Source: Pseudomonadota bacterium
GTDB lineage: Bacteria > Pseudomonadota > Gammaproteobacteria > Acidiferrobacterales > Acidiferrobacteraceae
Assembly (NCBI GenBank): GCA_021795715.1
Contig: JAJYPD010000002.1
Coordinates: 1-64,000 of the forward strand
Direction of reading: 5' to 3'
DNA: 64,000 nucleotides
Below, piece after piece: positions 1 through 64,000 of this stretch. The notes below the pieces were generated by a model, which saw only the letters and a program-made list of their open reading frames with translations, searched no databases and was not told where the DNA came from. Made by a program: the position numbers and the translations under genes. Each line of letters starts with the position of its first letter. Position 1 is the first letter of the stretch.

Positions 1-112
1 CAAGGCCCGCGGTTATGGCCGATTCTCGACTATCCGCACCGTGATCTTCCTGATCGCCGGTAAGCTCGACTTCTCGCAGATCAACCCGCATATGACGGGT
101 CAACCCACATGA
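1..112 (+). CDS. C-terminal end of an ISL3-like transposase (partial)
   Basis: The window opens inside a reading frame that continues from position 2 to a TGA at 110-112. The visible 36 residues include KARGYGRFSTIRT and the hydrophobic FLIAGKLDF. This resembles the end of ISL3-family transposases, which finish with a K-A-R-G-Y-R-type basic stretch and an I-A-G-K-L-like end close to the right inverted repeat. The stop lies 14 bases before the probable element end at 126. Family assignment rests on recalled similarity of a short tail and on the terminal repeat; another DDE family is possible. Whether the gene is intact cannot be judged because its 5' part lies outside the window. Confidence 0.5.
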   Translation, partial: KARGYGRFSTIRTVIFLIAGKLDFSQINPHMTGQPT

Positions 113-126
113 AATTCGACAGAGCC
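101..126. repeat. Probable right terminal inverted repeat of the insertion sequence
   Basis: Read on the minus strand this segment starts GGCTCTGTCGAATTTCATG, a typical outward IS end, and it straddles the transposase stop codon. The toxin-like reading frame of the next feature loses its family match exactly at 126/127, which places the element boundary there. The left end and any target-site duplication (expected to match the bases just after 126) are outside the window. Confidence 0.5.
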
Positions 127-311
127 GTAAAAGTACACCCGGTAACCGGGCCCATAGTTGATACGCATTTCCGAGACACCTTCGCCGACCGGCTTCACAT
201 CTCCCGGATTTCCGAGTGCCAGCCGATCCAGCTGCATCTGAATACGAGTCCGGGCGCGCACGTCCCGTAGCCTTGTCAGCGATCGAATGTCGCGCTCTTT
301 ATGATCTCCAT
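127..311 (-). pseudogene. RelE/HigB-like toxin (addiction-module killer protein), frameshifted and cut by the IS
   Basis: The minus strand encodes LRDVRARTRIQMQLDRLALG, then NPGDVKPVGEGVSEMRI and NYGPGYRVYFY. This is the core of the ~100-residue RelE-superfamily killer proteins (COG3657 type), whose hallmark is G-N-P-G-D-x-K-P-V-G-E-G-V-S-E followed by Y-G-P-G-Y-R-V-Y. The start ATG at 311 opens MEIIKSATFDR and then meets TGA. Restoring about four missing bases (family: F-D-R-W-L) would reconnect the two frames. At the other end the frame runs into the insertion-sequence terminus and loses about 25 C-terminal residues. The gene is therefore doubly broken. The cognate antitoxin would be expected beyond the IS and is not visible. 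Confidence 0.75.
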
Positions 312-324
312 AAACTCGTATTGT

Positions 325-336
325 TAACTGTAGTTA
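325..336. promoter_or_regulatory. Small palindrome upstream of the toxin relic (possible operator)
   Basis: TAACT-GT-AGTTA is an inverted repeat 13 bases upstream of the toxin ATG (311, minus strand), in an AT-rich stretch. On the minus strand a TTGACG lies a little further upstream and could serve as a -35 element. Toxin-antitoxin operons are usually autoregulated through such palindromes, so this may be a leftover operator. The function is inferred. Confidence 0.35.
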
Positions 337-431
337 TCATGCTGCCGTCAATAAGGCGATTTCACTCCAATTTCCCCCAAAGCGGATAGAGGTAAGCCCC
401 CCAATTCTGGAAGGGGTATGGAGAGATAAAG

Positions 432-995
432 ATGAAGCGAGTTATGAAAAGCCTGGCCGGGGTATTGGCCCTGGCTATTGTGGGGGCGGCCCATGCAGCC
501 GAGTTCCATGCGTATGCGGGGACCAGCGCCGTGAGCACCACGACCAGCACCTACGGCGTCAGCAACACGACGTTGCTAGGCCAAGGTCCGATGGCGGGTG
601 CTCTCATCAGCCAAAAGTCTGCCCAAAGCAGCGGAATGGTCAGCGGTTTCGATGCCCGCAGTTTTACTCAAGGTCAGCGGGTGAGGCAGGAAACAGGGAT
701 GACGGAATGGTTTGGCGGTCTAAACGATCAGTCAGTGGCCGGTATGCAGGGCCTCTTGCATGTTCGTGGGTGGGTCAATTTATCGGGCTATTTTCTGCCC
801 CTCACATTCATTCAGGTGACTCCGGGTTTTGCTTTGGGGTACACGTCTGGCCTCACAGGGAGTGGCGGGGACAGTAGCCGCGTGCGCGTAACGCCGGCGC
901 TGTCGATCGCCTATCAAAATACGGCGCGCCTGACGTACCGTCAAAGCCCCTGGTCTTTGTCCAAGGATTCCCCGGCCAGCATCCGGTCGGCGTAG
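432..995 (+). CDS. Secreted protein of unknown function, probably C-terminally truncated
   Basis: The start has a good ribosome site (GGAGAG, 7 bases before ATG 432). Residues 1-22 form a Sec signal peptide: basic MKRVMK, a hydrophobic core, and cleavage after A-H-A. The mature part is rich in Ser, Thr and Gly and its end alternates hydrophobic and polar residues (RVRVTPALSIAYQ), like outer-membrane beta-strands. I do not recognise the family. From about base 941 the frame lies opposite the end of the primase-like remnant on the other strand, so the last ~18 residues (SPWSLSKDS...) are probably out-of-family sequence created by a deletion joint near 935-945. A complete barrel would need more strands than are present. 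Confidence 0.5.
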   Translation: MKRVMKSLAGVLALAIVGAAHAAEFHAYAGTSAVSTTTSTYGVSNTTLLGQGPMAGALISQKSAQSSGMVSGFDARSFTQGQRVRQETGMTEWFGGLNDQSVAGMQGLLHVRGWVNLSGYFLPLTFIQVTPGFALGYTSGLTGSGGDSSRVRVTPALSIAYQNTARLTYRQSPWSLSKDSPASIRSA

Positions 996-1269
996 TCGGT
1001 AATCTTGCGAACCTCGCCCCGCGCTTCGAGTCCTTCCAGGGTGAGGGCCGCCCGAAGCCGGGCACTGGCCGCCTTGAGCCGGTCGCGGTCAGGAGTCGAG
1101 GAAGCGGCGCAGAGCACGCGCAGGGATTCCGAGTAGAGGCCCCGCAAGACAGCCTTACTCGCCCGCTATCGCCGTTCTTGTGGAGCGGGCCAGGACAGGA
1201 CGCGATGTAACCCGCACCGGCCGGCCGTACCCGTTCGAGGTTGGCGAGAATCACGTCAATGGGGAGCAT
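941..1269 (-). pseudogene. Remnant of a primase-like mobile-element gene
   Basis: From ATG 1269 (ribosome site AGAGGG just upstream) the minus strand reads MLPIDVILANLERVRPAGAG and then a C-P-G-P-L-H-K-N-G-D-S segment. This matches the zinc-ribbon start of phage and ICE primases (L-x-x-L-E-x-V-R-x-x-G-x-x-x-x-x-x-C-P-x-H). Near 1160 this frame stops making sense. A second frame carries an Arg/Ala/Leu-rich helical tail (about 1165 down to 941) ending KDQGL-stop. The result is a start and an end with most of the gene deleted. It lies 9 bases after the AlpA-like gene, the usual order in integrated elements. The family call for the N-terminus is moderately sure; the tail is not identified. Confidence 0.45.
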
Positions 1270-1278
1270 GGCGTCCCT

Positions 1279-1515
1279 CTAGGAATGATCAGATTTTTCG
1301 GTGTTATTTTGGCTTTTCGAGGTTCGCCGGTTCGCTTCGAGCCATGCAAGGACGTCGGCCCCTCGGTACAGAGAAAGCCTTCCGACTTTAACGAACGGAG
1401 GGCCGCTCCCGTCCCAGCGCGACCTTTCAAACCACGCTCGCGACTTTTTCAGTAGCGGCACCAACTCCGCCTGGGAGTAAAGGGATTCGGGATCGAGCAA
1501 AGTGGGCGATGCCAT
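1279..1515 (-). CDS. AlpA-family helix-turn-helix regulator/excisionase
   Basis: This is a small protein of the AlpA/MerR-like HTH_17 type that controls excision or integrase expression in prophages and integrative elements. The sequence shows a YSQAELVPLLKKSRAWFERS recognition segment followed by PFVKVGRLSLYRGADVLAWLE, the classic A-E-L-A-x-x-L-x-x-S-x-x-x-x x-R x-x-x-x-P x-x-x-x-G-x-x-x-x-x-x-x-x-V-x-x-W-L pattern. The frame can start at 1539, but the ATG at 1515 has GGAG seven bases upstream and gives the usual length (78 residues), so I chose it. The primase-like remnant follows 9 bases downstream. The gene itself looks intact although its element is degraded. Confidence 0.7.
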   Translation of the reverse strand: MASPTLLDPESLYSQAELVPLLKKSRAWFERSRWDGSGPPFVKVGRLSLYRGADVLAWLEANRRTSKSQNNTEKSDHS

Positions 1516-1539
1516 GTGGGCCTCCATCGGATTGGACAT

Positions 1540-2257
1540 GCCCCCAATCCTAACGGAGTTGCCGAAAACGGGTTCAAAAGGGTTCGAATGTCAGGGTGTG
1601 TCTAACGATGCCCAACAAAGGAAATGGTTTTATGATATGCGCTAGGCAAGCGTCCCGAGCCAAAGCGCACCCATGATTGTTACCGAGGAGCCACTTTTAC
1701 CTGGATCGTCGGGATCGGCGCCTGCTTCTGGTGGCGGCCCGTCTGGCCGGAAATGTGGCCCTGACGCTTTTGCGTCTGTGGATGGGCCCGCTCGCGTACG
1801 GCTCCGGCTTCATAGTGTCTCTGTTGATTGGCGACACCATGGGTCTTGGGCATCTTGACCGTGATTTCGCAAAGCTCAAGCACAGGGCATTCATGGCCAC
1901 GCCCTCTTGAAAGACGGGGCGCCAGATGATCCGCCGATAGTCGCCCTGCAGGGCCGGGGCGGCATGCTAGCCTGTGCGTGGGAACCGGTCGGGTCGCTGG
2001 GCGGGCCTGACGGAGGTGTATGACAAAGGATCCATCATGCGCCAATCACCAGACGCTGTCCATGACGTTTCCATCAGACCCGCTTCGGCATTTTTGGTTA
2101 AATGATCCAGAATCAAGGAGATTGGTCGCGGCGTGCGGGGGGCACGCGGCTTGCGCGGAAAATGGAAAAGGATGCGCCCGCGTCATTGCCAACACGTCAT
2201 TTCCCTATATGCTGGATAATAGGGTTTGGTTTAACGACAACAACAAGGGGAACGGTC
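1540..2257. other. Gene-poor remnant region
   Basis: No convincing complete gene is visible on either strand. The only protein-like stretch is the short frame listed at 1677-1910. The remaining open frames have no recognisable motifs and no good ribosome sites. The segment probably belongs to the same decayed mobile DNA as positions 1-1539. Its right end must hold the promoter of the stress-protein gene; a GATAAT near 2214-2219 is a possible -10 box without a clear -35. Confidence 0.4.
1677..1910 (+). pseudogene. Fragment of an unidentified membrane-associated protein
   Basis: A 77-residue frame begins at TTG directly after an in-frame stop and has no good ribosome site. It contains a basic start (YLDRRDRR), one or two hydrophobic stretches (LLLVAARLAGNVALTLLRLW and GSGFIVSLLIG) and a charged end (HLDRDFAKLKHRAF). 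Its composition looks protein-like rather than random, but I recognise no family. It may be the tail of a larger membrane protein lost from the island. Confidence 0.2.
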
Positions 2258-2701
2258 ATGTATGCACGCATTATGGTGGCAATAGATGGCAGCACCACAT
2301 CGGATCGGGCGCTAGAGGAGGCGATCGCTTTCACCAAGGACCAGAAAGCCCAGTTGCGACTCGTGCATGTCGTTGATCAGACGCCGATCATGCAGGCGGA
2401 CATAGGCTGGCCAGACAATGATGAACTCGAGGACATCTTTGTGAAAAGCGGTCAGCGTATCGTAGACGACGCGGTGCAGAAAGCGGCGAAAGGAGGCCTC
2501 AAGGCGGAAGCGAGCGTCTTGCGCTCGAGTGGAAAACGCATAGCCAACGTCATTGTCGATGAGGCGAAGGAATGGTCTGCCCAGCTGCTCGTTGTCGGTA
2601 CCCACGGGCGGCACGGTGTGGAACGCCTGCTCCTTGGCAGCGTGGCCGAGGGTGTTTTGCGCGCCGCATCCATGCCAGTTCTGCTCATTCACGGACAATA
2701 G
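2258..2701 (+). CDS. Universal stress protein (UspA family), single domain
   Basis: This is a cytosolic stress protein of 147 residues, one Usp domain. MYARIMVAIDGS is the first beta-strand with its D-G-S. The nucleotide-binding end reads LLVVGTHGRHGVERLLLGSVAEG, matching the ATP-binding G-x2-G-x9-G-(S/T) signature, so this is probably an ATP-binding, UspFG-like member. ATG 2258 was chosen over in-frame codons further upstream because it starts exactly at the domain and is preceded by AAGGGGAA. The gene stands alone between mobile remnants and the hydrogenase operon, and an 11-bp hairpin follows its stop. The physiological trigger cannot be read from the sequence. Confidence 0.9.
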   Translation: MYARIMVAIDGSTTSDRALEEAIAFTKDQKAQLRLVHVVDQTPIMQADIGWPDNDELEDIFVKSGQRIVDDAVQKAAKGGLKAEASVLRSSGKRIANVIVDEAKEWSAQLLVVGTHGRHGVERLLLGSVAEGVLRAASMPVLLIHGQ

Positions 2702-2707
2702 CGGTCC

Positions 2708-2736
2708 GCCCGCGCGGGGTCATATCCCGCGCGGGC
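2708..2736 (+). terminator. Strong GC hairpin after the stress-protein gene
   Basis: Perfect 11-bp stem GCCCGCGCGGG/CCCGCGCGGGC with a 7-base loop, starting 7 bases after the stop. There is no T-tract, so it could stop transcription, protect the 3' end, or both. Confidence 0.5.
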
Positions 2737-3096
2737 AGCAAGCGCTACGCACAACCACAAAGGACGGGATGGCAAAAACGGTCGGACCCCATTTTTCTGC
2801 ATGCGTGACGATGGCGGATCTCATGCGCATTCCCCATCCAGGCACTTGGAAATGTCGCGGTACGATGGACTAGGCGGATAAGCCCGGAACGGTGGTAACG
2901 ATATAACCATAAGTCCAATGAGGCCGGTAGAAAATTGACAAATGGCACATCCATGTGGATGAATGGGGCCATAATCGACCACGCATGGATAGCGGGACGA
3001 AAGTGCGATCATCAGGCTGGTGATCTGAAATAAGAATAACTGTCCGCTGTAGATCGGCTCTCGGCGTTTCATGTCGAGACAAAGAAGGAGCTGGTC
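2737..3096. promoter_or_regulatory. 360-bp leader upstream of the hydrogenase operon
   Basis: No gene was found here. It must carry the promoter of the 14-gene hydrogenase operon. It contains an inverted repeat CATCCA-TG-TGGATG at 2948-2961. AAGGAG lies 7 bases before ATG 3097. A weak sigma54-like GG-N10-GC pair at 2813-2826 does not match the -24/-12 consensus well. No hydrogen-sensing regulator gene is present in the window to suggest which factor acts here. Confidence 0.4.
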
Positions 3097-3621
3097 ATGA
3101 AAAGCGACGTGGCGCAAACGGACACCGGGAACGTGTCCGTGCAGGACCGGGTTGTGATTCTCGGGCTCGGGAACATCCTCCAGAAGGACGATGGCGTCGG
3201 TGTGCGCGCGTTGCGATGGTTGCGGGCGGATCCGGAGATCGCGCAGGCCGCGGACTTCATCGATGGCGGAACAGCCAGTTTCACTCTCCTCGAAACAATA
3301 GAAAAAGCCCAATCCCTTATTGTTGTGGATGCCGTCGTGCTGGGCGGCAGGCCCGGTGACGTCTGCGTATTCGAGGGGGCCGATATGGACCGGCTGCTCG
3401 CCCGTCCGCAGGCCGGCAGTGTGCATGAAGTCAGCCTGTCGGAAGTGATGGACATGGCGCGCCTGTGCGGCGGCCTGCCGGCGCGGCGGGCGCTCATCGG
3501 CGTGCAGCCTGAAGGGATCAGCTGGGGAGATGCCTTAAGTACCCCGGTCCAGGCGGCTTTGCCGCAGGTGGCGGCGGCCGTCGGCCGCGTGCTGAAAGGG
3601 TGGCGCGATGGGCCGGTTTGA
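3097..3621 (+). CDS. hyaD: Hydrogenase maturation endopeptidase (HyaD/HupD/HoxM family)
   Basis: This nickel-dependent protease removes the C-terminal tail of the hydrogenase large subunit after the NiFe centre is assembled in the cytoplasm. The 174 residues show the family core: VVILGLGNILQKDDGVGV near residue 20 (one metal ligand is Asp here where E. coli HybD has Glu16), FIDGGTASF (second acidic ligand) and SVHEVSLSEV (histidine ligand). It is first in the operon, overlaps the next gene by 14 bases and is followed by the small subunit. Its substrate is presumably the large subunit encoded at 7131-8873, which still carries a 15-residue tail. Confidence 0.92.
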   Translation: MKSDVAQTDTGNVSVQDRVVILGLGNILQKDDGVGVRALRWLRADPEIAQAADFIDGGTASFTLLETIEKAQSLIVVDAVVLGGRPGDVCVFEGADMDRLLARPQAGSVHEVSLSEVMDMARLCGGLPARRALIGVQPEGISWGDALSTPVQAALPQVAAAVGRVLKGWRDGPV

Positions 3622-4039
3622 GCGGGTGATTCCCATCCACCCGGCCGCCGCATCTTGCGGTACGGGGGTCGCGGACGCGATGGTCCGCGAGATCGCGGCG
3701 GCACTCGCCCGCTATCTACGCACCGGGCACAGCCACGTCATCGATCTTACGGGCATGCCGCTTTCGGAGGAAGACCGGGGACGGCTTGACCGGCATCTCG
3801 GCCGGGGCGAACTCAGCATGGACATTCACGCGCTTTTGCATACGCACATCGAGGAAACGCGTTACGCAGGTGTGTGGCGTGTGCGTCATTACGGCGCGGA
3901 TGGCGCCGTGCAGGGTGAGCGGATCGAAATCATCGATGTCCCGGAGATCGCGCGGGCCGCCACCACTGACATCGAGCGCAGCGTGCAGCGCCTGGATGCG
4001 GCACGCATCGAGGAGGGCACATGGCAGACGAAACCATAG
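3608..4039 (+). CDS. HupH/HyaF-like hydrogenase assembly protein, single C-terminal domain
   Basis: 143 residues carrying the HupH_C motif LGRGELSMDI...HIEETRYAGVWRV at about residues 63-94. HupH/HyaF proteins help mature the FeS small subunit of aerobic uptake hydrogenases and are usually about 280 residues with two similar domains. Here only one is present. It overlaps the upstream protease gene (14 bases) and the downstream small-subunit gene (19 bases), so the three are probably translationally coupled. Its position directly before the small subunit fits a chaperone role for that protein. The precise function of this short form is inferred. Confidence 0.75.
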   Translation: MGRFERVIPIHPAAASCGTGVADAMVREIAAALARYLRTGHSHVIDLTGMPLSEEDRGRLDRHLGRGELSMDIHALLHTHIEETRYAGVWRVRHYGADGAVQGERIEIIDVPEIARAATTDIERSVQRLDAARIEEGTWQTKP

Positions 4040-5112
4040 TGGATGTTCTCATGCGGCGCGGACTGACGCGCCGGGCGTTCATGCAGCTATGCGCCACCGT
4101 GACCGCGGCGCTCGCGCTGTCACCGGCGGATGCGGCGGAAATGACAAAACGGCTGGAATATACGCCGCGACCCACCGTCGTCTACCTATCCTACCAGGAA
4201 TGCACCGGCTGCCTCGAGAGTCTGACACGGTCGTTTTCACCCGGGCTTGCGAGCCTCATCTTCAATGACATCTCTCTTGCCTTCAACGATACGCTGCAGG
4301 CGGCGGCCGGCAAGGCCGCGGAAAGTGCCAAGGACACCGCCATGAAAGACGCGTGGGGCAAGTATGTCCTCATAGTCGACGGATCCGTGCCGCTGCCGCA
4401 AAACGGCGCTTACTGCACGGTGGCCGGGCGCAGCGCCGTAAGCGACCTGAAGCATGCCGCAAGCGGGGCGGCGGCGGTCGTGGCGGTGGGGACCTGTGCC
4501 GCGTTCGGGGGGCTACCGTACGCGTCCCCAAACCCTACGGGCGCAGTCCCGGTGTCGGAGATCGTGCGGGACCGCCCGATCATCAATGTCTCCGGATGCC
4601 CGCCGATCGCGGAGGTCATCACCGGCGTCGTCATCTATTACACGACTTTCGGTCTGCCGGCCTTGGATCATCTGCACCGGCCGACCAATTTCTACGGCAA
4701 CAGCATCCACGACCGCTGCTATCGCCGCCCTTTCTACGACCGGGGCATGTTCGCAAAGACCTTTGACGATGAGGGCGCGCGACAGGGCTGGTGCCTGTTT
4801 GAGCTCGGTTGCAAGGGCCCGATCACGCACAACGCCTGTCCGACGATGAAGTGGAACGGCGGTACCAGCTTCCCGATCGAGTCGGGTCATCCGTGCCTTG
4901 GCTGTTCGGAGCCGGATTTCTGGGACAAGGGCGGTTTTTACCGCCCGCTGTCGGCGCCGACGGGACACTGGTCGCGGGCTGGCGTCATTGGCGGCGCCGC
5001 CGCGGCAGGTGCGGTGGCAGGTCTTGGTGTGGCCGCCGTCGCACGCTCCTACCAGAACCGTGCCCGCAAGGGACGCCCGTCCGATCCAGACCAGAAGAAT
5101 CCCAAACCATGA
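4021..5112 (+). CDS. hyaA: [NiFe] hydrogenase small subunit, Isp type (group 1e-like)
   Basis: FeS-cluster subunit passing electrons from the NiFe site towards the membrane partner. Residues 16-22 (TRRAFMQ) with the hydrophobic stretch after them form a twin-arginine signal, so the dimer is exported folded. Cluster ligands are visible: C61-T-G-C64 for the proximal cluster, NSIHDRC for the distal one, and GWCLFELGCKGP plus HPCLGC for the others. The proximal motif is the standard CTGC and not the CTCC of six-cysteine oxygen-tolerant enzymes, and Leu65 replaces the common Ser. A small-residue membrane anchor (GGAAAAGAVAGLGVAAVA) lies near the C-terminus of the 363 residues. The start has AGGAGG inside the preceding gene. 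The gene directly precedes isp1 and isp2. Confidence 0.93.
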   Translation: MADETIVDVLMRRGLTRRAFMQLCATVTAALALSPADAAEMTKRLEYTPRPTVVYLSYQECTGCLESLTRSFSPGLASLIFNDISLAFNDTLQAAAGKAAESAKDTAMKDAWGKYVLIVDGSVPLPQNGAYCTVAGRSAVSDLKHAASGAAAVVAVGTCAAFGGLPYASPNPTGAVPVSEIVRDRPIINVSGCPPIAEVITGVVIYYTTFGLPALDHLHRPTNFYGNSIHDRCYRRPFYDRGMFAKTFDDEGARQGWCLFELGCKGPITHNACPTMKWNGGTSFPIESGHPCLGCSEPDFWDKGGFYRPLSAPTGHWSRAGVIGGAAAAGAVAGLGVAAVARSYQNRARKGRPSDPDQKNPKP

Positions 5113-5122
5113 GGGACCCGTC

Positions 5123-5785
5123 ATGAATGGAGCAAGTTTGCTGGACTTTGCCCGGGGCCCCGCCTTCGAGGCGGCCGTGGCAATGCTGAGTTTTGGTATC
5201 GTATGGCGGCTTACAGGGATCCTCGCTTTGCGGCGGTCTGTGGATCATTCCAGGCCACGGACGGGTTTTGGGTGGATGGGCGGTCTGCGCATGATCGTTT
5301 CGCGGTCCTGGCCGCGCCGGGAGTTCCGCGAGCGCGTTCTACACTGGGACATCATCAGCTATCTTTTCCACATCGGCTATGCCGTGGCGATCCTCGGTTA
5401 TGTGCCGCATATCCTTTTGATCCGCAATCTCGTCGGCTTGCAGTGGCCGGGTCTCCCGGGCGGGGTTATCGCCTTTGCGGCGGGCATCTCGGCGGCCGCC
5501 CTGCTGGCCCTTCTGGGTCACCGGATGACTTCGCCGGTCCTGCGCCAACTGTCCAATTTCGACGATTACTTCAGCTGGTTCGTCGCCTTCGTGCCTTTGG
5601 TCACCGGTCTTATGGCCTACTACAACATCGGTGACAGCTACCAACTGGTGCTGGGTTTGCACATCCTCTCCGGGGATATCCTCTTTGCGTGGCTGCCCTT
5701 CGGAAAGATCATGCATGTCATCCTCTTTGCCTTTTCGCGGGGTACCACGGGGACCGTCTATGGACGGCGGGGGGCTGCTACATGA
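5123..5785 (+). CDS. isp1: Isp1, membrane cytochrome b subunit of the hydrogenase
   Basis: A 220-residue integral membrane protein with about five hydrophobic segments and histidines suited to haem b binding (HWDIISYLFHIGY, LGHR, GLHILSGD, KIMHVI). Isp1 proteins resemble the NarI/DsrM cytochrome b fold and connect group 1e hydrogenases to the quinone pool. Between the small and large subunit genes this is the diagnostic Isp arrangement (small-isp1-isp2-large). The start ATG 5123 lies 10 bases after the small-subunit stop with a GAGGG site. The last codons overlap the isp2 start in an ATGA. Confidence 0.88.
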   Translation: MNGASLLDFARGPAFEAAVAMLSFGIVWRLTGILALRRSVDHSRPRTGFGWMGGLRMIVSRSWPRREFRERVLHWDIISYLFHIGYAVAILGYVPHILLIRNLVGLQWPGLPGGVIAFAAGISAAALLALLGHRMTSPVLRQLSNFDDYFSWFVAFVPLVTGLMAYYNIGDSYQLVLGLHILSGDILFAWLPFGKIMHVILFAFSRGTTGTVYGRRGAAT

Positions 5786-7119
5786 CCACCACAACCACCG
5801 GTATGTCCGCCCAGGACGGCGCGGTGGCGCCGCCACAAAACAGGCAGGGCACGCTGCCGGATCGGCAACGTCTGGAACGGGCGATGGCCTCGTTCGTGCA
5901 GGATTTCGGCGTGACGGCGGCGCTGTACATGGAGTCCTGCGTGCATTGCGGGCAGTGCGCCGAAGCCTGTCACTATTACGTGCAGACAGGTGATCCGAAA
6001 TACACGCCGATCTGGAAGATCGAGCCCTTCAAGCAGGCATATAAACGGCAGATGGGGCCCTTGTCACCCCTTTACCGTTTATTCCGCCTCAAAAAGCCGG
6101 TTACCGTCGGTGAACTGGAAAAGTGGCAGGAGCTCATCTACGACAGCTGCACTTTGTGCGGCCGCTGCACGCTGGTCTGTCCCATGGGGATTGACATCCC
6201 GTCACTCGTTCTGGCCGCGCGCCACGGCATGCAGGAGGCAGGTCTGGTCCCGCATGACCTGTGGGAACCGACCGACCGGGCCGAGCGGGAAGGCAGTCCG
6301 CTGGGCGCCACCAAGCAGGTTTTGAAGGAGCGCATCGCGTGGCTGTCTGACGACAACAACGTCAAGATCCCGCTTGATCTCGAGCAGGCCGATATCCTTG
6401 TCACCGTGTCGTCGATCGAGATCATGAAGTATCCACAGTCCCTGGTCGCGCTGGCCAAAGTCATGAATCATGTCGGCGCATCCTGGACGTTTTGCAGTGA
6501 CGGTTATGAGGCCACCAACTTCAGCATGCTGTCGGGAGACAGGAAGGGGCAGCACGATGCCACCATGCTCCTGATCAATGCCGCGCTCGCGGTGAAGGCC
6601 AAGACCGTCATCCTGCCGGAATGCGGACACGCCTATCAAGCCTTCCGGTGGGCGGGAGCCAACGTCTACGGGAAGCCGCTGCCGTTTCGGGCCCTGCATA
6701 TCTCCGAATACCTGGCCGAGGAGATCCGGGCCGGACGGCTGACCCTGAAATCGGATCCGCGGTCGATGACATTTCATGATCCCTGCCAGGTGGCCCGCCG
6801 CGGCGGTGTCTCCGGTGCACCCCGGGAGATTTTCAAGGCGCTCGGCGCGGATCTGCATGAGATGAGCAGCACACCGGCGGCCAACTGGTGTTGTGGCGGC
6901 GGTGGCGGTGTCGTCACCATCCACCGCGCCGATTCGCTGCGCCATCGGGTCTTCCACCTGAAGATGCAGCAGGTTGAGGACACCGGCGCAGACATCCTGG
7001 TGTCGAGTTGCTCGAACTGCCGGCTGACCTTCGATGACGGGCAGGCCTTCTTCCACTGGGACAAAACCGCCCATAGCCTGCTCGAACTGGTGGCCGACAA
7101 TCTCGCCCAAAGGCACTGA
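5782..7119 (+). CDS. isp2: Isp2, HdrD-like iron-sulfur subunit of the hydrogenase
   Basis: A 445-residue cytoplasmic or membrane-peripheral FeS protein related to heterodisulfide reductase HdrD and DsrK. Near the N-terminus two ferredoxin-type motifs are visible: CVHCGQCAEAC (about 53-63) and CTLCGRCTLVCP (about 125-136). The C-terminal half has the cysteine-rich CCG modules: FHDPCQVARRGG, NWCCGGGGG and SSCSNCR. With Isp1 it is thought to carry electrons between the hydrogenase and quinones or a cytoplasmic partner. ATG 5782 overlaps the isp1 stop (ATGA). A frame open further upstream was rejected because it lies inside isp1. The large subunit follows after 11 bases. Confidence 0.9.
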   Translation: MTTTTTGMSAQDGAVAPPQNRQGTLPDRQRLERAMASFVQDFGVTAALYMESCVHCGQCAEACHYYVQTGDPKYTPIWKIEPFKQAYKRQMGPLSPLYRLFRLKKPVTVGELEKWQELIYDSCTLCGRCTLVCPMGIDIPSLVLAARHGMQEAGLVPHDLWEPTDRAEREGSPLGATKQVLKERIAWLSDDNNVKIPLDLEQADILVTVSSIEIMKYPQSLVALAKVMNHVGASWTFCSDGYEATNFSMLSGDRKGQHDATMLLINAALAVKAKTVILPECGHAYQAFRWAGANVYGKPLPFRALHISEYLAEEIRAGRLTLKSDPRSMTFHDPCQVARRGGVSGAPREIFKALGADLHEMSSTPAANWCCGGGGGVVTIHRADSLRHRVFHLKMQQVEDTGADILVSSCSNCRLTFDDGQAFFHWDKTAHSLLELVADNLAQRH

Positions 7120-7130
7120 GAGACCCGCAC

Positions 7131-8873
7131 ATGGCAAAAAGAACAGTCACGGTGGATCCGGTCACGCGCATAGAGGGGCATCTGCGCATTCAGGCGGACA
7201 TGGATGGTTCGGGCGCCATTACCCGGGCATCGAGCTCGGGAACCATGGTCCGCGGCGTGGAGATCATCCTGCGCGGACGTGATCCGCGCGACGCATGGGC
7301 GTTCGCGCAGAGGATCTGCGGTGTCTGCACGCTGGTGCATGGCATCGCCTCGGTACGCGCCGTCGAGGACGCGCTGCACTATCCGATTCCACGCAATGCC
7401 GAGATCATCCGCAACCTGATGATTGCAGCCCAGTTCGTCCACGATCACGTCATGCATTTCTACCACCTGCACGCGCTTGACTGGGTGGACGTGGTCTCCG
7501 CCCTGAAGGGCGACCCGCTGAAGGCCTCGGCGCTTGCCCAGTCGATCAGCAATTATCCGCAATCCTCACCGGGCTATTTCGCTGGCGTAAAGGACAAGCT
7601 CAAGCGTTTCGTCGACTCTGGCCAGCTTGGCATCTTCGCCAACGGCTACTGGGGCAATCCCGGGTACCGGCTGCCGCCGGAGGCCAACCTCATGGCGGTG
7701 GCGCACTACCTGGACGCGCTCGCGTGGCAGCGCGAAGTGGCGAAGCTGCATGCGATCTTTGGCGGCAAAAACCCACATCCGAATTTCGTTGTGGGCGGGG
7801 CGCCGACGGCCATCAGCGTCGGGCCCGATCAGAAGGGCGCCGGCGCAACCGCCCTCAACATGACCGGTCTTGAGATCGTGCATGGTGTCATCGGCGAGAT
7901 CCGCCGCTTCGTAGACCAGGTCTATGTGCCGGATACGCTCGCCATCGCCGGGTTCTACAAGGACTGGTTTCGCACCGGGGAGGGTGTTGGCAATTTTCTT
8001 TCCTACGGGGAATTCCCGGAAAAATCGATCAACGACATCGGCAGCTTCATGATCCCGCGCGGCGCCATCATCAACCGCGACCTTGCGCATGTCGAAAAGA
8101 TCGACCTGCGCGATCCGCAGCAGGTGCAGGAATTTGTCGCGCACTCCTGGTACAGCTATTCCACCGGAAAAGACAGCGGACTGCATCCGTTTGCCGGGCA
8201 GACGACGCTCGATTACACGGGCCCCAAGCCCCCCTACCAGAGTCTCGATATGGACGCGAGCTATTCGTGGATCAAGTCGCCCCGTTGGAAGGGCAAGGTC
8301 ATGGAGGTCGGACCGCTTGCACGGGTGCTGGTGGCATACGCCCAGGGCAACCAGGAAGTCCGCGAGCTTGTCGGCATGGCCTTGCATCATCTCGATCTGC
8401 CGCCGCAGGCGCTGTTTTCCACGATGGGACGCACGGCCGCCCGCACGCTCGAGTCGAAGTGGATCGCAGACGCCATGGAGGGCTGGTATCAGGAGCTCAT
8501 GGGCAATATCCGCAAGGGCGACTTAAAGACCTTCAATGAGACGCTGTGGGAGCCCCATTCATGGCCCGCGCGTGCCGAGGGGGTGGGTTTCACGGAGGCG
8601 CCGCGTGGGGCGCTGGCGCACTGGGTCGTCATCAGTGCGGGTCTGATCGAGAACTACCAGGCGGTAGTGCCGAGCACATGGAACGCCGGGCCGCGGGACG
8701 CGGCCGGGCGGGAGGGGCCGTATGAGGCGTCGTTGCGCGGCCTGAAACTTGCCGTCGCCGATCAGCCGCTCGAGATCCTGCGCACGATTCACAGCTTCGA
8801 TCCGTGTATCGCCTGTGCCGTGCACATAGTCGATCCCGAAGGCACGGAGAGGTTGCAGGTGAAGGTGGTGTAG
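7131..8873 (+). CDS. hyaB: [NiFe] hydrogenase large subunit
   Basis: Catalytic subunit that splits H2. Of 580 residues, the first nickel-ligand motif is RICGVC (about 63-68) and the second is DPCIACAVH near the end (D-P-C-x-x-C-x-x-H). Fifteen residues (IVDPEGTERLQVKVV) follow that last histidine and should be removed by the HyaD-type protease at 3097-3621. The protein has no signal of its own and would leave the cell with the Tat signal of the small subunit. It starts 11 bases after isp2. The Isp gene order places it in group 1e; a formal subgroup call needs phylogeny. Confidence 0.96.
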   Translation: MAKRTVTVDPVTRIEGHLRIQADMDGSGAITRASSSGTMVRGVEIILRGRDPRDAWAFAQRICGVCTLVHGIASVRAVEDALHYPIPRNAEIIRNLMIAAQFVHDHVMHFYHLHALDWVDVVSALKGDPLKASALAQSISNYPQSSPGYFAGVKDKLKRFVDSGQLGIFANGYWGNPGYRLPPEANLMAVAHYLDALAWQREVAKLHAIFGGKNPHPNFVVGGAPTAISVGPDQKGAGATALNMTGLEIVHGVIGEIRRFVDQVYVPDTLAIAGFYKDWFRTGEGVGNFLSYGEFPEKSINDIGSFMIPRGAIINRDLAHVEKIDLRDPQQVQEFVAHSWYSYSTGKDSGLHPFAGQTTLDYTGPKPPYQSLDMDASYSWIKSPRWKGKVMEVGPLARVLVAYAQGNQEVRELVGMALHHLDLPPQALFSTMGRTAARTLESKWIADAMEGWYQELMGNIRKGDLKTFNETLWEPHSWPARAEGVGFTEAPRGALAHWVVISAGLIENYQAVVPSTWNAGPRDAAGREGPYEASLRGLKLAVADQPLEILRTIHSFDPCIACAVHIVDPEGTERLQVKVV

Positions 8874-8904
8874 TGGGGTGGTGGGATAAGGCCGCGGAGG
8901 GCCG

Positions 8905-9243
8905 ATGCACGAAATGGCATTGTGCGAGAGCCTCATGGCGATCATCGAGGGAGAGGCGGCGTCAGGGGGCTTTCGTCAGGTCCACAGCGTCAGTCTCGAG
9001 GTGGGCTTGCTTGCCGGAGTGGAAAAGGACGCGCTGCAGTTTGGTTTTCAGGTGGTGACCCGCGGTACGGTGGCAGAGGGCGCAGTGCTGCGGATCCTGT
9101 CTGCCACCGCGCAGGCACACTGTCCTTTGTGCGGCTGGCAGAAGATCGTGTCGCAGCCCATCCGCTTGTGCCCGGCGTGCGCATCCCCGTTGAGTCTGAC
9201 CGGCGGACGGGACCTGCGTATCCGCGAGATGGAAGTGGAGTAG
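8905..9243 (+). CDS. hypA: Hydrogenase nickel incorporation protein HypA
   Basis: Delivers nickel to the large subunit together with HypB. The 112 residues start MHEMALCESL, where His2 is the nickel ligand. The zinc site uses CPLC and CPAC about 26 residues later (C-x2-C...C-x2-C). The downstream gene is hypB, 25 bases further on. Length and order are typical for the family. Confidence 0.95.
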   Translation: MHEMALCESLMAIIEGEAASGGFRQVHSVSLEVGLLAGVEKDALQFGFQVVTRGTVAEGAVLRILSATAQAHCPLCGWQKIVSQPIRLCPACASPLSLTGGRDLRIREMEVE

Positions 9244-9268
9244 CGTACGGTCCAATGGAGGTGGAGTG

Positions 9269-10138
9269 ATGTGTGGTGTGTGCGGATGCGGCGGTGCGGA
9301 TCACGGGCATGGGCCCGAACACAAACACGAACACGAGCACGAGCACGGCCACGGCGGTGATGGCCGGCAGGACCCGGTCGCGGCGGGCATGGGGCACGAC
9401 CATGGTGGGCATCTTTCGCGTTTTGCCCACGCGCCCGGATTGTCGGCACGCCGCACGGTGCAGGTCGAACGCGATCTGTTCGCGCAGAATCAGCGCTATG
9501 CGGATGGGAACCGGCGATCCTTCGAAGAGCGGCGGATCTTCACTTTGAATGTGATGTCGAGTCCCGGCTCCGGGAAAACCACGCTGCTCGTGCAAACCCT
9601 GCAGGCCTTGCGCGGGACCGAAGCGGTCGCGGTCATAGAAGGCGACCAGCAGACGGATCGGGACGCACGGCGTATTGCCGAAACAGGCGTGCCGGTGCGG
9701 CAGATCAACACCGGCCGGGGCTGTCATCTCGATGCCCACCGCGTAGGTCACGCCTGCGCGGATCTGCCGCTTGCCCAGGATGGCACTTTGTTCATCGAAA
9801 ACGTCGGCAATCTGGTCTGTCCCGCGGGCTTTGATCTCGGCGAGGCGCGGCGGATCGTCGTCTTGTCCGTGACAGAAGGCGAAGACAAGCCGCTCAAGTA
9901 TCCCGACATGTTCCGCGCAGCCGACCTGATGATCTTGAACAAGATCGACCTGCTCCCTTACGTGACCTTCGATGTCGAGGCATGCTGCGGTTACGCTTGC
10001 TCGATCAATCCGCGTCTGACGACGCTTTTGGTATCGGCCACCCACGGAGACGGGATGGCCGAGTGGCTGGCGTGGCTTGCCAATGAGCGCGCGCAATGGG
10101 GGCGTGGCAGGGCGGCGGCCGGCGTCACCGGCGGGTGA
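9269..10138 (+). CDS. hypB: Hydrogenase nickel incorporation GTPase HypB
   Basis: GTPase that drives nickel insertion. The N-terminus is MCGVCGCGG, the high-affinity C-x2-C-G-C nickel site, followed by a His/Glu/Lys repeat (EHKHEHEHEHGHGG) able to store metal. The G domain begins about residue 90 with the P-loop SSPGSGKTTL, and EGDQQTDRDA and NKIDLL are further GTPase motifs. ATG 9269 sits after a GGAGGTGGAG site; a GTG one codon earlier is possible. 289 residues, as expected for the His-rich subtype. hypF follows 8 bases later. Confidence 0.95.
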   Translation: MCGVCGCGGADHGHGPEHKHEHEHEHGHGGDGRQDPVAAGMGHDHGGHLSRFAHAPGLSARRTVQVERDLFAQNQRYADGNRRSFEERRIFTLNVMSSPGSGKTTLLVQTLQALRGTEAVAVIEGDQQTDRDARRIAETGVPVRQINTGRGCHLDAHRVGHACADLPLAQDGTLFIENVGNLVCPAGFDLGEARRIVVLSVTEGEDKPLKYPDMFRAADLMILNKIDLLPYVTFDVEACCGYACSINPRLTTLLVSATHGDGMAEWLAWLANERAQWGRGRAAAGVTGG

Positions 10139-10146
10139 CCGGCGCC

Positions 10147-12501
10147 ATGGGCAACGAAATCGATCCCATGCACTGGCACGACACACGCAACGGCGACGCC
10201 ATCGTGTGCTGGCGGCTGCGGGTGCGCGGCCGGGTGCAGGGGGTGGGTTTTCGGCCCTTCGTTTACCGGTGCGCAACCAAGCTTGCGCTTTCTGGCTGGA
10301 TCCGCAACGATGCAGGCGGTGTCGTCATGGAGGTACAGGGGCCTTTGCGCTCGCTGGGCCGGCTGGTCAATGCGCTCTATGACGATGCGCCGCCTCTGGC
10401 CCGCGTCGAGCAGATCGAGATGCAGGAATGCGCGGTGGCGGCCGATCGCGACGGCTTTGCCATCCACCCAAGCACGGGGGGACGCATCAACACGGCGATC
10501 CCCACGGATGCGGCCACGTGTGACGAATGTCTGACGGAACTCTTTGATCCTGGCAACCGCCGCTACCGCTATCCCTTCATCAACTGTTCCCACTGCGGTC
10601 CACGGTATTCGATCGTAACCGCCATGCCTTACGACCGGCAGAACACGGCCATGGCGCGTTTTGCGTTGTGCGCGCCCTGCCAAACCGAATATGAAGGGCC
10701 CGCCGACCGGCGTTTCCATGCCGAGCCCGTGGCCTGTGCGGCGTGCGGCCCGCGGCTGGTTCTTTGCGATGGAAGCGGACAGGAGCAGGCCGTGGGCGAT
10801 GCGGTCGCGGCGGCCTGGTCTCTCATGCGTGACGGTGCGATCGTCGCGGTCAAGGGCATCGGCGGTTTTCATCTCATGTGTGATGCCCGCAACGCGGCGA
10901 CCGTCGCTGCGCTGCGCCGCCGCAAGCGCCGCCCGGACAAGCCGTTTGCACTGCTTGCGCTGAACGCCGCGTCCATCCGGCACGTGGTGCGCCTAAACGA
11001 GTCCGAGCAAAGCCTGCTCGAAGACGTCGATCGCCCGATTGTGCTGCTGCGCAAAACGGCCGATTGCGACGAGCGCCTTGCGGGTGTCGCGCACGGGCTC
11101 GATCGTCTCGGCGTGATGCTTGCCTATACACCGGTCCATTACCTCCTGTTTCACGAAGCCGCCGGCCGTCCGCCGGGAACGGACTGGCTGCATGGGTGCC
11201 AGGAGACGCTCTTTGTCTGCACCTCGGCGAATCCCGGCAGCGAACCGTTGGTGATTGGCAACGAAGAGGCGATGGCGCGGCTTGGCGGTCTGGCGGATGC
11301 CTTCCTGGTCCATGATCGGGCGATCGTGTCGCGTTGCGACGACGGCGTTGTCCGTGCCAGCGCGCGCGATGTGGTCTGGCTGCGGCGCGGCCGCGGCCAG
11401 GCGCCATCACCCATCCGTCTGCCGCGTTCCGGTCCCCCGGTGCTTGCGGTGGGGGCCATGCTGAAAAACACGATCTGCCTGACCCGCCACGACGAGGCCT
11501 TCGTGTCGCCGCATGTGGGTGATCTCGGCAGCCGCCCGGCCTATCAGGCTTTCCAGGAGGCTGCAGCGTCGCTGACCCGGCTTCTCGGGGTGCGCCCGCA
11601 ATGCGTGGCGCATGATCTGCATCCGGACTACCCCAATACCCGCCATGCCGAGCGGCTCGCCGCGCAAGACGGCATCTTGTGCATCGCCGTGCAGCATCAT
11701 CACGCCCACATCGCCGCCGTTTTGGCCGAACACGGGGTGTCGGGGCCGGCGCTCGGTGTCGCCCTGGACGGAGCCGGTTACGGCGCCGATGGCGGGATCT
11801 GGGGTGGTGAGCTGCTGTCTGTACAGGGTGCGCGCTTTACGCGTGTCGGCCATCTGGCGCCCTTGCCGCTGCCAGGCGGTGACCGGGCGACACGCGAACC
11901 CTGGCGTATGGCGGCATCCGCCCTCCATGTGCTGGGTTACGGCGACGAGATCGGACGCCGCTTCCACGAACCGGCCGCCGCCGTTGTCGCCGGGATGCTG
12001 AAGCGGCGGATCAATGCTCCTTTGTCCTGCAGCGCGGGGCGCCTGTTCGATGCAGCTGCAGGCTTGCTGGGCCTATGCGCATACGCAAGCTACGAAGGAC
12101 AGGCAGCGATGATGCTGGAAGGTCTGGCCGCGCGGTTTGAGGCGTCCAAACCGCTGGATGGCGGCTACACGATCACAGACGACGGTGAAATCTCGTTTCT
12201 GCCGACGCTCGATTTCCTGCGCACGTGTCCGGATCCGGCCACTGGTGCGGCGATCTTTCATGCGACGCTGGCAGCCGGGCTTGCCGCCTGGATCGGACGC
12301 GCCATGGAACGGACGGGCATAAGGCAGGTGGCACTTGCCGGCGGCTGTTTTGCCAATGGCATTTTGCAAGAGCGCCTGTATGCCGCCCTCGAAGAGCAGA
12401 AGGTGACGGTCTATGGTGCCGTGTGCGTGCCGCCCAACGATGGCGGGCTGAGTCTCGGGCAAGCGTGGGTGGCGATGTGTGCCATGCAGGAGGGGGTGTA
12501 A
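10147..12501 (+). CDS. hypF: Carbamoyltransferase HypF
   Basis: Makes the carbamoyl group that becomes the CN ligands of the Fe atom, loading it on HypE. All four modules are visible in about 784 residues: acylphosphatase (RVQGVGFRPFVYR), two C-x2-C zinc pairs (CDEC...CSHC and CAPC...CAAC), the YrdC/Sua5-like nucleotide domain (DGAIVAVKGIGGFHLMCDA), and the Kae1-like C-terminal part (HHHAHIAAVLAEHG, LDGAGYGADG, LAGGCFANGI). The frame is open back to 10096, inside hypB. I chose ATG 10147 because it follows the hypB stop; GTG 10135 or ATG 10171 remain possible. Confidence 0.95.
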   Translation: MGNEIDPMHWHDTRNGDAIVCWRLRVRGRVQGVGFRPFVYRCATKLALSGWIRNDAGGVVMEVQGPLRSLGRLVNALYDDAPPLARVEQIEMQECAVAADRDGFAIHPSTGGRINTAIPTDAATCDECLTELFDPGNRRYRYPFINCSHCGPRYSIVTAMPYDRQNTAMARFALCAPCQTEYEGPADRRFHAEPVACAACGPRLVLCDGSGQEQAVGDAVAAAWSLMRDGAIVAVKGIGGFHLMCDARNAATVAALRRRKRRPDKPFALLALNAASIRHVVRLNESEQSLLEDVDRPIVLLRKTADCDERLAGVAHGLDRLGVMLAYTPVHYLLFHEAAGRPPGTDWLHGCQETLFVCTSANPGSEPLVIGNEEAMARLGGLADAFLVHDRAIVSRCDDGVVRASARDVVWLRRGRGQAPSPIRLPRSGPPVLAVGAMLKNTICLTRHDEAFVSPHVGDLGSRPAYQAFQEAAASLTRLLGVRPQCVAHDLHPDYPNTRHAERLAAQDGILCIAVQHHHAHIAAVLAEHGVSGPALGVALDGAGYGADGGIWGGELLSVQGARFTRVGHLAPLPLPGGDRATREPWRMAASALHVLGYGDEIGRRFHEPAAAVVAGMLKRRINAPLSCSAGRLFDAAAGLLGLCAYASYEGQAAMMLEGLAARFEASKPLDGGYTITDDGEISFLPTLDFLRTCPDPATGAAIFHATLAAGLAAWIGRAMERTGIRQVALAGGCFANGILQERLYAALEEQKVTVYGAVCVPPNDGGLSLGQAWVAMCAMQEGV

Positions 12502-12503
12502 GC

Positions 12504-12758
12504 ATGTGTCTTGCCGTGCCGATGCGTGTGGAAAAGATCCTGCCTGATGAGATGGCGGTCGTGGAAATGGATGGCGTGCGCAAAACGGTGTCCCTGATGC
12601 TCGTCGATGGCGTGGCCGAGGGCGATTATGTGATTGTCCATGTGGGATTTGCACTTACGCGGCTTGATACCGATGAAGCCCAAAAGACGCTTGCGCTTTT
12701 TGCAGAAATCGCGCAGACGGTTGGCGGCGGCGGTACCGGTGGCCATGAAATTCATTGA
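12504..12758 (+). CDS. hypC: Hydrogenase assembly chaperone HypC
   Basis: Small chaperone that carries the Fe(CN)2CO unit with HypD to the large subunit. Its N-terminal Met is followed by the essential Cys2 (MCLAVPMRVEKI), and the OB-fold core reads VVEMDGVRKTVSLMLVDGV...GDYVIVHVGFAL. 84 residues. It begins two bases after the hypF stop and overlaps the hypD start by 14 bases. Confidence 0.95.
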   Translation: MCLAVPMRVEKILPDEMAVVEMDGVRKTVSLMLVDGVAEGDYVIVHVGFALTRLDTDEAQKTLALFAEIAQTVGGGGTGGHEIH

Positions 12759-13905
12759 CGAGTTCCGCAATGGCGGCGTGGCGGGGTCGGTGGCCCGCCG
12801 GATCCACGCTGACGTGGTGGCGGGGCGCACTTACCGCATCATGGAGTTCTGCGGCGGCCACACCCATGCGATCGCGCGCTATGGGTTGCCCGATCTGCTG
12901 CCAGACTCGATCCGCCTCGTGCACGGACCCGGGTGCCCGGTGTGCGTGCTGCCGATCGGGCGGATCGATGCCGCCATTGCGCTGGCCCGCGAGGCCGGCG
13001 TGATTCTCTGCACCTATGCCGACGTCATGCGGGTGCCGGCATCACGCCGCCTGAGTCTCCTGACGGCCAAAGCCGCAGGCGCCGATATTGTCATGGTCTA
13101 CTCCGTACAAGACGCGCTGTCTTTGGCGCGCGCGCAGCCCCATCGCGAGGTGGTCTTCTTTGCCATTGGCTTTGAGACGACGACCCCGCCCACGGCGGCG
13201 GCGATTCTCGAGGCGGAACGGACGGGCCTTGCCAATTTCAGCGTGATCTGCAACCACGTGCTGACGCCTTCTGCCATCCAGAGCCTGCTGGATTCCCCCG
13301 AAGTCCGGCGGCTTGGCCGCGTGCAGATCGACGGCTTCATCGGCCCCTCGCATGTGAGCACCGTGATCGGCAGCCGTCCCTATGAATTTTTCGCGGAGGA
13401 ATACGAAAAGCCGGTCGTGATCGCCGGTTTTGAGCCGCTCGATGTCCTGCAGGCGGTGTGGATGCTGGTGCGGCAGATCAATGAGGGACGGTGCGAAGTG
13501 GAAAACCAGTTCACGCGGGCGGTGACTCGCGAGGGCAATGTGAAGGCGCAGGTCCTGGTCGGGCGCGTGTTCGAGCTCGCGCGCACGTTTGAGTGGCGGG
13601 GCCTTGGGAACGTGCCATACAGCGCGCTGCGCATCCGCGACCGCTATGCGGGGTTCGATGCCGAGCGGCGTTTTGGCCTGCGGCACGAGAGCGTGCCGGA
13701 CCACAAGGGCTGTGAATGCGGGGCCATCCTGCGCGGCGTCAAACAGCCCGAGAATTGCCGATTGTTCGGCACCGCCTGTGTGCCGGACAATCCGATGGGT
13801 TCCTGCATGGTTTCCGCCGAGGGCGCCTGCGCAGCGCACTATACCTACGGCCGCTACCGGCGCGAGGCGCGGGCCGCGAGACGGCCTGCGGCGGGTGCAT
13901 CATGA
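12745..13905 (+). CDS. hypD: Fe-cyanide scaffold protein HypD
   Basis: FeS protein on which the Fe(CN)2CO moiety is built. Of 386 residues the diagnostic motifs are EFCGGHTHAI (about 33-42), HGPGCPVC (about 59-66) and FAIGFETTTPPTA. The C-terminal cysteines ligating the [4Fe-4S] cluster read CECGAILRG, NCRLFG and GSCMVSAEGAC. Start ATG 12745 (MKFIDEFRNG) lies within the end of hypC and is the family start. The end overlaps hypE in an ATGA. Confidence 0.96.
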   Translation: MKFIDEFRNGGVAGSVARRIHADVVAGRTYRIMEFCGGHTHAIARYGLPDLLPDSIRLVHGPGCPVCVLPIGRIDAAIALAREAGVILCTYADVMRVPASRRLSLLTAKAAGADIVMVYSVQDALSLARAQPHREVVFFAIGFETTTPPTAAAILEAERTGLANFSVICNHVLTPSAIQSLLDSPEVRRLGRVQIDGFIGPSHVSTVIGSRPYEFFAEEYEKPVVIAGFEPLDVLQAVWMLVRQINEGRCEVENQFTRAVTREGNVKAQVLVGRVFELARTFEWRGLGNVPYSALRIRDRYAGFDAERRFGLRHESVPDHKGCECGAILRGVKQPENCRLFGTACVPDNPMGSCMVSAEGACAAHYTYGRYRREARAARRPAAGAS

Positions 13906-14951
13906 ATGCCCGCGTGCGCCGCCACGGCCGGGCCCTCGATCTGCGCGCTGGCCGCGTCGATATGAATCATGGCAGCGGCGGGCGTGCGACCACGCAACTT
14001 GTGGAAGAGCTGTTTTTGCGCGCATTCGACAATGAGTGGTTGCGCCCGATGGATGATCAGGCCCGCTGCGACCTGCCGCCAGGGCGTCTGGTGGTGGCCA
14101 CCGATGCCCATGTCGTCTCGCCCCTCTTTTTCCCCGGCGGCGACATCGGGGGCTTGTCCGTACACGGCACGATCAACGATGTGGCGATGGCGGGCGCCAG
14201 ACCGTTGTATCTGACCGCGGGGTTCATCATCGAGGAAGGGTTTTTGCTCGGCGACCTAAAGAGGATCGCGGATTCCATGGCGGCGGCGGCGCGTGCGGCG
14301 GGTGTGTCGGTCATAGCCGGCGACACCAAGGTGGTGGAGCGCGGCAAGGGCGACGGCGTTTTTATCACCACGACCGGTGTCGGGGTCGTCGATCCGGCCC
14401 TTGATATCCACGCGCATCGCGCGCAACCCGGCGACTGCCTTCTCGTCAGCGGCTTTATCGGCGATCATGGGGTGGCGATCATGTCAGAGCGCGAGCATCT
14501 GTCCTTTGACGCCCGCATCCTGTCGGATACCGCAGCCTTGCACGGCCTTGTCGGGGCGATGGTGCAAGCCGTGCCCACCATCCATTGCCTGCGCGATCCG
14601 ACCCGGGGCGGTCTGGCCACCGCCTTGAACGAGATCGCCGACCAGTCCGGTGTCGGCATGCACATCCGCGAATCGGCCATCCCCATCCGTCCCGAGGTCC
14701 GCGCGGCCTGTGAATTTCTGGGTCTCGATCCACTCTACATGGCCAACGAGGGAAAGCTCATCGCCGTGTGTCGGGCTGGCGACGCCGAGAGGCTGCTCGC
14801 GGTGATGCGTGCGCATCCGCTCGGGGCGCAGGCGGCGATCATCGGTGAGGTGGCCGCCGACCCCTTTCATTTTGTGGAAATGGAGACGGCATTTGGCGGT
14901 AGCCGCATGGTGGACTGGCTGGCCGGCGATCCGTTGCCCCGTATCTGCTGA
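13902..14951 (+). CDS. hypE: Thiocarbamate-dehydrating protein HypE
   Basis: PurM-like ATPase that converts the carbamoyl group on its C-terminal cysteine to thiocyanate, the CN donor. The N-terminus has MNHGSGGRATTQLVEELF, and the ATP site includes TDAHVVSPLFFPGGDIG and DPTRGGLATALNEIA. The protein ends PRIC, so the essential terminal Cys (residue 349) is intact. It overlaps hypD by 4 bases, and hypX follows after 7 bases. Confidence 0.96.
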   Translation: MNARVRRHGRALDLRAGRVDMNHGSGGRATTQLVEELFLRAFDNEWLRPMDDQARCDLPPGRLVVATDAHVVSPLFFPGGDIGGLSVHGTINDVAMAGARPLYLTAGFIIEEGFLLGDLKRIADSMAAAARAAGVSVIAGDTKVVERGKGDGVFITTTGVGVVDPALDIHAHRAQPGDCLLVSGFIGDHGVAIMSEREHLSFDARILSDTAALHGLVGAMVQAVPTIHCLRDPTRGGLATALNEIADQSGVGMHIRESAIPIRPEVRAACEFLGLDPLYMANEGKLIAVCRAGDAERLLAVMRAHPLGAQAAIIGEVAADPFHFVEMETAFGGSRMVDWLAGDPLPRIC

Positions 14952-14958
14952 GGCGGAC

Positions 14959-16692
14959 ATGCGCATCCTGCTGCTGGTCGAATCGTTCAACAGCCTGAGC
15001 CAGCGTGTCTACGCGGAGCTTGCGCGCGATGGACATGAACTGACCGTGGAATTCGCCGTCCACGATGTGACCACGCACGAGGGTGTCGCGCTGTTTTCAC
15101 CCGATGTGATCGTCGCCCCTTATCTGAAGCGGGCGATACCGCGTAGCCTCTGGAGCCGCTATCCCTGCCTCATCGTCCATCCGGGCATTCCGGGGGATCG
15201 CGGTCCGTCGGCGCTCGACTGGGCGATTGGGGAGGAACAGGCCCAATGGGGCGTGACCATCCTTCAGGCCAATGAGACGCTCGATGGCGGTGATATCTGG
15301 GCCTTCGAGACATTTCCCATGCGGGTGGCACCCAAAAGCAGTCTGTACCGGCATGAAGTGACGGAGGCGGCGGTCAAGGCGCTGCGCCGGGCGCTGGCGC
15401 TTTATGCCGGCAAGACACGCCAGCCGCTGCCGCAAGGGCGCCTTGCGTCCTGCCCGGATATTCCGCGCGGGCGCGCGCACCCGCCGATGACGCAGGCGGA
15501 TCGCGCAATCGACTGGCAGGCCGATCCGACCGCGGCCGTTGTGAAAAAGATCCATGCCGCCGATGGGGCGCCCGGTGTGCGCGACCGGATCGGTGGCAAG
15601 ACGGTGTATCTCTACGGGGCATGGCCTGAAGGCGTACTGCGCGGTGCGCCCGGCGCGCTGATCGCGCAGCGCGATGGGGCGGTGTGCCGCGCGACCGTTG
15701 ACGGCGCCGTCTGGATCACGCACATGCAGGCCGTGGATGCCGATGGCCGTGGCCTGAAGCTGCCGGCGGTGGCCGTGCTCGGTACGGCCGCCGCCGATCT
15801 TCCGTGCCCCCCTGTGGTAGCGGAGAAGGCGGCGACCTGGCAGGAGATCACCTGTGAACGGGACGGGGCCGTCTGCCATCTGCATTTCCGGTTCTACAAC
15901 GGCGCGATGAGCGCTGACCAATGCCGGCGCCTGGCCGATGCCTACCGTGCATTGCGCGAAACCGATGCGCGGGTGATCGTTTTGCATGGCGGGGCCGATT
16001 ATTGGTCCAACGGTATCCATCTGCATGTGATCGAGGCGGCGGCCAGTCCCGCGGATGAGTCGTGGCGCAACATCGAAGCGATGGACGATCTGGTCCTCGA
16101 AATTCTGGCGAATGACCGGCAGCTGACGATCGCCGCTTTGTCCGGGAACGCCGCAGCCGGGGGTGTGTTTCTGGCGCTGGCCGCCGATGCCGTCTACGCG
16201 CGGCAGGGCGTGATTCTAAACCCCCATTACAAGAACATGGGCAATCTGTACGGTTCGGAGTACTGGACCTACCTTTTGCCGCGGCGCCTCAATGCCGACG
16301 AAAGCCAATGGCTGCGGGCGGGCCGGCTGCCGTTGGATGCCGCTGCCGCGACCGCCATCGGTCTGATCGACGGCGCCTTCGGGCGCACGCCAGAAGCGTT
16401 CACAGATGCCATCGCGCGCCTGGCGCGCGCCTGGGCCCACCCACAGACATGGTCGGCGCACATGGCGCGCAAGGTGGCAGAGCGCGCTCGCGACGAGGCG
16501 CGAAGACCGCTTGCCTTGTACCGGGCCGAAGAGCTGGAGCAGATGCGCCGCAATTTCTACGGCTTCGATCGCAGCTACCATGTGGCGCGCCATCATTTTG
16601 TGCACAAGACGCCGCACTCCCGCACACCCTTGTATTTGGCGGCGCACCGGCGCATGAGAGCGAAGAATGCCGCGCAAGGGCTGCGGTCATGA
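14959..16692 (+). CDS. hypX: HypX/HoxX, CO-ligand synthesis enzyme of aerobic hydrogenases
   Basis: HypX makes the CO ligand of the NiFe site from N10-formyl-tetrahydrofolate in air; this is established for Aquifex and Ralstonia homologues. The 577 residues show an N-terminal formyl-transferase-like domain (HPGIPGDRGPSALDWAI, about 75-91) and a C-terminal enoyl-CoA hydratase/crotonase-like domain (LSGNAAAGGVFLALAADAV). Both are required to release CO through a formyl-CoA intermediate. ATG 14959 lies 7 bases after hypE, and the end overlaps the nickel permease by 4 bases. Its presence argues that this hydrogenase is assembled under oxic conditions. Confidence 0.9.
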   Translation: MRILLLVESFNSLSQRVYAELARDGHELTVEFAVHDVTTHEGVALFSPDVIVAPYLKRAIPRSLWSRYPCLIVHPGIPGDRGPSALDWAIGEEQAQWGVTILQANETLDGGDIWAFETFPMRVAPKSSLYRHEVTEAAVKALRRALALYAGKTRQPLPQGRLASCPDIPRGRAHPPMTQADRAIDWQADPTAAVVKKIHAADGAPGVRDRIGGKTVYLYGAWPEGVLRGAPGALIAQRDGAVCRATVDGAVWITHMQAVDADGRGLKLPAVAVLGTAAADLPCPPVVAEKAATWQEITCERDGAVCHLHFRFYNGAMSADQCRRLADAYRALRETDARVIVLHGGADYWSNGIHLHVIEAAASPADESWRNIEAMDDLVLEILANDRQLTIAALSGNAAAGGVFLALAADAVYARQGVILNPHYKNMGNLYGSEYWTYLLPRRLNADESQWLRAGRLPLDAAAATAIGLIDGAFGRTPEAFTDAIARLARAWAHPQTWSAHMARKVAERARDEARRPLALYRAEELEQMRRNFYGFDRSYHVARHHFVHKTPHSRTPLYLAAHRRMRAKNAAQGLRS

Positions 16693-17789
16693 GGCCTGCG
16701 CGCAAAGTGCGATGGCCGCGCCTTCTGCACAAGCCTTTGGGTGTTACGGCGGCCCTGAACGGGCTTGCGCTGGCCGGCTTGTGGGATCTGCGGGCGCTCG
16801 GTCCGGTGGCCGTGGGCATGGGTTTGCTGGCCTACAGCTTCGGGCTGCGCCACGCGTTCGATCTCGACCATATCACGGCGATCGACACGGTGACGCGCGC
16901 TTTGCGGGATCGCAACCAGAGGTCGGCGGCCGTTGGTTTGTATTTCTCGCTCGGCCATTCGTCGGTCGTCGTGCTGTTGTCGCTGCTGGTGGCGACCTTC
17001 GTGCGCGCGGCGCCGCATGCCATGATTTGGCTGTCGCGCACAGGCGCCGTGGCGGGTACGGCCATTTCCTCGGTATTCCTCCTCATCATGGGCGCCACCA
17101 ATCTGTCGATCCTGATGCGCCTCGTGCGTCCGGCCGGCGGCCGCCGCGCAAGGACCTCTCCGGAGTCGCTACAGCGGCCGTGTGGTCTGCTGTTGCGGTT
17201 TTTGGCGGCGCTCTTTGGCCTGGTGCGCCGCGACTGGCAGATGTATTTCGTCGGTCTGCTGTTTGGCCTGGGATTCGATACGGCCACCGAGATCGCCGTC
17301 CTCGGCGTGTCGGCGGCGATGGCGCAGCATGGCGCGATGTCGCTTGTGCAGATCATGGTGTTTCCTTTTCTTTTCACCGCCGGCATGACCTTGCTCGATA
17401 CGCTCGACGGGCTTGCGGTGGCGCGCCTTTATGACTGGACGGTGCGGGATCCCGCGCAAAGAGGCCGGCTGAACGTGATGTTCACCGGCGCCGGCGTGCT
17501 GGTGGCGCTCGGGGTGAGCCTGTCGGAATGGCTGCCGTGGGGCGGCGCGCCGGGCGGAACCGGCTCGTGGAAGGCCCTAAGCGGCCTCGGCTTTAGTGCC
17601 GCAGGCGGGGCGTTCACGGCGCTGCTGATGACTGTGTGGCTGGCGGGGTGGCTCTGGCACCGGCGGGATGCGGCCGCGCTCAGGAGGAGCGGCCCTGTGG
17701 CCACGGCCACGGGCGGTGTGATCGAAGCGGCGGATGCGGGCCACCCCCCGGCCGGCGGCAAAATGGCGATGGATGTCGACGGGAACTGA
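16689..17789 (+). CDS. Nickel/cobalt permease of the NiCoT family
   Basis: Secondary transporter bringing Ni2+ (perhaps Co2+) into the cell for hydrogenase. Of 366 residues the NiCoT signatures are [14 protein letters not shown] in the second membrane helix (family H-A-x-D-A-D-H-I; Leu replaces Ala here), [11 protein letters not shown], and [12 protein letters not shown]. About eight hydrophobic segments are visible. It is the last gene of the hydrogenase operon (ATGA overlap with hypX), which suggests nickel as the physiological substrate. A hairpin at 17847-17864 follows. Confidence 0.92.
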
Positions 17790-17846
17790 CGGGCGCGCCC
17801 TGTGCGGATGCAGGCGCTTTGCGCCGTTGCCCGTCGGTCTTCTGAT

Positions 17847-17864
17847 CCGGTCCTCCGGGACCGG
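17847..17864 (+). terminator. Hairpin between the hydrogenase operon and phosphoketolase
   Basis: Stem CCGGTCC/GGACCGG with a TCCG tetraloop, without a T-tract, 58 bases after the permease stop and 17 bases before the phosphoketolase ribosome site. It could attenuate read-through from the hydrogenase operon or mark the 5' leader of the next gene. Confidence 0.35.
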
Positions 17865-17892
17865 CGGAATCAGCAAGCTCAAGGAGGTTATC

Positions 17893-20310
17893 GTGACGAT
17901 TGCGTTGACGGGAAAGGAATTGAAGGATTTCGTGCTGACCGACAAAGAAATCCAGGACATCGACGATTATTGGACGGCCGCCAACTACCTCTGTGTGGGC
18001 ATGCTGTATCTGCGGGACAATCCGCTTTTGCGCGTGCCGCTGCAGGCGCAACACATCAAGCGGCGGCTGCTCGGTCACTGGGGATCGGATCCCGGGCAGA
18101 ATTTTGTCTGGGTGCACCTAAACCGGCTGATCCGCAACCGCGATCTCAATGTCGTCTACATCAGCGGCCCGGGCCATGGCGCGCCGGCCACGTTGGCAAA
18201 CGCTTACCTGGAAGGGACCTACACCGAGGTGTATCCGGACCGCAGTCTGGATGAACAGGGCATGAAGCGTTTCTTTGGGCTTTTTTCGCATCCAGCCGGT
18301 GTCGGCAGCCATTGCACGCCAGAGACACCGGGATCCATAAATGAGGGGGGCGAGCTCGGCTACAGCCTCTCGCACGCCTTCGGCGCCGCCTTCGACAACC
18401 CCAGCCTGCTGGTGGTCCCGGTGATCGGTGACGGGGAGGCGGAGACCGGTCCGATGGCGACGTCGTGGCACAGCAACAAGTTTCTCAATCCGGCACAAGA
18501 TGGCGCGGTTTTGCCCATCTTGCATCTGAACGGATACAAGATCGCCAACCCGACGGTCCTTGCCAGGATCTCCACGGAGGAGTTGCTCGACCTTTTTCGC
18601 GGCTACGGATACACCCCTTATCTTGTCGAAGGGAGTGATCACGTGGCCATGCATCAGGCGATGGCCCGGACGCTCGATACCTGCATCGACCTGATCGAGC
18701 AGATTCAGGCGCAAGCGCGGGCCGATGGTCCCCGCGTGCGGCCCCGTTGGCCGATGATCATCCTGCGTACCCCCAAGGGCTGGACCGCACCCAAGGAACT
18801 CGACGGCCACCACATCGAAGGATCGTGGCGCGCCCATCAGGTGCCCATCCTAGATGTCGCCGCCAATCCGCGCCATCTTGCCGTCCTCGAGACGTGGATG
18901 AAGAGTTACAAGCCGCAGGACCTGTTTGATGCGCAAGGGCGCCTGGTAGCGCGGTTGCGCGCGCTTGCGCCCGCGGGCACCCGCCGGATCAGCGCCAATC
19001 CGCACGCCAATGGCGGTCTTTTGCGCGTGCCCTTGAGTCTTCCCGATGTCCGCGCCTATGCCGTGCCCGTTACGGCTCCGGGCGACGCGTATCGCGAAAG
19101 CACCTACGTTCTCGGGCAATTCCTGCGCGATGTGATGCGCGGCAATCGCGGACGGTTCCGCGTCTTCAGTCCCGACGAGAATGCATCGAACCGCCTGCAG
19201 GCCCTTTATGAGGTCTCGAAGAAGGCGTGGATGGCCAACGTCCTTGCGGAAGACAGCGACGGCGGCGAACTGTCCCCGGATGGCCATGTGATGGAGATGC
19301 TGAGCGAGCACACCCTGGAGGGATGGCTCGAAGGCTATGTGCTCACCGGGCGGCATGGCTTTCTCAGCACCTACGAAGCCTTTGCGCACATCATCGACTC
19401 GATGGTCAACCAGCACGCCAAGTGGCTGGAGAAGTGTAAGACCGAGGTGCGCTGGCGCGCCTCCGTGCCGTCTCTCAACATCCTGCTCAGTTCAACGGTC
19501 TGGCGCCAGGACCACAACGGTTTTACGCACCAGGATCCGGGTTTTTTGGACATCATCACCAACAAGCAGGCCATCGTGACGCGCATCTACCTGCCGCCCG
19601 ATGCCAACTGCCTCCTGCATGTCGCCCACAGCTGCCTCGCGAGCATGGATTACGTCAACGTCATTGTCGCCGACAAGGAACCGCACCTTCAGTTTCTCGA
19701 CATCGAGACCGCGGCGCACCATTGCGCCAAGGGCATCGGCATCTGGCCGTGGGCGTCAAGCGACGCCGGCGAAGAGCCCGATGTGGTGATGGCAAGCGCA
19801 GGTGATGTGGTCACCGCCGAGGCGCTGGCGGCCACGGCGATCCTCCGCGAGGCGTTTCCGGATCTGCGCATCCGTTTCGTCAACGTCGTGGATCTCTTCA
19901 AGCTGGAACCCTCAACCGAACACGAGCATGGCCTTTCGGATCGTGACTTCGACAGCCTGTTTACGCGCGACAAGCCGGTCATATTCAATTTTCACGGCTA
20001 CCCGCAGCTGATCCACAAGCTCACCTACCGGCGCGTCAACGAGACCAACATCCATGTCCGCGGCTACAAGGAGAAGGGCAGTATCAATACGCCGATGCAG
20101 CTTGCGATCAACAATCAGGTCGATCGCTTCAATCTGGTCATCGATGTGATCGATCGCGTGCCGCGGCTCATGACCGTGGGTGCGCATCTCAAGGAGCACA
20201 TGAAAGATCAGATCATCGAACATCTTCGCTATGCCATGGAGGAGGGCACGGACAGACCGGACACCGTCAACTGGACGTGGCCCTTCCAGGCCGCCTCCGG
20301 TTTCGCTTAA
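17893..20310 (+). CDS. xfp: Xylulose-5-phosphate/fructose-6-phosphate phosphoketolase
   Basis: Thiamine-diphosphate enzyme that cleaves xylulose-5-P (or fructose-6-P) with phosphate to acetyl-phosphate plus glyceraldehyde-3-P (or erythrose-4-P). The 805-residue length is typical. Visible signatures: [29 protein letters not shown], the ThDP motif [10 protein letters not shown], and [12 protein letters not shown]-like [14 protein letters not shown]. The GTG start at 17893 was chosen because AAGGAGG lies 5 bases upstream; the frame is open further back but without a site. The gene converges on acetate kinase and shares stop-codon bases with it, so the pair probably forms an acetyl-phosphate/acetate branch feeding off Calvin-cycle sugars. 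Confidence 0.94.
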
Positions 20311-21482
20311 GGGCCGTCCAGCAGCCGATGCGTGTGGCGGGCAATCATCAGGTCTTCGTGCGTGGGGATGACGCGCACCGTCACCCGGCTGCCGGGCGCG
20401 GAGATGGTGTCCGCGTCGCGGATATTGGCGCCGGCATCCAGGCGGACACCGAGATGGGCCAGGCCGTCTGCGAGGGATTGACGTACCGGTGCGGCATGTT
20501 CACCGATGCCGCCGGTAAAGATCAGCGCATCCAGGCCGTTCATGGCGGCAGCCAAAGCGCCGGCGGCCTTGCGCGCCTGATAACAGAACATCTCGACGGC
20601 CTGGGCGGCATGAGGATTCGTGGCGCGCGCCTCCAGCAGGCGCTGCATGTCGGCGGTGCCGCCGGATACGCCGTGCAAACCGGAGCGGTGGTTGACGAGA
20701 TCTTCTATCGTCCGGTGATTGTAGGCCTTCTCGGCCAAAAGATAGAGGAGCACGCCGGGATCGAGGTCGCCGCTGCGGGTACCCATCATGAACCCGCCGG
20801 CGGGCGTCAAGCCCATGGTCGTGTCGAGCGGCCGCCCATCGGCCACCGCCGCCATGCTCGCGCCGTTGCCCAGGTGGGCGATGATCACCCGCCCCTGTCG
20901 CGTGGGGGCCGGCAGGACGCTCATGATGTATTCATAGGACAGCCCGTGGAAGCCGTATTTGCGCACACCTTCATCCCACAGATAGCGCGGCAGCGCCAGG
21001 CGTGCGGCGATTTCGGGGAGCCGGGCATGGAAGGCGGTGTCCATGCAGGCGACCTGGGGCAGATGCGGATAGTGGTGGCTGACGGCTTCGATGGCATCGA
21101 TTGCGGTGGGCAAATGCAATGGCGCAAACTGCACCACCCGGTGCAGATCACGCAGAAACGGCGCATCGATACGCGTATGCCGGATGTGGTGGGGTCCGGC
21201 GGTGACCAGGCGGTGGCCGACCGCCCGCGGTGTCGCGATCCGGTGCGCGGCGAACAGTTCAAACATCCGGGCGATGGCGGCGTGGTGATCGAGCACCATG
21301 TCGATAGGCGTGTGGACCGCCTGCGCGCCCATCTGCAGCCAGATGTGACCTTCCCCGCTGCCGAGATTTTCCACCGCGCCGCGGGCAAGCAGATCCTCTT
21401 GCGAATCTCCCATGGTATAGAGCGCAAACTTGAGAGACGAGGATCCGCTGTTGATGCAGAGGATCGGTGCCGGTATGGGCAT
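20307..21482 (-). CDS. ackA: Acetate kinase
   Basis: Interconverts acetyl-phosphate + ADP and acetate + ATP, here presumably using phosphoketolase product. Of 391 residues the family signatures are [41 protein letters not shown] and FTGGIGEH. The catalytic Arg (GHR), Asp (CMDTAFH), the TRSGD Arg and the late Glu (THEDLMIA) are kept. Two usual motifs differ: G-H-R-V-V-H-G-G is GHRLVTAGP, and F-H-G-T-S-H is FHGLSYEY, so one common His near the active site is Tyr. The gene faces xfp tail to tail and the two TAA stops overlap in CTTAAG. Confidence 0.93.
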
Positions 21483-21737
21483 GGACGTGGCTCCCGTCGA
21501 GGCGGGTGCGGCCTTGGCTGTCCCGACGAAAGCCGCGCCCTCGTCTTTTCATTATAAAGCGTCAGGATGCGGGTGGCACCCGATCAGGGAGGGGTGCGGC
21601 GCGCATCGACCTTGGTCGGTTGTGTCCGTGCAGGTCCTGCGGCAGTGTCGGGAACAAAAGGCCCGGCGCAGACCGCCATGCGCCTTCGTGCCGCCTGAGA
21701 GGCGCGCCTGCGGGCTTGTCGAAGCTTAGGAGACGCG

Positions 21738-24284
21738 GTGGCCGCAAACATGCCCGCTGAGGGAGCGAGAAGTCTTGCGCTGAGTGCGCAGGAGGCGCTG
21801 CGCCGCCGCCACGCGGAAGGCGACAACGTGCTCCCAAGCAGCAGGCCGAGACCGTTGTGGGCGATCGCGGTGGGCATCGTCGCCGAGCCCATGTTCCAGA
21901 TGCTGCTTGTGGCCGGCGGCATCTACCTTGCACTGGGCGACCGGGCCGAAGCGCTCTTCCTGCTTAGCTTCGTCTTCATCGTCATCGCCACCACAGTCGC
22001 GCAGGAGCGCAAGACCGAGCGGGCGCTCGAGGCCTTGCGGGATTTGTCGGCACCCCGTGCGCGCGTCGTTCGCGGGGGGCAAGAGCTCTACATCCCCGCG
22101 CGCGAAGTGGTGCGTGGCGACGTGCTGATGCTGCATGAGGGGGACCGCGTGCCGGCGGATGCCATCCTGCTCGAGGGCCGCCTCACCGTGGACGAGTCGC
22201 TCCTGACGGGCGAATCGGTGCCTGTTGACAAATGGCCGGGCCCTGCCGATACGCCCCTCGGTTCGCCGGGCGGCGAGAACGCGGCGTCCCTGTTTGCCGG
22301 CACCATCACCACGAAAGGCCAGGGGTTTGCGGTTGTGCGCGCCATCGCCACCGCCACGGCGGTCGGGCGCATCGGCCAGTCGCTTGCGCAGGCGCAAGAG
22401 CGGCCATCGGGCCTGCAGAGTGCCTCGCGCCGCCTGATCCGCGATCTGACGGTCGTGGGGCTTGCCCTGGCGGCGGTGCAGGTCCTGTTGAGCTGGTTGT
22501 GGGGCGGCCGTGCATTTCTCGACAGCCTGCTGTCTGGCATTGCGCTGGCCATGGCGATTTTGCCCGAGGAGATTCCGGTCGTCCTCACGGTTTTTCTCGC
22601 CCTGGGGGCGTGGCGTTTGTCACAGCAAAAGGTTCTGACGCGCCGAGTCATGGCCGTGGAGACGCTCGGTGCCATCGGCGTGCTGGCGGTCGACAAGACC
22701 GGCACGCTCACGGAAAACCGCATGGAGGTCGCGGAACTGGCCGTGGCCGGCAGCACATTCCGCACAGAGGCGGATAAGGCGGTGCCTGACCGGTTTCATG
22801 GGCTCATTGACACCATGCGTCTGGCCACCCCCGCGGATCCCTTCGATCCCATGGAGCGCGCCATCGGCCGGTTTGCACAGCGCTGGGGTCCGCAGCCGCG
22901 CGCCCCACTGATCCATGAATATGTATACGATATCTCACCGGCCACGCTGGCCATGACGCATGTCTATAGCCGCCGTGACGGTGCGCAGGTGCTGGCGACG
23001 AAGGGGGCGCCCGAAGCCGTCGTCGACATGTGCCGTCTGCCGCCTGCCGAGGTCCGGCGCATCCACGGCCAGGTGACGGCGATGGCCGAGCGCGGATTGC
23101 GGGTCCTCGGGGTCGCCAAGGGGGAACTTCAAGGATCGCGGCCGGCGGCGCAACGCGATCTCGTCATGACGTTCATCGGGCTCGTCGGTTTCGAGGATCC
23201 GCCACGCCCGGCGGTTCCATCGGCAATCGCCGAGTGCCAAAGGGCGGGTGTGCGGGTCATCATGATGACCGGGGATCACGCGGTGACGGCGCGCGCCATC
23301 GCCATTCGCGTCGGTCTGAGCGAGCGGCCGGATGTCATCACCGGCGCCGAGATCGAGGCTTTGCCGGACGATGCGTTGCGCGGCCGCATGCACCAGGTGA
23401 ACGTCTGCGCGCGCCTGCAGCCGCAGCAGAAACTGCGGTTGGTACAAAGCCTCAAGGACAGCGGCCTGGTGGTGGCCATGACCGGGGACGGGGTCAACGA
23501 TGCGCCCGCGCTCAAGGCGGCCGACGTGGGTGTGGCCATGGGCGAGCGGGGGACCGATGTGGCGCGGGAGGCAGCGGACCTGGTTCTTCTTGATGACAGT
23601 TTCACCAGCATCGTTGCGGCAATTCGCCAGGGCCGGCGGATCTACGACAACATCGGCAAGGCGACCCGTTTCGTGTTCGCGGTGCATGTGCCGATCATCG
23701 CCCTCGTGATCTTTCCGGTGCTCATGCATGATGCACCGCTGCTGCGGCCCGTACACATCGTCCTGCTTGAGTTGCTGATCGACCCCACCTGTTCGGTGGT
23801 GTTCGAGGCGGAGCCTGCCGATGCCGATGTCATGACGCTTCCGCCACGCCCGCGGTCGGCCACACCGTTTGGCGCATCGAGTCTTGGTTTTGCCTCGGTG
23901 CAGGGTGCCGGTATGGCCGCGTGGCTGCTTGCCGGCAACCAGCTGATGGCGGGGCGCGGGCTTACGCCGCCGCAATGCCGCCTGCCTCTTTTCATCGGGC
24001 TTGTGCTCGGGCTGCTGCTTCTGATTGTCTCGAACCGGGATCTGTCGCGGCCCTTTTACCGGCGCGCCGGTCCGCACAACCCGTGGATCGTTTCCGTCGC
24101 CGCCGCCGCCGTCGCCATGCTTATACTGATGGTGGCGCTACCGGTTTTGCGCCGGCTGATGGCGTTTGCCTGGATCGGACCCGTCCAGCTGGTCTATGCG
24201 GCCATCCTGCTGGCGGGGATCGGCGTATGGCTCGAAGCGCTGCGGCGTCTGTGCGGAGGACGGTTGTTGCGTCGCGCACCGTGA
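21738..24284 (+). CDS. Cation-translocating P-type ATPase of unassigned specificity
   Basis: 848-residue P-type ATPase. It shows the actuator motif LTGESVP, the phosphorylation site VDKTGTLTEN, MTGDHAVTARAIA, and the hinge MTGDGVNDAPALKAADVGVAMG. The membrane motif is PEEIPVV rather than the PEGLP of Ca2+ pumps or CPx of heavy-metal pumps. The N-terminus lacks cysteine metal-binding domains. The late helix segment IDPTCSVVFEAEP resembles P2-like bacterial ATPases. Substrate cannot be told; Ca2+, Mn2+ or another divalent ion is a guess. GTG 21738 has AGGAGA upstream. Glucokinase follows on the same strand. Confidence 0.85.
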   Translation: MAANMPAEGARSLALSAQEALRRRHAEGDNVLPSSRPRPLWAIAVGIVAEPMFQMLLVAGGIYLALGDRAEALFLLSFVFIVIATTVAQERKTERALEALRDLSAPRARVVRGGQELYIPAREVVRGDVLMLHEGDRVPADAILLEGRLTVDESLLTGESVPVDKWPGPADTPLGSPGGENAASLFAGTITTKGQGFAVVRAIATATAVGRIGQSLAQAQERPSGLQSASRRLIRDLTVVGLALAAVQVLLSWLWGGRAFLDSLLSGIALAMAILPEEIPVVLTVFLALGAWRLSQQKVLTRRVMAVETLGAIGVLAVDKTGTLTENRMEVAELAVAGSTFRTEADKAVPDRFHGLIDTMRLATPADPFDPMERAIGRFAQRWGPQPRAPLIHEYVYDISPATLAMTHVYSRRDGAQVLATKGAPEAVVDMCRLPPAEVRRIHGQVTAMAERGLRVLGVAKGELQGSRPAAQRDLVMTFIGLVGFEDPPRPAVPSAIAECQRAGVRVIMMTGDHAVTARAIAIRVGLSERPDVITGAEIEALPDDALRGRMHQVNVCARLQPQQKLRLVQSLKDSGLVVAMTGDGVNDAPALKAADVGVAMGERGTDVAREAADLVLLDDSFTSIVAAIRQGRRIYDNIGKATRFVFAVHVPIIALVIFPVLMHDAPLLRPVHIVLLELLIDPTCSVVFEAEPADADVMTLPPRPRSATPFGASSLGFASVQGAGMAAWLLAGNQLMAGRGLTPPQCRLPLFIGLVLGLLLLIVSNRDLSRPFYRRAGPHNPWIVSVAAAAVAMLILMVALPVLRRLMAFAWIGPVQLVYAAILLAGIGVWLEALRRLCGGRLLRRAP

Positions 24285-24394
24285 CGCGGTCCGACGGGGG
24301 CGGCGCGGCCCCCGGCTCGCGGCAAGGCCGCCGGCGGCGGCAGGTTGCGGGCGATCGTGGTGATGGCCGCGTCGGACAAGGGAGGATCAGATCC

Positions 24395-25429
24395 ATGGCA
24401 ACTCAGGAACACGCGCTTTTGCTCGTAGGCGATGTCGGCGGCACCAAGACCGATCTGGCCATCTTCGCGATGGACCAGGGGTTGCGCAAACCCTTGGCGC
24501 GCGCACACTTTTATAACGCCGACTATGCCGACCTGAACAGCATCGTCGCGGTCTTTTTGAAGGAGGCGGCGCTTGCCGTCGATGCCGCCTGCTTCGATGT
24601 CGCCGGGCCTGTGCTCGGTGGCCGCGCGCGCCTCACCAACCTGCCATGGGAAGTGGATGCGGGGGCGTTGCGGGAGACTCTCGGCCTGCAGAGCGTGTGG
24701 GTGGTGAACGATCTGGCCGCCATTGCCCAGGCAATTCCCTTTTTGGGGCCGGCCGATTTGCAGGTGTTGAATGCGGGCGCGCCGGTGGCAGGCGGGGCGA
24801 TCGCCGTGATCGCGCCGGGCACGGGTTTGGGTGAGGCGTTTCTGGTTTGGGATGGGGTCGCCTACCGGCATTTCCCCTCCGAGGGAGGGCACGCGGATTT
24901 CGCGCCGCCATTGCCCGAGTACATGGATCTTTTGCGCTACATGGCCGGCCGGCTGGATCATGTGAGCTATGAGCTCGTGTGTTCCGGCCGCGGCATCGCG
25001 CATCTCTATGACTATTTCCGCAGCCAGGGGTCGGCGCAAGACGCGCCCGAGTTTACCGCGGCGCTTGCGGCATCCACCGATCCCACGCCGCTGATCGTGG
25101 AATCGGCGCTCGGACGTGGCCCCTCGTCGCCGCTGTCGGTCGCAGCGCTTGGGGCATTCGTGACCATTCTCGGCGCGGAAGCCGGCAATCTTGCGCTCAA
25201 GGTCTTGTCGACCGGGGGGCTTTTCATTGGTGGAGGAATCCCGCCGCGCATTCTGCCGGTGCTCGCGGATGGCCGCTTCATGGCCGCGTTTTTGCGCAAG
25301 GGGCGTTTTTCCCGCCTCCTGCACGACGTTCCGGTGTCGGTGATCATGAATCCGGATGTTGCCCTGCTCGGCGCCGCCCACTATGCGCAGGCGCGTTGGC
25401 TAAAGTCCCCCGAAGGGCTGCCATCCTGA
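24395..25429 (+). CDS. glk: Glucokinase
   Basis: ATP-dependent glucose phosphorylation in the cytoplasm. The 344 residues match bacterial GlcK: LLVGDVGGTKTDLAIF (phosphate-1), FDVAGPV, LTNLPWEVD, VVNDLAAIAQAIP, VIAPGTGLGEAFL, and the GGHADFAP segment with the catalytic-site residues. The C-terminal part has GGLFIGGGIPPRILP. ATG 24395 has GGAGG 8 bases upstream. It lies 110 bases after the P-type ATPase and converges on a helicase gene. In an autotroph it probably serves glycogen or storage-sugar turnover. Confidence 0.9.
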   Translation: MATQEHALLLVGDVGGTKTDLAIFAMDQGLRKPLARAHFYNADYADLNSIVAVFLKEAALAVDAACFDVAGPVLGGRARLTNLPWEVDAGALRETLGLQSVWVVNDLAAIAQAIPFLGPADLQVLNAGAPVAGGAIAVIAPGTGLGEAFLVWDGVAYRHFPSEGGHADFAPPLPEYMDLLRYMAGRLDHVSYELVCSGRGIAHLYDYFRSQGSAQDAPEFTAALAASTDPTPLIVESALGRGPSSPLSVAALGAFVTILGAEAGNLALKVLSTGGLFIGGGIPPRILPVLADGRFMAAFLRKGRFSRLLHDVPVSVIMNPDVALLGAAHYAQARWLKSPEGLPS

Positions 25430-25451
25430 GCGCAGCGCCCGCCGCAGCGGC

Positions 25452-26954
25452 CTAGCAGCAGAGCCAGACCCGTTCGGTTGCGCGCGTCACGGCGACATAC
25501 AGGGCGCGGTGGTATTCATCGGCGCCCGACACGGGGATGATGCGGCACAGGTCCGTGACGTCGATGAGGGCGTAATGGAAGGTGCTGCCCTGAGCCTTGT
25601 GGGCGGTGACCGCGTAGGCGTGGGAGACGGGTGCGCAGGCGCGCGTCACCGCCCACGCCCGGCGGAAATCCTCTGGTGTGCGCTGGGGATTGGTGCGGTA
25701 GGTGTTCCATGCCTGGCGGGTCAGCCGCTGGTGTGCGCGCAGATCGTCGGCGACGAAGAAGTGGACGGGCTTGTTCTCGGCGCCGGTGGCGGTCACATAC
25801 CAGCTGGGAATGCCCAGGTACGGATGCGGCATGGCCTCGCACGCGCAAACGGCAAGCTCGGTGTTGTTGGCCACGAGGACGACGAGATTGTCGAGGGTGT
25901 CGGCCGGCGCCAGCGCCCGCTCCCAGCTTTGCGCGTCACGCGCGGCCATGTCCGCTTCGGGTGGGAAGGCATAGAGCGTTTCCCGCGCCACCAGCACTTC
26001 GCCCTTCCAGAAGGGCGCCATGGCAAGGCCCGGCACCGCATCGGCATGGCCGTACAGCGAGGCGAGCCCGCGGTGGACGAAGTGATTGCATTCGTCGACG
26101 GCGCGGTTGCGCCAGGCGACTGCGCGCACATCCTTGTCCGGGCGCCGCCGCCGCAGGCGCACGACGCCATCGGCCATGGCGTGCGTGGAAGCCAGGCGGA
26201 CGGCGCCGCCTAGCGTGTCGCTGTGGGCGGTGACGTAGGCGGCGATGGCTTCACGGTCAAATACCCCATCGCGCTCCCCATCGATATGGCGGCGGATGGC
26301 ATCGGCAAACTGCACGATGGGGTGCGGCCGCCCCGTACTCTTTTGCCGCACGATTTCGATGAGGTGGTGGCGGGTGTGGGGCCCGTTGAATACAGGGGGC
26401 GTGGGTGTGTCGGGCCAAAGGGTTGCGGCAGGGCCGGGCGGCGCCGCCCGGATCGTGACCGGCGGCAGCTGGCCGGGATCACCGATGTAAAGGACACGCG
26501 GCCGTCCCTTTCGCGTGGCGCGCTCGATGTGGGCCAACAGCTCCGGGCCGACCATACTGGCCTCATCGACGAAGACCATGTCGTAGGCATCGAAATAGGT
26601 TCCACGGGGCCGGCGGTCGAGTTCCAGCTGCAAGGATTCGTCCTCGTGTTCCTTGAGCCGTAGGCCAAGCAGCGCGTGCAAAGTACCGGTCCAGAGGGTC
26701 GCGCCCCACTGCGGATCGACGCGTGCGGCGATCACCGCCACCGCCTTGTGTGTGGGGGCGCACACCGCCACCTTCAGCTGGGCATCGCAGGCCGCCTGAA
26801 TGAGATGACAGGTAAGCGTGGTTTTGCCGGTACCGGCATAGCCTGACAGGACCCGTGTGGTGCCCTTGGCGGGCTGTCCGGTGCAAAAAGGCCGCAAGGC
26901 CTCGTACGCCGCCTTCTGGCTCTGTGTCAGCCTGGCAAGACCGGGATTATGCAC
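25452..26954 (-). CDS. Dda/RecD2-like superfamily 1B DNA helicase
   Basis: A 500-residue 5'-3' helicase-type protein. Motif I is [11 protein letters not shown] (about 38-48), motif II is FVDEASMVG, motif III is [11 protein letters not shown], and the C-terminal UvrD-like half carries [12 protein letters not shown] and [15 protein letters not shown]. The size and layout resemble T4 Dda and stand-alone RecD-like helicases; there is no long RecD2 N-terminal domain. It could act in replication restart or repair. The start ATG 26954 ([10 protein letters not shown]) is the only one at full length. It diverges from fbp and converges with glk, so context says little. Confidence 0.82.
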
Positions 26955-27084
26955 CGTGCCGGCCCCGCGCGGACCGGGCGTCTGACGGCCGCCTTATCCA
27001 CGATACATGTGTGGGTCTGCGCGTCCGGCCCGTGAGACATCGGCGCACGCGCACCGCCGGCCGGTTGCGGCGGTTTTGGTGGTC

Positions 27085-27112
27085 GCGACTTAGAACCATT
27101 CCATTATATAAT
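27085..27112 (+). promoter_or_regulatory. Probable sigma70 promoter of fbp
   Basis: A perfect -10 TATAAT at 27107-27112 with a 16-base spacer to a weak -35 GCGACT at 27085-27090. The predicted leader is about 70 bases, ending in an AGGAAGGA ribosome site before ATG 27188. Confidence 0.5.
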
Positions 27113-27187
27113 GATGCGCTTGACCTGCGGTGTGGTAAAGCCACGCCGCGCCCGCTTTCGTCATATGACCCAGGAAGGATACGCGAC

Positions 27188-28189
27188 ATGCACAGTGGCA
27201 CCACGCTTACCCAATTCATTATCGAAGAACAGCGCCGTGTCGTCGGGGCGACGGGCGATTTCACATCGCTTCTCAATGACGTCGTCACCGCCATCAAGGT
27301 GATTGCGCACGTCGTCAACAAGGGGGATCTGCTTGGTGTTCTCGGCTCCGCCGGCAGCGAAAACGTGCAGGGCGAGACGCAAAAAAAGCTCGATGTCATC
27401 ACCAACGATGTGATGTTACGCTCCAATGAATGGGCGGGCCACCTGGCGGCGATGGCCTCGGAGGAGATGGAAGACATCTTTCTGATCCCCAAGTCGTATC
27501 CGCGCGGCAAATACCTTCTGATCTTCGATCCGCTCGACGGTTCGTCAAACATTGACGTCAACATCTCTGTGGGCACCATCTTTTCGATCCTGCGTGCGCC
27601 GGAGGGGGTGGCCGATCCCACCGCGCGGGATTTCCTGCAGCCCGGCACCCGCCAGGTGGCGGCGGGCTATGCCCTTTATGGCCCCTCGACCATGATGATG
27701 CTCACGTCGGGGCACGGCGTGAACGGTTTTACGCTTGACCGCGACGTGGGCGAGTTCATCCTGACACACAGGAACGTGCAGATCACGCCGGACACGCGCG
27801 AGTTTGCCATCAACGCCTCCAACGAGCGTTTCTGGGAACCGCCCGTGCGCCGCTACGTGGAAGAATGCCTGCAGGGAAAGGAAGGTCCCCGCGGCGAAAA
27901 CTTTAACATGCGCTGGGTGGCATCGATGGTCGCCGAGGTGCACCGCATCCTGGTGCGCGGCGGCGTCTTCATGTATCCGAAGGACACCAAGGACCCGGGC
28001 AAGGCCGGTAAACTGCGCCTTCTGTACGAGGCCAACCCCATGTCGTTTATCGTCGAGCAGGCCGGTGGCCTCAGCACCACCGGACGCGAACGCATCATGG
28101 ATATCCAGCCAAGCGGCCTGCACCAGCGCGTACCCGTCATACTGGGCTCGCGCAGCGAGGTCGAGCGTCTGATCGCCTACCACGGGTAG
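27188..28189 (+). CDS. fbp: Class I fructose-1,6-bisphosphatase
   Basis: Hydrolyses fructose-1,6-bisphosphate to fructose-6-P in gluconeogenesis and, in an autotroph, in Calvin-cycle regeneration. The 333 residues contain the metal and substrate motif [11 protein letters not shown] (about 118-128), [10 protein letters not shown] with acidic metal ligands, [17 protein letters not shown] and [19 protein letters not shown]. It is a single-gene unit with its own promoter and a hairpin after the stop. The adjacent carbonic anhydrase supports a CO2-fixing context. Confidence 0.96.
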
Positions 28190-28199
28190 GCGATTTTCC

Positions 28200-28227
28200 G
28201 CCCCGGGGCGCGCGCGCCTCCCGGGGC
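28200..28227 (+). terminator. Hairpin downstream of fbp
   Basis: GCCCCGGG/CCCGGGGC stem with a 12-base GC-rich loop, 10 bases after the fbp stop. There is no strong T-tract. Confidence 0.45.
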
Positions 28228-28321
28228 ATGGTCTTGGCCGCAGGTCTGCCCCGGGATCATGGCGGTGATGCGGTCCGTGTTTTGGGCGGGCAGTGCCCTG
28301 CCTGTGCAGGATGCGGCTTGG

Positions 28322-28350
28322 GGCGGCGGCGGATCGGGCATGCCGCCGCC
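28322..28350 (-). terminator. Hairpin downstream of carbonic anhydrase
   Basis: Perfect 9-bp stem GGCGGCGGC/GCCGCCGCC with an 11-base loop, 12 bases beyond the carbonic anhydrase stop. With the hairpin at 28200 it separates two convergent genes. Confidence 0.45.
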
Positions 28351-28362
28351 GGCATCCGTGTC

Positions 28363-28989
28363 TCAGGCCAGCAGCCCGAAGTCACCGCTTTGCGGCTCGT
28401 AGCCGTAGAGGCGCCCTTCCTCCATATCGAAGTACCAGGCGTGCAGACGGAGCGTGCCCTCGGTGACGCGTGTGCGGATGCTGGGGAAGGTCAGCAGGTT
28501 GTTGAGCGAAACGACCATGGCTGCGCGTTCGAGCGCGCGCGTCTGCTCGTCGAGGCTTGCGTCGGCGTGTTTACGGAGGACCTCGGCGCGTGCCGTGGCG
28601 GCGATGTTCATCCACGGCCCGATGTAGGTGCCGCCCTCGCCGGTCATGAGCGCGCGGATGCCGCCGCAATGCGAATGGCCCTTGATGACGATGTTTTCGA
28701 CCCTCAGGACTTCCACGGCGAATTCGATGGCGGCGCTGGTGCCGTGCAGATGGCCGTCCAGTTCACTCGGTGGTACGAGATTGGCGATATTGCGCACCAT
28801 GAAGATCTCGCCAAGACTGAGGTCGTCGAAGGTGGCTGACGGCGTGACGCGCGAATCCGAGCAGGCGATCATGAGGGTTTGCGGGGCCTGCCCATCACGG
28901 ACGAGATTCTGGATCACCCGCGACCCGGATTCGTAATATTGATGCCGGAACCGCGAAAATCCCTTTATGAGCTTGTCCGTGTGTCTCAC
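28363..28989 (-). CDS. can: Beta-class carbonic anhydrase
   Basis: Zinc enzyme for CO2/bicarbonate exchange in the cytoplasm. The 208 residues show the zinc ligands C43-S-D-S-R (Asp/Arg dyad beside it) and GHSHCGG with the His and second Cys ligands. ARNIAN-like VRNIANLVPP and HGTSAAIEFAV are also present. There is no signal peptide. It converges on fbp. In this organism it probably supplies CO2 or HCO3- to carboxylases. Confidence 0.93.
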   Translation of the reverse strand: MRHTDKLIKGFSRFRHQYYESGSRVIQNLVRDGQAPQTLMIACSDSRVTPSATFDDLSLGEIFMVRNIANLVPPSELDGHLHGTSAAIEFAVEVLRVENIVIKGHSHCGGIRALMTGEGGTYIGPWMNIAATARAEVLRKHADASLDEQTRALERAAMVVSLNNLLTFPSIRTRVTEGTLRLHAWYFDMEEGRLYGYEPQSGDFGLLA

Positions 28990-29064
28990 GTTTGGTCCTC
29001 GCCAAGTTGGAGTAGCGCCGCTATTGTGCCATGCGCGGGGTGGCGCGTGCTGCCTGATCCCTCT

Positions 29065-29517
29065 TCAGAGGCGGCGCGGCGGTGGATGGAGCCGCTGGAA
29101 GGCGTCGTCCATGCGGTATCCCTGCGTGTCGTAGGCGTGCACGACGACATGGTGGTGGCGCACACCGACGACCACCGTGCATGCAGGCCCCGTCCACCGT
29201 GCGCCGGCCCCCGAGCGAAGCAGCCGGAAGGCAGGACCGGGGGCGCAGGGATTGGTGTGATATACCGCATTCAGTTCCGCAACCCATTGTGTCGCCACGG
29301 TGAGGGCGGACTGGTCGTCCGGGAAGGCGCCTCGTGGACGTTCGCGCAGGGCAAACCACAGATGCTGGCGCACGGCCTGCTGGCAGATGACGATGCGAAA
29401 GCCCAGTGCCGCCGCCCACACGCCATAGAGAACCGCAAAGGCGATGGCGAGCCCGACGAATCGGCGGATCTGGCGCGGACTGGGTTGCGGGGAATCCGGG
29501 TTGGCCAAGGATTTCAT
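29065..29517 (-). CDS. Membrane-anchored protein of unknown function coupled to lgt
   Basis: 150 residues with one clear transmembrane helix near the N-terminus (VGLAIAFAVLYGVWAAALGF, about 21-40) after a basic, cytoplasmic-type start. The remainder is soluble and probably periplasmic, ending in a basic tail. No family is recognised. Its ATG overlaps the lgt stop in an ATGA, so it is likely translated with lgt, suggesting a role at the cell envelope. The frame extends upstream through lgt but the coupled ATG 29517 is the sensible start. Confidence 0.6.
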   Translation of the reverse strand: MKSLANPDSPQPSPRQIRRFVGLAIAFAVLYGVWAAALGFRIVICQQAVRQHLWFALRERPRGAFPDDQSALTVATQWVAELNAVYHTNPCAPGPAFRLLRSGAGARWTGPACTVVVGVRHHHVVVHAYDTQGYRMDDAFQRLHPPPRRL

Positions 29518-30374
29518 TTGTGTTTTCCGCGTAAAGACGGGCCAGAGCCGGGGCGGGGCTGCGCCGGGGGCGCGTTTACCGCCGAAGACGGCGTTTCGAA
29601 TCCGCCCCGATAAGCCCACCAGAGCAGTATGGGGCCAAGCAGTATCATGGGAATCGAAAGGATCTGGCCCATGTCGAGGGGGCCCATGACGAATCCCAGC
29701 TGGATATCGGGTTGGCGGGTGTATTCGACGGCAAAACGGAACAGTCCGTAGCCCAGCACGAACAGGCTGCCGACGGCGCCAGCCGGCCGCGGTTTGCGGC
29801 TGTAGAGACCAAGGATCAGGAGCAGCAGCACGCCCTCCAGCAGGAATTCGTAGATTTGCGACGGTTGCCGGGGTTGCGGGCCGCCGGCGGGGAAGATGAT
29901 CGCCCAGGGGAGATGGCTGACACGGCCAAACAGCTGATCGTTGATGAAATTGGCGAGGCGGCCGAGACCGAGCCCGATGGGGGCGGCGGGCGCCACGAAA
30001 TCCAGTGTCGCCATGGTCGAGCGGCCGTGTTGACGCGCGTAGGCCCAGCAACCGAGGATGACCCCAATGAGGCCGCCGTGGAACGACATGCCGCCGTCCC
30101 AGACCTTCAGGATCTGCACGGGGTGGCCGGCATAGTAGGGCAGGTCATACCAGAGCACGTAGCCAATGCGGCCGCCTGCGATGGCGCCGATTGCCAGATA
30201 GAACTCGAGATCGAAGACCTGCTCCTTGCCCCATCCCCAGTAGGGCCGCCGCCCGCGCCGGATGAGCCACAGTGTGCCGATGAAGAAGCTGATGATTTCG
30301 AGCAGCCCATACCAATGGATGGGCAGCGGACCGATATGAAAGCCGACGGGATTGATGTCCGGATAGGGCAGCAT
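29514..30374 (-). CDS. lgt: Prolipoprotein diacylglyceryl transferase
   Basis: Integral membrane enzyme that adds diacylglycerol to the lipobox cysteine of prolipoproteins. The 286 residues, with about seven hydrophobic segments, include WDGGMSFHGGLIGV (conserved His-Gly-Gly) and the Lgt signature GRLANFINDQLFGR (usual G-R-x-G-N-F-I-N-x-E-x-x-G-R). YEFLLEG and RFAVEYTRQPD are also typical. Start ATG 30374 has AAGGAAGG upstream; longer versions of the frame lack homology. The unknown membrane protein follows. Confidence 0.95.
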   Translation of the reverse strand: MLPYPDINPVGFHIGPLPIHWYGLLEIISFFIGTLWLIRRGRRPYWGWGKEQVFDLEFYLAIGAIAGGRIGYVLWYDLPYYAGHPVQILKVWDGGMSFHGGLIGVILGCWAYARQHGRSTMATLDFVAPAAPIGLGLGRLANFINDQLFGRVSHLPWAIIFPAGGPQPRQPSQIYEFLLEGVLLLLILGLYSRKPRPAGAVGSLFVLGYGLFRFAVEYTRQPDIQLGFVMGPLDMGQILSIPMILLGPILLWWAYRGGFETPSSAVNAPPAQPRPGSGPSLRGKHK

Positions 30375-30549
30375 GTCCTTCCTTTTGCCAACGGAACCTG
30401 ACCGGCACACGGCGCCGGGCACAGCGGCAGTATAGCGATCTTTGGCGCACTTGCGCGACTCCCGTGCGCTTTTGCCTTGCCGCGCCCCGCCGTGCAGACT
30501 CAGGGGGCAGGGCGCGCTTGTGAGGCGCCGTTGCAGGGAGGACAGGCGG

Positions 30550-31095
30550 ATGAAAAGGGAACCTTCCGGGTTCGTCGTGGATTGGGCGGCAGCCGCCGAC
30601 GCCCGGGCGATCGTGGATCTCGTCAATGAAGCCTATCGCACGCCGGGGCCGCAGGCCTGGACAAGCGAGGCCCATCTCCTGGGCGGGCAGCGCACCGATG
30701 CGGCCATGGTGGAATCCGCCATCGGTGTCTCCGGGGGCGGCATTTTGCTGCTGCGCGAACCAGACGGCATTGTTGGCTGTGTGCACCTGGAACCGGCGCA
30801 TACCGGTACCTGCCATCTGGGTCTTTTTGCCGTGCGCCCCGACCGGCAGGGGGCGGGTCGGGGCGGGGCGCTGATCGCCCATGCCGAGCAAATCGCACGG
30901 CATGGGGGAAGCGGTTTTGCGGAGATCGCTGTGATCGCGCAGCGCCAGGATCTGATCGCCTGGTATGAACGGCGTGGTTACCAGCAGACCGGCGGACAGC
31001 GGCCATTTCCTTACGGCGAGCCGCGGTTTGGCAGGCCGCGGCGGCCGGACCTCGTGTTTTGCATCCTGCGCAAAGTATTGGCCGATCCGTCCTAG
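30550..31095 (+). CDS. GNAT-family N-acetyltransferase
   Basis: 181 residues with the acetyl-CoA binding motif A, LFAVRPDRQGAGRGGALIAHAE (R/Q-x-x-G-x-G/A), near residues 95-115, and a typical C-terminal strand with YERRGYQQTGGQRPFPYGE. This motif is shared by enzymes acetylating amines, amino acids or peptides; substrate is unknown. GGGAGG lies upstream of ATG 30550. It stands divergent from lgt, and the next gene converges on it. Confidence 0.85.
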   Translation: MKREPSGFVVDWAAAADARAIVDLVNEAYRTPGPQAWTSEAHLLGGQRTDAAMVESAIGVSGGGILLLREPDGIVGCVHLEPAHTGTCHLGLFAVRPDRQGAGRGGALIAHAEQIARHGGSGFAEIAVIAQRQDLIAWYERRGYQQTGGQRPFPYGEPRFGRPRRPDLVFCILRKVLADPS

Positions 31096-31119
31096 CGGGC
31101 GGCACCGGCGGACCGCCCG

Positions 31120-31785
31120 TCAGAGCGTGGACTGCGCGGCCAAGGCCCGCGCCAGAACCGCCATCAAGGTCGTGCCGGCCGCATCGGCGGTCGCGCCAAA
31201 TGCGATGATGCCGTCTTTGTGTCCGCGCATGGCCAGCACGCGCGTCGCAGGCAGATCCGTGTCCCGAAACAGCGCGGCAATCGCGTTGGCCATCGCCGGT
31301 GTGCCGTACGCCACATCCGCCGGCGTGCAGGGCAGGCCCAGACGGTCGGCCTGCGACCAGATCAGCGCGCTGTGCACATGAAAAACGAAACCGGCATCCG
31401 GGCGTAACCGGTAGATGATGTGATGAGCAAGGGATTCGGACGAAGGGCGGGCACGGCCGCGGGCCTGCACCGCATTGCCGTGCAGGCTGCAGGCGGTCAC
31501 GCACACATAATCGTCGGCGGTCAGACGGCTCTTGTGGCCGGTCTGCGTGGCGGTGATCAGGAAGGACGGCTGTGCGGGAGCACCGCCAAGGCGCATGCTC
31601 ACGTTGCCATAGCCCACTTCAAGCGGCTGTTTCTCGACGCCGACGAGCCCCTGCTGCCAGAGGATGTGCCGCCAGGCCTCGAGATCACGGACCGCGGCCG
31701 GCCAGTCGGCCGCCGCGGTTTCGAGGCGGACGTCGAATTTGATGACACCCTCATCCGGCCCCTGCGATGCGGCGTCTTTCTTCAT
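31120..31785 (-). CDS. Class II aldolase/adducin-family protein
   Basis: A 221-residue zinc-type aldolase fold. It shows GYGNVSMRL near the start (phosphate-binding region), the metal ligands in VFHVHSALIW (H-x-H) and GHKDGIIAFG (third His), and SSESLAHHIIY. Family members include fuculose aldolases, ribulose-5-P epimerases and methylthioribulose-1-P dehydratase; the substrate here is not evident. The frame is open to 32097, but the family start fits ATG 31785. It converges on the GNAT gene. Confidence 0.75.
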   Translation of the reverse strand: MKKDAASQGPDEGVIKFDVRLETAAADWPAAVRDLEAWRHILWQQGLVGVEKQPLEVGYGNVSMRLGGAPAQPSFLITATQTGHKSRLTADDYVCVTACSLHGNAVQARGRARPSSESLAHHIIYRLRPDAGFVFHVHSALIWSQADRLGLPCTPADVAYGTPAMANAIAALFRDTDLPATRVLAMRGHKDGIIAFGATADAAGTTLMAVLARALAAQSTL

Positions 31786-32185
31786 GAGCGTGGCGTAAAT
31801 CCCCTGGGTTGCGGCCTGTCCGGCCCCGAGCGGGCGATACGATACGGAACAACCGCGCACAAGTCGAATGCCCAGGCGAACCCCCCTTGCGATCGGCGCG
31901 GGCCGGCACATGCGATGGCGGCAATTTTTGGTCTTAGACGAGGTCGAACCCGCATAGGTGTGCCGCACCTCGGGGCAGCCCGCGGGCGGATCCCGGGCGT
32001 GTCCGCCACGTTGGGTGGTGTGCCAGGCGGGAAGACGTTTCCTGCGCGGGGATCCGCCCGCCCCCCGGGGGCGCGATAACAGGATATAATTTGACAAGGC
32101 GCGTTGTGGATGAGCCGTATGAGGATGGGGTCATGGGGTCGGATGGGTTTTTGGTGAGGCCGGCGCGTTGCGCGGGGGCTTGCTT
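31786..32185. promoter_or_regulatory. 400-bp region between divergent genes
   Basis: No gene was recognised. It lies between the class II aldolase-like gene (minus) and the DUF302 gene (plus). It contains a TATAAT at 32085-32090 that could serve the DUF302 gene, followed closely by TTGACA at 32091-32096, which points to overlapping or alternative promoters. The -35 for the TATAAT is not obvious. Confidence 0.3.
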
Positions 32186-32566
32186 GTGATCACGGCGACC
32201 TGTGCGCAGCCGGCCGATGTCGTAGTCGAGCGCCTGAAAGCCGCGGTCGGTGCCCTGTCCATGGCGCTCATCACCCATATCGATGGGCAGGCCAATGCCG
32301 CCCGGAAAGGCCTGAGGGCCGGCCCCGACCAGATCCTCGAGGTATTCCGGCCGGATTTCGCCGTCCGGGTGTGGGCGGCCGACAAGCGCGCAGGCCTCGA
32401 CATTCCCATCCGTTATCATGTCTATGAGCAGGATGGGGTGACGCACATGAGCTACCGGGCGCCGAGCGCGATTTTTGCGCCCTACGCCAATCCCGAACTG
32501 GATGCGCTGGCGCGCGAACTGGACGTCATCTTTGCGGAGATTTTTGCGCGCGGTCAGGCGGCCTAG
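32186..32566 (+). CDS. DUF302-domain protein
   Basis: About 126 residues resembling DUF302: an N-terminal strand, a helix (ADVVVERLKAAVGALSMALITHID), then GPDQILEVFRPDFAVRVWAADKRAGLDIPIRYHVYEQDG. In the family the corresponding part reads E-V-C-N-P-x-x-A-x-x-x-L-x-x-D-x-x-x-x-x-x-L-P-C-R. The usual cysteines are replaced here (F-R-P and L-D-I-P-I-R), which is unusual. GTG 32186 was chosen at the domain edge; TTG 32168 is possible. Function of DUF302 is not known to me. Confidence 0.6.
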   Translation: MITATCAQPADVVVERLKAAVGALSMALITHIDGQANAARKGLRAGPDQILEVFRPDFAVRVWAADKRAGLDIPIRYHVYEQDGVTHMSYRAPSAIFAPYANPELDALARELDVIFAEIFARGQAA

Positions 32567-32673
32567 CCTGGCGGGGGCGGCCTTGCGGCGCTTTGCAGGG
32601 GTTGGCGGAAACCGCGCGGACTGGGTTTTGGGAGAGCCATTTTGACCATTTTGACGCTTCGGCAAGGTGCCCG

Positions 32674-33885
32674 ATGATAGCGACTGTCTTCCTGGTGATG
32701 TATCTGCTGGCTCACGCCTTCGTTGCCGAGATCCTGGTCACCGGAATGCAGCTGGGCCCGTTTGCGACCGTGATCGTGGCGGTCATTCTGATCGTGTTCG
32801 GCGCCTCTCCGTTCGTCGGCCGCCGGCTGGAGCGGCTGGGACACCTGCGGGCGGCGCGCGTGTTCGCGGTCTTTGGTTATACGTGGGCCGGCCTTGTCGT
32901 CCTCTTTGTCCTCTCCCGGCTGACCGTGGACCTCGCCACGCTGCTGGTGGCACCGGTAGCGCCGGTGGCGCGGGCGTTTGCGCCTTTCGGCGCCTTGATC
33001 CTGACGGCGGTGTGCGGGTCGGGGTTGGCGCTTTATGCCTTCATGGAGCGCTCGCGGGTGCGGGTCGAGACATATACCCTGCCAACCAGCAAATGGCCGG
33101 ATTCCGGCCGCGACCGTGTGCGGGTGGGGCAGATTTCCGACGTACATATCGGGTTCATGAACGGCCGGCGGCGCATTCGCGCGATCGCGGCGCGGCTGCG
33201 CGCCTATGAACCAGACATTGTCGTATCGACCGGCGATCTGGTGGATTCACCGATCGGGTTGCACGAAGCCTATGCCGATGCGCTGGCGGAGATCCAGCCG
33301 CCGCTTGGCAAGTATGCGATCATCGGCAACCACGAATACTATGCCGGCCTGCCCCATACGCTTGCCTTTTTGGAGCGCGCAGGTTTCATCGTTTTGCGCA
33401 ACGCGGTCCGTACGGTGGGTGGCGTGCAGCTGGTGGGCGTCGATGATCCGGCCACGGATATGCAGGCCGACTGGGCGCAGCGGGAGACGCGCCTGCTGGC
33501 GCAGGTGCGCAGGGATACCTTCACCGTGTTGCTGAAGCATCGTCCCGATCTGGTGAAAAACGCCGTCGTGCGCGCCGACCTGCAGTTGTCCGGTCACACG
33601 CACAAAGGTCAGATCTTCCCCTTCAATTTCCTGACGCGCCTCTATTACCCGGCGAACGCCGGACTCTATCGCATGGCGCGCGCCACATTTCTGTATGTGA
33701 GCCGTGGCACCGGCGCATGGGGTCCGCCGTTCCGCCTGTTTTCCCCGCCGGAGATCACGCTCTTTGACATCGGACCGGGCTTGCCGGATCCGGGCGGGCG
33801 GCCGTTGCCGTCGGTTCTGGAGGACGAGGTGTCCTCCCCGGCGGAGGATCTGCCGGCCCAGGTCATCGCCTGCAGCGACGACTGA
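32674..33885 (+). CDS. Membrane-anchored metallophosphoesterase (YaeI/YkuE type)
   Basis: 403 residues. The N-terminal third holds about four hydrophobic helices (from MIATVFLVMYLL through LILTAVCGSGLALYAF). The C-terminal part is a calcineurin-like phosphoesterase with QISDVHIG, STGDLVDSP, IIGNHEYYAGLP, LKHRPDL and LSGHTHKGQIFPFN, giving the complete two-metal set. Such proteins include UDP-diacylglucosamine hydrolase-like and phosphodiesterase enzymes; the substrate is unknown. ATG 32674 starts at the first helix. It converges with the regulator gene at 33906. Confidence 0.85.
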   Translation: MIATVFLVMYLLAHAFVAEILVTGMQLGPFATVIVAVILIVFGASPFVGRRLERLGHLRAARVFAVFGYTWAGLVVLFVLSRLTVDLATLLVAPVAPVARAFAPFGALILTAVCGSGLALYAFMERSRVRVETYTLPTSKWPDSGRDRVRVGQISDVHIGFMNGRRRIRAIAARLRAYEPDIVVSTGDLVDSPIGLHEAYADALAEIQPPLGKYAIIGNHEYYAGLPHTLAFLERAGFIVLRNAVRTVGGVQLVGVDDPATDMQADWAQRETRLLAQVRRDTFTVLLKHRPDLVKNAVVRADLQLSGHTHKGQIFPFNFLTRLYYPANAGLYRMARATFLYVSRGTGAWGPPFRLFSPPEITLFDIGPGLPDPGGRPLPSVLEDEVSSPAEDLPAQVIACSDD

Positions 33886-33905
33886 ACGGTGCGGCCGGGT
33901 CTCCC

Positions 33906-35057
33906 TCAATCGGCGCCCGATGTGTCCGGGGCATCCGGCGGCCTCTCTGTCGGTATGCGGATCCAGAAGGTGGCTCCGCGGTCGGGATTGTTGCGGGCCC
34001 CGATCGATCCCCTGTGCAGGGTCACAAGCTCCTTGCAGATGGCAAGGCCAAGGCCCGTGCTGTGCTCATGCCCCGTCGGCTTGTTGCTGAGTGTGGCGTA
34101 CGGCTGAAAGAGCTGGGTGATGTCTTTCTGTGAGAGCCCCGGCCCCTGGTCGCTCACTTCGCAGGTTATGAAGCCGTCTGCCGCCCATGTCGAGATGATG
34201 ATGACCGTGCTGCGCGGGCTGAACTTGATGGCGTTGCCGATCAGGTTGTCGAGTATCTGCAGGATGCGCAGTTCGTCGGCTTCGATGCGGGGGATGCCGC
34301 TTGCAAAGCGCAGACCGATCTCGATGTCTTTGTTGTGCCCGTAACCTGCGTTGTGGGCGACCGCCTGGCGCACGAGCGCACCGAAGTCGGTCGGCGAAAT
34401 CCGCAGGCGCACGCGTCCCGCCCGCATCGCCCCCACGTCGACCAGTTCCGAGATGATCTTCTGCATGTAGCGCGCGCTGTCGATCAGGAGATCGAGCGCG
34501 GAGACATCGTCTGCGGATACCGCGGCGCCGGGCACCATGGAGAGGCGAAGTTGCTGGGCCACATCGAGCATCAGCATGATCGGCTTTTTCAGGTCGTGGC
34601 TTGCGGTCCGCAAAAAGTGGTCGTTGACGTCCTTTAGGCCCTTTAGTGTGATCTGGGTGTGCACGCGCGCCCGCACCGTGCTGGCATCGAAGGGCTTGGT
34701 CACGTAGTCATTGGCCCCGTCGCGCAGTGCCGCGACGATCATCTCCGCGTCCGCAGATCCGGAAATGATGATGACGGGCAGATTGAGCGGCGAGTGCTCC
34801 TGGCGGATCTGCCGCAGCAGTTCGAGTCCGCCGATGACACCGGGCAGCCGGATGTCGAGAAGGATCAGGTCGAAGGTGCCGGCGGCCATGAGCCGGTCCG
34901 CCTCCAGGGCATCGCAGGCGAGTGTCACCTGATAGCCGTCGCGTTTGAGTCCGATGGCGAGCGCGCCGCGCAAGCCCTCGTCGTCGTCGACGACGAGTAC
35001 GGACTCGCGTTTCAGGTCGGCTGTGCGCGTGACCTCGGATAACGCTGTTGGCATCAT
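33906..35057 (-). CDS. Hybrid two-component protein: receiver followed by histidine kinase
   Basis: A soluble, 383-residue protein with the receiver first: VLVVDDDEG, phospho-acceptor Asp in LILLDIRLPG, and Lys in YVTKPF (about 20-135). Then comes HisKA with the H-box TASHDLKKPIM (His about 160) and HATPase_c with DNLIGNAIKFS, DQGPGL and STGLGLAICKE. No membrane segment or output domain is seen. ATG 35057 follows GGGAAGG. It is transcribed away from the first kdp operon, sharing a 247-bp region that holds the sigma54-type promoter. A link to potassium control is possible but not shown. Confidence 0.88.
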   Translation of the reverse strand: MMPTALSEVTRTADLKRESVLVVDDDEGLRGALAIGLKRDGYQVTLACDALEADRLMAAGTFDLILLDIRLPGVIGGLELLRQIRQEHSPLNLPVIIISGSADAEMIVAALRDGANDYVTKPFDASTVRARVHTQITLKGLKDVNDHFLRTASHDLKKPIMLMLDVAQQLRLSMVPGAAVSADDVSALDLLIDSARYMQKIISELVDVGAMRAGRVRLRISPTDFGALVRQAVAHNAGYGHNKDIEIGLRFASGIPRIEADELRILQILDNLIGNAIKFSPRSTVIIISTWAADGFITCEVSDQGPGLSQKDITQLFQPYATLSNKPTGHEHSTGLGLAICKELVTLHRGSIGARNNPDRGATFWIRIPTERPPDAPDTSGAD

Positions 35058-35247
35058 CGCCTTCCCGGTTTTTATACCCGAAATCATAGCCAACGATCCC
35101 GCCTGCGCAAAGGGCGGCGGGGCGGGCGCTGTTGCGCGCGCCCTTAAGTTGCGCCACCGCACGCCCGCAGCCAAGGGGCCTGTCATGTCCCCAGGGCTTC
35201 CCCTTGCGCACCCGCCAACTGCCTGAAAAGTCACGGCATCTTCTACC

Positions 35248-35263
35248 CGGCACAAATTTTGCT
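35248..35263 (+). promoter_or_regulatory. Sigma54 (-24/-12) promoter of the first kdp operon
   Basis: The sequence C-GGCAC-AAATT-TTGC-T has GG and GC separated by exactly 10 bases and matches the sigma54 consensus TGGCAC-N5-TTGC at all but the first base. The predicted start of transcription near 35274 leaves about 30 bases before ATG 35305, with GGGAGG as the ribosome site. The nearby gene at 47858 encodes a sigma54 activator, supporting the call. Confidence 0.7.
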
Positions 35264-35304
35264 TTAGAGCGGCGCGAGAGGGTGTCCCGGAGAGGGAGGT
35301 ACAC

Positions 35305-35397
35305 ATGGCGTGGCTTTATTTGTTTGTGTTGCTCGTATTTTTTGTGATGTCGATCGGCTTGGTGGAATGGCTCGAGCGGTTGCGGAGGATGCGATGA
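35305..35397 (+). CDS. Tiny membrane protein at the head of kdp operon 1
   Basis: Thirty residues, MAWLYLFVLLVFFVMSIGLV then EWLERLRRMR: one hydrophobic helix followed by a short positively charged amphipathic tail. A strong ribosome site (GGGAGGT) precedes ATG 35305. Its stop overlaps the kdpF start (ATGA), so it belongs to the operon. It is not KdpF, which is the next ORF. A similar-sized ORF precedes kdpF in the second operon (40205). The function is unknown; a small regulatory or stabilising subunit of the pump is a reasonable guess. Confidence 0.7.
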   Translation: MAWLYLFVLLVFFVMSIGLVEWLERLRRMR

Positions 35398-35486
35398 GTC
35401 TCTTTGCGTGGTTCGGACTGGTGGTGGGTGTGGGGATCGTTCTCTATCTCTTTGTCTTTCTGCTGAATCCGGAGAAATTCCTATGA
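35394..35486 (+). CDS. kdpF: KdpF subunit, first operon
   Basis: Thirty residues, one membrane helix, ending YLFVFLLNPEKFL. The L-L-x-P-E-x-F end is the mark of KdpF, the lipid-like stabilising peptide of the Kdp complex. It overlaps the tiny ORF upstream (ATGA) and kdpA downstream (ATGATG). Confidence 0.85.
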   Translation: MSLFAWFGLVVGVGIVLYLFVFLLNPEKFL

Positions 35487-37240
35487 TGCCGGTGATGGAA
35501 CTGGACACGGCCTTGCTCGTGGCGGCCATCGCCCTTGGCTGGCCGCTTGGCCGTTACATGGCCGGTGTTTACGGCACGGAACCCTTCTGGGCTCGTCGCG
35601 CGGCGGCGCCGCTTGAACGGGCGATCTATCGCCTCTGCGGGATTTGCGCGCAGGAGGAGATGGACTGGAAGCGTTATGCCGTGGCCCTGCTGCTGTTCAA
35701 TCTCGCCGGTGCGGTCTTTCTGTACGCACTCATGCTGGCGCAGGGACATTTGCCGCTGGATCCCGAAGGCTTGCGGGGCGTCGGGGCGGGTCTTGCGTTC
35801 AATACCGCCGCAAGTTTCGTGACCAATACGAACTGGCAGGCCTACGCGGGGGAGACGACCATGAGCTATCTCACGCAGATGCTCGGGCTTGGCGTGCAAA
35901 ACTTCCTGTCGGCGGCCACCGGCATCGTCATCGCTGTCGCCATGATCCGCGGCATCGCGCGCAACAAGGCCCCGGGGCTTGGCAACTTCTGGGTGGACAT
36001 GACACGCACGGTGCTGTATGTGCTTGTGCCGCTTGCCCTGGTGTTTGCCGTGATCCTCATGGCGCAGGGGGTGCCCGATACGCTCGGGTCCTATGTACAG
36101 GCGCACTTGATCGCACCGTTTACGAGCGGCAAGGCCGTTGTTACGCATCAGGTGATCGCGCTTGGGCCGGTGGCGTCACAGGAAGCGATCAAGGAACTGG
36201 GCAACAACGGCGGAGGTTTCTTCAATGCCAATTCCGCGCACCCCTTCGAGAATCCGACAGCCCTGACCAATTTTCTGGAAATGGTGGCGATGCTCGTGAT
36301 CCCAACGGCGCTCGTGTTCATGTTCGGGCGGATGGTGCGTGACGACCGGCAGGGATGGGCACTTCTTGCGGTCATGCTGCTGTTTTTCATTCCGCTGTCG
36401 CTTGCGAGCGCCCATTTCGATCTGGCCGGCAACCCGGCGTTGCGCGCGCTTGGTGTCACTCAGGCGCATGCGCCGGCGCTGGCTGGCGGGGGCAACATGG
36501 TCGGGGTCGAGGATCGCTTCGGCGTGGGCGCCTCGACTTTGTTTGGCACGGTGGCGACGGCCACGTCGACGGGTGCGGCCAACTGCGCCTACGACTCGTT
36601 CATGCCCCTGTCGGGCCTTGTCAATCTGTTCGACATGCAACTGGGCGAGATCATCTTCGGTGGCGTCGGCAGCGGGCTGGCGACGATGCTGGCGTTTGTG
36701 ATCTTTGCGGTCTTCGTGGGCGGCCTCATGATCGGCCGTACGCCCGAATATCTCGGCAAGAAGATCGAGTCCTTCGAGATCAAGATGGCCTCGCTGTCGA
36801 TCCTGATCATGCCGCTTCTGGTGCTGATCGGCACCGCCATCGCAGTGGTGACGGCAGCCGGGCGGGCCGGCGTCTTCAATCCCGGGCCCCATGGTTTCAG
36901 CGAGATCCTCTACGCCTTCACCAGTGCTGCCAACAACAACGGCAGCGCCTTTGGCGGGCTTGCCGCCGACAGCCATTTCTACAACGTGGCGCTCGCCCTT
37001 TGCGTGCTGATCGGACGTTACTGGACCTATCTGCCCCTGCTCGCCCTGGCCGGATCACTCGCCCAGAAGGCGCGCATTCCGGCGAGCAGCGGGACGCTCG
37101 CCACGCATACGCCGTTATTCATCGGTCTAATCGCCGGGGTCGTGCTGCTCGTCGGCGCCCTCAACTTTTTTCCAGCCCTGTCGCTTGGGCCGATTGTGGA
37201 ACACATGATGCGCCTGCCGTCCCATCCGGTTGTGCGCTGA
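35483..37240 (+). CDS. kdpA: Potassium-transporting ATPase subunit KdpA, first operon
   Basis: K+ channel-like subunit of the high-affinity KdpFABC pump in the inner membrane. 585 residues, about ten helices. The four pore/selectivity repeats are recognisable: SFVTNTNWQAYAGE, NNGGGFFNANSAHPFENPT, ATSTGAANCAYDSF and TSAANNNGSAFGG. ATG 35483 overlaps the kdpF stop; a second ATG follows immediately. Sequence differs at many positions from the second KdpA (for example NNGGGFFN here against TNGGGFFG there), so the two operons are not a recent duplication. Confidence 0.97.
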   Translation: MMPVMELDTALLVAAIALGWPLGRYMAGVYGTEPFWARRAAAPLERAIYRLCGICAQEEMDWKRYAVALLLFNLAGAVFLYALMLAQGHLPLDPEGLRGVGAGLAFNTAASFVTNTNWQAYAGETTMSYLTQMLGLGVQNFLSAATGIVIAVAMIRGIARNKAPGLGNFWVDMTRTVLYVLVPLALVFAVILMAQGVPDTLGSYVQAHLIAPFTSGKAVVTHQVIALGPVASQEAIKELGNNGGGFFNANSAHPFENPTALTNFLEMVAMLVIPTALVFMFGRMVRDDRQGWALLAVMLLFFIPLSLASAHFDLAGNPALRALGVTQAHAPALAGGGNMVGVEDRFGVGASTLFGTVATATSTGAANCAYDSFMPLSGLVNLFDMQLGEIIFGGVGSGLATMLAFVIFAVFVGGLMIGRTPEYLGKKIESFEIKMASLSILIMPLLVLIGTAIAVVTAAGRAGVFNPGPHGFSEILYAFTSAANNNGSAFGGLAADSHFYNVALALCVLIGRYWTYLPLLALAGSLAQKARIPASSGTLATHTPLFIGLIAGVVLLVGALNFFPALSLGPIVEHMMRLPSHPVVR

Positions 37241-37249
37241 GGAGAGATC

Positions 37250-39322
37250 ATGAGTGTGATGAAGACCCATGCCGCCCATCTGGAATGGGGCCAGCTGGCG
37301 CAGGACGCGGTGGTCGGCAGCCTGAAGAAACTCGTGCCGCAGCATCAGATCCGCAACCCCGTCATGTTCGTCGTCTACGCCGGCGCATGGCTCGTTCTGG
37401 CGCTGTGGATCCGGGATCTCGTCGACAGACGCGACGCTTTGGCGGCGTTCACCGGGACACTCGACGTCTGGTTGTGGCTGACCCTGCTCTTTGCCAATTT
37501 TTCCGAATCCCTGGCCGAGGGCCAGGGCAAGGCACAGGCGGCGAGTCTGCGCCAGGCGCGCCAGGACGTGCAGGCCCGGCGCCTTTCCGAGGCGCGTCAC
37601 GACGCATCCTCTGAGCGGGTGCCGGGTACGGCGTTGCGTCCCGGGGACTTCGTGCTGGTCGAGGCGGGCGATGTCATGCCCGCTGATGGCGAAGCCGTGC
37701 TGGGCGTGGCCTCAGTCGACGAAAGCGCCATCACCGGCGAGAGCGCGCCGGTCATCCGCGAGGGCAGTGGCGACCGTACGGCGGTGACGGGCGGCACCAA
37801 GGTCTTGTCCGACTGGCTGGTGGTGCGGGTGACCAGCGCGCCAGGCGACACTTTTCTTGATCGCATGATCCGGATGGTGGAGGGTGCGTCGCGGCGCAAG
37901 ACGCCCAACGAGATCGCGCTGGGCATCCTGCTCGTGGTGCTGACGCTCGTCTTTCTGGTCGTGACCATGACCCTCTATCCGTACTCGTGGTATGCCGTCC
38001 ATTATGCCGTGCACAGGGGCCATGTCGTTGGTATCACGGTGCTGGTGGCGCTGCTTGTGTGCCTCATTCCGACCACTATCGGTGCCTTGCTGCCGGCCAT
38101 TGGCATCGCCGGCATCATGCGCCTTATGCGTGCCAACGTGGTGGCCACATCCGGCCGCGCCATCGAGGCGGCGGGCGACGTCGACGTCCTGCTCCTCGAC
38201 AAGACGGGTACCATCACTTACGGCAACCGGCAGGCGGCCGGATTCCATCCGGCGCCGGGTATCGCAAAAGAGGAACTCGCGGCCATGGCGCGGCTTGCGT
38301 CGCTGGCCGACGACACCCCGGAGGGGCGCAGCATCGTCACGCTCGCCCAGCAGCTCTTCCCAAGGGAGGCGCAACCGCTTGGCGCGGATGCGGTGCTAAT
38401 CGCCTTCACGGCGGAGACACGCATGAGCGGCGTGGATCTGGACGGCGGCCGGCTTCCGATCCGCAAGGGCGCGCCGGATGCCATGCGCGCATGGATCGGA
38501 CAGCATGGCGGCGCGTGGGCGCAGGAGCTCGAGATGACCATCCAGCTCGTCGCCAGCCGCGGCGCCACGCCGCTTGTGGTGTGTGCCGATACGCGGGCTT
38601 TGGGCGTTGTCGAGCTGAAGGACATCGTCAAGAAAAACATCCGCGAGCGGTTCGCCGATTTGCGGCGCATGGGTATCCGCACCGTCATGGTCACCGGGGA
38701 CAATCCGCTGACCGCGCAGGCGATCGCCGCCGAGGCGGGCGTCGATGATTTCATCGCCGAAGCCAAGCCCGAAGCCAAGCTGGCCCGTATACGGGCCTTT
38801 CACGCCGAGGGCCATATGGTGGCCATGACCGGCGACGGTACGAATGACGCGCCGGCGCTCGCGCAGGCGGACGTCGCCCTGTGCATGGCGAGCGGCACCC
38901 AGGCGGCGCGCGAGGCCGCGAACATGGTCGATCTCGATTCCAATCCAACCAAGCTTCTCGAGATCGTGCACATCGGCAAGCAGCTGTTGATGACCCGCGG
39001 GGCGCTGACGACTTTTAGTGTGGCCAATGACGTGGCCAAGTATTTCGCGATCATTCCGGCCGCCTTTGTCGGCACGTATCCGGCGCTGTCTGCGCTGAAT
39101 GTGATGGATCTGAGTTCGCCGCGCCATGCGATTCTCGCCGCCGTCATCTTCAATGCCGTGGTGATCCCGTTTTTGATCCCGCTGGCGCTCAAAGGGGTGC
39201 GCTCGCGCGCGGCTTCGGCGAAGAGTCTGTTGCGCCGCAATATCTGGATCTATGGGGTCGGCGGGCTGGTGACACCCTTCATTGGCATCAAGCTCATCGA
39301 TGTTCTGCTGACCTGGATGTAG
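37250..39322 (+). CDS. kdpB: Potassium-transporting ATPase subunit KdpB, first operon
   Basis: ATP-hydrolysing subunit, 690 residues. Motifs: [10 protein letters not shown] (includes the serine that is inhibited by phosphorylation in E. coli), [15 protein letters not shown], the phosphorylated Asp in [12 protein letters not shown], and [21 protein letters not shown]. It starts 9 bases after kdpA with GGAGAG. The last helices match KdpB. It is followed by kdpC after 8 bases. Confidence 0.97.
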
Positions 39323-39330
39323 GAGGATTC

Positions 39331-39972
39331 ATGATGCATGACCTGAAGGCGGCAACGATACTGCTGCTGTTTCTGGCGGCCCTTACGGGCCTTGTCTATC
39401 CCTTGGCCATGACGGGCATCGGCCGGGAGGTCTTCCCCGCCCGCGCCGGCGGTTCGCTCATGCGTGTCGGCGGGCGGGTCGTCGGGTCGCGCCTGATCGG
39501 CCAGTATTTCCGCGGCAACGGATATTTCTGGAGCCGGCCGTCGGCGACTGCGCCGGTCCCCTACAACGCCGATGGCTCCTCACCCTCGAATCTGAGTCCG
39601 GACAACCCGGTCTTGCTGCGGCACGTGGGTGCGCGCGTCAAGGCGCTGCGCGCAGCGGATCCGGGCGCCCGCGGGCGGGTTCCCGTCGATCTCGTGACAT
39701 CCTCGGGCAGCGGTCTCGATCCGGACATCAGCCTGGCGGCGGCGCGCTACCAGCTCGACCGCGTCGCGGCCTGCACCGGCATCGCCAAAAGCCGGCTGCA
39801 GGCCTTGCTGGCCCGGTACACGAGCCGCCCGTTCGCCGCATTCATGGGGGAGCCGGTGGTCAATGTGCTTGCGGTCAATCTCGCCCTAGACCGCCTGAGG
39901 GCCCGGCATCGGCCCCCCGGGGGCGGCGCGCGGGGGATGTGCCGCCGCACCCCGGTCTCCGGCCGGATGTGA
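39331..39972 (+). CDS. kdpC: Potassium-transporting ATPase subunit KdpC, first operon
   Basis: Single-span subunit assembling the Kdp complex; 213 residues. The N-terminal helix is followed by GSRLIGQYF, WSRPSATA and the signature TSSGSGLDPDISLAAARYQ, and the conserved late motif EPVVNVLAVNLALD. The last ~20 residues are Gly/Arg-rich and longer than in the second copy. AGGAGG precedes ATG 39331. Confidence 0.96.
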   Translation: MMHDLKAATILLLFLAALTGLVYPLAMTGIGREVFPARAGGSLMRVGGRVVGSRLIGQYFRGNGYFWSRPSATAPVPYNADGSSPSNLSPDNPVLLRHVGARVKALRAADPGARGRVPVDLVTSSGSGLDPDISLAAARYQLDRVAACTGIAKSRLQALLARYTSRPFAAFMGEPVVNVLAVNLALDRLRARHRPPGGGARGMCRRTPVSGRM

Positions 39973-40000
39973 TGGTGAGTGCCGGAATCTGCCGAAGCGG

Positions 40001-40009
40001 TGCTAGAAT
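40001..40009 (+). promoter_or_regulatory. Possible extended -10 promoter of the second kdp operon
   Basis: TGCTAGAAT matches an extended -10 (TG-N-TATAAT type) in the 232-bp region between kdpC and the next operon. No good -35 is seen, and the best GG-N10-GC pair here matches sigma54 poorly. An almost identical TGCTAGAAT lies upstream of kdpD at 44826-44834. Confidence 0.35.
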
Positions 40010-40204
40010 GCCCGTTCGGAAGTCCGCGCGTCCGACCCGGGAGAGGTCGGCCGGGCTGTTGCGTGCGGTCAATTGATGATCGAGGCGGCCGGAACGGGCC
40101 GTCTTGTGCGTCAGGATCCATGGACACAGGCCTTAAGCTTCGGCAGGGGATGTGGGCCGTGGCGATGCGCGGCAAACAGTAAACAAAATAAAGGGGGGAT
40201 CCGG

Positions 40205-40309
40205 ATGTTCTGGATCATGGGGCTTTTGCTGGTGGCCGTGTTTGGTCTGCTGGGCGGTGTCGTGCAGTTTGCCGACCGCGTGGTCACGAAAAAGAAGACG
40301 ACGTCATGA
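40205..40309 (+). CDS. Tiny membrane protein at the head of kdp operon 2
   Basis: Thirty-four residues: MFWIMGLLLVAVFGLLGGVV, then QFADRVVTKKKTTS. One hydrophobic helix and a lysine-rich tail, the same layout as the ORF at 35305 but with little residue identity. GGGGGG lies 5 bases before ATG 40205. The stop overlaps the kdpF start (ATGA). It is unknown and not a KdpF. Its position in both operons suggests a real Kdp-associated subunit. Confidence 0.65.
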   Translation: MFWIMGLLLVAVFGLLGGVVQFADRVVTKKKTTS

Positions 40310-40386
40310 CCGGGATCCTGATCGGGCTCGTGGTGCTGGTCGCCGCCTATCTCGTCTATGCCATCCTTTATCCTGAGCGGTTCTGA
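40306..40386 (+). CDS. kdpF: KdpF subunit, second operon
   Basis: Twenty-six residues, one helix, ending YLVYAILYPERF, the classical KdpF C-terminus. ATGA overlap with the tiny ORF before it; kdpA starts 3 bases after its stop. Confidence 0.88.
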   Translation: MTGILIGLVVLVAAYLVYAILYPERF

Positions 40387-40389
40387 TCG

Positions 40390-42117
40390 ATGACGGCAAA
40401 CGGATTCTGGCAAATCGCTCTGATTCTTGCGGTCGCCTTCGCTCTCAGTGTGCCGTTTGGCCGTTATCTCGCGCGCGTGTTCCGCAACGAGCGGACACGG
40501 CTTGACCCGTTGATGGACCCCGTGGACCGGCTGCTTGGCCGTATCGTCGGCCGGCGCACCCTCGGCATGCCGATGGGCTGGAAGGAATATGCCATCTCCA
40601 TGCTCGTCACCAATGGACTGATGGGGCTCCTGATCTATCTGATCCTGTCCGGGCAAGGCCTGTTGCCGCTCAATCCACTGAAGTTTCCCGGCCTCAATCC
40701 CTTTCTCGCCTTCAATACCGCAGCCAGCTTCATCACCAACACCAATTGGCAAAACTACAGCGGCGAGACGACCCTGTCGCTGTTTAGCCAGATGGCGGCC
40801 ATCACCTTTGCGATGTTCGCGGCGGCGGCGACCGGCCTGGTCGTGGCCATCGCATTTTTCCGCGCGCTGGCCGCACCGGCCGACGGCGGCCGCAATCTCG
40901 GCAATTTCTACCAGGATTTCATCCGCGCGCTGACCCGGGTCCTTTTGCCGTTGTGTCTGGTGATCACACCCGTTCTGGTCTGGCAGGGGTCGCCCGAGAC
41001 GCTGCACGGATTGGCCGTCGCCCATCTGGTGCAAGGCGGCGTGCAACGCATTCCGCTGGGCCCCGTCGCCGGCCTCGAGACCATCAAGCAACTCGGTACC
41101 AACGGGGGCGGCTTCTTCGGTGCCAACTCCGCGCACCCCTACGAAAATCCCACACCCCTGACCAATGTCATCGAAATCCTGCTGATGATGCTGACGTCGC
41201 TGTCTTTGGTGGTGACCTTTGGCATCATGGTGGGTCAGCGGCGGCTGGCGCGGGTGATGTATACGGTCATGGCGCTGATGCTCGTGGTGGCCATCGGTGT
41301 GGCCGTGCATGCCGAGCAGGCCGGCACGCCGGTGCTGGCCGGCAGCGGGCTCATGATCCATCCCGGTCATGGCCAGATGGGTGGCAATATGGTGGGCAAG
41401 GAGACGCGCTTTGGCATAACAGACAGCGCCCTCTTCAACACCGTAAGCACCGCCTTTACCACGGGCAGCGTCAATTCGGCGCTCGACAGCTACACGCCTC
41501 TTGGCGGAATGGTGTCGCTTGTGCAGATGATGTTGAACTGTGTTTTTGGCGGCAAGGGTGTCGGCACGCTGAATTTCCTCATGTATGGCATCTTCGCGGT
41601 ATTCATCGCCGGTCTCATGGTGGGGCGCACGCCGGAATTTCTCGGCAAGAAGATCGAGCGCCGCGAAATCGTGCTGGCCGCTCTGGCGCTGCTCGTCCAT
41701 CCGCTCATCATTCTGCTGCCAACCGCCTGGGCGCTCGCCAGCCCCGGCGGCGTGGCCGCACTGGGCAACACGGCGTCCCATGGCTTGTCCGAGATCCTTT
41801 ATGCCTTCACCTCGGCGGCCGCCAACAATGGCTCGGCCTTCGCTGGCCTCAATGCGAACACGCCTTGGTACAACACGGCCCTCGGTCTGGTCATGCTGTT
41901 GGGACGGTACGTGTCCATCATTCTGATGCTGGCCGTCGGCGGATCACTGGCGGCAAAGCCCGCGGTACCCTCGACGATAGGCACCCTGCGGACCGATACC
42001 GCGCTGTTTGGCGGGTTCTGGTTCGCGACCATCATCGTCGTGGGTGCGCTGACCTTCCTTCCGGCCCTCGTACTGGGACCGCTCGCCGAATTCTTCCTGT
42101 TGTATCCGCACGGCTGA
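40390..42117 (+). CDS. kdpA: Potassium-transporting ATPase subunit KdpA, second operon
   Basis: 575 residues, about ten helices. Selectivity-filter repeats: SFITNTNWQNYSGE, TNGGGFFGANSAHPYENPT, STAFTTGSVNSALDSY and TSAAANNGSAFAG. These are closer to the common bacterial KdpA pattern than the first copy. Same K+ uptake role. ATG 40390 is the family start, three bases after kdpF. Confidence 0.97.
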   Translation: MTANGFWQIALILAVAFALSVPFGRYLARVFRNERTRLDPLMDPVDRLLGRIVGRRTLGMPMGWKEYAISMLVTNGLMGLLIYLILSGQGLLPLNPLKFPGLNPFLAFNTAASFITNTNWQNYSGETTLSLFSQMAAITFAMFAAAATGLVVAIAFFRALAAPADGGRNLGNFYQDFIRALTRVLLPLCLVITPVLVWQGSPETLHGLAVAHLVQGGVQRIPLGPVAGLETIKQLGTNGGGFFGANSAHPYENPTPLTNVIEILLMMLTSLSLVVTFGIMVGQRRLARVMYTVMALMLVVAIGVAVHAEQAGTPVLAGSGLMIHPGHGQMGGNMVGKETRFGITDSALFNTVSTAFTTGSVNSALDSYTPLGGMVSLVQMMLNCVFGGKGVGTLNFLMYGIFAVFIAGLMVGRTPEFLGKKIERREIVLAALALLVHPLIILLPTAWALASPGGVAALGNTASHGLSEILYAFTSAAANNGSAFAGLNANTPWYNTALGLVMLLGRYVSIILMLAVGGSLAAKPAVPSTIGTLRTDTALFGGFWFATIIVVGALTFLPALVLGPLAEFFLLYPHG

Positions 42118-42127
42118 CCGGGGGCGC

Positions 42128-44197
42128 ATGAGCGAAATCACGCACAGGACCGATCGCAAGGCCCAGGCCTACCAGGCGCAGGCAGGCGGCTTGATCCAGC
42201 GGGCGCTGTGGGAATCCTTGCGCAAGTTCGATCCGCGCGTGCAAATCCGCAATCCGGTGATGTTTGTCGTCTGGCTGGGCATGTGGCTGACCTTCCTGCT
42301 CGCCTTTGACCCGGGCCTGTTTGGCCGGGCGCCCGAGGGCGCAGGATACAACGGCGCGGTTGCGGGAATTCTGTTTCTGACGGTGTGGTTCGCCAATTTC
42401 GCCGAGGCCCTGGCCGAGGGGCGGGGGCGGGCGCAGGCCGACGCCTTGCGCCAGACCAAGAGCGACGTGTTGGCGCGGCGCGTCAAGCCCGATGGCACCT
42501 TCGAGCTGGTGGCCGCCGGGGCTTTGCGCAAAGGGGATCGGGTGCGGGTCGAGCGCGGCGATGTCATTCCGACCGACGGAGAGATCCTCGAGGGCATCGC
42601 GTCGGTCGACGAATCGGCCATCACCGGCGAATCGGCGCCGGTCCTGAAGGAGCCCGGTACCGACATGTTTTCGACGGTGACGGGCGGCACCAAGATCCTG
42701 TCCGACTGGCTGGTGTTCAAGGTGTCGGCCGATCCCGGCCAGACCTTCCTGGATCGCATGATCCATCTCGTCGAAGGGGCGAAGCGGCAGAAAACGCCCA
42801 ACGAAATCGCACTCACCGTTCTGCTCGCCGTGCTCAGCCTCATCTTCCTCGTGGTGGTGGCGACTTTGAAGCCGCTGGCGGCATTCCTGCACATCGATCT
42901 TGCGGTCTCCACCCTGGTGGCGCTGCTTGTCGCGCTGATGCCGACTACGATCGGCGCGCTGCTGTCTGCGATCGGGATTGCCGGCATCGACCGCGCCACC
43001 CGCTTCAATGTGCTGGCCATGTCCGGCCGCGCGGTCGAGGCGGCCGGTGACGTGCAGACACTGATGCTCGACAAGACGGGCACGATCACCATGGGCAACC
43101 GCCAGGCCACCGAGTTCATCGGTCTGCCGGGTTTCGAAGACACGGCCGTCGCGCAGGCCGCCATGGCGGCGTCCTGGTTCGACACCACGCCCGAGGGCCG
43201 CTCGATCGTGTCGCTTGCGATCAGCAAGGGCGCAAAGCGCGAGACTTCGTGGGACCAGGCGCAAGGGCTGGAATTCAGCGCCGAGACGCGCATGAGCGGC
43301 ACCAACCTGGCCGACGGCACACGCCTGCGCAAAGGGGCGGTGGCCGCGGTCGCGCGGTTCGTACAGGAAAACTTCAAGACCAGCATTCCGCCTGAACTGA
43401 AGGATGCGGCGGAGGCGGTGGCGCGCAAGGGAGCCACCCCGCTTGCGGTCGCTTTGGATGGCACCCTCGTCGGCGTCATTGCCTTGTCGGACGTGTTGAA
43501 GCCCGGCATGCGCGAGCGCTTTGATTACATGCGCACCCTCGGCATCCGCACGATCATGGTGACCGGCGACAATCCGATCACGGCGCGGGTCATCGCCGAA
43601 CAGGCCGGAGTCGACGATTTCGTGGCGGAAGCCAAGCCCGAAGACAAGATCCGGGTGATCCGGTCGGAACAGGCCAAGGGGCGCCTGGTCGCCATGACCG
43701 GTGATGGTACCAACGACGCGCCGGCGCTGGCGCAGGCCGATGTGGGGCTCGCCATGCATTCGGGGACGGTGCCGGCCAAGGAGGCCGCCAACATGATCGA
43801 CCTCGATTCCGATCCCACCAAGCTGATCGACGTCGTGGCCATCGGCAAGCAGCTGCTCATCACGCGCGGGGCCCTGACGACGTTTTCCATCGCCAACGAT
43901 GTCGCCAAGTATTTCGCCATGTTGCCGGCCATGTTCATGCGCTCGCTGCCCGAGATCGGCGCACTCAACATCATGCACCTGGCGACGCCGGAGACGGCGG
44001 TGCTGTCCGCGCTCATTTTCAACGCCATCATCATTCCGATCCTGATTCCGCTTGCGCTGCGTGGCGTGCGTTTCCTGCCAAGCGGCGCCGATACGCTGCT
44101 TGCGCGCAACATCCTGATCTATGGTCTCGGCGGGCTCGCCGTTCCTTTCATCGGCATCAAGGCCATCGACATGGTCTTGCATCTGTTCTGGCACTAG
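42128..44197 (+). CDS. kdpB: Potassium-transporting ATPase subunit KdpB, second operon
   Basis: 689-residue catalytic subunit with [28 protein letters not shown], the phosphorylation site [12 protein letters not shown] and [21 protein letters not shown]. It starts 10 bases after kdpA. The GNRQA stretch after the phosphorylation site and the ETRMSG nucleotide-domain motif are shared with the first KdpB, but flanking segments differ. Confidence 0.97.
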   Translation: MSEITHRTDRKAQAYQAQAGGLIQRALWESLRKFDPRVQIRNPVMFVVWLGMWLTFLLAFDPGLFGRAPEGAGYNGAVAGILFLTVWFANFAEALAEGRGRAQADALRQTKSDVLARRVKPDGTFELVAAGALRKGDRVRVERGDVIPTDGEILEGIASVDESAITGESAPVLKEPGTDMFSTVTGGTKILSDWLVFKVSADPGQTFLDRMIHLVEGAKRQKTPNEIALTVLLAVLSLIFLVVVATLKPLAAFLHIDLAVSTLVALLVALMPTTIGALLSAIGIAGIDRATRFNVLAMSGRAVEAAGDVQTLMLDKTGTITMGNRQATEFIGLPGFEDTAVAQAAMAASWFDTTPEGRSIVSLAISKGAKRETSWDQAQGLEFSAETRMSGTNLADGTRLRKGAVAAVARFVQENFKTSIPPELKDAAEAVARKGATPLAVALDGTLVGVIALSDVLKPGMRERFDYMRTLGIRTIMVTGDNPITARVIAEQAGVDDFVAEAKPEDKIRVIRSEQAKGRLVAMTGDGTNDAPALAQADVGLAMHSGTVPAKEAANMIDLDSDPTKLIDVVAIGKQLLITRGALTTFSIANDVAKYFAMLPAMFMRSLPEIGALNIMHLATPETAVLSALIFNAIIIPILIPLALRGVRFLPSGADTLLARNILIYGLGGLAVPFIGIKAIDMVLHLFWH

Positions 44198-44206
44198 GAG
44201 GCCTGT

Positions 44207-44785
44207 ATGTGGCGCCAAACGATGGGTAGCGCGCTGCGACTGACGGTGCTCGTCTGGCTTTTGTGCGGGCTTGGGTATCCGCTGCTGGAAGTGGGCATAA
44301 GCGACCTGGCCTTTCCGGCGGCGGCCAACGGCAGCCTGGTGCGCGTCGATCATCGTATCGTGGGGTCGCGGCTGATCGGCGAGCGCTTTACCGGTCCGAT
44401 GTGGTTCAAGGGGCGGCCATCGGCCACTGGCGACAACCCCATGCACTCCGGTGCGTCCAATCTCGGTCCGTTGAGCCGCCGGTTGCGTGATCATCTGTGG
44501 GCACGGCGCGCACAGCTTGTGCGGCGGCATCCGTCTTTGGCGGCCAGGCGCCTGCCAGCCGACATGATCACGACTTCGGGTTCGGGTCTCGATCCGGACA
44601 TCAGTCTTGCCAATGCCGATCTCCAGGCACCCTGGGTGGCCCGGGCGCGCGGTCTGCCGCTGGCCCGCGTCCAGGCGCTCATCGCCCATGCGGCCCACGG
44701 CCGCTGGCTCGGTCTTTTCGGTGAGCCCCGCGTCAACGTGCAGGTCCTGAACTGGACACTGGCCGCCGCGTTGGGGCGCCGTTGA
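44207..44785 (+). CDS. kdpC: Potassium-transporting ATPase subunit KdpC, second operon
   Basis: 192 residues with an N-terminal helix, VGSRLIGERF, KGRPSATGDNP, the signature TTSGSGLDPDISLANADLQ, and GEPRVNVQVLNWTL near the end. AGGAGG precedes ATG 44207. kdpD begins 93 bases after the stop, with its own possible promoter between. Confidence 0.95.
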   Translation: MWRQTMGSALRLTVLVWLLCGLGYPLLEVGISDLAFPAAANGSLVRVDHRIVGSRLIGERFTGPMWFKGRPSATGDNPMHSGASNLGPLSRRLRDHLWARRAQLVRRHPSLAARRLPADMITTSGSGLDPDISLANADLQAPWVARARGLPLARVQALIAHAAHGRWLGLFGEPRVNVQVLNWTLAAALGRR

Positions 44786-44825
44786 GGCCGCCTGCGGGCG
44801 CGCACGGGAGTCCGGTGGGCGGGTT

Positions 44826-44834
44826 TGCTAGAAT
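44826..44834 (+). promoter_or_regulatory. Possible extended -10 promoter of kdpD and its two-component partners
   Basis: TGCTAGAAT, the same nonamer as at 40001-40009, 45 bases before ATG 44879. No clear -35. No sigma54 motif with correct spacing was found in this interval. Confidence 0.35.
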
Positions 44835-44878
44835 GAACTCAACGTCCTGACCCGCGCCTGCGAGGGACGCAAAGGCAT

Positions 44879-46045
44879 ATGGATACCACGAATCAGGGCC
44901 CGTCGCCGGAAGACGACATTCTCAAGACGCTCAAGGAGCGGCCGGCCGGTCGTCTGAAGATTTACATCGGTTCAGCGGCCGGCGTCGGCAAGACCTACCA
45001 GATGCTGCTCGAAGCGCAGCGCCTGCGCAGTGAAGGGGTCGATATCGTCCTTGGCTATATCGAGACCCACAAGCGCGCCGAGACCCAGGCGCAGGTCGGC
45101 GATCTCGAGCAGATCCCGTTACGCGACGTGCGTTACCAGGATCGCGTATTTCAGGAGATGAATCTGCCGGCGATTCTCGGGCGTCATCCCGAAGTCGTTG
45201 TCGTCGACGAGCTTGCGCATACGAACATTCCCGGAGTCGAGCATCCCAAGCGCTACCAGGATGTCGAGGACATATTGAAGGCCGGCATCAATGTCATCAG
45301 CGCCGTCAACATCCAGCACATCGAAAGCCTGAACCCCTATGTCGAGCGCCTGACGGGGGTCAAGGTGCGCGAGACCGTGCCCGATCGCATCCTCGGCATG
45401 GCAAGCGAGATCATCAACATCGATCTCAGTGTCGAGGACCATCGCGAACGGTTGCGCCGCGGCAAGATCTATCCGAGTGACAAGATCGAAAGCGCGCTGC
45501 GCGGGTTCTTTACGCCGGAAAATCTTGCCGCCATGCGCGAGATGGCGCTGCGCGAGGTGGCGAGCAAGGTCGAATACCAGACGGAAGAGCAGCGATTGCT
45601 CCGCGAAGCAGGCCCGCTGCGCCGCCCTGACCGGGTGGTCGTGTGTCTTGGCCCCGACCATGACGTGAATGTCGCCCTCCTGCGCCGCGGCGCGCGCATC
45701 GCCGGCCGCCTGAACGCCGACTGGTTCGCCGTCACGGTGGTGCGTCCGGATCTTGCGCCGAGCAAGGCGCTGAGCCCGGTCCGTCACGAATACCTGCGGC
45801 TTGAGCGCCTGGCGGAAGATTTGGGCGCCCAATTCAAGGTGCTCGAGTCCACCAGTGTCCTGGACGCGCTTGTCCGGTTCGTCGAAGAGCACGGCATCAC
45901 CATGGCGATTTTCGGCAAGGCCCGTCACGTGGGCTGGCGGCTGCGGCTGTTCAAATGGCTGACCCTGGAATTCCTGAACCACACGGACGGGGTCGATGTG
46001 CAAATCGTTGATACGAGCGAGCGTGAGCCGCAGACGCGCGCCTAG
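44879..46045 (+). CDS. kdpD: KdpD-type sensor lacking its membrane and kinase domains
   Basis: 388 residues: the KdpD domain with Walker A IGSAAGVGKTYQML (about 31-44), VDELAHTNIPG and HPKRYQDVEDIL, then a Usp-like domain (about 255-370) beginning DRVVVCLGPDHDVNVALLRRGA. Standard KdpD is about 900 residues and continues with four transmembrane helices, GAF, HisKA and HATPase. Here the gene stops cleanly (TAG) after the Usp domain, and a separate kinase starts 7 bases later. Short KdpD sensors are known in some bacteria. The protein probably senses potassium, c-di-AMP or ionic state and must signal in trans. Confidence 0.9.
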   Translation: MDTTNQGPSPEDDILKTLKERPAGRLKIYIGSAAGVGKTYQMLLEAQRLRSEGVDIVLGYIETHKRAETQAQVGDLEQIPLRDVRYQDRVFQEMNLPAILGRHPEVVVVDELAHTNIPGVEHPKRYQDVEDILKAGINVISAVNIQHIESLNPYVERLTGVKVRETVPDRILGMASEIINIDLSVEDHRERLRRGKIYPSDKIESALRGFFTPENLAAMREMALREVASKVEYQTEEQRLLREAGPLRRPDRVVVCLGPDHDVNVALLRRGARIAGRLNADWFAVTVVRPDLAPSKALSPVRHEYLRLERLAEDLGAQFKVLESTSVLDALVRFVEEHGITMAIFGKARHVGWRLRLFKWLTLEFLNHTDGVDVQIVDTSEREPQTRA

Positions 46046-46052
46046 GTGGGAT

Positions 46053-47858
46053 ATGTTTCATTCTCTCAGTAATCGTTTGATCATCGCCATCCTGGCCGTA
46101 TTGGCCCTTCTCGGCACACTGGGCGGCCTGTTGATCACGCGCATCGGCCAGCTCGATGATGCCACCAGCCGCATTCTCGCGGCTAATGTGCAGATCACAC
46201 ACACCATCAACGGCATGGACCAGGCGATGGCCGCCTATCGGCAGGCCGGTACCAGCGGCGCGCGCGGGCGTGCCGATGCACAGTTCGCGACAGTGCTGCG
46301 CTCTGCGAAGATCATCATGACGGCACCGGCGGCCCAGGCGGAGCTTGGGCGCGTGGCGCAGGCGTGGGGTGCGTATAAACAGCATCCGTCACGCGCTGCG
46401 TTCCTGGCGGCACAGACGCGGTTGCATGTCCTGCAGGCGGCGGAGAGACGCGTCACGGGGCATCAGGAACACAGGGCCATTCACGCCATACGCGATCTCA
46501 CGCTGTTTGCGACTTTGGGTCTCATCGTGGCGCTGTTCGTGATGCTGGTGTTTTCGCTTTGGGTGGTGCGCCTGATCGTGCGGCCCCTGCGTCATCTGGC
46601 GCACAGCATCCACGATCTGAGTCCGGCGGGCGCCCACCGCGAACTGGAACGGTACACGCTGTCGGAATTCGACGACGTGACGCGCGAATTCAACGGTCTG
46701 CTGCGCCGCCTGGAAAAGTACGAGCGCGGCAACGTCGACAAGCTGGTGTTCGAGAACGCGAAGATCGACGCGCTTATCAATTCGATCGACGACGGTCTCA
46801 TCCTGCTCGATCGGCAGGGCAAGATCCTGCATGTCAATTTCATGGCCGGCATGCTCTTGCAGACGGAGCCGGGCGAACTTCTCGGCCGCAACATCAACGA
46901 CCTCAACATCGCCACGCGTTTTTACATCAATCTGCGCAACGCACTGGGCTCCTTGCGGCGCGAGGACCAGGAGGAGCCCCAGTACAGCCGCAACGAATTC
47001 TCGCTGACCATCCGCGGACGCCTCCACTCCTACATCCTGAAGACCGTGCCGTTTCGCGACAAGCGGCGCAGCACGATCGGCCTGATCGTTGTTTTGCAGG
47101 ACGTCACCGAGCTGCGCCATGCGGAACACCAGCGCACGCAGCTGCTTGCCACGCTTTCGCACGAATTGAAGACGCCGCTCACCAGCCTGAGCCTCAGCAT
47201 CGGCAGCCTCTATGAGACGGCAGAGCAGGACCATTATCCGCATCATGTCCGCCAGCTTCTCGATGTCGGCAAGGAGGAGATCTACCGGTTGACCCAGCTG
47301 GTGGAGGATCTCCTGGATGTGTCCCGCCCCGACGCGATCCGGACGAGCATCGATCTGAAAACCTTCGAGCTCTGCGAATTCCTGCGTCGCCAGGCCCACT
47401 CCTTCCGCCTGCAGGCCGACCTGCAGGATGTGGATCTGGTGCTGTCGTGCGTCCCGGATCTGACGATCAATGCCGATCCGGTCAAGCTTGGCTGGGTGTT
47501 CAACAATCTGCTGTCGAACGCATTGCGCCATACTCCGGTGCACGGTCAGGTGATGCTTGCGGCGAGGCCCGAGGAGGGCAAGGACCAGGTCCTGATCGAG
47601 GTGGCAGACACCGGACGCGGAATCCCGCCGGAGGAGCTGCCGCAGATATTCGAGTGGTTTACGCAGGGCGCTGCGGGATCCGGGTCGGCCGGTATGGGGC
47701 TTGCCATCGTCCGCGAGATGGTCGAGGCACATGGCGGGCGGATCGAGGTGCAGTCGCAGCTGCATCAGGGCACCCGCTTCCTGATCACCCTGCCGCACCG
47801 CCCGACGGCGGCCAGTCTGCCATTGCAACCCACGGTGCCCGCGCCAGATGGTGGTTGA
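46053..47858 (+). CDS. HAMP-PAS sensor histidine kinase in the kdp locus
   Basis: 601 residues. TM1 (about 8-28), a periplasmic sensor loop of roughly 120 residues, TM2 (about 148-172), HAMP (IVRPLRHLAHSIHDL onwards), PAS (about 245-365, including SIDDGLILLDRQGKILHVN), the H-box TLSHELKTPLTSLSL, the N-box NNLLSNALRHT, then DTGRGIPPEEL and AGMGLAI. None of KdpD's own four-helix membrane unit is present. ATG 46053 was chosen because the TM helix starts right after it. The stop overlaps the response-regulator start (TGATG-type), so the two are a pair. It probably supplies the kinase missing from the short KdpD. Confidence 0.93.
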   Translation: MFHSLSNRLIIAILAVLALLGTLGGLLITRIGQLDDATSRILAANVQITHTINGMDQAMAAYRQAGTSGARGRADAQFATVLRSAKIIMTAPAAQAELGRVAQAWGAYKQHPSRAAFLAAQTRLHVLQAAERRVTGHQEHRAIHAIRDLTLFATLGLIVALFVMLVFSLWVVRLIVRPLRHLAHSIHDLSPAGAHRELERYTLSEFDDVTREFNGLLRRLEKYERGNVDKLVFENAKIDALINSIDDGLILLDRQGKILHVNFMAGMLLQTEPGELLGRNINDLNIATRFYINLRNALGSLRREDQEEPQYSRNEFSLTIRGRLHSYILKTVPFRDKRRSTIGLIVVLQDVTELRHAEHQRTQLLATLSHELKTPLTSLSLSIGSLYETAEQDHYPHHVRQLLDVGKEEIYRLTQLVEDLLDVSRPDAIRTSIDLKTFELCEFLRRQAHSFRLQADLQDVDLVLSCVPDLTINADPVKLGWVFNNLLSNALRHTPVHGQVMLAARPEEGKDQVLIEVADTGRGIPPEELPQIFEWFTQGAAGSGSAGMGLAIVREMVEAHGGRIEVQSQLHQGTRFLITLPHRPTAASLPLQPTVPAPDGG

Positions 47859-49036
47859 TGGCCAACATCCTCATCGTCGATGACGATCGTCAGATCCGTT
47901 TGACCCTTTGCATTCATCTCGAACGCAAAGGCTACCGGGTCCGTGATGTGGCCTCGGTGTCGGCTGCCTTGAACGCCCTCAAGGAATATCACGCCGACAT
48001 CGTCCTGAGCGATTTGCGCATGGAGAAGGAAAGCGGTCTGGAACTCCTTGCCGCCGTCCGCAACGAACACCCCGACCTTCCCGTGATCATCATGACCGCC
48101 TATGGCACCATCGAGAAGGCCGTCGCGGCGATCCGCCTTGGCGCGGCGGATTTCGTGGTCAAGCCGTTTTCGCCTGCGGAAATCGAGCAGGTTTTGGTGC
48201 GCAACATGCACATTCGCGGGCTGCAGGCGGAAAACCGCAGTTTGCGGGCTGCGCTTGGACAGGGTGAGATGCTGACGTGCTCGCCCGCTTTGGGGCGTGT
48301 CCTGGAGATGGCCGCCCGCTTTGCGAAAAGCGAGGCGACGCTGTTGATTCTTGGAGAAAGCGGCACCGGCAAGAGCCTGCTTGCGCGCCACATTCACCGG
48401 ATCAGCCACAGGGCGCACCAGCCGTTCATCGATGTCAATTGCGCAAGCCTCGCCACGAACCTGCTGGAAAGCGAACTGTTCGGCCACTGCCGGGGCGCCT
48501 TTACCGGTGCCGTCAAGGACAAGCCTGGCCGTCTGGAGGCGGCTCATCAAGGGACACTTTTTCTCGACGAGATCAGCGAAGTGTCCATCGATGGCCAGGC
48601 GAGGCTGCTGCGCTTCCTGCAGGACAAGGTGTTCGAGCGGGTGGGCGACACAAAGACACGGGCCGTGGATACGCGGATCATCGCTGCGAGCAATCGCGAT
48701 TTGCGCAGCCGGGTCGCGGAACACGCTTTCCGGGAAGATCTCTACTATCGCCTGAACGTCGCCGAACTGACCATGCCGCCACTGCGGGAGCGACCCGAGG
48801 ACATCACGCTCCTGACCGGCCACTTTCTCGCGCAGGCGGCGGCGCGCAACGGTCTTTCATCGGTCCCCGCGGTGGATGGCGAGGTATCCGCTCTTTTCGC
48901 CCGCTACGACTGGCCCGGCAATGTGCGCGAGCTCCACAACGTCGTGGAGCGCTGCGTGATCCTTGCGGGTACGGAAACCATTCGTCTTTCGCATCTGCCC
49001 GATCCGTTGCTGCAGTGCGCCGCAAAACCTCTGTGA
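47858..49036 (+). CDS. NtrC-family sigma54 activator without a DNA-binding domain
   Basis: 392 residues. Receiver (1-120): ILIVDDDRQ, Asp in DIVLSDLRME, Lys in FVVKPFSP. AAA+ domain (about 140-365): Walker A LGESGTGKSLLA, the sigma54-contact loop GAFTGAV, Walker B TLFLDEISEV, and arginine-finger region YYRLNV with WPGNVREL. It then ends QCAAKPL only about 20 residues after the AAA+ fold, so the Fis-type HTH of NtrC proteins (normally ~60-80 residues more) is absent. No HTH-like sequence follows in another frame. Such solution-acting activators are known (FlgR of Helicobacter, CtcC of Chlamydia). Likely partner: the kinase immediately upstream. Confidence 0.92.
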   Translation: MANILIVDDDRQIRLTLCIHLERKGYRVRDVASVSAALNALKEYHADIVLSDLRMEKESGLELLAAVRNEHPDLPVIIMTAYGTIEKAVAAIRLGAADFVVKPFSPAEIEQVLVRNMHIRGLQAENRSLRAALGQGEMLTCSPALGRVLEMAARFAKSEATLLILGESGTGKSLLARHIHRISHRAHQPFIDVNCASLATNLLESELFGHCRGAFTGAVKDKPGRLEAAHQGTLFLDEISEVSIDGQARLLRFLQDKVFERVGDTKTRAVDTRIIAASNRDLRSRVAEHAFREDLYYRLNVAELTMPPLRERPEDITLLTGHFLAQAAARNGLSSVPAVDGEVSALFARYDWPGNVRELHNVVERCVILAGTETIRLSHLPDPLLQCAAKPL

Positions 49037-49172
49037 CTGCCGCCGCGGCGGCTTTGAGAGGAGGGTCTTTTGGGGGGTGGCGGGCGTTGGCCAAGGACCC
49101 GGTATGGACTTGCGCATGCCGCGCCTTGGTTGGGGGCAAAGCGCCGTGACCGGGGCTGAGAACTGTGTGATC

Positions 49173-49721
49173 ATGGGGCCGCAGGGGCGGATCATTCTGA
49201 CGGGCTGTGAGGGGGTACGGGCTACGCCTTCTTCTGAGGAGCGATTATTCTTCGCGCTGTGGCCGAAAGCCGCGGTGGCGGAGGCCATCGCCGCCCATTG
49301 GCGCGGGGGCGGCGGCGTGATGGCCGCCGATTTGCATATGACCCTCGCCTTTCTGGGCGCGACTTGCCCTGATGAGAAGGCGATGCTCATGACGTGGGCG
49401 GAGGCCGCGCGGGGTGAGGCATTTGCGATCCGTCTGGATCGGGTGGCCTACTGGGAGAAGCCCGCGGTGGTGGTGCTCGAACCTAGGCATGTGCCTTTGG
49501 CGGGCCTGCGTCTGGCCGAGCGGGTCCGCGGCTGGGCGGTGCGCATCGGGCGGCCGCTGCCAGACTGCCGGCCGCATGTTACGCTCGCGCGCCGCCAGAA
49601 AGGACTGGACCCGGTCGCGCCCGCTGCAATCGATTGGCATGTGGAGGATTTTGTGCTGGCCCGTTCAGATCCGGCTGCATCACCCCGTTACACGATCCTG
49701 GCGCGCTGGCCGCTGTCATGA
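49173..49721 (+). CDS. thpR: RNA 2',3'-cyclic phosphodiesterase (LigT/ThpR family)
   Basis: 2H phosphoesterase fold of about 182 residues. The two catalytic H-x-T motifs are HMTLAFLG and PHVTLAR, spaced as in the family, and the protein begins RLFFALWP like LigT proteins. ATG 49173 is the nearest start, but the domain starts about 20 residues later, so a later start is possible. It opens inside a low-content stretch after the regulator gene and overlaps marC in an ATGA. Confidence 0.85.
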   Translation: MGPQGRIILTGCEGVRATPSSEERLFFALWPKAAVAEAIAAHWRGGGGVMAADLHMTLAFLGATCPDEKAMLMTWAEAARGEAFAIRLDRVAYWEKPAVVVLEPRHVPLAGLRLAERVRGWAVRIGRPLPDCRPHVTLARRQKGLDPVAPAAIDWHVEDFVLARSDPAASPRYTILARWPLS

Positions 49722-50341
49722 AGCAGGCATTCGACATTTTTCTGACCTTTTTTGTGGTGATCGACCCGATCGGGCTTGTGCCGATGTTTGCGGCGTTGAC
49801 GGCGGGCGCGAGCACGGATTTCCGGCGGCAGATGGCATGGCGGGGGGTGGCGATCGCGGCCGGTGTGCTGTTGTTCTTCGTTTTCGTCGGCTTTGGCGTC
49901 TTGCGCGTGCTGGGTATCGGCATCCCGGCATTTCGGATTGCCGGCGGCATCCTGCTGCTGTTGCTCGCCATCGACATGGTGTTTGCGCGTCATTCCGGAA
50001 TGCGCTCGACAACGGAACGGGAGGCGAACGAGGCCCGCGGCCGCGATGACATCTCGGTGTTCCCTCTGGCGATTCCGCTCATTGCCGGGCCTGGCGCCAT
50101 GACATCTTTGCTGCTCATGATGTCGCCTGCGACGAAGACGGCACATGTGGCGCTGGTACTCGGTCTGCTGTTTCTGGTTTTGGGTATCACCCTGGTGGTG
50201 CTCTTGTCCACGGTCCGCATCCTGCAGGTCATGGGCGAGACCGGCGCCAATGTCGTGACGCGCCTTTTGGGGGTATTGCTCACCGCTTTGGCGGTACAGT
50301 TCATCCTGACCGGGCTGCAGACCGGCCTCACGTATCATTGA
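49718..50341 (+). CDS. MarC-family integral membrane protein
   Basis: 207 residues with six hydrophobic segments. MarC hallmarks: FFVVIDPIGLVPMFAAL, GFGVLRVLGIGIPAFRIAGGILL and PLAIPLIAGPGAMTSLLL. The family (formerly linked to multiple antibiotic resistance) has no proven transport substrate. ATG 49718 overlaps thpR (ATGA). About 540 bp without a gene follow. Confidence 0.88.
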   Translation: MKQAFDIFLTFFVVIDPIGLVPMFAALTAGASTDFRRQMAWRGVAIAAGVLLFFVFVGFGVLRVLGIGIPAFRIAGGILLLLLAIDMVFARHSGMRSTTEREANEARGRDDISVFPLAIPLIAGPGAMTSLLLMMSPATKTAHVALVLGLLFLVLGITLVVLLSTVRILQVMGETGANVVTRLLGVLLTALAVQFILTGLQTGLTYH

Positions 50342-50885
50342 GGCGGCGCGTGCGCGGGCGATTCCCGTGTGTAAGGCCGCGACCGCCTGAGCGGCCGCCG
50401 CACCCGGTCGCCGCAAAAACCCCATGCGCAAGAATCGGATTGAGCGAGCCGGGGGCCTTCGCTAGCCTTGCGGTTGGTGTCTGCGGGCAGGGAACAAAAC
50501 GGTTGCGTCATCGATCCGCAACGGACTCGATCCCGGCCAATGCCTGATATCCGCGGCACAGGCCAAGGAGTCCCGGCGCCGGGAAGATTACCGTGGGCCA
50601 CGCGCAAAGATGGCCAGAGACAATCCGGCGCGGCATGACAGAATCGCGTGCACCAAGGTCCAGGTACAGGGGGCTATGTTGACGGAGGCATCCGGGTGGC
50701 GGATGGGTCTGGTCGGGGCAAGGCCTGCCGGTGGCGATCCTTGGATCATGCGCTTGCGGCAGTCCGATGACGCGGGGAACCGGCCTATGCGGCCGGCGCG
50801 AAAGGCCAGGCCTGGGCGATGGCATCGCGCACCCCGGTGCGGATCGTGCGCCCGCGGCGGAACAAACAAAACCGGGTGAATCGCC
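50342..50885. other. 544-bp region without a recognised gene
   Basis: Between marC and the Ada-like gene. Short open frames exist on both strands, including an 89-codon one at 50610-50879, but none shows a family motif or a good ribosome site. A 6-bp GGCCGC/GCGGCC hairpin lies shortly after the marC stop. The rest may contain an Ada-gene promoter or a decayed gene. Confidence 0.4.
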
Positions 50886-51779
50886 ATGCGTCTGCGCAGA
50901 ACGTCCGACTACGAGCGAATCGCGAGCGCCATCACGTTCATTGCCGGTCATGTGAACGAACAGCCCACTCTGGAGTGCGTGGCCCGGCAGGTTCATTTGA
51001 GCCCGTTTCACTTCCAGCGGCTTTTCAGCCGGTGGGCGGGGATCACGCCAAAGAGATTCCTGGAGGTCCTGACGCTCGCGCACGCCAAGGCGTTGCTCGG
51101 CGAATCCCGGTCGTGCCTGGATGTGGCCGGCGAGCTCGGCTTGAGCAGCACCTCCCGCCTGCACGACCATTTCGTGACTTTGGAGGCGGTGACGCCCGGG
51201 CAGTACAAATCGGGAGGTGAGCAGCTCATCATCGAATACGGTGTGCACGAGACACCTTTCGGCACAGGTTTTATCGCCATGACGGCAAAGGGCCTATGCG
51301 ACTTGGCATTCATCGATGGCGATGACGTGGCCGGGCATCTGGCCGAATTGCAGGCCAGGTGGCCGCGCGCTGTGGTCAGGTGTGATCCCGGAAGGACACA
51401 AACACCCCTGAAAAGACTCTTTGGCGGACAAAGGACCTGGGACAGGCCGTTGTCCCTATATGTTTCGGGGACGAATTTCCAGGTCCGCGTCTGGAACGCG
51501 CTGCTGCATATCCCTTCCGGCAAACTGGCAAGCTACGGCCAGATCGCCCAGGCGATCGGCCATCCCCGTGCGGCCAGGGCGGTGGGGCTGGCCGTAGGCG
51601 CCAACCCGGTGGCATTGGCCATCCCATGCCATCGTGTGATCCAAAGTGACGGCGGGTTGGGCGGCTACCGGTGGGGGACCGTCCGCAAGCAGGCCATTTT
51701 GGCCTGGGAGGCTGCGCGAGCGGCTGGTGAGGGCAATCCCCGTGCACCCAAAGGCGCCCGCAGAAAGATGCCGCGCTAG
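50886..51779 (+). CDS. Ada-like protein: AraC-type HTH fused to O6-methylguanine methyltransferase
   Basis: 297 residues. The N-terminal AraC HTH pair (about 10-105) includes VARQVHLSPFHFQRLFSRWAG and GELGLSSTSRLHDHF. The C-terminal half is the suicide methyltransferase, with TNFQVRVWNALLHIPSGKLASYG and the active-site motif IPCHRVIQSDGGLGGYRWG (Cys acceptor intact). The Ada N-terminal zinc domain with its second acceptor Cys is missing, as in many Ada relatives. It repairs O6-alkylguanine; a transcriptional role is possible. The ribosome site is weak. A terminator-like hairpin lies just after. Confidence 0.9.
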   Translation: MRLRRTSDYERIASAITFIAGHVNEQPTLECVARQVHLSPFHFQRLFSRWAGITPKRFLEVLTLAHAKALLGESRSCLDVAGELGLSSTSRLHDHFVTLEAVTPGQYKSGGEQLIIEYGVHETPFGTGFIAMTAKGLCDLAFIDGDDVAGHLAELQARWPRAVVRCDPGRTQTPLKRLFGGQRTWDRPLSLYVSGTNFQVRVWNALLHIPSGKLASYGQIAQAIGHPRAARAVGLAVGANPVALAIPCHRVIQSDGGLGGYRWGTVRKQAILAWEAARAAGEGNPRAPKGARRKMPR

Positions 51780-51812
51780 GCGTCTGGTCCGTCCCGCCGG
51801 CGAGGCGGCGCC

Positions 51813-51839
51813 AAAAAAGAAGGGCCTCGAGGGCCCTTC
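51813..51839 (-). terminator. Intrinsic terminator at the soxB/Ada boundary
   Basis: Stem GAAGGGCC/GGCCCTTC with a 5-base loop and an A6 tract at 51813-51818, which is a U-tract when read on the minus strand after soxB. It is a good terminator for the sox operon and its stem may also help the convergent plus-strand gene. Confidence 0.7.
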
Positions 51840-51845
51840 AGGAAG

Positions 51846-51859
51846 GTCGCTTAAGCGAC
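51846..51859. repeat. Perfect 14-bp palindrome next to the soxB stop
   Basis: GTCGCTTAAGCGAC is fully self-complementary and lies between the soxB stop (51869-51871) and the terminator. It may form a minor stem or be a protein site. Confidence 0.3.
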
Positions 51860-51868
51860 GGGGGGCCT

Positions 51869-53623
51869 TTAGGTCCTCACCGGCCATGGGGCATAGCCCG
51901 GGTTACCCTCCATGCCGATCAGGCGCGGGGTGTAGCCTTCCTTGACGTTGATCGTCTTCTGGTCTCGCAGGTATTCGGTGACGACATCCCAGATCTTCGG
52001 TCCGGGGTGTTTGGACCGATAGACGTCCGCCCATCCCGAAACCGTGTAGCGCTTGTTGGGCATGATCAGTTCGCCGTTGGCAAGGCGCATGTCCGAGATG
52101 CGGTGACCGATGTTGCGGTTCGGTGCGATCGTATAGGTCATGCCGCCAACGCGGATCATGTCGCCGCCTTGCTGGTAGTAGGGGTCCTTGTTGAACAGGT
52201 TGTCGGCAATCCCCTCCAGGGTCGTCTTCAGCTGCTTGCCCGTGTAGACGTTGAGGGTCGTCGCCGGATAGGTGATGGCGGTGTTGTTCATGACCGCCTC
52301 CATCGTGATCGGTTCGCCCGGCAGGAGGCTCGTGCCCCAGCGGAACCCGGGCGACAGGGCGATCTGTGCGCCGGTGACGGCAAGTTGCGCGTCGATGATC
52401 ATCTGGTCGAACGTGCCGTTGAAGTTGCCGCGGCGAAACAGCAGGCTGTCATTGACCGCCAGTTGCTCGGCGAGTTTGTCCTTGTAGGGCGCGCGGACCT
52501 TTTCGATGTAATCGGCCATTTCGGGATCGGCCGGCAGCAGCTCGGCGAACACGGGCATGAGCCGTGACCGGTAGCCGCGGATCCGGCCGCCGCGCACATC
52601 CAGGTCGAGCACGAGCAGGAACTTGGTGTTGGAGCCCGAATTGAAGACCAGGGTCGTACCGCCGCTGTTGCGCACAGGGACAGGTTCGGCCTCGGCGTCA
52701 TGTGTGTGTCCCCCCAGCAGCACATCGATGCCATGCACCTGGGAAGCCATCTTCAGGTCGACGTCCATGCCGTTGTGCGAGAGCACCACGACCACCTGGG
52801 CGCCTTTTGCACGGACTTCGTCGACGGTCTTTTGCATGTGCGACTGATCGATGCCGAACTGCCAGTTCGGTACCATGTACGCGGGATTGGCGATCGGCGT
52901 GTACGGGAAGGCCTGGCCGATGACCGCCACGGATACGCCGTTCAGTTCGCGGATCGTGTAAGGCTTGAAGATCAGGTTGCCCCAGGTCGCGTCATTGACG
53001 TTTTGCGCCAGGAATTCGATCGGGTGCAGTTCGTGCTTGACGGCTTCCATGACCCGCTTGGCGCCGTAGGTGAATTCCCAGTGTGCCGTCATGGCGTCGA
53101 CGCCAAGCAGCTTCTGGGCGCCGATCATGTCGCGGCCTTCCGTCCACATCGACGTCGCCGAACCCTGCCAGGTGTCGCCGCCATCGAGCAGGAGGCTGCG
53201 GCCATGCCGCTCGGCGCGAACACGCTTTAGCAGGGTGGCAAGGTGGGAGAACCCGCCGATCTTGCCGTACCGCCGGGACGCTTCCGTAAAGTCGAGATAG
53301 GTGAAGGCATTGGCGCGGTGTCCGCCTGCCGGCACATGAAAATATTTCAGGTAGGCATCGCCCACCAGGTGGGGCGGCCGCCCCCAGGCAAGTCCGACGC
53401 CCAGATTGATGTTGGGTTCGCGGAAATACACGGGTAGAAGCTGGGCATGGCAGTCGGTCATATGCAGCAGGCTGACGTTGCCGTATACGGGCATGTCATA
53501 GAGATGCGCAGCCGCCACCGGTACGTCCTTTTCCTGCAGGCCCTTGACACCACAGGCTGACAGACCGCTCGCGGCGCCCGCCAGCGCCAACATCTGCAAA
53601 AATTCCCGTCGCGATAAATTCAT
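51869..53623 (-). CDS. soxB: Thiosulfohydrolase SoxB
   Basis: Periplasmic dimanganese enzyme that hydrolyses sulfate off the SoxYZ-bound cysteine-S-thiosulfonate. 584 residues. A Tat signal, LSRREFLQMLALAGAASG, starts the protein, and a Cys after SGLSA would be a lipobox. Metal-site motifs: HMTDCHAQL, LLDGGDTWQGS, VLSHNGMDVD and LLGGHTHDAE. The C-terminal 5'-nucleotidase-like domain has AITYPATTLNVYTGKQL. It is last in a soxX-soxA-soxB operon on the minus strand. soxYZ and soxCD are not nearby. Confidence 0.96.
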   Translation of the reverse strand: MNLSRREFLQMLALAGAASGLSACGVKGLQEKDVPVAAAHLYDMPVYGNVSLLHMTDCHAQLLPVYFREPNINLGVGLAWGRPPHLVGDAYLKYFHVPAGGHRANAFTYLDFTEASRRYGKIGGFSHLATLLKRVRAERHGRSLLLDGGDTWQGSATSMWTEGRDMIGAQKLLGVDAMTAHWEFTYGAKRVMEAVKHELHPIEFLAQNVNDATWGNLIFKPYTIRELNGVSVAVIGQAFPYTPIANPAYMVPNWQFGIDQSHMQKTVDEVRAKGAQVVVVLSHNGMDVDLKMASQVHGIDVLLGGHTHDAEAEPVPVRNSGGTTLVFNSGSNTKFLLVLDLDVRGGRIRGYRSRLMPVFAELLPADPEMADYIEKVRAPYKDKLAEQLAVNDSLLFRRGNFNGTFDQMIIDAQLAVTGAQIALSPGFRWGTSLLPGEPITMEAVMNNTAITYPATTLNVYTGKQLKTTLEGIADNLFNKDPYYQQGGDMIRVGGMTYTIAPNRNIGHRISDMRLANGELIMPNKRYTVSGWADVYRSKHPGPKIWDVVTEYLRDQKTINVKEGYTPRLIGMEGNPGYAPWPVRT

Positions 53624-53664
53624 GAAAAACCTCGATCCAGAGTGGAAAGGCAGATTACAGCCCG

Positions 53665-53683
53665 GGGCAAGATCTGCTTGCCC
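53665..53683 (-). promoter_or_regulatory. Hairpin in the soxA-soxB intergenic region
   Basis: GGGCAAG/CTTGCCC stem with a 5-base loop, in the 123-bp gap between soxA and soxB. It could set different mRNA levels of soxXA and soxB by processing or partial termination. Confidence 0.3.
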
Positions 53684-53746
53684 GCGAATTTTTCGGCTGT
53701 AAGTAAGACGTTCCGGTCGCCGATTTATTCCCGGGACCGGTGGCGG

Positions 53747-54604
53747 TCAAGGCGCCAGCCCGGGGCTTGCCAGACGCAGGCCATTGTTCAGGTACATCTG
53801 GTAGAAAAGCAGGTCGCGGTAGATGCGGCGGCCTCCCGCGGGCGGTACCGTACCCGCGCGGCGCAGGCAGTGGCGGTATTGCCGGGCAATGGGGACCCAT
53901 GTGTGCGTGGCGCGCCGGTAGAGCGGGAAATCGGCACCCTGGCCGAGGGCTGCGGTGAGAATGGCGCGGCCCAGACGCTGCCCTGTGTGTTGGACATGAC
54001 AGGTGGCGCAGGAGAAGTTGCGCTGTCCGCGCCGCGCCCAGAAAAAGTGTTCACCGCGGGTGAAGGCCCGTACGGCCGCGGGCGTCGGCAGCGTGATGTG
54101 GATGGTCCGGCCCCTGGAAAGCGATTTGCAGTACGCATCCAGGTCCGCCATGGGTCCCCGGGTAAGGTGCGAATAGGCCGGCAGGCCATTGCGCACCCGG
54201 CAGGCGTTGAGGGCCATCTCCAGCGTCTGCACAAAACCCCGGGAGACATCAAAGCGCGGGTAATCGGCGGCGGCACCGACGCCACGGCCGGCAAAGCAGC
54301 CGACGTATGTGTGTCCGTTCGGGAAGGGCGCAGTCCAAAGCCGCCGGCCTTCGGCCAAGGCGGCCGTGTACAGGGGCGTGCCCGGCACCAGCTGGCGCTT
54401 GGTGAGGGCGGGCACGCCGTGCGCGTAAGCGGAGACGCGCACACCCGGGAAGCGCTGCAGAAAGTAGCGCCAGAAGGTCGTCCGGGCCTGCTGGGGGCCG
54501 GCTCGCGTCACCGGCGGTGCGCACAGGAGCAACCCGGCAAGAAGCGCCGCGGCGCGCGCGGATCTGCCCATGCGGCGGGTCCCCCCCGGCCGTGCCCGCC
54601 GCAT
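53747..54604 (-). CDS. soxA: SoxA, catalytic c-type cytochrome of thiosulfate oxidation (single-haem form)
   Basis: SoxAX joins thiosulfate to the SoxYZ carrier cysteine. The 285-residue protein has a signal peptide (AALLAGLLLCAPPVTRAG). Only one haem-attachment site is visible, NFSCATCHVQ, in the C-terminal part. The N-terminal half lacks a C-x2-C-H and has single cysteines (YVGCFAGRGVG and LNACRVRNG) that in single-haem SoxA form a disulfide. The catalytic Cys ligand lies in YRHCLRRAG near the C-terminus. FFWARRGQRNFSC and FPLYRR are family features. ATG 54604 sits 22 bases after soxX with a G-rich site; ATG 54571 is possible. Confidence 0.92.
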   Translation of the reverse strand: MRRARPGGTRRMGRSARAAALLAGLLLCAPPVTRAGPQQARTTFWRYFLQRFPGVRVSAYAHGVPALTKRQLVPGTPLYTAALAEGRRLWTAPFPNGHTYVGCFAGRGVGAAADYPRFDVSRGFVQTLEMALNACRVRNGLPAYSHLTRGPMADLDAYCKSLSRGRTIHITLPTPAAVRAFTRGEHFFWARRGQRNFSCATCHVQHTGQRLGRAILTAALGQGADFPLYRRATHTWVPIARQYRHCLRRAGTVPPAGGRRIYRDLLFYQMYLNNGLRLASPGLAP

Positions 54605-54626
54605 CAGCACACCCCCCGCAGACCGC

Positions 54627-55010
54627 CTACAGTGTCCACAGGAAGTCGACGAGCTTTTGGATCTGGCCGCTGGTCAAAATGCGGTATTTGCCGAACGGCG
54701 GCATGGCCGTTCGCGGTGCCATGATGGTCGGATCGTAGATTTCTGCAAAAAGCGCCGCCTTGTTCGGAAAGAGCCGGCGGATGTCGCGCAGGGCCGGCCC
54801 CAGGTTGCCGTCGGCCGATGTTCCGGCGATGGCATGACAGGCGGTGCAGTTGCCAAGGCGCGGACTGAGCGCGATGCGCCGCCCCTCGGCGATGGCACTT
54901 GGCGGAAGGTTTTGGCCATCTGCTCCCCTCATGGCCGCTGCGGGCGCAGGCGCCAGGACGAGGGCCAACAGCGCCCTTTGGCAGATCGCGGTCCAATACT
55001 TCCCCATCAT
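54627..55010 (-). CDS. soxX: SoxX, monohaem cytochrome c partner of SoxA
   Basis: 127 residues with a signal peptide (ALLALVLAPAPAAA), a haem site NCTACH followed by AGTSADGNLGPALRDI, and the distal Met in AMPPFGKYRILT. It pairs with SoxA in the periplasm to accept the electrons of thiosulfate attachment. ATG 55010 follows GGAGGAG. First gene of the sox operon; the 272 bp to the divergent Mg2+ ATPase should hold its promoter. Confidence 0.92.
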   Translation of the reverse strand: MMGKYWTAICQRALLALVLAPAPAAAMRGADGQNLPPSAIAEGRRIALSPRLGNCTACHAIAGTSADGNLGPALRDIRRLFPNKAALFAEIYDPTIMAPRTAMPPFGKYRILTSGQIQKLVDFLWTL

Positions 55011-55282
55011 GACGACTCCTCCCGACCGACGCGGGCCGATCGCGGCGGTCCGTGTCCGATACAAACATAGCTGCGGCCGGATGGCCGTCAAGGCATTCGC
55101 TCCGGCCTTTGTCGGCCCGGATCGCCGCCCTTTTGGGGTTAAGCTCACGCAAGCGGCTTGAACCTGCGGATCCTGCGGCCTGTCGGCAGCCGGGGCTGGG
55201 CCTGCGGGCGGCAGGGAAAGACGCATCTGCAAGCCCATTGTGCGACAGCCAGACCGTCCCGTGCGGCGGGCCGGGGGTCTCG

Positions 55283-57862
55283 ATGCCGATCCGGACGGCG
55301 CGGCGGCGCGTGAATCCGCCACCGGGGTTTATGCGCCTGTCGCCGGCGGATCCATTCTGGCAATGGCCGCTTGGACGATTGTGGGCGGGGCTGTGCGCAA
55401 CGGCCGATGGGCTTGCCGCCCGCGATGCGGCCAGCCGGCGGACCGTCTTTGGGGCGAACGTCTTGCGCGGCGCGCCCCGCGGGGCGTTCGTGCGCCTCTT
55501 CGCATCCCGCTTTGGCAACCCTTTGGTCATCGTCTTGCTGGTGGCAAGCGGCATCGCCGCGGCGACCGGGGATCGCGTCAGTTTTCTCATCATAAGCCTC
55601 ATCGTGCTGATGAGTGTGCTGCTCGACACCCTGCAGGAACATCGGGCCGGCCGGGCGGCCGAGCGGTTGCGGCGATCGGTGGCCGTGCATGCGACGGTGC
55701 GACGGGATGGCGTCTGGGCCGACCACCCTTTGGCCGATGTGGTACCGGGCGACATCGTGCGGCTGGCTGCCGGCGATGCGGTGCCGGCCGATGCGCGCGT
55801 GCTCACCGCGCGGGATTTCTTCGTCAACCAGGCGCTCTTGACGGGGGAGTCCTATCCGGTTGAGAAAAGGCCCGGGGATGTGGCCGCTGGCGCCGGTCTC
55901 GATGGCGCCGACAATGCGGTTTTCATGGGCACGTCGATCATCAGCGGCCGCGCCACGGCGCTCATCTGCCGCACGGGGGAATCGACGGCGCTGGGCGCCA
56001 TTGCCGAGAGTCTCATCGCCAAGGCGCCACCCACATCGTTCGAGCGGGGCACGCGACGGTTTGGCATGCTGATCATGCGGCTGACCGTGCTGCTGGCACT
56101 TGGCGTGCTGTTCATCAACACGATGTCGGGCCGCCCGCTGCTCGAGGCTTTCCTTTTTGCGGTGGCCCTGGCCGTTGGTCTGACCCCCGAACTGCTGCCC
56201 ATGATCGTGTCGGTGACGCTGTCGCGCGGGGCGCTGCGCATGGCCGCCAAGCAGGTGATCGTCAAGCGGCTTGCGTCGGTGCAAAACCTCGGATCGATGG
56301 ACGTTTTGTGTACCGACAAGACCGGCACCCTGACCCAGGCGTGCATCCGTCTCGAGCGGCACATCGATGCGCGCGGGCAATCCAGTGAAAGGGTCCTGCA
56401 GCTGGCCTATCTCAATAGTCTTTTCGAGACGGGTCTCAAAAGTCCGCTCGATGACGCCATCCTTGCGTATCAGGAGATCGATGTCCGGGGCGTGCGCAAG
56501 GTCGACGAAGTGCCGTTTGATTTCGAGCGGCGGCGTGTGTCGGTCTTGCTGGAAAGGGATGGCGAGCGGTTGCTGGTGTTGAAGGGTGCGCCGGAGGATG
56601 TTCTAGAGCGGTCGGCTGCCGTGGAAACCGATGGCGCCGTAGGGCCTCTGGCCGCCGCCGGGCGGGCCGGGGTCGCGGCTTTGTATCATGCGCTCGGCCT
56701 GCAGGGGTTGCGCGTCCTGGGCATTGCCTGGCGGCGCTTCCCGCCAGAGCAGGTCCGCGTGGCGGCCAATGACGAGGCGGATCTGGTGTTCGCGGGGCTC
56801 CTCGCCTTTGTGGATCCGCCCAAGGAGACCGCATCCGGTGCAGTGGCCGGCCTGCGGCGCAGCGGCGTCAGCATCAAGATCGTCACGGGCGATAACGAAC
56901 TGGTCACCCGGCATGTCTGTGCACAGATCGGCCTGCCCGTATCACGGACCCTCAACGGCGCGGATGCGGCGAACATGGACGATTTTGCCTTGCAAGCGGT
57001 GGCCGACGAGACCACGCTTTTTTGCCGCATGACGCCGGTGCAGAAAAATCGCGTCATTCTGGCGCTGAAGGCGCGCGGGCATGTGGTCGGCTTCCTTGGT
57101 GATGGCATCAACGATGCGCCGTCGTTGCATGCGGCGGATATCGGCATTTCGGTCGACGGTGCCGTCGATGTCGCCAAGGAGGCGGCCGACATGATCTTGT
57201 TGGCCCAGGACCTCAATGTGCTCTATGAGGGCATCCGCGAGGGGCGCCGCAGCTTCGGCAATGTGTTGAAGTACATCATGATGGCAACGAGCTCCAACTT
57301 CGGCAATATGTTCAGCATGGCAGCGGCCACCTTGGTCATCCCCTTTCTGCCCATGCTCCCGGTGCAGATCCTCCTGAACAACTTCCTCTACGACCTGTCG
57401 GAGGTGCCGATACCTCTCGATCATGTCGATGAGGCCGACCTGGCGCGGCCGCACGAATGGGACATGACGGCCATCCGCAACTTCATGATGGTGATCGGCC
57501 CGGTCAGCTCGGCATTCGATTTTCTGACCTTCTACGTGATGCTGCGCGTCTTCCATGCCCATGAGGCGATGTTTCACACGGGATGGTTTCTGGAATCGGT
57601 CGCCACCCAGGTGCTGGTCATATTCGTCATCCGCACCCGCGCAAGCCCGTTGGCAAGCCGTCCCCACCCGCTGCTGGTGGTGACTTCTCTTGCGGTGGTG
57701 GCATGCGCCACGCTGCTGCCGTGGACGCCCGCAGGCGCGGCGCTTGGGTTCGTGCGTCTGCCGCTGGATTTCTTCGCCATCCTGGCGGTGATGGTGGTGG
57801 CCTATCTGGGCGCGGTGGAAGGCGTCAAGCAGTGGTTCTATCGCCATCTGGCGCGTGCCTGA
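55283..57862 (+). CDS. MgtA/MgtB-like magnesium-transporting P-type ATPase
   Basis: 859 residues. The N-terminal DPFWQWP and GAPRGAFVRLFASRFGNPLVIVLLVA segments, LTGESYPVEK, VGLTPELLPMIVSVTLSRGAL (the P-E-L-L-P-M-I-V motif of Mg2+ ATPases), the site CTDKTGTLTQA and FLGDGINDAPSLHAADIGISV fit the MgtA group. YDLSEVPIPLDHVD near the C-terminus is also typical. The frame extends to 55052, but ATG 55283 with a GGGGGT site is preferred; ATG 55331 is possible. It imports Mg2+. Divergent from soxX; tail-to-tail with the protease gene. Confidence 0.9.
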   Translation: MPIRTARRRVNPPPGFMRLSPADPFWQWPLGRLWAGLCATADGLAARDAASRRTVFGANVLRGAPRGAFVRLFASRFGNPLVIVLLVASGIAAATGDRVSFLIISLIVLMSVLLDTLQEHRAGRAAERLRRSVAVHATVRRDGVWADHPLADVVPGDIVRLAAGDAVPADARVLTARDFFVNQALLTGESYPVEKRPGDVAAGAGLDGADNAVFMGTSIISGRATALICRTGESTALGAIAESLIAKAPPTSFERGTRRFGMLIMRLTVLLALGVLFINTMSGRPLLEAFLFAVALAVGLTPELLPMIVSVTLSRGALRMAAKQVIVKRLASVQNLGSMDVLCTDKTGTLTQACIRLERHIDARGQSSERVLQLAYLNSLFETGLKSPLDDAILAYQEIDVRGVRKVDEVPFDFERRRVSVLLERDGERLLVLKGAPEDVLERSAAVETDGAVGPLAAAGRAGVAALYHALGLQGLRVLGIAWRRFPPEQVRVAANDEADLVFAGLLAFVDPPKETASGAVAGLRRSGVSIKIVTGDNELVTRHVCAQIGLPVSRTLNGADAANMDDFALQAVADETTLFCRMTPVQKNRVILALKARGHVVGFLGDGINDAPSLHAADIGISVDGAVDVAKEAADMILLAQDLNVLYEGIREGRRSFGNVLKYIMMATSSNFGNMFSMAAATLVIPFLPMLPVQILLNNFLYDLSEVPIPLDHVDEADLARPHEWDMTAIRNFMMVIGPVSSAFDFLTFYVMLRVFHAHEAMFHTGWFLESVATQVLVIFVIRTRASPLASRPHPLLVVTSLAVVACATLLPWTPAGAALGFVRLPLDFFAILAVMVVAYLGAVEGVKQWFYRHLARA

Positions 57863-57877
57863 CCGGCCGGTGTCAGG
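57858..57877. terminator. Hairpin spanning both stops of convergent genes
   Basis: CCTGAC/GTCAGG with an 8-base CGGCCGGT loop covers the TGA of the Mg2+ ATPase and the TGA of the protease gene, which are only 10 bases apart. A two-way terminator is plausible, but without T-tracts. Confidence 0.35.
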
Positions 57878-59303
57878 GGAAGGCGGGCGGTACCGGGACG
57901 CGGTTGTGGATTCCTGCAATCTGCGCCGCCACGTCAGCCTTCGCCTGTGGCGTGGTGGCGAGCGCTGCCGCAAAGCGCAGATCGCGCAGCGCACCGCGGC
58001 TGTCCCCGTCGAGATATTCGGCCTCGGCCAGGGCTTCGTGCGCGTGCACGTAATCGTGTTGATACGCAAAGGCGCGCGCGAGCAGCCGGTAGAGCGCGGC
58101 GCGCTCGGGATAATGGTTGACCAGGCGCTTGATTGCACGCAGGGCGGTTCGCGGATGGACTTCAAGGAGCATCGCGTCGGCCGATGCGGCGAGCCGCACG
58201 CTGCCGGCACGCAGGCGTGCCGCCTGCTGCAGTTGCCGGATTGCGCCGCGGACATCACCCATGCGCAGCGCGAGCCGCGCGCGGGCCAGATGGTAGGCGA
58301 CCACGTCCGGATGGCGTGCCAGGAGAACAGACAATCGCGCTTGTGCGCGCCGCCAATGGCCGGCGCGCAAGGCGACCAGCCCCAGCCCGAACCGCAAGGC
58401 CTGGCGGTCACCACGCGCCTGCAGATTGGTGATGAGCCAGCGCCGGGCGGCGCGCGGTGACAAGGCGTCCGCGGCGACCGCCGCCTGCAGGCGGTCGAAG
58501 GCGGGCCGATCCGGAATCGGTGGATCGGGATAACGGGCGGCGAGTTCCTCGGCTTCGCTGATGCGGATGTCCGTTGCGGGATGGGTGCGCCAGGATTCCG
58601 GAATGGCGGAGTCGCTCATAAAGCGGTCGGCGGTCTTTAGGCGGATGAAGAAGGCGCCCATGGCGTGCGGATTGAAGCCCGCTCGCGCCATCGTGCGCAA
58701 ACCGATGTGGTCGGCCTCGGATTCATACCCCCGGCGATGCTGGAGCTCGATGTTGGCAAGGCTTGCGGAACTGACGGACAGGGCGGCCATGCCGCCGTTG
58801 TACTGGGAGGCGCCAAGCAGTGCGGCGCCAGCCAAAAGACCCAGCAGCTCGCCCCAGGTCAGATGGCTCGACAGGGCCATCAGGCGCGCGATGTGGCGCT
58901 GGGTGACGTGAGAAATCTCATGGGAGAGTACGGCAGCCAGCTCGTCTTCGTTTTGCGCGGCGAGAATGACGCCTGTATTGGCGAAGACGAAACCGCCCGG
59001 AACCGAAAAGGCATTGACGACCGGGTTTTGAAGGACGAAAAAGCGGAAATGTAATTGCGGGCTCGGGCTTGCGGCGACGAGGCGCTCGCCAAGACGGCCC
59101 ATGAAGGTGGTGACCTCGGGATCATGCAGAAAGCGCCACGTGGCCCGCGCCTGCCGGAGGAATTTCTGGCCGGCCCGGTACTGCTTGGCCCGTGACATGA
59201 AGACGGCCGATGGGTGTCCGAGATCAGGGAGGTGGCCGATGTTTCCGAAAACAAGGGACGGCCACAGCAGGGCTCCACAGAGCGCCGCCAGGACCGTCCT
59301 CAC
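57873..59303 (-). CDS. BepA/YfgC-like periplasmic M48 metalloprotease with TPR region
   Basis: 476 residues. A signal peptide (VLAALCGALLWPSLVFG) is followed by the M48 catalytic domain with AVLSHEISHVTQRH (zinc H-E-x-x-H, about 127-131) and YESEADHIGLR (third ligand). The second half is a helical repeat region rich in Ala, Arg and Leu that matches the TPRs of BepA. Such enzymes degrade or mature misassembled outer-membrane proteins. The start is GTG 59303. It lies 17 bases after the small upstream gene on the same strand. Confidence 0.9.
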   Translation of the reverse strand: MRTVLAALCGALLWPSLVFGNIGHLPDLGHPSAVFMSRAKQYRAGQKFLRQARATWRFLHDPEVTTFMGRLGERLVAASPSPQLHFRFFVLQNPVVNAFSVPGGFVFANTGVILAAQNEDELAAVLSHEISHVTQRHIARLMALSSHLTWGELLGLLAGAALLGASQYNGGMAALSVSSASLANIELQHRRGYESEADHIGLRTMARAGFNPHAMGAFFIRLKTADRFMSDSAIPESWRTHPATDIRISEAEELAARYPDPPIPDRPAFDRLQAAVAADALSPRAARRWLITNLQARGDRQALRFGLGLVALRAGHWRRAQARLSVLLARHPDVVAYHLARARLALRMGDVRGAIRQLQQAARLRAGSVRLAASADAMLLEVHPRTALRAIKRLVNHYPERAALYRLLARAFAYQHDYVHAHEALAEAEYLDGDSRGALRDLRFAAALATTPQAKADVAAQIAGIHNRVPVPPAFP

Positions 59304-59320
59304 GTTCGTACGGCGCGCGC

Positions 59321-59707
59321 CTATTTGCCCGCGCGCGGCGAGGACGAGTAACGCTCCATCACCACGCGATCTTTCCAGGTGGACTCCTTGAGAACGGCGT
59401 CTGGAATGTAGAAGCGCTCGGCGGGCGTGACCGATTTTTCCTTCACGATGCGCAGGATCTGATCGTAACCGATCTTGTAGAGAAAACCGCTCGAATCGGT
59501 CATCCGGGCAATCAGGAAGTTGTCATAGAGCCGATACACGTACAGGTTGGCGGGACGAATCCTGCCATCATAGGTCCGCCAGGCCACCGTGTAACGGGTG
59601 TCTGGCTTGAAGTCATCTTTTTTCAAGGGTTTCGCCTCAACAAAGAGCCCGGAATGACGCCCGGGCGTAGGTTTAGCCTGTGCGATTGAGCGTGACGACT
59701 CTAGCAT
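59321..59707 (-). CDS. Small protein of unknown function upstream of the bepA-like gene
   Basis: 128 residues, no signal peptide or membrane helix. The frame starts at 59707 but the first ~28 residues are low-quality (MLESSRSIAQAKPTPGR), so the true start may be internal. The rest reads as one beta-rich domain: DTRYTVAWRTYDGRIRPANL, VYRLYDNFLIARMTDSSGFLYKIGYDQILRIV, then a charged end. I do not recognise the family. Adjacent same-strand position to the protease suggests an operon. Confidence 0.55.
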   Translation of the reverse strand: MLESSRSIAQAKPTPGRHSGLFVEAKPLKKDDFKPDTRYTVAWRTYDGRIRPANLYVYRLYDNFLIARMTDSSGFLYKIGYDQILRIVKEKSVTPAERFYIPDAVLKESTWKDRVVMERYSSSPRAGK

Positions 59708-59900
59708 GAGGCTCCATTAGGCTGCAATGAAATGCCGGCCGGAAAGGCACATGCCGGGGGTCATCCGGTGCGGCCAATCCAACACAGAGAGTGTGCCTTT
59801 AATCAGGCTGTGCGCGCCCTTGCCGGGGCCGCACGGTTTTGCGGGCTGCGACGCAAAATCTGTCTTGCGAAATCGGCGCAAACAGTGCACCCTTGCGCGC

Positions 59901-59928
59901 TTTGCGAACACTCTATTTCCCTTATAAA
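59901..59928 (+). promoter_or_regulatory. Probable promoter of the sHdr operon
   Basis: -10 TATAAA at 59923-59928 with a 16-base spacer to TTTGCG at 59901-59906. The AT-rich segment contrasts with its surroundings. AGGAGG at 59932-59937 follows at once, so the transcript leader would be very short if this is the promoter. Confidence 0.4.
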
Positions 59929-59947
59929 CTCAGGAGGCGAGACTCCC

Positions 59948-60280
59948 GTGGGCGTCTTCAAAGATTTGGATCCTCTCGATCTTCAGCAGCTGCTTGAGAG
60001 CGCCGGTGATTCCCTTACTTTGATCGATGTGCGCACACCGGCGGAAGTGGCACGCGGTGCCATTCAGGGGGCGCGTTCGATGCCGCTCCACCTGTTGCCG
60101 CTGAATTTGTCTATGCTTGACAAAGGGCACCCCTTGGTTTTCTACTGCCAATCCGGCGGCCGGTCTCAGCAGGCCTGTCTGTTTGTTCAGCAGCAGGGAT
60201 ACGAAAACATTTATAATCTGCGTGGGGGCATCCTGGCCTGGCAGCGTTGCGGACTACCGGTCGACGCGCTGACAAGTTAA
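59948..60280 (+). CDS. Rhodanese-like sulfurtransferase of the sHdr cluster
   Basis: 110-residue single-domain rhodanese. Active-site loop FYCQSGGRSQQA with the catalytic Cys; DVRTPAEVARGAI and NLRGGILAWQ are domain signatures. It transfers sulfane sulfur, probably to TusA. GTG 59948 is 10 bases after AGGAGG; the frame open before it has no site. It is the first gene of rhd-tusA-dsrE-hdr, a set conserved in sHdr sulfur oxidisers. Confidence 0.9.
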   Translation: MGVFKDLDPLDLQQLLESAGDSLTLIDVRTPAEVARGAIQGARSMPLHLLPLNLSMLDKGHPLVFYCQSGGRSQQACLFVQQQGYENIYNLRGGILAWQRCGLPVDALTS

Positions 60281-60420
60281 GCGGGGTGGCTCCGGCACAT
60301 GGCATTTCGCCGGATTGCTGGAGCCCGGAAGAAGGTGTAGGTAACACAAGCGCCGTACCTCAGAAAGCGTGTCGATGCGGCGCCGGCACGTACATCAAAA
60401 AGCTCAGACTGGAGGAAATC

Positions 60421-60654
60421 ATGGCAAATGTTGATAAGGAACTGGACGCACGTGGCCTGAACTGCCCGCTGCCGATCCTGCGGACGAAGAAGGCCCTCAA
60501 CGATCTGACCGGCGGCCAGACGCTGCGTGTGGTCGCCACCGATCCGGGCGCCATCAAGGATTTTCAGGCGTTCGCCAAACAAACGGGCAATGAGCTTGTC
60601 GAATCGGGTGAAGCCAACGGCGAATTTACGTTCGTGCTTCGGAAAAAGGCGTAG
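60421..60654 (+). CDS. tusA: Sulfur carrier protein TusA
   Basis: 77 residues with the TusA motif LNCPLPILRTKKAL (C-P-x-P, catalytic Cys about 15). It carries sulfur as a cytoplasmic persulfide between rhodanese, DsrE and the sHdr complex. GGAGG precedes ATG 60421. In the gap of 140 bp after the rhodanese no further gene was seen. Confidence 0.95.
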   Translation: MANVDKELDARGLNCPLPILRTKKALNDLTGGQTLRVVATDPGAIKDFQAFAKQTGNELVESGEANGEFTFVLRKKA

Positions 60655-60681
60655 TTGGCTCCGGTCAACAGGAGATCCTAT

Positions 60682-61164
60682 ATGTCGAACAAGAAGCTTG
60701 CGATCATTGCGACCAAAGGCACGCTCGATTGGGCGTATCCCCCGTTCATCCTGGCCTCGACCGCCGCTGCCCTCGGTTACGATGTGCAGATTTTCTTCAC
60801 CTTCTACGGCCTGCAGCTTCTCCGTAAGAGTCTCGATCATCTCCAGGTGAGCTCCCTGGGTAATCCGGGCATGCCCATGCCGATGGCCATGGACAAGTGG
60901 TTCCCGGTGCTGGCGCAGGCCTTGCCGGGCATGCAGAGCATGATGACCATGATGATGAAGCAGAAGATGCGCTCGAAGGGCGTGGCAAGCCTTGAAGATC
61001 TGCGCAACCTCTGTGCTGAGGCCGATGTCAAGATGATCGGCTGCCAGATGACCGTCGACCTCTTTGGATTTGAGCCGAGCGACTTCATCCCGGGCATCGA
61101 GATGGGCGGCGCCGCGACTTTCTTCGAGTTTGCAGGCGAGTCAGACATCTGTCTGTTCATGTAA
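60682..61164 (+). CDS. DsrE-family persulfide carrier (DsrE3A-like)
   Basis: 160 residues. Starts KKLAIIATKGTLDWAYPPFI, a DsrE-type Rossmann-like fold, and has the conserved Cys in MIGCQMTVDLFG (about residue 120-125). In sHdr bacteria this protein (often named DsrE3A) exchanges sulfur with TusA. The Met-rich segment MQSMMTMMMKQKM is striking. GGAGATCC precedes ATG 60682. sHdr genes follow after a 131-bp gap. Confidence 0.85.
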   Translation: MSNKKLAIIATKGTLDWAYPPFILASTAAALGYDVQIFFTFYGLQLLRKSLDHLQVSSLGNPGMPMPMAMDKWFPVLAQALPGMQSMMTMMMKQKMRSKGVASLEDLRNLCAEADVKMIGCQMTVDLFGFEPSDFIPGIEMGGAATFFEFAGESDICLFM

Positions 61165-61208
61165 GGCCAGACGATCGGCTATAAAGCTTCCCGCCAGGGG
61201 ACTTTAGA

Positions 61209-61258
61209 GTTAGACTAACCGGCCAACGTCGGTTACTATGGATCAAAAAATTAGTAAC
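61209..61258. promoter_or_regulatory. Inverted repeats between dsrE and hdrC1
   Basis: GTTAG-A-CTAAC at 61209-61219, and GTTACTA/TAGTAAC at 61232-61238 and 61252-61258 separated by 13 AT-rich bases. The region is AT-rich and just upstream of hdrC1 (61296). It may be an operator or internal promoter of the sHdr genes. Confidence 0.4.
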
Positions 61259-61295
61259 TGCTAATATTCTGAAGTGTAGCAAGGAGTATTGGATT

Positions 61296-61988
61296 ATGGC
61301 GACGTATGCCGAAATGCGGGAAATCTATGACGACATTCGTCATGATTTTCGATACGACCTTGAGCTCAATGGTTGTCTCAACTGTGGAGTCTGCACCGCC
61401 ACATGTCCCGCCGCCCATTTTTACGACTTTAGTCCCCGGGAAATCGTCCAGCTGCTTTGGACGGAAAATGTCGAGCAGGTCTATGACGCCATGCAGGAAA
61501 AGATCTGGGCCTGCGCCCAGTGCATGACCTGCGCCGCCCGCTGTCCGTTCAAGAACTCGCCGGGTGGGTTGATTGCCATCATGCGTGAGGTCGCCATCAA
61601 GCATGGCATGCAATCCGCCAAGGATGTGCTGAGGCCGTTTGGTCGCGTGATGCTGAAGCTCATCACGACCGGCAACCAGTTGTCGCCGGATATGATCCAG
61701 CCCGATCATTTTCCCGATTGGGGTCCGAACATCCAGAAGGTCGAAGGTGACCTGAAGGTACTGCGCAAGGCCATCCCCGTGCGGACCCTGCAAACCACGG
61801 ATACCGCATGGGAAGTGTCGCTCAAGACCTCGGTGGAGATGTACACCATCTGGGAAATGACCGGCGTGATGGATTCTCTGCAGATCGTCGACGAGAACCT
61901 CTTTGATGTCATCGAGGATTTCATCGACGAGAAGCGCGAAGATTACAACGACTGGCTGGAAGAGCAGGAAAATGCGAAGGACGACTAG
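61296..61988 (+). CDS. hdrC1: sHdrC1, iron-sulfur subunit of sulfur-oxidising heterodisulfide-reductase-like complex
   Basis: 230-residue ferredoxin-like protein with two [4Fe-4S] motifs, CLNCGVCTATCPA (about 27-39) and CAQCMTCAARCPF (about 73-85). It is expected to pass electrons from the sHdr active site. Helical tail with acidic end. AAGGAG precedes ATG 61296. It is followed by hdrB1 and hdrA, the standard sHdr order (C1-B1-A). Confidence 0.92.
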   Translation: MATYAEMREIYDDIRHDFRYDLELNGCLNCGVCTATCPAAHFYDFSPREIVQLLWTENVEQVYDAMQEKIWACAQCMTCAARCPFKNSPGGLIAIMREVAIKHGMQSAKDVLRPFGRVMLKLITTGNQLSPDMIQPDHFPDWGPNIQKVEGDLKVLRKAIPVRTLQTTDTAWEVSLKTSVEMYTIWEMTGVMDSLQIVDENLFDVIEDFIDEKREDYNDWLEEQENAKDD

Positions 61989-62043
61989 AGGGGATCGTTG
62001 ATCCTCTGATCTACGAGTCTGGCAAGCATTAAAGGAGACGATT

Positions 62044-63456
62044 ATGAAACCGACCGAACAAAGCCCTGGTAACCACAATTCCACGGCCCAGGGAGCGGGC
62101 GCCGGCACCATGAAACCCGGGTTCCACAACACGGATGGACAAGGGATCGCCGGACACGGCTCTTTTTTCCAGCAGACCAATCTGTCGCCGGCCGACGCCG
62201 CAGCGGCCACGGAGTGGGTCCGCAAGCAGGTCGATCGCCGGACGATGGACTTGAGCGAGCGCATGGATGACATCCGCGAGCACATGTGGGAGCTCGAGAA
62301 GGACGGGCAGATCATCGTCCACCGGATCGGCGACGATCATGAGCCGAAGATGGTCAAGACGCTTTTTGGCTGGGATAAAAAGATTCCGACGAAACAGCTC
62401 TGGCATCACAAGTCCTGCGGCCAATGCGGCAACATCCCCGGTTATCCGACATCCCTGCTGTGGTTCATGAACAAATTCGGATTCGTGCCCGGCAAGGATT
62501 ACCTGGACGAAACCGATCAGACATCCTGCACCGCCTGGAACTACCACGGTTCCGGCATCGGCAACGTCGAATCCCTCGCCGCCGTGTTCCTCCGCAACTT
62601 TCATCAGGCCTACGTATCGGGCAAACAGCACGGTTTCGAGCTGGGACACTTCTTCCCGCTGGTCCACTGCGGCACCTCCTTCGGCAACTACAAGGAAATC
62701 CGCAAGTATCTGATCGAATCCGCCGAGCTGCGTGAAAAGGTTACGAAGATCCTCGGCAAGCTGGGCCGGCTGGTCGACGGCAAGCTGGTCATCCCCGAGG
62801 AGATCGTGCATTACTCCGAATGGGTGCATGTGATGCGCAACCGCATCGCGTCGGAGCTGCAGACGATCGACATGTCCAACATCCGTGTGACCATGCATGT
62901 GGCCTGCCACTACTACAAGATGGTGCACGAGGATGCGGTCTACGATGCCGAGACCATGAATGGCAACCGCACGGCCATCGGCACGGCGGTGGCGCAGGCC
63001 CTCGGCGCGCAGGTCATCGATTACTCGACCTGGTATGACTGCTGCGGCTTCGGGTTTCGCCACATCATCTCCGAGCGCGAATTTACACGCTCCTTCACGA
63101 TGGATCGCAAGATCAAGGTCGCCCGCCAGGAAGCCAACGCGGATGTCATGATCGGCAACGACACCGGTTGCATCACGACCATGGACAAGAACCAGTGGAT
63201 CGGCAAGGCGCACGGTCAGAATTTCCAGATCCCCATCATGGCCGACGTGCAGCTTGCGGCGCTGGCCTGCGGGGCGGATCCCTTCAAGATCGTTCAGCTG
63301 CAGTGGCACGCGAGCCCGTGCGAGGAGCTGGTCGAGAAGATGGGCATCGACTGGAACAAGGCGAAGGGCGATTTCGAGAAGTATCTGAAGCAGGTCGAAC
63401 AGGGCAATATCGAATATCTTTACAATCCTGAATTGGCGCTGGGAGGCAAGGCGTAA
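62044..63456 (+). CDS. hdrB1: sHdrB1, CCG-domain subunit of the sHdr complex
   Basis: 470 residues. Cysteine-rich modules: KSCGQCGNIPGYP, SCTAWNYHGSGIG, HCGTSFGNYKEI, then VACHYYKMVHED, YDCCGFGFRH and NDTGCITTMD. These resemble the HdrB CCG repeats that bind the noncubane FeS clusters, although the first module has C-T-A instead of a C-C pair. An unusual, Gly/His/Asn-rich N-terminus of about 45 residues precedes the fold. AAGGAG lies 7 bases before ATG 62044. The complex oxidises protein-bound sulfane sulfur to sulfite in the cytoplasm. Confidence 0.9.
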   Translation: MKPTEQSPGNHNSTAQGAGAGTMKPGFHNTDGQGIAGHGSFFQQTNLSPADAAAATEWVRKQVDRRTMDLSERMDDIREHMWELEKDGQIIVHRIGDDHEPKMVKTLFGWDKKIPTKQLWHHKSCGQCGNIPGYPTSLLWFMNKFGFVPGKDYLDETDQTSCTAWNYHGSGIGNVESLAAVFLRNFHQAYVSGKQHGFELGHFFPLVHCGTSFGNYKEIRKYLIESAELREKVTKILGKLGRLVDGKLVIPEEIVHYSEWVHVMRNRIASELQTIDMSNIRVTMHVACHYYKMVHEDAVYDAETMNGNRTAIGTAVAQALGAQVIDYSTWYDCCGFGFRHIISEREFTRSFTMDRKIKVARQEANADVMIGNDTGCITTMDKNQWIGKAHGQNFQIPIMADVQLAALACGADPFKIVQLQWHASPCEELVEKMGIDWNKAKGDFEKYLKQVEQGNIEYLYNPELALGGKA

Positions 63457-63459
63457 GCA

Positions 63460-64000
63460 ATGCAAAAGACCGTACTAGTGGTAGGAGCGGGGCCTGCCGG
63501 CCTTTCCGCAGCAGCTGGCGTCGCAGCCAGCGGCCTCAATGTTGTCCTGGTCGAGAAGGCGGCGCGGTTGGGCGGCACGCCCATTCTGTCGGGTTACGCC
63601 AAGCTTGTGCCTTCCGGTGAATGGGCGAAGGATGCCATGGGCCGCATGGTCAAACGCGTCGAGGACGCCTCGAACGTGAAGATCCACAAGGAGACAAAGG
63701 TCACCAAGCTCTCCGGTGAGGCGGGCCATTTCACCGCCACCTTGTCGAACGGGTCCACCGTGGAATGTGGGTCCGTGATCCTGGCCACCGGCTTTACGCA
63801 CTTCGATTCGATCAACAAGCCGGAGTGGGGTTTCGGGTCCTATGAGGACGTGGTCACCACGACCCAGGTCGAACAGATGGTGGCCGCCGGCAAGATTGCC
63901 TGCCCATCCGATGGCCGGGTCCCCGAGCGGGTTGCCATCTTGCTGTGCGTGGGGTCCCGCGACCGGCAGATCGGCCGCGAGTGGTGCTCGAAGATCTGTT
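63460..64000 (+). CDS. hdrA: sHdrA, FAD-binding subunit (partial, runs off the window)
   Basis: The first 180 residues are visible. VLVVGAGPAGLSAAAGVAASG is the FAD dinucleotide fold, and KAARLGGTPILSGY with VILATGFTHFD are further flavoprotein motifs. LLCVGSRDRQIGREWCSKIC carries cysteines typical of HdrA. ATG 63460 lies 3 bases after the hdrB1 stop with GGGAGG inside the end of hdrB1. It is the flavin subunit that links hdrB/C electron flow. The 3' end and hdrC2/hdrB2 are outside. Confidence 0.93.
   Translation, partial: MQKTVLVVGAGPAGLSAAAGVAASGLNVVLVEKAARLGGTPILSGYAKLVPSGEWAKDAMGRMVKRVEDASNVKIHKETKVTKLSGEAGHFTATLSNGSTVECGSVILATGFTHFDSINKPEWGFGSYEDVVTTTQVEQMVAAGKIACPSDGRVPERVAILLCVGSRDRQIGREWCSKIC

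Follow-up and report, generated by a model that had tools for sequence, protein, structure and literature searches.

A conserved sigma-54 promoter element apparently governs a kdp potassium-pump cluster whose linked activator lacks a DNA-binding domain

The window analysed here, the first 64,000 nucleotides of contig JAJYPD010000002.1 (assembly GCA_021795715.1) from a bacterium of the Acidiferrobacteraceae, contains two kdp operons in tandem, and the -24/-12 element CGGCACAAATTTTGCT in front of the first is real and almost certainly a working sigma-54 promoter of kdp operon 1, as judged from its letters and those of its relatives. The best explanation overall, which we consider probable, combines this promoter with a potassium-signalled split sensor and with the activator encoded at 47858-49036, which would act from solution.

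Results

Sequence and score of the -24/-12 element

Within CGGCACAAATTTTGCT the GG (35249-35250) and the GC (35261-35262) are spaced by exactly 10 bases, and both GGCAC and TTGC are perfect, just as an earlier note on this DNA had read them. The departures from the consensus TGGCACGNNNNTTGCW are a C for T before the GG and an A for G after GGCAC. Between the predicted transcription start and the first ATG at 35305 lies a leader of about 31 nt, in agreement with the approximately 30 bases estimated in that note. The features of the cluster are listed in Table 1.

Table 1. Predicted features of the kdp region in the window
Feature	Position	Strand	Basis or remark
Receiver-HisKA-HATPase protein, divergent, no output domain	33906..35069	-	Domain scan; homologs in relatives
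IHF-like element CAACTGCCTGAAA	35216..35228	+	About 20-32 bases upstream of -24; two mismatches; conserved columns
Sigma-54 -24/-12 promoter element CGGCACAAATTTTGCT of kdp operon 1	35248..35263	+	PWM rank and family invariance
Predicted transcription start	35274 (about)	+	Placed solely by the -12 position, 12 bases past the C of GC
Ribosome-binding site AGGGAGG of first small ORF	35293..35299	+	Read from sequence
30-aa membrane ORF (MAWLYLFVLL...) ahead of kdpF	35305..35397	+	Also precedes kdpF in relatives
kdpF	35394..35486	+	NCBIfam TIGR02115 over cut-off
kdpA1	35483..37240	+	Homologs in relatives
kdpB1	37250..39322	+	Translation; homologs
kdpC1	39331..39972	+	Translation; homologs
kdpA2, second kdp operon	40390..42117	+	Own leader without sigma-54 element
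kdpB2	42128..44197	+	Translation; homologs
kdpC2	44207..44785	+	Translation; homologs
KdpD sensor, KdpD domain and weak Usp, no kinase	44879..46045	+	Pfam PF02702, 5e-89
HAMP-PAS-HisKA-HATPase histidine kinase	45996..47858	+	Domain scan; true start probably about 46050
Sigma-54 activator, receiver-AAA+-lid, GAFTGA intact, no HTH at end	47858..49036	+	Pfam scan, ortholog comparison

Scoring against a sigma-54 position-weight matrix (PWM), which the earlier note had proposed as a check, gave no refutation. With a matrix built from 29 intergenic sigma-54 sites mapped by ChIP-chip in Salmonella (PMC3844500 Table 3), the element reached 17.7 of 24.3 bits and ranked first among the 128,000 positions on both strands of the window, the runner-up having 13.1 bits. 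Under a first-order Markov null, 0.15 such matches are expected per 64 kb, counting both strands; for leaders of equal length and composition, P = 0.0005. The same scan returned nothing comparable in the leaders of kdp2, kdpD and the hydrogenase operon, where reading by eye had likewise found no match as good. No Rfam elements were found in the window. Counting consensus matches genome-wide says nothing by itself, the simple consensus GGCAYRNNNNNTGCW being found 36 times as against 58 for its reversed control; the case for a promoter comes from score, place and conservation taken together, not from the consensus alone. The genome (2.1 Mb, about 95% complete) carries one copy of rpoN together with at least one activator, as a sigma-54 promoter calls for.

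Conservation of the element in the family

The same element precedes the kdp cluster in 14 of the 15 family genomes in which the interval can be read (contig ends cut it in G003, G009 and G016), and in relatives it usually lies in the stretch that separates the cluster from its divergent neighbour. When the 14 leaders are anchored on the GG, GGCA and TTGCT are invariant and most bases after TTGCT vary; the 170-base stretches around the element are mostly 30-45% alike. This phylogenetic footprint strongly backs the reading as a sigma-54 promoter; the functional promoter proposed in the earlier note is supported by matrix score, footprinting and the presence of rpoN. Among 75 kdp leaders from outside the family, only two weak GG-N10-GC matches reach the lowest family score of 9.9 bits (Fisher p = 2e-13, a descriptive value, the threshold having been chosen after viewing the family and the family members not being independent). 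The one remaining readable genome, G017, carries kdp2 and a regulator gene that falls into two frames; the element was not found there.

The element is also retained in genomes without kdp1 beside kdp2, which suggests that the promoter may be able to serve the rest of the cluster. In G004, from which kdp1 has gone, it stands directly ahead of kdp2 as TGGCACAGAGATTGCT (18.2 bits); in G011, G013 and G014 it lies 0.5-0.8 kb before kdpA2; and in G001 it precedes a decayed kdp1 relic upstream of kdp2, in which the C-terminal KdpC motif is degenerate (SGPDPDIGFATARY vs SGLDPDISLAAARY in the window). The relic occupies L171 12690-13600, between the retained element and kdp2. G004 has a second strong sigma-54 match, TGGCACACTTTGTGCT (18.5 bits), at L172 2331 on the minus strand, downstream of the regulator gene. 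Extra kdpA1-like copies found elsewhere in G007 and G008 (L105 and L091) are without the element. In these two genomes kdpA2 of G007 (L182 7979-9753) and kdpA1 of G008 (L184 5899-7631) are each broken into two frames, which suggests that one copy is decaying or that the sequences contain errors.

The kdp cluster

Small ORFs resembling the one at 35305-35397 stand ahead of kdpF in further kdp operons, including some outside the family. Between kdp1 and kdp2 a simple scan detected no sigma-70 promoter or terminator; the sequence GTGCTAGAAT ahead of kdp2 resembles an extended -10. The KdpD sensor resembles the NCBIfam model KdpD_non_kinase, but falls below its cut-off. The gene next to the promoter was considered as a candidate sigma-54 activator and ruled out, being a receiver-histidine kinase by its domains. 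Most relatives have it close to their kdp cluster, and its product could be an input to the same phosphorelay.

The linked activator and its missing DNA-binding domain

The activator gene closes the kdp cluster, 12.6 kb downstream of the element. The earlier note took a nearby sigma-54 regulator as support; the one linked to kdp has no DNA-binding domain and so is not of the ordinary enhancer-bound kind. Its product retains the receiver, Walker A (GESGTGKS), Walker B, GAFTGA and the arginine finger, and it ends 33 residues past GNVREL, where other activators run on into a helix-turn-helix (HTH); the Pfam scan detected no HTH in it. Fifteen of the 17 other family genomes yielded an ortholog, which adjoins the kdp cluster wherever contigs allow. 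These 15 proteins (L156-L170; 66-88% identity) terminate at one common point, give or take a few residues, all 16 sequences stopping 29-33 residues after GNVREL, and every one of the 16 keeps the phospho-Asp region, Walker A and B, (G/E)AFTGA (EAFTGA in a single sequence) and the arginine finger. The absence of the HTH is thus an old loss and not an assembly error. A frameshift hiding the HTH was ruled out, as the three frames past the stop hold no Fis-type helix and the 15 orthologs end alike.

The genome encodes seven full sigma-54 activator domains in all, and the other six proteins all carry HTH_8. A search of 398 phylum-wide genomes for an orthologous kdp activator outside the family gave only one match at 1e-100, to a protein that has an HTH and is not linked to kdp.

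Discussion

Proposed mechanism

According to the explanation that we favour, sigma-54 RNA polymerase would wait at the element as a closed complex. Under potassium shortage, the split sensor (44879-46045 and the kinase 45996-47858) would phosphorylate the activator, whose AAA+ ring, by means of the GAFTGA loops and ATP, would then open the promoter. Lacking a DNA-binding domain, the activator probably comes to the closed complex out of solution, as has been reported for H. pylori FlgR, and not from a bound enhancer. A role in bending or stabilising the promoter may fall to the IHF-like site at about -58 to -46. Counting against this explanation are the six other activators with DNA-binding domains, which might act at kdp1, as well as the lack of the element in G017 and at the extra kdpA1-like copies of G007 and G008.

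The upstream region and the remaining activators

IHF recognises the consensus WATCAANNNNTTR, and its sites are classically linked to looping from a bound enhancer. The family leaders share a second conserved patch, at about -58 to -46, which fits this consensus within one mismatch in 7 of the 14 at nearly the same spacing, compared with a mean of 0.7 and a maximum of 4 in 500 shuffles; HU/IHF-type genes are present in the genome. Since looping is the classical role of IHF, the site fits a conventional activator better and leaves room for one. The promoter could be a sigma-54 promoter driven by another, HTH-bearing activator (e.g. NtrC-like) bound upstream and assisted by IHF bending, with the HTH-less protein working elsewhere or in mixed hexamers, and the six proteins with HTH_8 would supply candidates. 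Further upstream, however, no inverted repeat or dyad is common to the family leaders beyond chance, and no further column at fixed spacing is strongly conserved back to about -134. The occurrence of the linked activator in most of the family, beside kdp where this can be seen, also speaks against such an arrangement, which we regard as unlikely. The failure to detect an enhancer is consistent with an activator unable to bind one.

KdpE, TTTATA repeats and a possible sigma-70 promoter

No KdpE was recognised in the cluster or in the genome at its approximately 95% completeness, the three OmpR-type regulators found being best described as PhoB, OmpR and CusR-like. Outside the family, the neighbours of kdp are mostly a KdpD and an OmpR-type regulator, and TTTATA/TTTACA (TTTAYA) repeats occur in many of the leaders; none of these repeats was found near the kdp1 promoter. 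Acidithiobacillus-type kdp leaders (L004-L007) have TTTATA repeats, most of them together with TTGCTAG about at the -12 position, a placement hinting at a promoter swap. It also lends some support to the idea that the window has an extended -10 sigma-70 promoter, TTTTGCTTTAGAG, in which the -24 part is incidental. Such a promoter would not account for a GGCA that never varies and lies precisely at the -24 spacing when most bases past TTGCT are variable, no sigma-70-like hexamer pair was found in the leader, and the repeats are missing; we consider it very improbable. A functionless chance match, with which the unremarkable genome-wide consensus counts would agree, is contradicted by the conservation of one location in 14 genomes and by the score gap down to the next match in the window, and deserves hardly any credence.

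Comparison with known systems

Sigma-54 control of kdpFABC with a split KdpD has been described for DVU3334 of Desulfovibrio vulgaris (PMC3333781, PMC4641369). That system and the window have in common a GAFTGA response regulator in the kdp cluster, sigma-54 control, and a KdpD whose sensor and kinase are separate proteins. DVU3334, however, was mapped by DNA binding with reported sites upstream of kdp, and hence binds DNA, whereas the activator of the window has no DNA-binding domain; the window moreover has two kdp operons.

The receiver-AAA+ architecture without HTH matches group 5 of the activators in a 2020 review, exemplified by FlgR and CtcC (PMC7175178), and Helicobacter pylori FlgR has been reported to act without an enhancer (PMC9696931). 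Helicobacter FlgR and Chlamydia CtcC (PMC7175178, PMC9696931, PMC7482065) serve flagellar or developmental genes, whereas the present activator is linked to potassium uptake and its genome also holds the six conventional activators. With the E. coli-type KdpD/KdpE system of kdpFABC the window shares the KdpD sensor domain and the KdpFABC pump, but instead of a recognised OmpR-type KdpE and TTTATA repeats it has a predicted sigma-54 promoter and an AAA+ regulator.

In the openly licensed literature searched, nothing was found on a sigma-54 kdp promoter whose activator is without a DNA-binding domain. As far as that literature shows, a potassium system with such an activator in a genome with six conventional ones is new.

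Implications for the family

Whether this acidophile-related family indeed runs its high-affinity potassium pump through an activator unable to bind DNA, alongside conventional activators (six here), appears to us an evenly balanced question. If it does, specificity would have to come from the promoter, the IHF architecture, a partner protein or low abundance; alternatively, potassium shortage would switch on sigma-54 promoters broadly. An activator without a DNA-binding domain among other activators would make the enhancer-free specificity of sigma-54 activators directly testable. The findings also suggest that regulation has been exchanged in a textbook system: KdpE and KdpE-type repeats accompany related pump operons, whereas a sigma-54 promoter and an AAA+ regulator are found here. 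In this bacterium, a relative of acid-mine microbes, the emergency potassium pump is apparently under the control of a conserved sigma-54 promoter.
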